Below, piece after piece: positions 1 through 32,153 of a DNA stretch of 32,153 nt. The notes beneath the pieces were generated by a model, which did not search any database, was not told where the DNA came from, and saw nothing but the letters and a program-made list of their open reading frames with translations. Origin of the DNA: Fidelibacterota bacterium (GTDB taxonomy: Bacteria > Pseudomonadota > Alphaproteobacteria > Rhodospirillales > Rhodospirillaceae); contig CANJOI010000010.1 in NCBI GenBank assembly GCA_947475365.1, positions 1-32,153 of the forward strand, given 5' to 3'. The translations under genes were made by a program, and so were the position numbers. How positions within the stretch are numbered: the stretch's first letter is position 1; each line of letters opens with the position of its first letter.

Positions 1-1006
1 CGCCATTTGTGACCGGGGTCGAGACATCGACAATGTTGGCGTTGGCCGCGTTCTGGTCGTTGGCGAGCAGCGTGGATGATGGGATCGTATAGGCGAGGCC
101 GGCGGTGGCGTTGGTCAAGGAATCGGCCACGGCGGTCGGCAACGTGCCCCCGGACGATTCGATCGAGCAGAAATTGGTCAGGTTCAGGTACACGCCGAGC
201 TTGGCGTTATAGACCGTGTGCGTGACTTGGGCCGACCGGGAGCCCGACCGCGCGAGCACCATGATATTGGCGTGATATTCGGGGATCGCCGGCGACCATT
301 GGATCTGGTCCTGAAACCAGGAGAACGGCTGCTCGAAGGCGCTATTGGGGGGCACCGTGACCGTGGTTTGTCCTTTGAACACACCCGTATTGGCGTCATA
401 GATCGGCACGTCGTAGGCCTGTTCCGCGAACGTGTAGTTGTAGATCGTCACATAGGACGTGAAGCCGGTGATCACCGTGGTGTGCACGTTCATCAGGGCG
501 GCATTGATGTCCGACACCGACGAGTTCTGGCACGTGGTCATATTCTCGAAAAAGCCCGTGGCGCCGCTGAACAGCACGTTCTGCACGGCGACCGGCGACG
601 CATCGGCGCGCAGGTAGACGCCGACGCGGTCGTCGGTGGCGAGTTTGGAGACATTCGCCGCGGTCATCAGGTCGGAAATGGAAAGCTGGCGCGACGCGTG
701 GTTGGCGATATTCACCGTGGTGCTGCCGTAGGTCTGCCCGCTCGGCGAGCCCACCAGAAATGCGGTGACGTTGGCGGCGGCGCCACTAAGATTGAGAAAG
801 CGCAGGTACGTGAGGTTGCCGTCGGCGCCCAGAAACATGCGCCCCGGCACGGTGTAACCGGTGGCGCTGATGGCCGAGGCTTTTTCGATCGCGGGCGCCC
901 CCGACTCGGCGGCGTGGCCAGGCGAAAAGGCGGTTCCCATGGCCGCAAGGACGGCCACAACCATTCCCAGAATTGATCCAAAAACACCCAGCTTCGCACG
1001 CGCCAC
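1..1006 (-). CDS. Secreted adhesin-like protein, 3' end beyond window
   Basis: The reading frame is open from a GTG at 1006 to the window edge, giving at least 335 residues with no stop. The N-terminus is a clear signal peptide: basic start (VARAK), hydrophobic core LGMVVAVLAAMGTAF, and a probable cleavage after GHAA near residue 33. The mature part is rich in Thr, Ser, Asn, Ala and Val, with alternating hydrophobic residues as in beta-sandwich surface proteins. The last visible residues (TIPSSTLLANDQNAANANIV) resemble the start of a bacterial Ig/cadherin-like repeat, whose consensus has LLANDxD followed by a beta strand. The start is supported by GGGGAAG just upstream. Secretion is well supported; a role in surface attachment is inference. 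The gene is divergent from the TetR regulator. Confidence 0.7.
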   Translation of the reverse strand, partial: MARAKLGVFGSILGMVVAVLAAMGTAFSPGHAAESGAPAIEKASAISATGYTVPGRMFLGADGNLTYLRFLNLSGAAANVTAFLVGSPSGQTYGSTTVNIANHASRQLSISDLMTAANVSKLATDDRVGVYLRADASPVAVQNVLFSGATGFFENMTTCQNSSVSDINAALMNVHTTVITGFTSYVTIYNYTFAEQAYDVPIYDANTGVFKGQTTVTVPPNSAFEQPFSWFQDQIQWSPAIPEYHANIMVLARSGSRSAQVTHTVYNAKLGVYLNLTNFCSIESSGGTLPTAVADSLTNATAGLAYTIPSSTLLANDQNAANANIVDVSTPVTNG

Positions 1007-1125
1007 GGCTTCCCCAGTGCTCCCCAAGTCAGGGTCCCCTTTTCGAAAGTCTACCAGAGGTCTATTTGGTTCGCCTCCTGTACTACATTTAGTGGCTGCA
1101 AAAATCCCCCTGCCGAGGATTTCTA

Positions 1126-1153
1126 TTGACCAGCAGCACGCCCTGGCTAAATT
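1126..1153 (+). promoter_or_regulatory. Candidate promoter of the tetR-family gene
   Basis: TTGACC at 1126-1131 and TAAATT at 1148-1153 are separated by 16 bp. The predicted transcription start near 1160 falls inside the palindrome at 1156-1173, so repressor binding would block initiation. Read by eye only. Confidence 0.45.
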
Positions 1154-1155
1154 AC

Positions 1156-1173
1156 ATACCAACTAGTCGGTAT
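1156..1173. promoter_or_regulatory. Palindromic operator, probably for the adjacent TetR regulator
   Basis: ATACCAACTAGTCGGTAT is an 18-bp inverted repeat with one mismatched pair (positions 6 and 13), centred on CTAG. It lies just downstream of the candidate -10 box and 6 bp before the regulator's ATG. TetR-family repressors typically bind palindromes of this size in their own promoter, so autorepression is the likely reading. Confidence 0.7.
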
Positions 1174-1179
1174 ATTTGA

Positions 1180-1818
1180 ATGTCGCCCAGGAACGCCGTC
1201 GAAACCAAGGCCAGGCTCCTCGCCGCAGCCCGAGACGTCATCCGCGCCAAGGGCTATAGCGCCACCACGGTGGACGACATCTGCGCCGGCGCCGGCGTCA
1301 CCAAGGGCGGCTTCTTCCATCACTTCGCCGGCAAGGAGCAGCTCGGAATCGCGGCCGCTGAACATTTCGACGATATGGCCGCCGCGATTTTCGCCGCCGC
1401 GGCCTACCGCGGCCTCCCCGATCCGCGCGACCGGGTGCTCGGCTATGTCGACTTCCGCGCGGCGATGTTTGCCGGCGAGATTCCCCAGTACACCTGCCTG
1501 CTCGGCACCATGGTGCAGGAGGTCTACGACACGCACCCGGCAATCGCCGCCGCCTGCGACCGCGCCATGTCCAACCATGTGCGCGAGCTTGCCCGGGACA
1601 TCGCGGCGGCAAAGGAAAAATACGCCGCGGATGCGGCATGGAGCCCTGACAGCCTCGGCTATCACATGCAGGCGGTGCTGCAGGGCGCCTTCATTCTTGC
1701 CAAAGCCAAACACGATCCCACGGTGGCGAAAGAGAGTCTCGCGCACCTGCGGCGCTATATCGAAAGCCTGTTTCCGGTCCCCCCGCTCAGCCGCGAGCAG
1801 AACACACATCCGGGATAG
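1180..1818 (+). CDS. TetR/AcrR-family transcriptional regulator
   Basis: A 212-residue protein of normal TetR length. Residues 5-50 form the DNA-binding domain (ETKARLLAAARDVIRAKGYS, then a helix-turn-helix around TTVDDICAGAGVTKGGFFHHF, the family signature). The C-terminal ligand-binding half has YTCLLGTMVQEVYDTHPAI; its ligand cannot be predicted. The ATG is only 6 bp after a palindromic operator and no Shine-Dalgarno sequence is visible, so translation from a short leader is likely. It probably represses itself and the GyrI-like gene 70 bp downstream on the same strand. The small leader and tight operator suggest simple derepression by a small molecule. Confidence 0.88.
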   Translation: MSPRNAVETKARLLAAARDVIRAKGYSATTVDDICAGAGVTKGGFFHHFAGKEQLGIAAAEHFDDMAAAIFAAAAYRGLPDPRDRVLGYVDFRAAMFAGEIPQYTCLLGTMVQEVYDTHPAIAAACDRAMSNHVRELARDIAAAKEKYAADAAWSPDSLGYHMQAVLQGAFILAKAKHDPTVAKESLAHLRRYIESLFPVPPLSREQNTHPG

Positions 1819-1888
1819 CGAGGGCCGAGACATCCGCGCCGGCCGGCGCGAGCCCCCGTCAAACCCTCTCAGAAAAAGGAAATGATCC

Positions 1889-2350
1889 ATGCTCGATCAA
1901 ACCGAAATCATCGACGCGCCGCCGCGGTTGACGGCGGTGATTCACATGACGGTGCCCGCGTCGGAGATCATGAAAGTCATGGGACCGGGGATTGGCGAGG
2001 TGCGTGAGACGGTGGCCGCCCAGGGTCTCGCGGCCGGGAGCGTCTGGTTCACGCACCACCTTAAAGCGCCCGGTACGCACTTCGATTTCGAAGTGGGGGT
2101 CGTGGTGCCGGCGGAGGTGAAACCCGCGGGGCGCGTGAAGGCGGGCAAGCTGCCCGGCGGTAAAGTGGCGCACGTGGTTTATCACGGGCCTTATGAAAAT
2201 CTCGGCTCCGCCTGGGGCGCGTTCATGAAATGGATCGAAGCCGAGGGCCATTCGCCCAAAAGCGATCTGTGGGAGGTCTATGTGACGGGCCCCGATTCCG
2301 ATCCCGACCCCAAGACCTGGCGTACCGAGTTCTTCCGGCCCCTGAACTAG
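1889..2350 (+). CDS. GyrI-like small-molecule-binding domain protein
   Basis: This 153-residue protein resembles the GyrI-like/AraC-effector-binding fold: an N-terminal strand (RLTAVIHMTVPASEI), a central FDFEVGVVVPAEV strand, the HVVYHGPYENLGSAWGAFMK segment typical of the family, and a C-terminal WEVYVTGP strand. The family binds small hydrophobic or cationic ligands, either as stand-alone proteins or fused to regulators. A good ribosome-binding site (AAAGGAAA) precedes the ATG. It follows the TetR gene by 70 bp, so it may act as a ligand sink or accessory sensor for the same compound; that is inference. Its TAG stop shares CTAG with the stop of the convergent phosphoesterase gene. Confidence 0.75.
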   Translation: MLDQTEIIDAPPRLTAVIHMTVPASEIMKVMGPGIGEVRETVAAQGLAAGSVWFTHHLKAPGTHFDFEVGVVVPAEVKPAGRVKAGKLPGGKVAHVVYHGPYENLGSAWGAFMKWIEAEGHSPKSDLWEVYVTGPDSDPDPKTWRTEFFRPLN

Positions 2351-3504
2351 GACGCGCGCTTTAAGATCAGCAACGTGACTTCCGCTGGGACACCTGCCCG
2401 CAGGGGCGGGCCCCAATACCCGGTGCCCTGATTGACGTAGACCCACATGGCGCCGTGGCGGTTGAGGCCTTTGTAGTAACGCTGAAACCAGCCGATCATC
2501 AGGTTGAACGGGAAGTACTGGCCGGAATGCGTATGTCCGGACAGCTGCAGGTGCGCGCCGGCTTTTTCCGCTTCGGTGCAGCTCGCGGGCTGATGCGCGA
2601 GAAGCACCTTTGCCGTGTCGGGCGCGCCGGCCAGGGCCGCGGCGGGGTCGGAACCGTGCGGCGGCCCCATGCGCCGGGTCGAGATATCGGTGACGCCCGC
2701 GACGACGAGCGTGTCGCTTCCACGCGTGAGAACCACGTGTTCGTTGGTCAGCACTGTCGCGCCCAGGCCCCGGAATGCGGCCATCCAGGCGCCCGCGTCC
2801 CAGAAATATTCGTGGTTACCGGTAACGAAAAACGCGCCGTGCACACTGCGCAGGCCGGCCAGGGGCGCGATCGCCTGCGCCACGTCGGCCGGATTGCTGT
2901 CGGCGAAGTCCCCGGTGAGGGCGATCAGGTCCGGCGACGCGCCATTCACAATGTCGACCACGCTCTGGACATAGCCACGCCCAATGGTCGGGCCTACGTG
3001 AAGGTCGGATATCTGCGCGATGCGAAAGCCATCGAAAGCGGCGGGCAGATTGGCCAGCGGCACCTCTGTGACAAATACCGCCGGACCGCGCCGCGCTTGC
3101 CAAACGCCCACGATCATTGTGGCGGCGATGGCGGCCCCCATGACCACAAGCACCGCGCGGTCGAAGGCCAGGGGATCCGCCGGCGGCGCGATCACATGCC
3201 AGGCGATTGTCACCACATCGAGGACAATGGCGTACGCCACCAGGAGCGACATGGCGCCGAACGCAAGATGAGATATCCAATCCATGAACCGGACGGTCCG
3301 TCCAAACCCCGCGCGCCGCAGGGCCGGAAACCACATATGGTCGCCGAACGGCCCCACCATCTGCAGGGCAAAGAAACCAAGAGCGGTCAGCCAGGCGAGG
3401 GCGGGGTGATCATCGGCCCAGGGAAGGCGCGCTATCACGCGCCCGGCGCCATAGGCATTGAGCAGGGCGAGGATGCCGACGATGATCGCGACGCTGCGGC
3501 CCAT
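2347..3504 (-). CDS. Membrane-anchored metallophosphoesterase (YkuE/YaeI-like)
   Basis: A 385-residue protein with an N-terminal half of about four hydrophobic segments (residues 4-20, 36-52, 78-105, 117-135) and a calcineurin-type phosphoesterase domain from residue 160. The dimetal-site motifs are all present: ISDLHVG (D167, H169), GD (D199), GNHE (N230, H231), LLAHQP (H304) and SGHTHSGQ (H324, H326). Relatives include phosphodiesterases acting on lipid head groups or lipid A precursors, but the substrate is not determined. The start codon overlaps the upstream LLM oxidoreductase stop as TAATG, implying translational coupling. Its stop shares CTAG with the convergent GyrI-like gene. The catalytic domain probably faces one side of the inner membrane. 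Confidence 0.88.
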   Translation of the reverse strand: MGRSVAIIVGILALLNAYGAGRVIARLPWADDHPALAWLTALGFFALQMVGPFGDHMWFPALRRAGFGRTVRFMDWISHLAFGAMSLLVAYAIVLDVVTIAWHVIAPPADPLAFDRAVLVVMGAAIAATMIVGVWQARRGPAVFVTEVPLANLPAAFDGFRIAQISDLHVGPTIGRGYVQSVVDIVNGASPDLIALTGDFADSNPADVAQAIAPLAGLRSVHGAFFVTGNHEYFWDAGAWMAAFRGLGATVLTNEHVVLTRGSDTLVVAGVTDISTRRMGPPHGSDPAAALAGAPDTAKVLLAHQPASCTEAEKAGAHLQLSGHTHSGQYFPFNLMIGWFQRYYKGLNRHGAMWVYVNQGTGYWGPPLRAGVPAEVTLLILKRAS

Positions 3505-4496
3505 TACGCGGCGAGCGCCTTCCCGGCGTCCGCCAGGATCTCATAGGATCTCAGGCGCGCGGCGTGCTCATAGATCATGGCGCTGGCCATCACTTCGTCG
3601 GCGCCGGTGTCGGCGACGAATTTTGCTAGCGCGCGGCCCACGGTGTCGCGGTCGCCGACAAACGCGTAGCGCAACCGGCCCTCGGACTGGGCTTGTTCAT
3701 CCGCCGTCCAGAAGTTTTCCATATCCGGGCGCGGCGGCGGCAGCTGTCCGCGCGTGCCGCGCACGATCCGCGCGACCGCCTGCTGCATGGACGTGAACAG
3801 GAACTGGGCTTCGTCATTCGTATCCGCGGCCACCACGTTGCAGCCCACCATGACATGAGGCTTGGCGAGTTGCTTCGAAGGCTTGAACCCGCTGCGGTAG
3901 ATGGCGATGGCTTCCATCAGCATCTCCGGCGCGAAGTGCGAGGCGAAAGCGAACGGCAATCCAAGCATCGCGGCGAGCTGCGCGCCGAACAGGCTCGATC
4001 CCAGAATCCACAAAGGCACCTCGGTGCCCATGCCCGGAACCGCGTGGATTTTCTGGCCGGGCAATGAAGGGCCCAACAGAATCCGCAACTCCTGGACGTC
4101 GTTGGGAAAGGACTCCGCGGCGCTCGCGTCACGGCGCAACGCGCGCCAGGTCCGCTGGTCGGTGCCGGGCGCGCGGCCTAAGCCCAGGTCGATGCGCCCC
4201 GGATAGAGGGACTCAAGCGTGCCGAACTGCTCGGCGATCACCAGCGGCGAATGGTTGGGCAGCATGACGCCGCCGGCGCCCACCCTGATCGTGGTGGTGC
4301 CGCCGGCGACATAGCCGATGGCGACCGACGTCGCGGCGCTGGCGATCCCCGCCATATTGTGATGCTCGGCCAGCCAGAAGCGCTTGTAACCCCAGCGCTC
4401 GGCGTGTTGCGCAAGGCTCAAGGAATTGCGCAAGGCTTCTCCGGGAGTGGAGCCTTCGGGGATCGGCGCGAGATCAAGCACGGATAAATTGGTCAT
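3504..4496 (-). CDS. LLM-class flavin-dependent oxidoreductase
   Basis: This 330-residue protein is a luciferase-like (alpha/beta)8 barrel of the group that uses reduced FMN. Recognisable parts are [12 protein letters not shown] at the start, the [10 protein letters not shown] segment (residues about 39-48) found in the YhbW/MsnO8-like subgroup, [20 protein letters not shown], and [14 protein letters not shown]. Substrate is unknown; these enzymes oxidise small organic compounds with flavin supplied by a reductase, and no reductase gene is adjacent. It is the first gene of a two-gene unit, its stop overlapping the phosphoesterase start by one base. A TATATA box ends exactly 7 nt before the ATG, so the mRNA may be leaderless. 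Confidence 0.88.
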
Positions 4497-4502
4497 CCAG
4501 CT

Positions 4503-4530
4503 TATATAACCCGCTTCGCGCGCGGATCAA
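4503..4530 (-). promoter_or_regulatory. Candidate promoter giving leaderless LLM oxidoreductase mRNA
   Basis: On the minus strand, TTGATC (4530-4525), a 16-bp spacer and TATATA (4508-4503) precede the gene. With the -10 box at -12 to -7, position +1 is 4496, the A of the ATG. No convincing Shine-Dalgarno sequence lies in between. Confidence 0.45.
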
Positions 4531-4631
4531 TGCGGCGGGGCCCTTCCGGACAGAACGCCATCCGCGCGGAGCTTGCGCGGGGGGCTGGTGCTTGCACGCG
4601 GTCTTCCACATCCCATATGCAACGCGGCATA

Positions 4632-4659
4632 GTAGGAGCGGCGCCGCGCGCAATCCTAC
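4632..4659. repeat. Inverted repeat upstream of the TPR gene
   Basis: GTAGGA at 4632-4637 pairs with TCCTAC at 4654-4659; between them lies the self-complementary GCGGCGCCGC. It sits 33 nt before the TPR gene start in the 196-bp divergent intergenic region. It could be a 5' UTR hairpin or a protein site. No run of T follows, so it is not an intrinsic terminator. Confidence 0.3.
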
Positions 4660-4692
4660 ACCCGCGCGGACCGCGGGACAGCGAGACGGCAT

Positions 4693-5445
4693 ATGAAGTG
4701 GCGTGATCTCCCCGAAGGTTTCAGGCGCGCAATCCTGGTCGCCGGCGCCACCGTCAGCGTCGTGCTGATGCTCGCCCTGTCCAAGCGCGACGCCCGCTGG
4801 GAGGTCTGCAGCACCGCGGCGCCGGATGTCCGCATCAGAGCCTGTACCGCGATCATCGACTCCGGCTACGAGCGCGCCGACGGACTCTCACGCGCGTTCA
4901 GCAATCGGGGTGCGGCCTTCCGCCGTCAGGGTGACCTTGCCCGCGCCATGGACGATTATGACCAGGCGGTCCGGCTCAGCGACACCAACTCTCGCGCATT
5001 TCACAACCGCGCGGTGCTTCACGGCGAGGAGCAGCAATATGATCTGGCGCTTGCCGATCTCGACAAGGCCATTGCGCTCGACCCTTCTTACGCCAATGCC
5101 TGGAATGCCCGCTGCTGGACGAAGGTGCTGACGGGGGATCTCACAGACGCAGTGGCGGACTGTACGGAGTCTCTTAAGCTGCACGCCGCCGATGCCGTGA
5201 CGCTGTCCAGCCGCGCGCTCGCCTATCTCAAACTGAGGCAACTCGATCAAGCGATCGCCGACTATGACGCCGTCCTGAAGCTCTCCCCCCAAAACGCCAC
5301 GTCACTGTTCGGACGCGGCGTTGCCAAGCGTATGAAAGGCGATGCTTCCGCGCGCGGTGATCTTACCGCGGCGCAGGCGATCAATGCAGGTATCGCGGAA
5401 CAATTCGAAAAATATGGCGTGTCGAACGCGTCGGTCGCGGAGTGA
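4693..5445 (+). CDS. Membrane-anchored TPR-repeat protein
   Basis: A 250-residue protein with an N-terminal hydrophobic segment (residues 12-29, after KWRDLPEGFRR), which is a membrane anchor or uncleaved signal. Next comes a segment with two cysteines (C39 and C51, ending ACTAIIDSG), common in alphaproteobacterial periplasmic TPR proteins. Residues about 65-215 hold four tetratricopeptide repeats, visible as repeating A-x-x-N/S-R-A...G...A-x-x-D-x-x-x-A-x-x-L patterns. TPR domains are protein-protein scaffolds, so no specific role can be given. It is monocistronic, divergent from the LLM gene and convergent with the transporter operon, with only 35 bp and no obvious terminator between the convergent ends. 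Confidence 0.82.
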   Translation: MKWRDLPEGFRRAILVAGATVSVVLMLALSKRDARWEVCSTAAPDVRIRACTAIIDSGYERADGLSRAFSNRGAAFRRQGDLARAMDDYDQAVRLSDTNSRAFHNRAVLHGEEQQYDLALADLDKAIALDPSYANAWNARCWTKVLTGDLTDAVADCTESLKLHAADAVTLSSRALAYLKLRQLDQAIADYDAVLKLSPQNATSLFGRGVAKRMKGDASARGDLTAAQAINAGIAEQFEKYGVSNASVAE

Positions 5446-5480
5446 GATCCCTGGTGGTCTCGGCTCGAGTCACACGCTGC

Positions 5481-6038
5481 TCAGCGGAAGGTGGCGACCA
5501 GCTTGTTCGTGCGCGTCAGGGCATTGGACAGTTTCTGGATCACCATATGATCGAAACGGCTGGCGAGGTCGGGGTTCTCCTGGCGCAGCCGGGCAAGCGC
5601 GGCGTTGTGGAGCACATAGATCGATGAGTCACTGACCGCGACGATCGACGCGGTGCGCGCGTCGCCGGTATAAAACGCCAGCTCTCCGACCATCGCGCCC
5701 TTGTGCAACTTGGCCAGCCGGATCGCTCTGTCGGCCGATTTAACCACCTCGAGGCTGCCCGTCTCGATGAAAAAGATCTCCGCCGAGCGGTCGCCCTCCG
5801 TACAGAGTGTTTCTCCCGCGCGGACATGTTTCATCTCGCAGTAGCCGAGAAAGACGGCGCGGTCGGCCGTGCTCTCGAGGAAGGCAAGCGGGGTTGTGGC
5901 GGCGCCGCCGCGCGCGGCGACGATCGCGTCCTCGGCCGTCTCCACCGCATGGTCGAGGGAGGAAAAAAGGCGTAGCCGCGCGGGGTCGCCGCCGCCGGCA
6001 ATGGCGCGGACACTCGCTTCGTTTTCCGGCCCATGCAC
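5481..6038 (-). CDS. C-terminal STAS half plus cyclic-nucleotide-binding domain, cut off from SulP by an amber stop
   Basis: Read from a GTG at 6038, this gives 185 residues. Residues 1-55 look like the second half of a STAS domain (HGPENEAS, then RLFSSLDHAVETAEDAI). Residues 60-185 are a Crp-like cyclic-nucleotide-binding domain with AGETLCTEGD, an IFFIETGSLEVV strand, and a phosphate-binding cassette GELAFYTGDARTASI that keeps the key Glu and Arg. The frame is the same as the SulP gene upstream, separated only by TAG at 6084-6086 and 15 codons that read naturally as STAS (RILRRHRDTPTLFYLV). The GTG has no Shine-Dalgarno sequence, so independent translation is doubtful. Most likely this is the detached tail of a SulP-STAS-cNMP protein of about 704 residues. 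Confidence 0.7.
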   Translation of the reverse strand: MHGPENEASVRAIAGGGDPARLRLFSSLDHAVETAEDAIVAARGGAATTPLAFLESTADRAVFLGYCEMKHVRAGETLCTEGDRSAEIFFIETGSLEVVKSADRAIRLAKLHKGAMVGELAFYTGDARTASIVAVSDSSIYVLHNAALARLRQENPDLASRFDHMVIQKLSNALTRTNKLVATFR

Positions 6039-6083
6039 CAGATAGAAGAGCGTGGGCGTGTCGCGATGGCGACGCAGAATGCG

Positions 6084-6086
6084 CTA
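6084..6086 (-). other. In-frame amber codon splitting the SulP-STAS-cNMP reading frame
   Basis: Minus-strand reading is GTT TTC TAG CGC ATT, within the first STAS helix just after GIDSSAVGVF. Removing this codon joins the frames at 7595-6087 and 6083-5481 into one continuous protein. A single C-to-T change from CAG (Gln) would explain it. TAG is used as an ordinary stop by several genes in this window, so genome-wide recoding is unlikely. Confidence 0.85.
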
Positions 6087-7595
6087 GAAAACCCCGACGG
6101 CGGAACTGTCGATGCCGCTGACTTTTGAGAAGTCGATCACCACCCCTTCGACCGCGCTGTCCAGAGCCTGGAACACCGCATCGATCTTGCTGGCCGACCC
6201 GAAGAACACGTAACCCCCAAGGCGGAACAAAAGCGTGCCGGCGCCGTGCGCGCGCAGAGTCTGGGTTTCGCTCTCGGGCCGCACCACGGAACTCGCGAAC
6301 AGCGAGAGGTTGGTCGCAAGCTCCGCCAGCGGCACGCGGCTATAGCTGATGACAAACACAATGCAGGAGATCAGCAAGCCGGCCGAGAAGCCGACCAGAA
6401 AACCGTAGTTCGCCACCAGCACCAGGATCAACACGATCTGCGCAAATTCGATGGGGCGGGTGGCGCGCCGCTGGTCCCACAGCCATTGTTTCAGCATGCC
6501 GACGCCGAGAAACAGCACGAGGCCGCCGAGCGCGGCTTTCGGCACATAAGCCAGCGCCTGACCCGCGCCCAGCAACATGGCCACGCACATGGCTGCGGCA
6601 ATGGTGCCCGCCAGCGCGCCGCCGCCGGTTTGTTTATTGAGCATGGTGCGGCCGATGGAGACCAGCGGGATAAAGCCCCCCAGGGCGGCGGATACGCCCG
6701 CCGCGGCGGCGTTGACCTTCAGCACCCGGTTGAGATCGAATTCCCGGTGGAAATTCAGCTCAAGGCTGGCCACCGAAATCAAGATCGTCAGCAGGCCAAC
6801 GAAACACACCACCAGCATCGACGGCAGGTTCTGCGCAAGATCGGCAAGGGCGGTCAGGTCGCCCGAGACCTTCCACGGAGGCAGCCACTGCACATCCTGC
6901 ATGCGCGCGAACATCCAGGCCGAGCGGCTGCAATAGCTCTCCGGGCACAGCCCGCTGGCCAGCAGCAGATTCGCCGCGACCGCGGCGACAATCATCACCA
7001 GCGGAATGAGGATCGCCGCCGGCACCCGGCGCGCCAGGCCAAAGAGAACACTCGCGACCACGACGCCGAAGGCGAGTTCCGGCCGGACAGGATTAGCGAA
7101 AAGCGTCGTGAAGCCCGCATACGTGAGCGGTGTTCCCAAAATGATGTTCAGCGCTCCGCTGGACATGAGCCAGCCGGTGGAGGCGAGAAACCCGGCCATG
7201 ACCGAGAACGGAATGTAGCGCACGAGGCTGGACAGGCGCGCGCGCGCCACAAGATAGAACGACAGCGCGGCCATGATCGAGGTCAGGAAGACGCTGCCGA
7301 TGGTGAAATCGATGTGCAGCGGACCAGCGGCGCCACCGCCTAAGGCCGCCAGCATGCTAGCCTGGACCGAGAACGTGTTGGAATCAGGCCCGGCGATGAA
7401 GGATTTCTCATCCGAGAACCAGCCCGACAATGCGCCGATCACCGCCGTGATCAGCGCGATGGTGATGCCGTACCCCACTTGCGGCGCGAGTGATCCGGAG
7501 AACAGCAACGCGCCATAAGACAGGGAATAGATCACACTGCTGAGGCCGACGATAATCCCCGCGGATGCTTCACGCCCGATTGTACCAAGGCGCAT
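6084..7595 (-). CDS. SulP/SLC26-family anion transporter, STAS domain truncated
   Basis: This 503-residue product has the SulP membrane core: about ten or more hydrophobic segments, an early AGIIVGLSSVIYSLSYGALLF helix, the GPDSNTFSVQASM segment typical of the family, and GGFIPLVSIGRTMLNKQTGGG. From about residue 445 a STAS domain begins (GTLLFRLGGYVFFGSASKID, VVIDFSKVSGIDSSAVGVF) but ends abruptly at TAG, halfway through a domain normally over 100 residues long. SulP proteins move sulfate, bicarbonate or dicarboxylates across the inner membrane; the substrate here is unknown. The gene starts 2 bp after the racemase stop, so the two are co-transcribed. Losing half of STAS would probably impair folding or regulation, unless the stop is read through. 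Confidence 0.82.
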   Translation of the reverse strand: MRLGTIGREASAGIIVGLSSVIYSLSYGALLFSGSLAPQVGYGITIALITAVIGALSGWFSDEKSFIAGPDSNTFSVQASMLAALGGGAAGPLHIDFTIGSVFLTSIMAALSFYLVARARLSSLVRYIPFSVMAGFLASTGWLMSSGALNIILGTPLTYAGFTTLFANPVRPELAFGVVVASVLFGLARRVPAAILIPLVMIVAAVAANLLLASGLCPESYCSRSAWMFARMQDVQWLPPWKVSGDLTALADLAQNLPSMLVVCFVGLLTILISVASLELNFHREFDLNRVLKVNAAAAGVSAALGGFIPLVSIGRTMLNKQTGGGALAGTIAAAMCVAMLLGAGQALAYVPKAALGGLVLFLGVGMLKQWLWDQRRATRPIEFAQIVLILVLVANYGFLVGFSAGLLISCIVFVISYSRVPLAELATNLSLFASSVVRPESETQTLRAHGAGTLLFRLGGYVFFGSASKIDAVFQALDSAVEGVVIDFSKVSGIDSSAVGVF

Positions 7596-7597
7596 CG

Positions 7598-8308
7598 TTA
7601 CGTCCGGCTGCCGCGGGTGAAAACCTCCAGCACCGCGTCCACCAGGGCGTCGTTGGAATCGACGAACTTGCCGGGGTTGGCGCGGTATTGGCGCTCCATG
7701 CCGAAGGGGATTTCGGTACAGCCCAGCACGGTGATCTCCGCGCCGCGCGCGGTCAGCAAAGTCGAGGCCTTTTCATAGGCCGCTTCCGCGCCGGCCCAGT
7801 CGTTGGCCTTCATCATGGCGATGCCCGGCGACACCAGGGTTTCAAATTCGTCCTCGGTCGGCGTCACCACGTCGTAGCCCATGGCGCGGAGCGTGCCGCT
7901 ATAGATGCCCATGCGGTGGGTGCCGACAGTGGACAGCACGCCGACAGCGCGCGCCTGGGGGTTTTTCTTGGCCACCTGCCGCGCGCTCGCGCGCACGATG
8001 TGCAGCACGGGCGCGGCGGAGGCGGCCTGCATTTCGTCAAACCAGCAATGGGCGCTGTTGCAGGGAATGCAGATGGCTTTAGCGCCGGCGCGATTCAAAG
8101 CCTCGATCCCGGCCAGCAGCTTAGGCAGCGGCGACGGCCCATCGCCGACAATGCTCGCGGTCCGGTCCGGGATGGTGCAATCGCCGTACAGCATGACCGG
8201 AATATGCTCCTGGTCAGTCAAAGCCGGCGTGCGTTTCACCAATTTGCGTAAGAAATCAGCCGTGGCCAATGGGCCCATACCGCCCAATACGCCGAGAAAA
8301 TCGTCCAT
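7598..8308 (-). CDS. Aspartate/glutamate racemase family protein
   Basis: A 236-residue protein with the fold of the Asp/Glu/hydantoin racemase superfamily. The start DFLGVLGGMGPLAT is the family's N-terminal signature. The two catalytic cysteines of cofactor-independent racemases are present: C83 in IPCNSAH and C197 in LGCTEIPF. It most resembles aspartate racemases (YgeA-like), interconverting L- and D-aspartate or a related amino acid; exact substrate is uncertain. I chose the ATG at 8308 rather than 8353 because GGGGGCG precedes it, the protein then begins at the conserved motif, and a TATATA box lies between the two candidates. It heads an operon with the SulP transporter, possibly linking amino-acid racemisation with anion transport (inference). 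Confidence 0.85.
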   Translation of the reverse strand: MDDFLGVLGGMGPLATADFLRKLVKRTPALTDQEHIPVMLYGDCTIPDRTASIVGDGPSPLPKLLAGIEALNRAGAKAICIPCNSAHCWFDEMQAASAAPVLHIVRASARQVAKKNPQARAVGVLSTVGTHRMGIYSGTLRAMGYDVVTPTEDEFETLVSPGIAMMKANDWAGAEAAYEKASTLLTARGAEITVLGCTEIPFGMERQYRANPGKFVDSNDALVDAVLEVFTRGSRT

Positions 8309-8331
8309 CCGCGCCCCCAGTTGAGGGCGAC

Positions 8332-8359
8332 TATATATCAGAAGATTGTCCATTCAGAA
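8332..8359 (-). promoter_or_regulatory. Weak candidate promoter of the racemase-sulP operon
   Basis: TATATA (8337-8332 on the minus strand) with a poor -35 (TTCTGA, 8359-8354) 16 bp upstream. The predicted start near 8325 leaves a 17-nt leader carrying GGGGGCG before the ATG at 8308. Confidence 0.3.
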
Positions 8360-8406
8360 GGCTGTGGCCTTGCGCGGCCCTGTGGCCCCGCGCGCCAGAA
8401 AAGTGT

Positions 8407-8495
8407 TGGTGCCCGCTGCCGGAATTGAACCGGCACGGCCCTTACGGGCCAACGGATTTTAAGTCCGTTGCGTCTACCAATTCCGCCAAGCGGGC
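8407..8495 (-). tRNA. tRNA-Leu, anticodon UAA
   Basis: The minus strand folds as a class II tRNA. The acceptor stem is GCCCGCT/AGCGGGC, the D-arm region reads GGCGGAATTGGTAGACGC, and the anticodon stem AACGGA/TCCGTT encloses loop CTTAAAA with anticodon TAA, which reads UUA (and UUG). A variable arm GGCCCGTAAGGGCC and the T-arm GCCGGTTCAATTCCGGC follow. The discriminator A is followed by an encoded CCA (8409-8407). The length is 89 nt with CCA. Confidence 0.97.
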
Positions 8496-8516
8496 ACACG
8501 GGGTTGGCGGGCACAC

Positions 8517-8544
8517 CCTAAAGCGTGTGCAGGAAAAGTGTGAA
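8517..8544 (-). promoter_or_regulatory. Candidate promoter of the tRNA-Leu gene
   Basis: On the minus strand TTCACA (8544-8539, five of six matches to TTGACA), a 16-bp spacer and TTTAGG (8522-8517) would start transcription near 8510, about 15 nt before the mature tRNA. An inverted repeat GCACAC/GTGTGC (8511-8516 and 8525-8530) brackets the -10 box. Confidence 0.4.
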
Positions 8545-8586
8545 GCGGTTTTCTCTCCGGCCCTGCGCCAGAGGGCAAGCAACCGC
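8545..8586 (-). terminator. Possible hairpin terminator after the FkbM gene
   Basis: GCGGTT (8545-8550) pairs with AACCGC (8581-8586), with an inner stem GCCCT/AGGGC (8560-8564 and 8572-8576). On the minus strand it begins 3 nt after the FkbM stop and is followed by TTCACACTTTTCC. The T-run is poor, so termination is uncertain; the tail overlaps the tRNA promoter. Confidence 0.3.
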
Positions 8587-8588
8587 CT

Positions 8589-9305
8589 TCATGCAGGCTG
8601 CAATACCACGTTGGCGCCGATCTTGTCGGTGAGGCGGTAGCCCTGCGCGCACAAGAACGCCACGGCGGGGCTTTCCGCCGGACGCTCGAAAGCGAAGTCG
8701 TGCGCTTCCAGGATGATCACGCCGGGCCGCCAGCGGTTCCAGTCGTTCGACCGGAGCGCGTCCAGTTCCGCGCCCTCGATGTCGATGCTGAGAACATCGA
8801 TGAGGCCGTCGGCGAAGTGGCGGGCGAACAGGCTGTCGAGACGCTCGATTTTCACCGCAACGCCGGTGGCAGCGAACTCCGGCCCCGGCGCGGTGTTTTG
8901 CGTGGCGATGCGGCTCATGCCGATGTTCTTGGGATGCCTGAACCAATAGGCGGTTCCAGGCACTTGGCCGACACCGATGTTCTCAAACACATCGCCAGGC
9001 CGTGCCTGCGCCCACGGGGCTGCCCATTCGGGATTGGCGTCGACGCCGAGGCCGCGCCAGCCCAGGGCATAGAGCAGGTAGGTGTTGGAGATATGCACGG
9101 GCGCCGCGCAGCCGATGTCGACATAACGGCCCGGTTTACCTTCCGCCAGGCGCCGCTTGAAGATCTGGCGCAGCAGCGCGTCCTCACCGGCCATCCCAAA
9201 AGAAATCTGGGCGTACTGCAGCTGCCTGAGATCCCAGGCAACGGGCACCGCCGGGGGCCGGTTAGCGCCGAAAAAGCCGAGAAAGTCCTGAATTTCTTTT
9301 TTCAT
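8589..9305 (-). CDS. FkbM-family SAM-dependent methyltransferase
   Basis: This 238-residue protein carries the FkbM methyltransferase signatures: the SAM-binding strand GRYVDIGCAAP (residues about 59-69), LGVDANPE ending in the acidic ribose-binding region, VKIERLDSLFARHF, and the family's diagnostic LSIDIEGAELDAL near residue 170. FkbM enzymes O-methylate sugars or polyketide-type substrates; the acceptor here is unknown. It lies 11 bp downstream of the YkgJ-type gene on the same strand, so both are probably co-transcribed, followed by the tRNA-Leu gene. No glycosyltransferase or polysaccharide genes are nearby to suggest a substrate. The ATG is followed by AAAAAAGAA, giving MKKEIQDFLGFF, a plausible soluble N-terminus. 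Confidence 0.85.
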   Translation of the reverse strand: MKKEIQDFLGFFGANRPPAVPVAWDLRQLQYAQISFGMAGEDALLRQIFKRRLAEGKPGRYVDIGCAAPVHISNTYLLYALGWRGLGVDANPEWAAPWAQARPGDVFENIGVGQVPGTAYWFRHPKNIGMSRIATQNTAPGPEFAATGVAVKIERLDSLFARHFADGLIDVLSIDIEGAELDALRSNDWNRWRPGVIILEAHDFAFERPAESPAVAFLCAQGYRLTDKIGANVVLQPA

Positions 9306-9316
9306 CGCCCAAACAT

Positions 9317-10114
9317 CTACAGTGTTGGTCTGAGCGCGCCCACCAGGCCGTCCACGATCTTGCTGAAGGGCGAGGGCTGGGTGTCGCCGGCATCCACGGC
9401 CACCGCGGCGAACACCGGTTCACCCGCGAGCCAGCGGGCCTCGGCGGTTTCGTCGGCGAGCGCGATCGCCAGAGCGTGGTTCATCTCAACATTCTGATAG
9501 GGCACTTTCCCCAGGATCAGTCCGGCGCGCAGGATGATGATGGACATCATCCGCACTGTGGCGCTGGCGTCCGCGGCCGTGAAGGGCTCGCCGGTCTTGA
9601 GCTCGAAAATCCGCATGCAGGTGTCGAGCGATTTCGAGAGCACGGCGCGGCACACCATCGGCCGCGACAGGTATTCCGAACAGCCCCGGTTCTCCAACAT
9701 CGGGCACGGCAGGCGGAGATCCTCGCGGACATACTGCTGGACGCTGGAGGATTTCGCCGCCGCGGCGTTCACGCGCGCGGTCTTGGCGGTCTGGCCGCGC
9801 ACCGCGCGGGCCAGCAACAGGATTTCCGGAATTGAGGCGCTGACATAGGTTTTGCAGCAATGGTCGCAGCCGCGCGCGCACTCGACCCGGCCGGTGACAT
9901 GGGCTTTGATGTTGGCATCGAGCAGATTTTCGGCGAAGGCGGCGGCGCGGCTGGCGCGGTCCGGGATGCTGGTGTCGCGCAGGAGCAGCCCGATATGCCG
10001 GGCGTTGGCCTGGATCGCCCGCGCATTATCGCCCTGCAAGGGGTACGCCTTGCCGATCAGGGCCGCGTCATCGCGCAGCAGGGCGGCCTTGAGTTCCGGT
10101 GTAATGACGGTCAT
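9317..10114 (-). CDS. YkgJ-family cysteine-cluster protein
   Basis: A 265-residue protein whose central part has the zinc- or iron-chelating YkgJ cysteine cluster: C79, C83, C86 and C87 in ECARGCDHCCK, then C137 (LPCPML), C145 (NRGCSEY), C155 (PMVCRA) and C166. This order matches the family (CxxxCxxCC, CP-L, GC-IY, RP-CR). Function is unknown; the family is thought to bind a metal ion or an Fe-S cluster. The first 70 residues are helical and the C-terminal hundred residues are not recognised. The TAGAAT box ends exactly 7 nt before the ATG with no Shine-Dalgarno sequence, so a leaderless mRNA is possible. It is divergent from the pseudouridine synthase gene by 80 bp. Confidence 0.8.
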   Translation of the reverse strand: MTVITPELKAALLRDDAALIGKAYPLQGDNARAIQANARHIGLLLRDTSIPDRASRAAAFAENLLDANIKAHVTGRVECARGCDHCCKTYVSASIPEILLLARAVRGQTAKTARVNAAAAKSSSVQQYVREDLRLPCPMLENRGCSEYLSRPMVCRAVLSKSLDTCMRIFELKTGEPFTAADASATVRMMSIIILRAGLILGKVPYQNVEMNHALAIALADETAEARWLAGEPVFAAVAVDAGDTQPSPFSKIVDGLVGALRPTL

Positions 10115-10120
10115 GCGCAG

Positions 10121-10126
10121 ATTCTA
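10121..10126 (-). promoter_or_regulatory. -10 box placed for a leaderless YkgJ-type mRNA
   Basis: TAGAAT (five of six matches to TATAAT) occupies 10126-10121 on the minus strand. Placing it at -12 to -7 puts +1 at 10114, the A of the ATG. No good -35 is seen at 16-18 bp. Confidence 0.4.
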
Positions 10127-10194
10127 GCCTGCGGAACGGCGTCCGGCATAGCGGGCCTTGCGGCGGGGCGGGTTATGGGCGAGCTTGCGCCCGC

Positions 10195-11100
10195 ATGCCC
10201 AATCCCGCCGCCAAAGGCCTTTCGGCCGAAGAAATCCTCGCCCGCCTCTTGCACCGCGACGGCATGATCCTGGTGATCAACAAGCCGCCGGGCATCCCGG
10301 TGCATGCCGGTTTCGGTGGCGGGCCGAACCTGGAAGAGAGTTTCGTCCACCTCGCCTTTGGGCTGCATCGCCCGCCCGCCTTGTGCCATCGCCTCGACCG
10401 CGACACGTCCGGCTGCCTGGTGCTCGGGCGCCATACCAAGGCGCTGCGCCAGGTGGGCGATATGTTCGCCGCCGGCAAGGTGCGCAAGACCTATTGGGCG
10501 TTGGTGGACGGTGCGCCACGCGAGAGTGAAGGGCGCATCAAGGTGCCGATCCGCAAGATCGGGCAGGGGCCGGGCTGGAAGATGAAGGCCGATCCCCGCA
10601 ACGGCCAGGAAGCCATCACCGACTATAAAGTGCGCGGGTCGATCGACACGCCGCACGGCAAACGCACCTGGCTGGAGCTTTATCCCCATACCGGACGCAC
10701 CCATCAGATTCGCATTCATTGCGCCGAGCTGGGATGCCCGGTTGTGGGCGACAAGGTTTATGGACGCGCGGAACTGGCCGGTGACTTGATGCTGCACGCA
10801 CGGGCGGTCGCCATCCCGATGCATTCCAAACGCGATCCCATCAAGGTCAAGGCGCCGCCGCCGGAACATATGCGCGCCGATCTCATCGCTTGCGGATTCA
10901 AGGAAGAGCCCGAGCCGGCGCCTGTCGCGGCGGCCGCGGATCCGAATCCGCCGCCGAAAGTCATTCCGGATACGCCCGATTTTTCCGCGACCGATGCGGC
11001 CAGGAACCGTGCGGCCACACGCGGCGCTTTCAAGAAAAAAGGCCGCCGGCCGGGTGGGCCCAAGAGAGTCGATAGGAAGACCGATAGAGAGCGGCGCTAG
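10195..11100 (+). CDS. RluA-family rRNA/tRNA pseudouridine synthase
   Basis: A 301-residue enzyme that isomerises uridine to pseudouridine in RNA. The catalytic motif HRLDRDTSGCLVLG (around residues 64-77) contains the essential aspartate. Other family blocks are ILVINKPPGIPVHAG near residue 23, KTYWALVDG, LELYPHTGRTHQIRIH around 155-170, and GCPVVGDKVYG. There is no S4 domain before the catalytic part, as in RluA/RluC-like short forms. The last 60 residues are Pro/Ala-rich then strongly basic (KKKGRRPGGPKR and RKTDRERR), probably a disordered RNA-binding tail. Target position in RNA cannot be told. Its stop shares CTAG with the stop of the convergent CinA-like gene. Confidence 0.9.
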   Translation: MPNPAAKGLSAEEILARLLHRDGMILVINKPPGIPVHAGFGGGPNLEESFVHLAFGLHRPPALCHRLDRDTSGCLVLGRHTKALRQVGDMFAAGKVRKTYWALVDGAPRESEGRIKVPIRKIGQGPGWKMKADPRNGQEAITDYKVRGSIDTPHGKRTWLELYPHTGRTHQIRIHCAELGCPVVGDKVYGRAELAGDLMLHARAVAIPMHSKRDPIKVKAPPPEHMRADLIACGFKEEPEPAPVAAAADPNPPPKVIPDTPDFSATDAARNRAATRGAFKKKGRRPGGPKRVDRKTDRERR

Positions 11101-11870
11101 GGCGCCGTGACCGCCGGTTCAGCGCCGAACCGGCGCATCATCTCCGCGACCTCGGCGAGGGCGGCGGTGATCAGGGCCTTGTCGGTGGAACGCGCGACGA
11201 TGCTGGTGCACAGCTTGTCGTTGCGCACCGACGGGTAGCTTCCCAGGCTGACATTTTTATATTTTTCCTGCAGCGCGGTGAGGTCTGCGGCGATGTCGCC
11301 TTCGCGCACTTCGCCGTCAACGCTACCGGAAAATACCGGATCGCCCGTGCGCAGCAGTGGCACCGCCGCTTCAAACATCGCCTGGGCGATGGACGGAATG
11401 CCCGCCATCACGAAAACATTCTCAATGCGATAGCCGGGCGCCGAGGTGACGCGGTTCTCGATCAGGGTCACGCCGGCGCCGTCGGGTGTTTCGGCCATTT
11501 TCAGGCGTGCCTCGTTGATGTCGCTCCCGCCTTTACTCAAAGAGTCCTTGTAGAAAGCGCGCAACTTCTTCTCCGCTTCGGGATGGCGAATCACCTTGCG
11601 GCCGAAGGCGCGCGCGATACAGGCCGTGGTGATGTCGTCGTGAGTCGGGCCGATGCCGCCGGTGGTGAAGACATAGGTGTAGAGCACGCGGCAGAAGTTC
11701 ACGGCGGCGACGATCGCTTCGGGCTGGTCCGGCACCACCCGCGCTTCCTTGAGCTTGATGCCGAGCTGCCCGAGGCGGCCGGCCATGTACTTGATATTGG
11801 TGTCCTGGGTGCGGCCCGAGAGGATCTCGTCGCCGATGATCAGGATGCAGGCGGTGGGAGTGTCGCTCAT
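11097..11870 (-). CDS. CinA N-terminal-type molybdopterin-binding-fold protein
   Basis: This 257-residue protein matches the N-terminal MoaB/MogA-like domain of CinA: ACILIIGDEILSGRTQDTN at the start, the phosphate-binding TTGGIGPTHDDIT near residue 70, then PGYRIENVFVMAGIPSIAQAMFE. It lacks the C-terminal nicotinamide-mononucleotide deamidase domain of full-length CinA (over 400 residues), as is common for the separate short form in Alphaproteobacteria. The family has been linked to competence and pyridine-nucleotide repair, but the short form's reaction is not established. It lies 17 bp after the mutT stop and is the last gene of an argJ-mutT-cinA-like unit. Confidence 0.85.
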   Translation of the reverse strand: MSDTPTACILIIGDEILSGRTQDTNIKYMAGRLGQLGIKLKEARVVPDQPEAIVAAVNFCRVLYTYVFTTGGIGPTHDDITTACIARAFGRKVIRHPEAEKKLRAFYKDSLSKGGSDINEARLKMAETPDGAGVTLIENRVTSAPGYRIENVFVMAGIPSIAQAMFEAAVPLLRTGDPVFSGSVDGEVREGDIAADLTALQEKYKNVSLGSYPSVRNDKLCTSIVARSTDKALITAALAEVAEMMRRFGAEPAVTAP

Positions 11871-11887
11871 GCGCTTAGTCTAGGCTC

Positions 11888-12367
11888 TTACAGCCAATCC
11901 TGCAGCAGCGGGATCAGCGGTTCGTCCGCGGGGGGCATGGGGTAGTCGCGGAGATTCTGCGCGCGCACCCAGGCGATCTTCTGGCCTTCGGTGGGCTCAA
12001 TCCGTCCCTTCCACTGCCGGCATATATAAAGCGGCATCAACAGATGGAAGGTTTCGTAGGAGTGACTGGCGAAGCCTAACGGGGCCAGGCAGCTCGCCCG
12101 GATATCGACGCTGAGCTCTTCTTTCAGTTCGCGGATCAGGGCCGCTTCCGGGGTTTCGCCCGGCTCGACCTTGCCGCCGGGAAACTCCCACAGCCCGGCC
12201 ATGGATTTGCCGGCCGGGCGCTGCGCCAGAAGCACGCGAGCATCGGCATCGAGCAACGCCACGGCGCTCACCAGCACGATGGGCAAACCCGTGCGCGGCT
12301 CCGCGCCGGCGGACCAGCAGCCGGCCTCGTCTTCCGCCGTGGTGCCCTCAGGTACGGTATGAGCCAT
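11888..12367 (-). CDS. mutT: MutT-type Nudix hydrolase, (8-oxo-)dGTP diphosphatase
   Basis: From the ATG at 12367 the protein has 159 residues. The Nudix box is complete: G65, E71, R79-E80-L81 and E83-E84 in the pattern GGKVEPGETPEAALIRELKEE. Flanking VALLDADARVLLAQRPAGKSM and GLWEFPG match MutT, which removes 8-oxo-dGTP so that it is not misincorporated opposite A. The first 28 residues are extra and poorly conserved-looking. A GTG at 12397 is also possible. The start lies inside the end of argJ (20-bp overlap), so translation is probably coupled; argJ and mutT are neighbours in many Alphaproteobacteria. Confidence 0.88.
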   Translation of the reverse strand: MAHTVPEGTTAEDEAGCWSAGAEPRTGLPIVLVSAVALLDADARVLLAQRPAGKSMAGLWEFPGGKVEPGETPEAALIRELKEELSVDIRASCLAPLGFASHSYETFHLLMPLYICRQWKGRIEPTEGQKIAWVRAQNLRDYPMPPADEPLIPLLQDWL

Positions 12368-13580
12368 TGATGTCGATATACCCGTGGGTGAGGTCACAGG
12401 TCCACACCGTGGCCTTGCCGTTCGCGATGCCGACGTCGACGGTGATGTCGATGTTCTGGCCTTTCATATGCGCGGTCACCGGCGTCTCGTCGTAGTCCGG
12501 CACCGGCTCGCCGTCGCGCGTGATGACCACGCCGCCCATGGAAATCGCGAGCTTGTCGCGATCCGCGCGCTCGCCGGCCTTGCCCACCGCCATGACAATG
12601 CGGCCCCAGTTGGCGTCCTCGCCGGCCACGGCGGTTTTCACCAGCGGCGAATTGGCGATGGCGAGCGCGATGCGCTTCGCCGCCTGATCGTGTTCCGCGC
12701 CGGTGACTTTGATTTCGATGAACTTGGTGGCGCCTTCGCCGTCCTTGGCGACCAGCTGCGCCAGCTCGATCAAGAGATCGTCCAGTTCGGCGCGGAAATC
12801 CGCCACGCGCGGGTCGGCGGCGTCGGCGATCAGGTCGTGCGCCGCCTTGCCGGTGGCGAACATCAGCAGCGTGTCGGAGGTGGAGGTGTCGCTGTCCACC
12901 GTCATGCAATTAAAGCTTCTGTCGCAGCCGGTGGTGAGCATCGTCTGCACAGCGTCGGCCGACAGCTTCGCGTCGGTGAAGACATAGGCCAGCATGGTGC
13001 CCATGTCCGGCGCGATCATACCGGAGCCCTTGCAGAACCCGTTGATGGTGACGGGCACACCGCCGATTGTGGCCGTGCGGGTGGCCAGTTTGGGGAAGGT
13101 GTCGGTGGTCATGATGGCGCGGGTCGCGTCCATCCAGGCCTGGTCCGAGAGGGAATCCTTCATCTGGGGCAGGGCGTTCAGGATCTTTTCCGCCGGCAGG
13201 CGCACGCCGATGGTGCCGGTGGACGAAACGAAAACCTCCTCGGGCTTGCAGCCGAATTCCCGGGCGGCGGCCGCGCAGGTGTCGGCCACGTCCTTGACGC
13301 CCTGACGGCCGGTAAAGGTGTTGGCGTTGCCGGCATTCACCACCAATACCCGGCCGCTGCCGCCCTTGAGGTGGTCGCGGCAGGACAGGACCGGCGCCGA
13401 CGCGGTCAAAGAGCGCGTCAGGGCTCCCCCGACGGTCGTGCCGGGGTCGCACACCGCGACCATCAGGTCGGAACGCCCCTTGTAACGGATGCCGGCGGCG
13501 AAACTGGCGAAGCGCACGCCGGGAACCGGCGGCAGGGTGGGATAAGACGCGGGAGCTAAGGGAGAGACCGGTGAGGCCAT
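12348..13580 (-). CDS. argJ: Bifunctional ornithine acetyltransferase / N-acetylglutamate synthase
   Basis: A 410-residue ArgJ, which transfers acetyl from N-acetylornithine to glutamate (and may also use acetyl-CoA) in cyclic arginine biosynthesis. The proenzyme cleaves itself before a nucleophilic threonine; here this is T195 in MIAPDMGTMLAYV, with Gly rather than the more usual Ala before it. Other signatures are VVNAGNANTFTG (residues 80-91), SSTGTIGVRLP around 119-129, DSDTSTSDT, GEDANWGRI, and the C-terminal YIDINGSYRT, close to invariant. No strong Shine-Dalgarno is visible before the ATG. It heads the minus-strand unit argJ-mutT-cinA-like and is divergent from secA across 348 bp. Confidence 0.96.
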   Translation of the reverse strand: MASPVSPLAPASYPTLPPVPGVRFASFAAGIRYKGRSDLMVAVCDPGTTVGGALTRSLTASAPVLSCRDHLKGGSGRVLVVNAGNANTFTGRQGVKDVADTCAAAAREFGCKPEEVFVSSTGTIGVRLPAEKILNALPQMKDSLSDQAWMDATRAIMTTDTFPKLATRTATIGGVPVTINGFCKGSGMIAPDMGTMLAYVFTDAKLSADAVQTMLTTGCDRSFNCMTVDSDTSTSDTLLMFATGKAAHDLIADAADPRVADFRAELDDLLIELAQLVAKDGEGATKFIEIKVTGAEHDQAAKRIALAIANSPLVKTAVAGEDANWGRIVMAVGKAGERADRDKLAISMGGVVITRDGEPVPDYDETPVTAHMKGQNIDITVDVGIANGKATVWTCDLTHGYIDINGSYRT

Positions 13581-13782
13581 GGCAGGTCCAGGGACGGCCG
13601 GAGACCGTCAAAAGGGTGACGCAGGCAAAAAATAGCTCGCTTCAATGGCATAAGGCCTACCCCCGGACAAGCGGCCGCGGGGGTTAAAGTCCGGGGAGAA
13701 CCGGAGGGTGGCGGGCGCGCGTCACACACCCGTTAAATCGAAGAAATATCAAGCAAATCAACTGAATTTGCGGGCGGTGTCG

Positions 13783-13811
13783 TTGACTTCAGGGCATCCG
13801 GCTTTTATCTG
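13783..13811 (+). promoter_or_regulatory. Candidate secA promoter
   Basis: TTGACT (13783-13788), a 17-bp spacer and TATCTG (13806-13811) predict a start near 13818 and a leader of about 111 nt. The -35 matches five of six consensus bases; the -10 is weak, as is common in Alphaproteobacteria. Confidence 0.45.
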
Positions 13812-13833
13812 TCTGCCATCAACCGGTCCAGGC

Positions 13834-13890
13834 AGAGGGCTTCCCTCTCGGGCCCGGGTCCAACTCCCCCTTGTGCGGCGTTGGACTTGG
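13834..13890 (+). promoter_or_regulatory. Tandem hairpins in the secA 5' leader
   Basis: Hairpin 1 is AGAGGG/CCCTCT (13834-13839 and 13843-13848) with a CTT loop. Hairpin 2 pairs CCGGGTCCAAC (13854-13864) with GTTGGACTTGG (13880-13890): 11 pairs including two G-U, with a 15-nt loop. They end 38 nt before the ATG, leaving the ribosome-binding site (GAGG at 13920-13923) free. No T-run follows, so they do not look like a simple terminator. Export-responsive control is speculation. Confidence 0.45.
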
Positions 13891-13928
13891 GTTCTTCCGG
13901 CCACCCGCTCGTCACTCTCGAGGTCTAG

Positions 13929-16649
<2,721 letters not shown>

Positions 16650-16652
16650 TCG

Positions 16653-17372
16653 GTGGCCACAAATTCAGTTGGTGTCACCGCTCTACGCCATGTCGCCTTC
16701 GAGGACTTAGGCATCCTCGAGGAGCTGTTCGCCGCGCGTAAGTGGAAGGTCACTTATGTCGAGGCGCCGGTCGCCGATTGGGCGAAGCTCGACCTCACCA
16801 AGCCCGATCTCCTGGTGATCCTGGGCGGCCCCATCGGCGTCAATGACGAAGAGATCTATCCCTTCCTGAAGCCGGAACTGGCGGCCATCGCCAAACGGCT
16901 CAAGGCGGACAAGCCGACCTTGGGAATTTGCCTGGGCGCGCAGTTGATCGCTAAGGCCTTGGGTGCGCGTGTTTACCCGGCCTCGGAGAAGGAAATCGGC
17001 TGGAAGCCGCTGCTGCTGTCGCGGGTGGGCTACGCTTCGCCGGTGCGGCATCTCGGGCCCGAGCACGCCTTCATGTTCCATTGGCATGGCGACACCTTCG
17101 ATCTGCCCGAGGGTGCGGCGCTGCTGGCGGGCACCGCCAGCGCCCTGCACCAAGCCTTTGCCTGGGGCAAAGCCACACTCGCGTTCCAATGCCATCCCGA
17201 GGTGCGCGCCCATGACCTGGAGAAGTGGTTCGTCGGTCATGTGTTCGAACTGACCCAGGCCCCGGGCACCAACGCCAAGGTTCTGCGCGCCGACACAGCG
17301 CGCTACGGCGCCGCGCTGGAGCGGCAGGGCAAGGAATGCTTTAGCGAATGGCTCGATAGCCTCGGGCTGTGA
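16653..17372 (+). CDS. Class I glutamine amidotransferase-like protein
   Basis: A 239-residue stand-alone class I amidotransferase domain. The catalytic triad is present: nucleophile C93 in LGICLGAQL, and H181 and E183 in FQCHPEV; LVILGGPIGVND forms the oxyanion region. Proteins like this (GMP synthase-type fold, often labelled glutamine amidotransferase or YfeJ-like) hydrolyse glutamine to supply ammonia, or act on gamma-glutamyl compounds; the partner or substrate is not evident. I use the GTG at 16653, 3 bp after the secA stop, so it is probably translated from the secA transcript. The next ATG downstream would remove the first strand. It is convergent with ftsY, separated by 23 bp. Confidence 0.85.
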   Translation: MATNSVGVTALRHVAFEDLGILEELFAARKWKVTYVEAPVADWAKLDLTKPDLLVILGGPIGVNDEEIYPFLKPELAAIAKRLKADKPTLGICLGAQLIAKALGARVYPASEKEIGWKPLLLSRVGYASPVRHLGPEHAFMFHWHGDTFDLPEGAALLAGTASALHQAFAWGKATLAFQCHPEVRAHDLEKWFVGHVFELTQAPGTNAKVLRADTARYGAALERQGKECFSEWLDSLGL

Positions 17373-17395
17373 CGCGCCCCGATTGTTAAATCTTT

Positions 17396-18346
17396 TCACG
17401 CGTCCGGAGATAAGCCCATCAGGCTGCGCGCGAAGCTGTGGGACGTGAAGGGGCGCAAGTCTTCCGCGCCCTCGCCGACGCCGATGAAGTGCACCGGCAG
17501 TTTGAACTTCTCAGCCAGCGCCACGACCACACCGCCCTTGGCGGTGCCGTCCAGTTTGGTCATCACCAGGCCGGTGACGCCCACGACCTGTTTGAACACC
17601 TCGACCTGCGTATGGGCGTTCTGGCCGACGGTGGCGTCCAGCACCAGCAGCGTGGCGTGCGGCGCGGTCGGGTCGACCTTGGCGATGGCGCGCACGACCT
17701 TCTGCAATTCCGCCATCAGCGCGTCTTTGTTTTGCAGGCGTCCCGCGGTGTCGATCAGCAGCACGTCGTCGTCGCGTTTCCTGGCCTCCATCAGGGCCTC
17801 GAACGCCAGGCCGGCCGCATCCGCGCCGGTGTCTTTGGCGACCACGGGCACGCCGGCGCGCTGGCCCCAGACCTTGAGCTGTTCCACAGCCGCCGCGCGG
17901 AAGGTGTCGCCGGCGGCGAGGGTCACGGAAAAGCCTTCGCGTTTGTACTGGTGCGCGATTTTACCGATGGTGGTGGTCTTGCCAGCGCCGTTGACCCCGA
18001 CGACCAGGATCACGAACGGCTTGCGGGCCGGATCGACCGACAGCGGCAACGCCACGGGTTCGAGGATCTTGGCGATGTCGGTGGCGAAGGCGCCGCGCAC
18101 TTCTTCCGACGTGACTTCCTTGCCGAAGCGGGTTTTCGCGAGCGCTTGGGTGAGGCGCGACGCGGTCGCTGTTCCCAGGTCCGCGGTGATCAGCAGGTCT
18201 TCGAGTTCCGTGAGCGCCGCGTCGTCGAGCTTTTTCTTGGTGAAAATCTCGCCAATGCCGGTGACCAGCTTTGAGGACGATTTGGCCAGGCCCGAGACCA
18301 GGCGCGAAAGCCAGCCGCTGCGCGGCGGCGTATTTTGATCGGACAT
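17396..18346 (-). CDS. ftsY: Signal recognition particle receptor FtsY
   Basis: A 316-residue SRP receptor GTPase that docks Ffh-bound ribosomes at the inner membrane. The NG domain is complete: G1 VVGVNGAGKTTT (residues 115-126), G2 AGDTFRAAA, G3 LLIDTAGR, G4 TKLDGTAKGG and G5 GVGEGAEDLRPF. The acidic A domain of E. coli FtsY is absent; instead there is a short N-terminal region with an amphipathic LSRLVSGLAKSSSKLVTGIGEIF that may bind lipids, as in other Alphaproteobacteria. Its start overlaps the mtaB stop by one base (TAATG), so translation is coupled. It is the last gene of dapF-mtaB-ftsY. The other half of the pathway, ffh, is 2.7 kb away on the opposite strand. Confidence 0.97.
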   Translation of the reverse strand: MSDQNTPPRSGWLSRLVSGLAKSSSKLVTGIGEIFTKKKLDDAALTELEDLLITADLGTATASRLTQALAKTRFGKEVTSEEVRGAFATDIAKILEPVALPLSVDPARKPFVILVVGVNGAGKTTTIGKIAHQYKREGFSVTLAAGDTFRAAAVEQLKVWGQRAGVPVVAKDTGADAAGLAFEALMEARKRDDDVLLIDTAGRLQNKDALMAELQKVVRAIAKVDPTAPHATLLVLDATVGQNAHTQVEVFKQVVGVTGLVMTKLDGTAKGGVVVALAEKFKLPVHFIGVGEGAEDLRPFTSHSFARSLMGLSPDA

Positions 18347-19593
18347 TACTGCAGGACTTCCGCGGTCAGGGTGTCGGGGCTCGCGGAGATAACGCGCGCG
18401 GCGATGATTTCACCCGCCGGGCCGGGTGAGGCCAAGCGCACATGGGCATAGTGCTCGCAGTGGCCGGTGTCGCCGGCTTCCCTAAGCACGCTCAGGGTTG
18501 TCCCGACGCGGCTGCCGAGCCACGCCGCCATGGCGGCTTTGCCCTTTTCACGCAGGCGGGCGGCGCGCGCCTTGATGGCGCCCGCGGCGACCTGGGGCAT
18601 CTTGGCCGCCGGCGTGCCGGGGCGGATGGAATACGGGAATACATGCAGATGCGTGAGGCCGGCATCGTCGATGAGGCGATATGAGCTCTCCGCCATATCG
18701 TCGTCTTCGGTGGGGAAGCCGGCGATGAGATCGGCGCCGAACACCGCGCCGGGGCGCAAAGCGCGCACGCGTTCACAGAATGAAATGATATCGGCGCGGG
18801 CGTGGCGCCGCTTCATGCGCTTCAGCACCATGTCGTCGCCGGCCTGGGCGGAGATGTGGAAATGCGGCATCAGGCGCGGCTCGTCCGCGATCACACGGAA
18901 CAGGTCTTCGTCGGCCTCGGCGGGATCGATGGAGGACAGGCGCAGGCGCGGCAATTCCGGCACCAGCGCCAGCAGCCGGCGGGTCATCTGGCCGAGGCTG
19001 GGTGTGCCCGGCAGATCGCTGCCGTAGCCGGTGATATCGACGCCGGTGAGCACGACCTCTTTGTAGCCCGCCGCCACAAGGCCGCGCACTTCTTCGACGA
19101 TGCGACCCACGGGAACGCTGCGGTTGTTGCCGCGCGCGAACGGGATGATGCAGAAGGTGCAGCGGTGGTCGCAGCCTTGCTGAACCTGCACGAAGGCGCG
19201 CGAACGGCCATCGAAGCCTTCCACCAGGTGCTCGGCGGTTTCGCGCACGGTCATGATGTCGCTGACCCGCACGGTGTCGTTGGTCTGCGGCAGGAAGCTC
19301 TCCGCTTTCATTTTGTGCTCGTTGCCCAGCACCCGGTTCACTTCCGGCATGGCGGCATAGCGCGCGGGGTCGAGCTGCACCGCGCAGCCGGCGGCGACGA
19401 TATGGGCGGCGGGATTTTCGCGGCGCAGGCGGCGCAGGGTCTGCAGGCCCTGGCGCTCGGCTTCCTTGGTCACCGCGCAGGTGTTGACGATGATGGCGTC
19501 GTCGAGCCCGGCGTCGCGGGCGTGGGCGCGCATCACTTCGCCTTCGTAGGTGTTCAGGCGGCAACCGAGGGAAACGACGCGCGGCTCCTTCAT
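18346..19593 (-). CDS. mtaB: tRNA t6A37 C2-methylthiotransferase MtaB
   Basis: This 415-residue radical-SAM enzyme adds a methylthio group to N6-threonylcarbamoyladenosine at position 37 of tRNAs reading ANN codons. The N-terminal methylthiotransferase domain has its cluster cysteines C11 (VSLGCRLNTYE), C39 (VNTCAVT) and C70 (AAGCAV). The radical-SAM cysteines are C141, C145 and C148 in GCDHRCTFCIIPFARG. VSLGCRLN is diagnostic for the MtaB/YqeV branch rather than MiaB or RimO. The start at 19593 gives MKEPRVVSLGC; the longer frame reading in from 19806 is Arg-rich shadow sequence inside dapF. Its ATG overlaps the dapF stop as ATGA and its stop overlaps the ftsY start as TAATG. Confidence 0.95.
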   Translation of the reverse strand: MKEPRVVSLGCRLNTYEGEVMRAHARDAGLDDAIIVNTCAVTKEAERQGLQTLRRLRRENPAAHIVAAGCAVQLDPARYAAMPEVNRVLGNEHKMKAESFLPQTNDTVRVSDIMTVRETAEHLVEGFDGRSRAFVQVQQGCDHRCTFCIIPFARGNNRSVPVGRIVEEVRGLVAAGYKEVVLTGVDITGYGSDLPGTPSLGQMTRRLLALVPELPRLRLSSIDPAEADEDLFRVIADEPRLMPHFHISAQAGDDMVLKRMKRRHARADIISFCERVRALRPGAVFGADLIAGFPTEDDDMAESSYRLIDDAGLTHLHVFPYSIRPGTPAAKMPQVAAGAIKARAARLREKGKAAMAAWLGSRVGTTLSVLREAGDTGHCEHYAHVRLASPGPAGEIIAARVISASPDTLTAEVLQ

Positions 19594-20426
19594 GCGAGCA
19601 GGCTCTGGTCCATGAGCCCCGAGAAGGCGAGCGTAGCAGGCCCGGTCATGATCACATGGCCGTCGTCGCGCCATTCGATATGCAGGTCTCCGCCGTCCAG
19701 GGTGACGGTGACCTTGCGATCGGTGAGGCCGCGCCGTGCGGCGGCCACGGCGACGGCGCAGGCGCCGGTGCCGCAGGCGCGAGTGATGCCGGCGCCGCGC
19801 TCCCACACCCGCATGCGCACATGGCCGCGGTTCAGCACCTGCACCGCCTCCACGTTGATGCGCGCCGGGAACAGCGCGTGATGCTCAAGCTTGGGGCCGA
19901 CGGTTTCTAGATCGACCGCGGCGGCGTCCTTCACAAAAAACACGGCATGCGGATTGCCGACATTGACGCCGACGCCGTCACTTAAGGGGCCTTCGCTCAC
20001 CGGCAGATGCAGCGTGTCGGCTTCCTGTGCGAGCGGAATGGTCTTCCAGTCGTCGCGCGCCGGACCCATGTCGATGGAGTAGAGATCGCCTGTACGCGTG
20101 GCGATGATCGGCCCGCCCAGGGTTTCCAGGGTCACGGAGGTCTTGCCGCTTTCCTCCATCAGCACGCGGGCGACACAGCGGCTGCCGTTGCCGCAGCTCT
20201 CCACCACGCCGCCGTCCGAATTGCGGATGGCGACATAGGCGTCGCCGCCATTGCGGGGCGGTTCGATGATCATGATCTGGTCGCAGCCGATGCCGGTGCG
20301 CCGGTCGGCGATGGCGATGGCGTTGGCGGGGGTCAGGATGAAGGCATGTTTGCGCGCATCCAGCACGACCACGTCGTTGCCGAGTCCATGCATCTTCAGG
20401 AAGGGAAGACCGGGGCTGGTGCTCAT
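19590..20426 (-). CDS. dapF: Diaminopimelate epimerase
   Basis: A 278-residue DapF, converting LL-diaminopimelate to the meso form for lysine and peptidoglycan synthesis. Both catalytic cysteines are present: C78 in VESCGNGSRC and C218 in TRACGTGACA. Other family blocks are FLKMHGLGNDVVVLD at residues 9-23, GIGCDQIMII, RNSDGG and VNVGNPH. It is the first gene of dapF-mtaB-ftsY. The ATG at 20426 has no Shine-Dalgarno sequence, and a strong promoter (TGGACA, 17 bp, TATAAA) would begin transcription exactly at the A of this ATG, suggesting a leaderless message. Lysine-pathway asd is 4.7 kb away in the same window. Confidence 0.97.
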   Translation of the reverse strand: MSTSPGLPFLKMHGLGNDVVVLDARKHAFILTPANAIAIADRRTGIGCDQIMIIEPPRNGGDAYVAIRNSDGGVVESCGNGSRCVARVLMEESGKTSVTLETLGGPIIATRTGDLYSIDMGPARDDWKTIPLAQEADTLHLPVSEGPLSDGVGVNVGNPHAVFFVKDAAAVDLETVGPKLEHHALFPARINVEAVQVLNRGHVRMRVWERGAGITRACGTGACAVAVAAARRGLTDRKVTVTLDGGDLHIEWRDDGHVIMTGPATLAFSGLMDQSLLA

Positions 20427-20432
20427 GGGCGG

Positions 20433-20461
20433 TTTATAGGTAGCACGCCGGTCCGTGTCCA
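20433..20461 (-). promoter_or_regulatory. Strong promoter of dapF-mtaB-ftsY, predicted leaderless
   Basis: On the minus strand TGGACA (20461-20456), a 17-bp spacer and TATAAA (20438-20433) each match five of six consensus bases. With TATAAA at -12 to -7, +1 is 20426, the first base of dapF. This is the best sigma-70-type promoter in the window. Confidence 0.65.
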
Positions 20462-20503
20462 GGGCGCGGCACGCGGGAATATCCCCCTAAGCCATTGTTT
20501 TAT

Positions 20504-20842
20504 CTAAGGTCTGGGGTGTTTGGGCTGATAGAGATGAAGATCGCCTCCGCCGGGCAGGCGGATTTTGGTGATGGAGCCCCACCGGGCCTCCTGGACCTCC
20601 GCGCAACGCACGCCCTTTTGGTCCAGGGCCGCCATCTCGGCTTTGAGGTCGTCGCACATAAGATAGAGCGCGTGCCCGCCATTGTGGTCTGCCGGGTGAA
20701 AGGCCGCTTCCGCCGGCGGCAGGGCGAAGATCAGCCAGCCGTGGCCGGCGTCCACGTGGGCGAATCCCAGGATATCGCGAAAGAACGCCCGGTCGGCCTC
20801 GGCGTCGGTTGAATGGATGACCACATGAGCACCAGAAATCAT
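20504..20842 (-). CDS. VOC (glyoxalase/bleomycin-resistance) family protein
   Basis: This 112-residue protein is a single VOC domain of two beta-alpha-beta-beta-beta modules: GAHVVIHSTDAEADRAFFRDILGF at the start, a DAGHGWLIFALPP strand pair, and GGHALYLMCDDLKAEMAAL, ending PGGGDLHLYQPKHP. The VOC metal positions appear as H7, H53 or H60, and a late acidic or His residue, but they cannot be assigned with confidence. Members include lyases, dioxygenases and antibiotic-binding proteins, so function is open. The start at 20842 is supported by GGAGA 7 nt upstream; the longer frame to 21010 has no family match. It is divergent from ffh. Confidence 0.82.
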   Translation of the reverse strand: MISGAHVVIHSTDAEADRAFFRDILGFAHVDAGHGWLIFALPPAEAAFHPADHNGGHALYLMCDDLKAEMAALDQKGVRCAEVQEARWGSITKIRLPGGGDLHLYQPKHPRP

Positions 20843-20886
20843 ATTTTTCTCCAATGGGTTAGAGAATCGGCTGCCGGGATGCGCCC

Positions 20887-20915
20887 TTGACTCCGCCGGA
20901 CCTCGGGCGTAAACC
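20887..20915 (+). promoter_or_regulatory. Candidate ffh promoter
   Basis: TTGACT (20887-20892), a 17-bp spacer and TAAACC (20910-20915) predict a start near 20922 and a leader of about 100 nt. The -10 is weak. Confidence 0.35.
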
Positions 20916-21024
20916 ACCGCCAGCTTAAGCCTGACAATCCGGGTTTTCGCGGCCTCTTCGGGGACCTCCGTCCGCGTTATCGCGCACGGGGGTGATCTTC
21001 GTTTGGTCAAATGAGTTTGGGAAT

Positions 21025-22461
21025 ATGTTCGACGCCTTAACCGACAAGCTTGGCAGCGTCCTCAATAAGCTGACCCGCCGCGGCGCGCTGACCGAGGCGG
21101 ATGTCGCCGCGGCCATGCGCGAAGTGCGCGTGGCGCTGCTGGAAGCCGACGTGGCGCTGCCGGTGGTGAAGGACTTCATCGCCAAGGTCAGCGAACGGGC
21201 TATCGGCGAAGCGGTCGTGAAGTCGGTCAGCCCCGGCCAGATGGTCGTGAAGATCGTCCATGACGCGCTGGTGGAAACCCTCGGCGGTGTCGCCGGCGCG
21301 GCGCCGTCCTTCGATACCGCGGGTATCAGCCTCAATGCGCCGGCGCCGGTGGCGGTGCTGATGGTGGGCTTGCAGGGTTCCGGTAAAACCACCACCACCG
21401 CCAAGATCGCCCATCGCCTGCAGAGCAAAGACAAGAAGCGCGTGCTGATGGTGTCGCTCGACACCTACCGCCCCGCCGCGCAGGACCAGCTCGCGATCCT
21501 CGGCAAACAAGTCAATGTCGTCACCCTGCCGATCGTCGCCGGCCAGCAGCCGCTCGACATCGCCAAGCGCGGCCTCGCGGAAGCGCGCACCGGCGTGTTC
21601 GATGTGGTGCTGTTCGACACCGCCGGCCGCCTGACCATCGACGACGCCATGATGGCGGAAGTCACGGCGGTGCGCGATCTGATCAAGCCGCACGAGACGC
21701 TGCTGGTCACCGACGCCATGATCGGCCAGGACGCGGTCACCACCGCGCAATCGTTCAACGAAAAAGTCGGCATCACCGGCATCGTGCTCACCCGCGTCGA
21801 TGGCGACGCCCGCGGTGGTGCCGCGCTGTCCATGCGCGCCATCACCGGGCGGCCCATCAAGCTCATCGGCATCGGGGAAAAAGTCGACGCGCTCGATGTG
21901 TTCGATCCCAGCCGCATCGCCGGGCGCATCCTCGGCATGGGCGACGTGGTCAGCCTGGTTGAGAAGGCGGTCGCCAACGTCGATCACGAGAAGGCCGAGA
22001 AGCTCGCGGCGCGCATGGCCGAAGGCAAGTTCGACCTCAACGACATGCTCACCCAGTTGCAGCAGATCCAGCGCATGGGCGACATGAAGGGCCTTTTGGG
22101 CCTGATTCCCGGTGTCGGCCAGGCCATGAAGCAGATGAAGGGCGACATCGACCCCAAGCAGTTCAAGCGCCTGGAAGCCATCATCCAGTCCATGACGCCG
22201 AAAGAGCGCCGTGTGCCGGACCTCATCAAGGCGTCGCGCAAACAGCGCATCGCCACCGGCGCGGGCACGACAGTCGCGGAAGTGAACAAGCTCCTGAAGC
22301 AGCATCAGCAGATGGAGACGGTCATGAAGCGCATGAAAAAGATGGGGGGCATGGGCGCGCTCGCCAGCATGTTCGGTGGCGGTATGCCCGGAATGGGTGG
22401 CGCCCCTGGCCTTCCTCCGAATCTTCCCCGCCCGCCGGGCGGATTTCCGTTCAAACGCTAA
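21025..22461 (+). CDS. ffh: Signal recognition particle protein Ffh
   Basis: A 478-residue SRP54-type GTPase that binds signal sequences and 4.5S RNA. The N domain (MFDALTDKLGSVLNKLTRRG) is followed by the G domain with GLQGSGKTTTTAK (residues 115-127), SLDTYRPAA, LFDTAGR, TRVDGDARGG and GIGEKVDALDVF. The C-terminal M domain contains MGDMKGLLGLIPGVGQAMKQM and the RNA-binding SMTPKERRVPDLIKASRKQRIATG, then ends in a Gly/Met/Pro-rich tail. I start at 21025 because MFDALTDKLG is the conserved beginning; an upstream in-frame start at 20992 would add 11 unrelated residues. It heads ffh-rpsP-rimM-trmD-rplS. Confidence 0.97.
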   Translation: MFDALTDKLGSVLNKLTRRGALTEADVAAAMREVRVALLEADVALPVVKDFIAKVSERAIGEAVVKSVSPGQMVVKIVHDALVETLGGVAGAAPSFDTAGISLNAPAPVAVLMVGLQGSGKTTTTAKIAHRLQSKDKKRVLMVSLDTYRPAAQDQLAILGKQVNVVTLPIVAGQQPLDIAKRGLAEARTGVFDVVLFDTAGRLTIDDAMMAEVTAVRDLIKPHETLLVTDAMIGQDAVTTAQSFNEKVGITGIVLTRVDGDARGGAALSMRAITGRPIKLIGIGEKVDALDVFDPSRIAGRILGMGDVVSLVEKAVANVDHEKAEKLAARMAEGKFDLNDMLTQLQQIQRMGDMKGLLGLIPGVGQAMKQMKGDIDPKQFKRLEAIIQSMTPKERRVPDLIKASRKQRIATGAGTTVAEVNKLLKQHQQMETVMKRMKKMGGMGALASMFGGGMPGMGGAPGLPPNLPRPPGGFPFKR

Positions 22462-22501
22462 TCAGTTCATCACTTTAAAATTTACGCAGTAAGGAGAGAT
22501 T

Positions 22502-22879
22502 ATGTCGCTGAAGATCAGACTGGCCCGCGTGGGCGCGAAGAAGCAGGCCTACTACAAGCTGGTGGTGGCGGACGCCCGCTCGCCGCGCGATGGCCGCTTC
22601 ATCGAGAAGCTCGGCACCTATAACCCCCGCGTCGCCAAGGACCACAAGGAACACCTGGTGGTGAAGGAAGACCGGATCAAGCATTGGGTCGGCGTCGGCG
22701 CGCAAGCGACGGACCGCGTGCAGCGTCTGCTCTCCAAGCTCGGCCTCGCCAAGGAGCCGACCGTCAACAAGCAGACCAAGAAGGACAAGCCGCGTCCCAA
22801 GACCGTCGAGCGCATGAAGGCCCAGGAAGAAGCCGCCAAGGCTGCTGCTGAAGCCGCTGCCGCCGAAAAGGCCGGCTAA
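22502..22879 (+). CDS. rpsP: 30S ribosomal protein S16
   Basis: A 125-residue S16. The first 80 residues are the conserved ribosomal core ([20 protein letters not shown], then [20 protein letters not shown], then [21 protein letters not shown]). Residues 81-125 form a Lys/Ala-rich tail ([11 protein letters not shown], then repeated [14 protein letters not shown]), an extension common in Alphaproteobacteria and probably disordered or helical on the ribosome surface. S16 helps assemble the 5' domain of 16S rRNA. A strong ribosome-binding site, AAGGAGAG, precedes the ATG. The gene follows ffh by 40 bp and is 6 bp from rimM, whose product acts on the same region of the 30S subunit. Confidence 0.97.
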
Positions 22880-22885
22880 GACACC

Positions 22886-23422
22886 GTGAGTCGCGTCTGC
22901 CTTGGCGTGATCGTCGGCGTCAAAGGGCTCAAAGGTGAGGTTCGCGTCAAGAGCTTCACCGAAGCGCCCGAAGACGTCGCGGCCTACGGCCCCTTGAAGA
23001 CCAGCGACGGACGGACACTCACCTTGTCCGTCGTCAATGTGCTCGAGGACGTGGTGATCGCGCGAGTGGCGGGCGTCGAGGATCGCACGGGGGCCGAGGC
23101 GCTGAAGGGCCTGGAGCTGTTCGTCGACCGCGCCGTGCTGCCGCAGACCGAGGGCGACACCTACTACCACGCCGATCTCATCGGCCTGGCGGTGGAGTCG
23201 ACCGCGGGCGAGAAGGTGGGAAAGGTCTCGGCCTTCTACAACTTCGGGGGCGGCGACGTGATGGAAGTGACCAAGGAGGGCGGCAGCGATACCGGCTTTT
23301 TGCCCTTCTCGGCCGACGTGATTGCCGGAGTCGATATTCCGGGCGGCAAGGTGGTGATCACCCCGCAGCCCGCGCTGTTTGAGGACGAAAAAGGCGACCA
23401 AGAGAGCGGTCATGAGGCCTGA
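22886..23422 (+). CDS. rimM: 16S rRNA processing/ribosome maturation factor RimM
   Basis: A 178-residue RimM, which assists 30S head assembly together with ribosomal protein S19. The N-terminal RimM domain has [20 protein letters not shown], with the conserved G-x-x-G-x-x-G-E turn; the C-terminal PRC-barrel domain has [13 protein letters not shown] and [20 protein letters not shown]. The start is a GTG 6 bp after the rpsP stop. The end overlaps trmD by 11 bp, indicating coupled translation. The order rpsP-rimM-trmD-rplS is one of the most conserved in bacteria. Confidence 0.95.
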
Positions 23423-24122
23423 GGCCTTTCAAGCGACGGTGCTAACCCTTTTCCCGGAAATGTTTCCCGGGCCCTTGGGGGTATCGCTCGCCGGAAAGGC
23501 CCTGGAGGACGGTATTTGGCGGCTGGAATCGGTAGACATTCGCGGGTTCGCACGCGATAAACACCGCACCGTCGATGACAGTCCCTTTGGGGGCGGCGCC
23601 GGCATGGTGATGCGTCCGGACGTTCTGGACGCCGCCATCACGGCCTCCCGGCCCGACGGCTCGCCGCTTATATACCTTACCCCGCGTGGTCGGCTGCTCG
23701 ATCAGGCACGGGTGCGGGAACTGGCGGCAGGCCCCGGTGTCACCGTCGTCTGCGGGCGCTACGAAGGGGTCGACCAGCGTTTGCTGGAGGCTCATGCGGT
23801 GGAGGAAGTCAGCCTCGGCGACTTCATCCTGTCCGGCGGCGAGTGCGCGGCGCTGGCGATGCTGGATGCGATCGTGAGGTTGCTCCCCGGCGTGGTCGGC
23901 AAGACGGAGTCGCTGGAGGACGAAAGTTTTGAGACCGGGTTGCTTGAATACCCCCATTACACACGGCCCGATCCGTGGAATGGGGTCGAGGTTCCCGAGG
24001 TGCTGAAGTCCGGACACCATGCCAAAGTCAAAGCATGGCGGCTGGCCCAGGCGGAAGAGGCGACCAAAGCGCGCCGTCCCGATCTGTGGGAACGGTATGC
24101 GCGGCGGAAGGAAAGTAAGTAA
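23412..24122 (+). CDS. trmD: tRNA (guanine37-N1)-methyltransferase TrmD
   Basis: This 236-residue SPOUT-class enzyme makes m1G37 in tRNAs reading CNN-type codons, preventing +1 frameshifts. The deep trefoil knot that binds S-adenosylmethionine is seen in [24 protein letters not shown] and [28 protein letters not shown] and LEYPHYTRP, with the tRNA-binding C-terminal [10 protein letters not shown], are also intact. I start at ATG 23412, which gives [20 protein letters not shown]; it lies inside the last codons of rimM. A TTG at 23379 is in frame but adds a Lys-rich shadow segment. rplS follows after 58 bp. Confidence 0.96.
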
Positions 24123-24180
24123 ATACGGCTAGAAGTTACCGTTACAAACCAAGAGCAAAAATTCGTAAGGGACAACTGAC

Positions 24181-24567
24181 ATGAACACTCTCGAAAAACT
24201 CGAAAAGGACCTTCTCGACGAGATGAAGGCCAAGGCGCAGGTGCCGGAATTCTCTCCCGGTGACACCCTGCGCGTCCACGTGAAGGTGAAGGAAGGCCAG
24301 CGCGAACGTACCCAGGCCTATGAAGGCGTGTGCATCGCGCGCAAGAACGGCGGCCTGAATTCGTCCTTCACCGTGCGCAAGATTTCCTTCGGCGAAGGCG
24401 TGGAACGCGTGTTCCCGCTCTACGCGCCGATTATCGACAAGGTGGAAGTGGTCCGCCGCGGCCGCGTGCGCCGCGCGAAGCTCTACTACCTCCGTGACCG
24501 CCGCGGCCGCGCCGCGCGCATCGCCGAGGAAAGCATGAGCACCGGCGAAGCCGCCGCCAAGGAATAA
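24181..24567 (+). CDS. rplS: 50S ribosomal protein L19
   Basis: A 128-residue L19, located at the 30S-50S interface. Conserved parts are [59 protein letters not shown] and [23 protein letters not shown]. The extra acidic and Ala-rich end ([13 protein letters not shown]) is short. The ribosome-binding site AAGGGAC precedes the ATG. It is the last gene of the ffh-rpsP-rimM-trmD-rplS group and is followed 22 bp later by a strong intrinsic terminator. Confidence 0.97.
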
Positions 24568-24589
24568 CCGGACTCGTCCGGACTGTTCT

Positions 24590-24631
24590 TTTCGCCCGCG
24601 TGGGGACGCCTACGCGGGCGAAATGCTTTTT
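24590..24631 (+). terminator. Intrinsic terminator of the ffh-rplS operon
   Basis: TTTCGCCCGCGT (24590-24601) pairs perfectly with ACGCGGGCGAAA (24612-24623) around a 10-nt loop, followed by TGCTTTTT. On the other strand no T-run follows, so it acts mainly for rplS rather than the convergent Mpo1-like gene. Confidence 0.9.
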
Positions 24632-24644
24632 GGGCGCCGGATTT

Positions 24645-24968
24645 TTAGAGGCCTGCGCGCGCGAGGTGCGGTCCGAGGCGTCCGGTCAGGAACAGCCCGA
24701 ACATGCGGAAATCGCTGAAAAGGGACCAAACCGGATAGGTGAAGGTCGCCGGCCGGTTCCGCTCCACGGCGAGATGCGCGATCCAGGCGAAGGCATATCC
24801 CGCCACCGGCGCCGCGGCGAACGCCCAGGATGGCCCGAAGACGCCAGCGGAGAGGCACAGGAGCGCGAGACCGGTGCCGACATAGTGAATCGCGCGGGTG
24901 AGGGGGCGCGCGTGCTCCCGCAAGTAGTAGGGCCAGAACTCGTTGTAACGCGTGATCCTGCCGGCCAT
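24645..24968 (-). CDS. Mpo1-like (DUF962) membrane protein
   Basis: A 107-residue membrane protein of the DUF962/Mpo1-like family. The N-terminus has the family pattern Y-x-x-F-W-P-Y-Y-L-x-E-H-A-R-P-x-x-R-x-x-H-Y-x-G-T, with the His residues (H19, H28) matching the family's proposed iron ligands. Hydrophobic segments cover about residues 30-45 and 48-66, then [19 protein letters not shown] and a short helical end. The yeast relative Mpo1 is a dioxygenase that alpha-oxidises 2-hydroxy fatty acids; whether the bacterial protein does the same is not established. It is convergent with rplS and divergent from asd. Confidence 0.85.
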
Positions 24969-24986
24969 GCGAAGACCCTGGAAACC

Positions 24987-25015
24987 TTGATTTCAAAGGG
25001 GCGTGAGCGTAGTTT
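24987..25015 (+). promoter_or_regulatory. Candidate asd promoter
   Basis: TTGATT (24987-24992), a 17-bp spacer and TAGTTT (25010-25015) predict a start near 25022 and a 75-nt leader. No lysine-riboswitch-like structure can be recognised in so short a leader. Confidence 0.35.
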
Positions 25016-25096
25016 GCCGCACCTTTTTCAGCCGGGCCAGTGTTGGCCCCAACGCACTGATAAGCCAAAACTTCTTACATTAGAAAGATAAACACG

Positions 25097-26146
25097 ATGC
25101 CCGACACCTCCCGCAAGCGCGGCTACACGGTCGCCGTCATCGGTGCCACCGGCAACGTCGGCCGCGAGATCCTGCAGACCCTGTGGGACCGCAAGTTCCC
25201 GGTCGATAAGGTGATCGCGCTCGCCTCGCAGCGTTCCATCGGCCAGGAAGTGTCCTTCGGCGAGGACGAAGTGCTCAAGGTGCAGAACCTCGAAACGTTT
25301 GATTTCAAGGGCGTCGACATCGCGCTGTCATCGCCGGGCGCCAAGGTGTCGGCGATCCACAGCCCGCGCGCCGCGGCCGCCGGTTGCGTGGTGATCGACA
25401 ACACCTCGCACTTCCGCATGGATCCGGATGTGCCGCTGGTGGTGCCGGAGGTGAACCCGCAAGCCATCGCCCGCTACAAGAAGAAGGGCATCATCGCCAA
25501 TCCGAACTGCTCCACCATCCAGATGGTGACGGCGCTGAAGCCGCTGCACGACGCTTTCAAGATCAAGCGCGTGGTGGTCTCGACCTATCAATCCACGTCC
25601 GGCGGCGGCAAGGCGGCCATGGACGAGCTGTTCAACCAGACCAAGGGCATCTACGCCAACCAGGCGCCGTCCGAGACCAAATCCATCTTCACCAAGCAGA
25701 TCGCCTTCAACGTCATCCCGCATATCGACGTGTTCCTGGATGACGGCGCCACCAAGGAAGAGTGGAAGATGACCGCCGAAACCCGGAAGATCCTGGATCC
25801 GGAGATCAAGGTGCATGCCAACTGCGCGCGCGTGCCGACCTTCATCGGCCACGCGGAATACATCAATATCGAAACGGAAAAGCCCATCACCGACGCGGCG
25901 GCGCGCGAAATCCTGCGCCATGCGCCGGGCATCTCGGTGGTCGATCACCGCGCCAACGAAGGCTACGCCACCCCGGCCGAATGCGCCGGCGAGGACGCGG
26001 TGTTCGTGTCGCGTATCCGCAAGGATCACAGCGTCGAGAACGGTCTGTCGTTCTGGTGCGTGTCCGACAACCTGCGCAAGGGCGCGGCGCTCAACGCCGT
26101 GCAGATCGCCGAAGTGCTGGTGCGGGAATACCTGGGCGTCGCGTAA
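25097..26146 (+). CDS. asd: Aspartate-semialdehyde dehydrogenase
   Basis: This 349-residue enzyme reduces L-aspartyl-4-phosphate to aspartate semialdehyde with NADPH, the branch point to lysine/diaminopimelate, threonine and methionine. The nucleotide-binding motif is VAVIGATGNVGREIL (residues 12-26), the catalytic cysteine C138 is in IIANPNCSTIQMV, and the active-site histidine H252 is in CARVPTFIGHAE. The 340-350-residue length and this His motif fit the shorter bacterial form rather than the enterobacterial one. It is monocistronic, bounded by a candidate promoter upstream and a bidirectional terminator 23 bp after its stop. DapF, a later step on the same pathway, is encoded 4.7 kb upstream. 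Confidence 0.96.
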   Translation: MPDTSRKRGYTVAVIGATGNVGREILQTLWDRKFPVDKVIALASQRSIGQEVSFGEDEVLKVQNLETFDFKGVDIALSSPGAKVSAIHSPRAAAAGCVVIDNTSHFRMDPDVPLVVPEVNPQAIARYKKKGIIANPNCSTIQMVTALKPLHDAFKIKRVVVSTYQSTSGGGKAAMDELFNQTKGIYANQAPSETKSIFTKQIAFNVIPHIDVFLDDGATKEEWKMTAETRKILDPEIKVHANCARVPTFIGHAEYINIETEKPITDAAAREILRHAPGISVVDHRANEGYATPAECAGEDAVFVSRIRKDHSVENGLSFWCVSDNLRKGAALNAVQIAEVLVREYLGVA

Positions 26147-26169
26147 ATCCCAGCCTCTCGGACAAAACG

Positions 26170-26204
26170 AAAAAGCCGGAGCGGTTCAGCCGTTCCGGCT
26201 TTTT
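26170..26204. terminator. Bidirectional terminator between asd and the LysE-type gene
   Basis: AAAAAGCCGGA (26170-26180) pairs with TCCGGCTTTTT (26194-26204); the stem continues through CGG/CCG to a TTCAG loop. Flanking A and T runs allow function on both strands, serving asd (+) and the convergent exporter gene (-), whose stop is 3 bp away. Confidence 0.9.
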
Positions 26205-26207
26205 GCG

Positions 26208-26846
26208 TTAGGAGAACACCCGGATCGCCACGGCGGTAAGGGCAGCGATGCCGGACGCCGCGATGATGGCGCCGAATACCTTGTTGAGGCGCGTGAGGCC
26301 CCGGCGCAGGAAGCCTTCGCGGATAAAACCGACGCAGCCCACCAAAATCACCCACCACAGCATCGAACCGGCGAATACGCCCGCCACCAGCCAGAAAGCG
26401 CGCGAGGGGTCGAGCTTGGCGTCGATCACACCGAAGGCCGCGAACAGCCCCGCCGCCGCGCCCATGGTGGCGGGATTGGTGATCGCCATGGTGAAGGCAG
26501 CCGCCACGTCGCGCCGCAGGCTTTGCACACGCACCACGCCGTCGATCACAATGGGTGAGCGATACGTCAGCACGCCCATGATCAGCACGATCAGCCCGCC
26601 GATGGCGCCGATGATGGTCTGGTAGTGGGTGACGAAAGTGTTCACGACCGTCACACCAAGGCCGGCCGCGGCGCCGAAGATCATGTCGGCGGCCGCCGCG
26701 CCGGTGCCCGCCACCAGCGCCTGCAGGCGGCCCCGTGTCAGGGTGCGGCGCACGCACAGCATCGCCACAGGACCCATGGGCGCGGCCAGCGCGAAGCCCG
26801 CCACCAGGCCGCGGATGAAGGCCACCTGAAGAATCTCGAAGGTCAT
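26208..26846 (-). CDS. LysE-family amino-acid exporter
   Basis: A 212-residue inner-membrane protein with about six hydrophobic segments. The family signature is at the start: FIRGLVAGFALAAPMGPVAMLCVRRTLTRGR (the AxPGP-like loop reads APMGP), and the middle FTMAITNPATMGAAAGLF matches the conserved NP turn of LysE/RhtB transporters. These export lysine, arginine, homoserine, threonine or similar metabolites. A link to Asd-derived amino acids next door is attractive but only inferred from position. I start at 26846 (MTFEILQVAF); the longer frame to 26957 adds Arg/His-rich shadow sequence. No clear Shine-Dalgarno sequence precedes it. Confidence 0.85.
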   Translation of the reverse strand: MTFEILQVAFIRGLVAGFALAAPMGPVAMLCVRRTLTRGRLQALVAGTGAAAADMIFGAAAGLGVTVVNTFVTHYQTIIGAIGGLIVLIMGVLTYRSPIVIDGVVRVQSLRRDVAAAFTMAITNPATMGAAAGLFAAFGVIDAKLDPSRAFWLVAGVFAGSMLWWVILVGCVGFIREGFLRRGLTRLNKVFGAIIAASGIAALTAVAIRVFS

Positions 26847-26861
26847 ACCGGGCTGCGGCCG

Positions 26862-26890
26862 TTGACGGACTCGGTTACAAGGTCTTGAAT
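26862..26890 (+). promoter_or_regulatory. Candidate promoter of the CoA-ester lyase gene
   Basis: TTGACG (26862-26867), a 17-bp spacer and TTGAAT (26885-26890) predict a start near 26897 and a leader of 75 nt ending in the ribosome-binding site GAGGAT before the ATG at 26972. Confidence 0.4.
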
Positions 26891-26971
26891 CATGGCTCGT
26901 TCTCTCCGGGTGCCAGCCGTACACCGGTTTCTCCCGCGCGAGCAAGCCGTGGCGCATGAAGAGGATACCGT

Positions 26972-27838
26972 ATGACAGCTTCTGAAATGCCCCGGCGCAG
27001 CGCGCTCTATATGCCGGCGTCCAATGCCCGCGCTCTGGAAAAGGCCAAGACCATCGCCGCCGATGTGCTGATCTTCGACCTCGAGGACGCGGTGGCGCCC
27101 GAGGCCAAGGCCCAGGCGCGCGCCGCCGCGGTGGCGGCGGTCAAAGGTGGCGGTTACGGCGCGCGGGAAATCCTGATCCGTGCCAACGGCCTTGAGACGC
27201 CCTGGTGCGCCGAAGATCTCGCGGCCGTGGCGTCATCGGGCGCCCACGGCGCGGTCTTGCCCAAGGTGAGCAGTGCCGCCGACGTCAAGCACGCCGATGC
27301 TATGCTTGACGGTGCGCCCAAGGGCCTCGCGCTCTGGGCCATGATCGAAACGCCGCGCGGTGTGTTGAATGCGGGCGAGATCGCGGCGGCAAGCCCGCGC
27401 CTGGCCGGGCTGATCGTCGGCACGGCCGACCTTGCCAAGGACCTGCACTGCGCGCATCCCAGCGATCGCTGGCCGATGCTGACGGCTTTGCAGATGTGCG
27501 TGCTGGCGGCGCGGGCGCAGGGGCGCGCGGTGCTGGACGGGGTGCATCTTGATCTCGCCGACGTTAGCGGCTTTGACGCGGCGTGCCGCCAGGGCCGTGA
27601 CCTCGGCTTCGACGGCAAGACGCTGATCCATCCCAGCCAGGTCGCCGGCGCCAATGCCGCGTTCAGTCCCGGTGCCGACGAACTCGCCCGCGCCCGCAAG
27701 ATCGTCGCGGCTCACGCGGCGGCGGCGGCGCAGGGGCAAGGCGTCACCCTGCTGGAGGGCCGGCTGGTGGAAGCCTTGCACGTCCGGGAAGCCAAGCGCC
27801 TGCTCGCCCGGGCCGACCTGATCGCGGCCCGCGCATAA
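26972..27838 (+). CDS. HpcH/HpaI-family CoA-ester lyase
   Basis: A 288-residue TIM-barrel lyase of the CitE/malyl-CoA lyase type. Conserved parts are RSALYMPASNARALEKAK (CoA phosphate binding), VLIFDLEDAVAPEAK, VLPKVSSAADV, the Mg2+ glutamate E126 in ALWAMIETPRGVL, and D153 or D157 in VGTADLAKDL; the C-terminal DGKTLIHPSQVAGAN contacts CoA. Such enzymes cleave or condense malyl-CoA, citramalyl-CoA or related esters, or hydrolyse malyl-CoA. Which one is not clear; no citrate lyase alpha or gamma genes are adjacent, so it is not a citrate lyase operon. It is monocistronic, with a hairpin terminator 18 bp after the stop. Confidence 0.85.
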   Translation: MTASEMPRRSALYMPASNARALEKAKTIAADVLIFDLEDAVAPEAKAQARAAAVAAVKGGGYGAREILIRANGLETPWCAEDLAAVASSGAHGAVLPKVSSAADVKHADAMLDGAPKGLALWAMIETPRGVLNAGEIAAASPRLAGLIVGTADLAKDLHCAHPSDRWPMLTALQMCVLAARAQGRAVLDGVHLDLADVSGFDAACRQGRDLGFDGKTLIHPSQVAGANAAFSPGADELARARKIVAAHAAAAAQGQGVTLLEGRLVEALHVREAKRLLARADLIAARA

Positions 27839-27855
27839 AAGACCCACGCATAAAA

Positions 27856-27886
27856 GGAAAGCGCCGCGTTCAGCGCGGCGCTTTCC
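27856..27886. terminator. Hairpin terminator between the lyase and Ala/Gly-rich genes
   Basis: GGAAAGCGCCGCG (27856-27868) pairs perfectly over 13 bp with CGCGGCGCTTTCC (27874-27886) around a TTCAG loop. The following base run is short (CCCG), so it is a stable hairpin with a weak T tract that may serve both convergent genes. Confidence 0.65.
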
Positions 27887-27905
27887 CGATCGAGAGACAG
27901 AAAAC

Positions 27906-28556
27906 TTAGTTCGGAACGCGCACCGCGCCTGATGCGCCGCCACTGGCGCCCGCGCTCGCGGGACCGCCCGCGACGTCGGCGGTGGTGCCGCCCGAGGCGT
28001 TAACGCCCCCGCGGCTTGCCGACACCCCGGCGTTGCTGCCGCCCGAAACGCTTGCGCCCGGCGCCGCAGCGGAGGCGCCGCCCACGGCACCCGCTGTGCC
28101 GGAGGCGTCGATGGAGCCCGCCGTATCAGCCGCGCCGCGTGCCGTGCCGCGGGCGCTGTTCGCAGCCCCCGCCGCATCGGCGCGCGCCTTGGCCGCCGCG
28201 TCCATGCCAGTGGTCACACCCGTTCGCGCAGTCGCGGAACCGGCGGCGCGCGCGTCCGCCGCCGTGTCGCCGGCGGCATCGACGGCACCTTTGGTTTTGG
28301 CGCGGGCCCGACTGGTCGCGCGGGTCGTGGCATCCACCTCGCGGGACGCGTCAAGGCGGCCGGACCCGCGCAGGCTGCCGGTCACCTCACCGGCGGCCCC
28401 GCCACCGCGGCGGTCGCCGCCCAGGCTGCCGCCCAGGCCGCCGGCAGCGCCGCCACCGAGGGCACCGCCGCCACCGAGCACTTGTGCGCCCGCAGGCACG
28501 GCGAGAGTGGCGCTGAGGGCGATCACCGAAGTCGCGACTAAAATCCGCTTAAACAT
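27906..28556 (-). CDS. Secreted Ala/Gly/Ser/Thr-rich low-complexity protein
   Basis: From the ATG at 28556 (GGAGG upstream) the protein has 216 residues. Residues 1-24 are a signal peptide (MFKRILVATSVIALSATLAV, then PAGAQ). Residues 25-60 are Gly-rich (LGGGGALGGGAAGGLGGSLGG). Residues 60-140 are charged and Ala-rich, with irregular repeats such as RATSRARAKTKGAVDAAGD and AKARADAAGAANSARG that would form amphipathic helices. The last part is Gly/Ala/Ser with almost no charge. There is no catalytic motif and no cysteine. Similar signal-peptide plus Gly-rich then R/D/T-rich proteins occur in other Alphaproteobacteria, of unknown function; an envelope or matrix role, or a LEA-like one, is a guess. 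Confidence 0.72.
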   Translation of the reverse strand: MFKRILVATSVIALSATLAVPAGAQVLGGGGALGGGAAGGLGGSLGGDRRGGGAAGEVTGSLRGSGRLDASREVDATTRATSRARAKTKGAVDAAGDTAADARAAGSATARTGVTTGMDAAAKARADAAGAANSARGTARGAADTAGSIDASGTAGAVGGASAAAPGASVSGGSNAGVSASRGGVNASGGTTADVAGGPASAGASGGASGAVRVPN

Positions 28557-28699
28557 CTGAGCCTCCGACTGGTTTGAAATGGGGCGAAAAAATGGTTGTG
28601 GTTCGACCTGGTAAATCCCGTGTTGGATTAACGGCATAAGGCCGGGACTCGGGCGTTTGTTCCCCGGGGAGCGCCGCTGCCGGCTGTGCCGGGGGACCC

Positions 28700-28735
28700 G
28701 TGCACAGATGTCTGCACAGGTATGAGAATGTGCAC
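28700..28735. promoter_or_regulatory. TGCAC repeat cluster upstream of the sdh promoter
   Basis: TGCAC occurs at 28701, 28713 and 28731, and the first and third copies are the palindrome GTGCAC, 30 bp apart. The cluster lies about 57-92 bp upstream of the predicted sdh start, a usual place for an activator or repressor site. The binding protein is unknown. Confidence 0.35.
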
Positions 28736-28756
28736 CCAACCCCTTGTGGGCGTTCG

Positions 28757-28785
28757 TTGACTTACGCCGGACAGGCGATTAGTAC
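28757..28785 (+). promoter_or_regulatory. Candidate sdhCDAB promoter
   Basis: TTGACT (28757-28762), a 17-bp spacer and TAGTAC (28780-28785) predict a start near 28792. The box resembles those of secA and ffh. Confidence 0.45.
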
Positions 28786-28911
28786 TGCCCCAGAATGGCG
28801 GCCGGGACGGGTACTTGGCCGCCAAAATATCTTTAAAAAACGGCGAGTTAGGGTCAAACTTGCTCGCGTAACCCGCGCCTTTCCGGTTCAGCGTTTCTCG
28901 AAGGTTGTCCC

Positions 28912-29304
28912 ATGGCCAACGCAGCGAAGCCGACCTCCCGGCCGCTTTCTCCCCATCTCCAGGTCTACCGGCTGCCCCTGGCGGCGGTCCTGTCCATCAG
29001 CCACCGCATCACCGGCGTGGGCTTAAGCCTCGGCCTGCTGCTGCTCACCTGGTGGCTGTGCAGCGCCGCCTACGGCCCCGACGCCTACGACCAGGCGATG
29101 GTCTACATCGCCTCGCCCCTCGGCCTGCTGATCCTGTTGGGTTTCTCCGTGGCGCTGTTTTTCCACCTCTGCAACGGCATCCGCCACCTGTTCTGGGACG
29201 CCGGCCGCAACTTTGAAATCAGCCAGACCAAGCGCGGCAATATCTACGTCATCCTCGGCACCATCGTGCTGACCGCGGCCGCCTGGCTGCTGGCGCTGGC
29301 GTAA
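28912..29304 (+). CDS. sdhC: Succinate dehydrogenase cytochrome b556 subunit
   Basis: This 130-residue subunit anchors succinate dehydrogenase in the inner membrane and helps bind heme b and ubiquinone. The N-terminus RPLSPHLQVYRLPLAAVLSISHRITG is diagnostic: S-P-H-L-x-x-Y before helix I and S-I-x-H-R-x-T-G at its start. The second helix covers residues 65-85; HLCNGIRHLFWD near residues 85-96 holds the heme-ligand histidine, and the third helix ends at LLALA. It is the first gene of sdhCDAB, with GAAGG ahead of the ATG and a gap of 11 bp to sdhD. Confidence 0.95.
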   Translation: MANAAKPTSRPLSPHLQVYRLPLAAVLSISHRITGVGLSLGLLLLTWWLCSAAYGPDAYDQAMVYIASPLGLLILLGFSVALFFHLCNGIRHLFWDAGRNFEISQTKRGNIYVILGTIVLTAAAWLLALA

Positions 29305-29315
29305 GGGGGACCGGC

Positions 29316-29714
29316 ATGTTCGCTTCCAACAATCTCCGCTCCCCGCTCGGCCGCGCGCGCGGCCTGGGCTCCGCCAAGGAAGGCCTGCATCACTGGTGGG
29401 GGCAGCGCCTGACCGCCATCGCGCTGGTGCCGCTGACCCTGTGGTTCGTCGCGGGCATCATCCACCTCGCCATGGGCGGCGAGCCCTATGAGGCCTTCAT
29501 GGGCTGGATCGCCAACCCCTGCAACGCGACCCTGATGATCCTGTTCCTCGGCGTCTCTTTCCACCACGCCCAGCTCGGCATGCAGGTGGTTTACGAGGAC
29601 TACATTGGCGGCCACGCCTGGCGCACAGGCATGATCATCGCCACCAAGTTCGCCGCTTATGGCTTTGCCGCGCTCGGCATCGTCTCGACCCTGATCTGTT
29701 GTTTCGGAGGCTAA
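29316..29714 (+). CDS. sdhD: Succinate dehydrogenase membrane anchor subunit
   Basis: A 132-residue second membrane anchor. Three hydrophobic helices are seen: RLTAIALVPLTLWFVAGIIHLA (about 31-52), NATLMILFLGVSFHHAQLGMQVV (about 70-92) and IIATKFAAYGFAALGIVSTLI (about 108-128). GLGSAKEGLHHWWGQRLTAI and the second-helix FHHAQLGMQVVYEDY, with its heme/quinone-site His and D/Y residues, are typical of alphaproteobacterial and mitochondrial SdhD. It lies between sdhC and sdhA with gaps of 11 and 6 bp, so all four subunits are made from one transcript. GGGGGACCGGC precedes the ATG. Confidence 0.93.
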   Translation: MFASNNLRSPLGRARGLGSAKEGLHHWWGQRLTAIALVPLTLWFVAGIIHLAMGGEPYEAFMGWIANPCNATLMILFLGVSFHHAQLGMQVVYEDYIGGHAWRTGMIIATKFAAYGFAALGIVSTLICCFGG

Positions 29715-29720
29715 GCGCCC

Positions 29721-31508
29721 ATGGCCGCTTTCACCATCGTTGACCACGAATACGACGTGGTCGTTGTCGGCGCCGGCGGCGCCGGTTTGCGCGCCACCTT
29801 CGGCATGGTTCAGCACGGCCTCAAGACCGCCTGCGTGACCAAGGTGTTTCCGACTCGCAGCCATACTGTCGCCGCGCAAGGCGGCGTTGGCGCGGCGCTG
29901 GGCAACATGGCCGAGGACAACTGGGTCTGGCACATGTACGACACGGTCAAGGGCTCCGACTGGCTCGGCGACCAGGACGCCATCGAATACATGTGCCGCG
30001 AAGCCATTCCGGCGGTGCATGAGCTGGAACACTACGGCGTGCCGTTCTCGCGCACCCCGGAAGGCAAGATCTACCAGCGCCCGTTCGGCGGCCACATGCG
30101 CAACTTCGGCGAAGCCCCGGTGCAGCGCGCCTGCGCCGCCGCCGACCGCACCGGCCACGCCATCCTGCACACGCTGTATCAGCAGAGCCTGAAGCACAAC
30201 GCCGAGTTCTTCGTCGAATACTTCGCGCTCGATCTGATGATGGACCCGGACGGCAGCTGCCGCGGCGTGGTCGCCATCGACATGGCCACCGGCACCATCC
30301 ACCGTTTCAAGGCCCACATGACCGTGATGGCCACGGGCGGTTACGGCCGCGCTTATTTCTCCTGCACCTCGGCCCACACCTGCACCGGCGACGGCAACGG
30401 CATGGTGGCGCGCGCCGGCCTGCCGCTGCAGGACATGGAGTTCGTGCAGTTCCACCCCACCGGCGTCTACGGCGCCGGCGTGCTGATCACCGAGGGCGCG
30501 CGCGGTGAAGGCGGATACCTCACCAACAGCGCCGGCGAGCGCTTCATGGAACGTTATGCCCCGACCGCGAAGGACCTGGCGTCCCGCGACGTGGTGAGCC
30601 GCGCCATGACCATGGAAATCCGCGAAGGCCGCGGCGTGGGCGCCGAAAAAGACCACATCATGCTGCATCTCGAGCACCTCGGCGCCGAAGTGCTGCACCA
30701 GCGCCTGCCGGGCATCACCGAAACCTCGAAGGTGTTCTCGGGCGTCGACGCCACCAAGGAGCCGATCCCCGTGCTGCCGACCGTGCACTACAACATGGGC
30801 GGCATTCCCACGAACTACATGGCTGAAGTGGTCACCATCAAAGGCGGCAATCCCGATTCCGTGGTGCCGGGCCTGATGGCCATCGGCGAAGCGGCCTGCG
30901 TGTCGGTGCACGGCGCAAACCGGCTGGGCACCAACTCGCTGCTCGATCTCGTCGTGTTCGGCCGCGCCGCCGCGCTGCGCGCCAAGGACATCGTCAAGAA
31001 AGGCGCCACGCACAAGGCGCTGCCGAAAGACGCCGCCGATCTCGCGCTGTCGCGCCTGGAACGCCTGCGTAACGCCAACGGCTCCATGACCACGGCGCAG
31101 ATCCGCAAGAACATGCAGCGCACCATGCAGAATGACGCCGCCGTGTTCCGCACCTCCAAGACCCTGAAGGAAGGCGCCGACAAGATGGGCCAGATCGCCC
31201 AGTCGCTGGCCGACATCAAGGTCGCGGACCGCTCGCTGGTGTTCAACACCGACCTGATTGAAGCGCTGGAGCTGGAAAACCTGATGCCCTGCGCGCTCGC
31301 CACCATCGTCGGCGCCGAAGCGCGTCACGAAAGCCGCGGCGCCCATGCGCATGAGGACTTCCCGAACCGCGACGACAACACCTGGATGAAACACACCGCC
31401 GCGTACATCGATGACAAGTACAAGGTGAAGCTGGATTACCGTCCGGTGCACACCTACACGCTCACCGATGAAGTCAAATACATCGCGCCCAAGGCGCGCG
31501 TTTACTAG
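29721..31508 (+). CDS. sdhA: Succinate dehydrogenase flavoprotein subunit
   Basis: This 595-residue flavoprotein oxidises succinate to fumarate. The FAD-binding start is [15 protein letters not shown] (residues 11-25), and H48 in [11 protein letters not shown] is the histidine to which FAD is covalently attached. Substrate-site residues lie in [25 protein letters not shown], and in [11 protein letters not shown] and [21 protein letters not shown]. The C-terminal domain ends [23 protein letters not shown], the usual form in Alphaproteobacteria and mitochondria. Length is normal. sdhB follows after 12 bp. An 893-codon open frame on the opposite strand is a codon-bias shadow. Confidence 0.98.
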
Positions 31509-31520
31509 AGGATCGCCCAG

Positions 31521-32153
31521 ATGGTTGAATTCTCGCTCCCCAAGAATTCCAAGCCGACCAAAGGTAAGGCGCATCCCGCCCCGGCCGGCGCCAAGAACAC
31601 CAAGCGGTTCCAGATCTACCGCTATGACCCCGACACGGGCGCCAATCCGCGCATCGATTCCTACGACGTGGATATGGACACCTGCGGCCCCATGGTCCTG
31701 GACGGCCTGCTCAAGATCAAAGACGAGATGGACCAGACCCTGACCCTGCGCCGCTCGTGCCGCGAGGGCATCTGCGGTTCGTGCTCCATGAACATCGATG
31801 GCGGCAACACACTCGCCTGTCTGAAGCCCATCGAAGATTGCAAAGGCGACGTGAAGGTCTATCCGCTTCCCCACATGCCGGTGGTGAAGGACCTGGTGCC
31901 TGACCTCACCCACGTCTACGCCCAATACGCCTCGATCGAGCCGTGGATGAAGTCCGACACACCGCCGCCGGCCTCGGGCGAACGCCTGCAGTCACCGGAA
32001 GAGCGCGAAAAGCTCGACGGCCTGTGGGAATGCATTTTGTGTTTCTGCTGCTCGACCAGCTGCCCGAGCTATTGGTGGAACGGCGACCGCTATCTCGGCC
32101 CCGCCATCCTTCTGCAGGCGGCGCGCTGGATCAATGACAGCCGCGACGAAGCC
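31521..32153 (+). CDS. sdhB: Succinate dehydrogenase iron-sulfur subunit, 3' end beyond window
   Basis: The open frame from ATG 31521 runs to the window edge, giving 211 residues of an expected 260 or so. The [2Fe-2S] ligands C80, C85, C88 and C100 are in [14 protein letters not shown] and TLAC. The second cluster-binding region has C171, C174, C177 and C181 in [17 protein letters not shown]; the last cysteines lie beyond the window. Residues 1-28 are a Lys/Pro-rich extension ([18 protein letters not shown]) before [11 protein letters not shown], common in Alphaproteobacteria. SdhB passes electrons from FAD in SdhA to ubiquinone at SdhC/SdhD. It is the last visible gene of sdhCDAB. Confidence 0.97.

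Follow-up and report, generated by a model that had tools for sequence, protein, structure and literature searches.

SLC26Dg is one of the SulP/SLC26 anion transporters that have a STAS domain. Among the characterized members of this type are also BicA, DauA/YchM and Rv1739c (NCBIfam; PMC5703999, PMC5840216). For DauA, the SulP protein of E. coli, PMC5703999 reports transport of succinate, fumarate and aspartate; the same source describes STAS as needed for the stabilization and functionality of bacterial Slc26 transporters, yet a two-hybrid test still detected interaction between DctA and DauA lacking STAS (residues 1–444).

The window, by which we mean the whole stretch of DNA analysed here (32,153 nucleotides; contig C10 of draft genome G000, which comprises 3.5 Mb in 340 contigs and is 80% complete), carries a gene that shares with these transporters Pfam matches to Sulfate_transp and STAS above the cut-off. 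The family of the window gene differs from SulP proteins of the BicA and DauA type in having an additional cyclic-nucleotide-binding (CNB) domain. The best solved relative is 5da0 ('Sulphate transporter'), which matches residues 256–511 of the intact orthologue from genome G003. That orthologue falls far under the NCBIfam cut-offs for BicA (63 against 880 bits), DauA (61 against 614) and sulP (60 against 380), and we therefore assign no substrate. Chains of the mll3241 potassium channel and of CRP match the CNB domain at residues 559–692 of the G003 orthologue; in contrast to those proteins, the CNB domain here follows STAS on a transporter, and its ligand binding is a prediction. Among the literature matches listed, none describes a bacterial SulP-STAS-CNB transporter in its title or the beginning of its abstract.

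The gene and its neighbours lie in the window as follows.

6087–7595, minus strand: first part, comprising the SulP transmembrane domain and the N-terminal half of STAS, with an ATG start, 503 codons
6084–6086, minus strand: in-frame TAG at residue 504, within a STAS helix (predicted helix 497–509)
5481–6083, minus strand: second part, comprising the remainder of STAS, a linker and the cyclic-nucleotide-binding domain (Pfam match at about 5574–5831), ending in TGA
7598–8353, minus strand: amino-acid racemase directly upstream of the SulP gene (Pfam Asp_Glu_race; NCBIfam CuyB)
8407–8495, minus strand: tRNA-Leu (TAA anticodon)
4693–5445, plus strand: TPR-repeat gene

As the preliminary description had stated, translation of the minus strand from 7595 to 5481 gives 704 codons in one frame with a single internal stop, the TAG at 6084–6086; the frame ends in TGA at 5481–5483. 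The SulP-STAS-CNB frame with its single internal TAG is thus real at the level of the sequence. The first part matches Sulfate_transp at residues 11–384 (PF00916, 70.7 bits against a cut-off of 23.2) and the first half of STAS at residues 453–503; only these STAS residues precede the stop, while the four intact orthologues of the genus have a complete STAS domain. In an AlphaFold model with the stop represented as Gln, residue 504 lies in STAS helix 497–509 behind strand 484–495, and beyond it come strand 516–520, helix 526–533, the rest of STAS and then the CNB domain. The model is of moderate quality (mean pLDDT 66): its membrane part is poor, whereas in STAS and CNB most blocks of ten residues exceed 70. 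It served solely to place the stop within the helix. The earlier claims that the break falls inside a STAS helix and that the codons past it still encode STAS and then a CNB domain are both borne out: Pfam cNMP_binding matches residues 85–170 of the second part, and an orthologue profile runs across the stop over its positions 2–707, the read-through copy of the window gene being one of the seven profile rows.

The window gene is most likely an ordinary gene that was recently broken. More specifically, we put at about 0.74 the probability that a recent nonsense mutation inactivated a dispensable, single-chain SulP-STAS-CNB secondary transporter gene. The preliminary description had offered this as one of four options, and it is the best supported of them, since relatives have a sense codon at this site and the same gene carries other lesions elsewhere in the genus.

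We compared the window gene with its relatives in a genus set of 19 genomes, eight of which have a high-scoring orthologue (G000 itself, G002, G003, G004, G010, G012, G013 and G015), and with G243, from a different genus of the same family. The genus is represented by fragmented drafts of 40 to 500 contigs each, and the species of the window by one genome. At the column of the stop, six of seven readable orthologues have Gln (G002, G003, G010, G012, G015 and G243) and the seventh, G004, has Glu; G013 gives no data there, as that part of its gene is lost. The same motif in the more distant locus L086 also has Gln, and in still more distant homologues the column looks variable by eye. TAG occurs in none of the seven, and the idea of a conserved amber codon, left open by the preliminary description, is rejected in favour of a sense codon.

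Coding constraint continues past the stop. Between the window gene and the G003 orthologue, pN is 0.171 before the stop and 0.159 after it, with pS at the saturated values of 0.69 and 0.76. Against the five remaining relatives, conservation is somewhat lower in the second part than in the first, and the same holds for three of four compared pairs among the relatives themselves. In a comparison with G003 and G010, the changes found in the window lineage alone stand at N:S 74:88 before the stop and 23:44 after it, and those found in G003 alone at 76:120 and 28:41. By these codon-level counts selection has not visibly relaxed past the stop, and their similarity on both sides indicates that the second part is no chance open frame. 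With G003 as the outgroup, the first part has accumulated 84:82 changes in the window against 48:59 in G013, a slight sign that the window copy may be changing faster. Conservation on both sides leaves three possibilities, a recent stop, one that is not real and one that is read through, among which the counts cannot choose; low N/S past the stop is equally expected from an error or from readthrough, and continued constraint is as compatible with readthrough as with a recent mutation.

Programmed or leaky amber readthrough, which would let one gene make a short and a long transporter, had been proposed in the preliminary description. The intact, conserved second part agrees with it, and so does the C after the stop, a context sometimes called leaky. 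Against it stand the absence of TAG from all seven readable orthologues and the commonness of TAG followed by C in this genome: C comes next at 33 of 89 TAG stops (frames of at least 300 codons, overlapping frames included), and the context that had been singled out is nothing special. A search for an amber suppressor with the Rfam tRNA model and ARAGORN found a CTA anticodon in none of the 32 tRNA genes detected in the 80% complete genome. Nor is TAG enriched between open frames. In the 412 kb analysed, roughly one eighth of the genome, it terminates 48 of 189 long ORFs (the first part of the window gene probably included), and it is the dividing codon in 16 of 61 same-frame ORF pairs split by a single stop, against 23 for TAA and 22 for TGA, the pairs being counted without a one-by-one homology check. 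TAG is an ordinary terminator in this genome. Genome-wide recoding is rejected, TAG being neither avoided as a terminator nor enriched between same-frame ORFs in the 412 kb. Readthrough of the window gene is thus very improbable, and it is just as doubtful that a minority of full-length SulP-STAS-CNB protein arises in this way beside a short form without the sensor. If it did, cyclic-nucleotide control of the transporter would be set by the efficiency of readthrough.

Internal TAG codons were also seen in SulP homologues from G058, G047, a Ramlibacter MAG (L091) and a divergent gene of G011; G054 has TAA, and TGA interrupts none of the homologues noticed. Suppression is not needed to account for this bias, because codon make-up favours TAG: in all five intact genes examined, single substitutions lead to TAG more often than to either other stop (in G003, 88 routes to TAG, 62 to TAA and 45 to TGA).

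Separate translation of the second part, which would then join the first through a split STAS domain, was a further option in the preliminary description. Both parts are open and conserved, as a two-chain transporter would have it, but the nearest in-frame starts past the stop lack useful Shine-Dalgarno pairing: the anti-Shine-Dalgarno duplex energies are +1.9 at 6038 (leaving 185 residues), +0.4 at 5945 (154 residues) and −1.7 at 5834 (117 residues). The earlier statement that no Shine-Dalgarno sequence supports the second part holds for these three starts; later ones pair better (−3.4 at 5747, −3.5 at 5708 and −4.2 at 5693). Those later starts leave 88, 75 and 70 residues, respectively, and hence less than a whole CNB domain. 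The measure itself separates weakly, with a median of −3.0 at the first ATGs of long ORFs against −2.6 at random sites. The halves were not seen as separate genes among the relatives examined, and frameshifts account for the seeming splits in G243, G072 and G047. A two-chain transporter is therefore hardly credible, and taken jointly the split-STAS and programmed-readthrough ideas merit a few percent.

Four of the eight genus orthologues are broken, each in its own way, and a stop codon is the lesion in just one of the four. The lesions in the genus and beyond are as follows.

Window (G000): TAG
G004: frameshift near residue 215
G015: deletion with a sharp junction, fusing the racemase start, out of frame, to SulP at about residue 122
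G013: nothing past about residue 426, less than 1 kb from the contig end, with the membrane domain kept
G243: frameshift at about residue 550–563
Further off: frameshift in G072; frameshift and TAG in G047; TAG in G058; TAA in G054

In a search of 317 genomes, a wider tally of 41 rows (43 rows with E values up to 4.0e-63, minus the second pieces of G004 and G243) contains 28 full-length homologues without reported stops, 9 broken ones (G000, G004, G013, G015, G047, G054, G058, G072 and G243) and 4 cut or partial ones left unjudged (the second copy in G042, G092, G121 and G187). The 28 take in a divergent homologue of G007, which lies on another contig and is 26% identical to the window gene. 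Below the tally come 27 weaker rows, one of them the second piece of G072; in the other 26 (E 1e-55 to 1e-30) no internal stops are reported, and decay is thus not general in the wider SulP-STAS-CNB group. The window genome itself has a second, divergent SulP-STAS-CNB gene of 815 codons on contig C180, which is free of stops.

Damaged homologues were also noticed elsewhere. A divergent SulP-STAS-CNB gene in G011 (L102; contig C4, about 111370–112203, minus strand) is frameshifted ahead of STAS and carries a TAG towards the end of that domain, and with two lesions in a genome rated 100% complete it is very likely a pseudogene. Homologues at L121, L122, L123 and L124, in other families, and at L091 in the Ramlibacter MAG have frameshifts or internal stops.

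The main rival to nonsense inactivation is a consensus error or a minority variant, the working gene being intact in most cells. The draft is fragmented and incomplete, and apart from the stop the gene shows no damage, with conservation before and after it, all of which fits this view. Against it, other lesions break the same gene in relatives, which favours real decay, and control genes from the same drafts are free of lesions. Four neighbouring control genes have lesions in none of 40 non-edge copies (11 intact copies of secA, 10 each of g12348m and g11097m, and 9 of g17396m) against four of eight for the transporter, a post hoc comparison (Fisher p = 0.0004) for which these four of 16 rows were picked after the table had been seen. 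The rows left out, given as intact/not clean/edge, were g10111m (2/7/1), g18346m (3/1/5), CxxC (7/1/0), the racemase (5/1/0), g1859m (0/1/0), luciferase (3/0/0), FkbM, TPR, metallophosphatase and g1147m (1/0/0 each), and the first (3/3/0) and second (5/0/0) parts of the SulP gene itself. The start of g18346m was probably called too early. Among 20 SecA rows from the 19 genomes, of which the G004 and G018 copies are partial, none has an internal stop. We regard an error or a minority variant as unlikely, though less so than any other alternative to nonsense inactivation. Some of the lesions in relatives, such as the one near a contig end in G013 and the sharp junction in G015, may likewise be assembly faults of fragmented drafts.

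A separate observation concerns the 252-codon ORF at 10111–10869 on the minus strand (g10111m), which meets stops within homologous stretches in 7 of 10 loci and is probably a wrong frame and no gene.

Loss of the regulatory half might alternatively have been adaptive, with the truncated membrane domain still made and transporting free of STAS and CNB control. G013 likewise keeps the membrane domain and loses all that follows residue 426 or so, conservation persists upstream of the stop in the window gene, and the two-hybrid interaction of STAS-less E. coli DauA with DctA (PMC5703999) points the same way. The stop, however, falls within a STAS helix and not at a domain border, the lesions of G004 and G015 hit the membrane part instead, and PMC5703999 describes STAS as needed for stability and function in bacterial relatives. 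We consider adaptive loss improbable.

The racemase scores 222 bits against the NCBIfam model for CuyB, a cysteate racemase (cut-off 190). It is the immediate upstream neighbour of the SulP gene at 8 of the 10 orthologous loci (the window, G002, G003, G004, G010, G013, G243 and L086). The two loci without a whole racemase are G015, where the deletion cuts it, and G012, where a possible remnant consists of a 15-residue match to the racemase end (E 0.01) beside other sequence (L007, bases 1–801 of a 3.2-kb contig); in G012 the racemase has apparently been lost while the transporter is intact. Of the 11 GTDB loci of the gene, 10 are labelled as MAGs and one is from a named strain, Ramlibacter albus, and at the locus of that strain (L092) the racemase has no convincing match.

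The nearest relative of the window genome by SecA is G007 (94% identical, against 91% for G013). G007 keeps the order CxxC, FkbM, tRNA-Leu, and then the TPR gene and the luciferase-like gene, and an ORF of several hundred codons replaces the racemase and SulP segment (window 5424–8406). Nucleotide homology between the window and G007 stops at the 3' end of tRNA-Leu and resumes in the 3' end of the TPR gene (about 5424). None of the window genes tested matches the replacing ORF significantly. A racemase was looked for in G007 and not found, and the divergent gene on another contig is the sole SulP-STAS-CNB match of that genome. G003 has the racemase–SulP pair in this neighbourhood, too, with CxxC on one side and the luciferase-like gene on the other, and we infer from this that loss or replacement in G007 is likelier than a fresh gain in the window.

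Two further observations concern the segment and its transporter. The stretch 5424–8406 is a variable site beside a tRNA gene. The SulP proteins of the window and G013 (L108) are just 72% identical at a SecA identity of 91%, so that the transporter may be fast-changing or may have been exchanged.

Taken together, the lesion of the window gene is absent from its relatives, four of the eight genus orthologues are broken, and G007, the nearest sister, carries different DNA at its position. Such a single internal stop, with a sense codon and other lesions in relatives and other DNA in a sister genome, is also what bacterial pseudogenes display, although the window gene differs from the usual nonsense pseudogene in being very young or polymorphic, with no further decay past the stop. 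Under nonsense inactivation, a mutation would have placed TAG in the STAS helix and translation would end there, giving a predicted product of a membrane domain and half a STAS domain that lacks the CNB sensor and is probably unstable or inactive. Because STAS is described as needed for function, and yet DauA without it interacts with DctA in the two-hybrid test (PMC5703999), loss of function is likely and not certain; by analogy with DauA 1–444, the STAS-less product need not vanish. Within this group of draft genomes the gene appears to be dispensable, given the different lesions in close relatives and the other DNA in G007.

The locus illustrates that a conserved open frame past an in-frame stop need not imply recoding, which closes a tempting lead. 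For the intact gene, a reasonable guess from its domains and its neighbour is an acidic or sulfonated amino-acid transporter gated by cyclic nucleotide. The racemase and the SulP-STAS-CNB protein together would form a candidate module for the transport and racemisation of acidic or sulfonated amino acids, which several relatives seem to have lost or to be losing.
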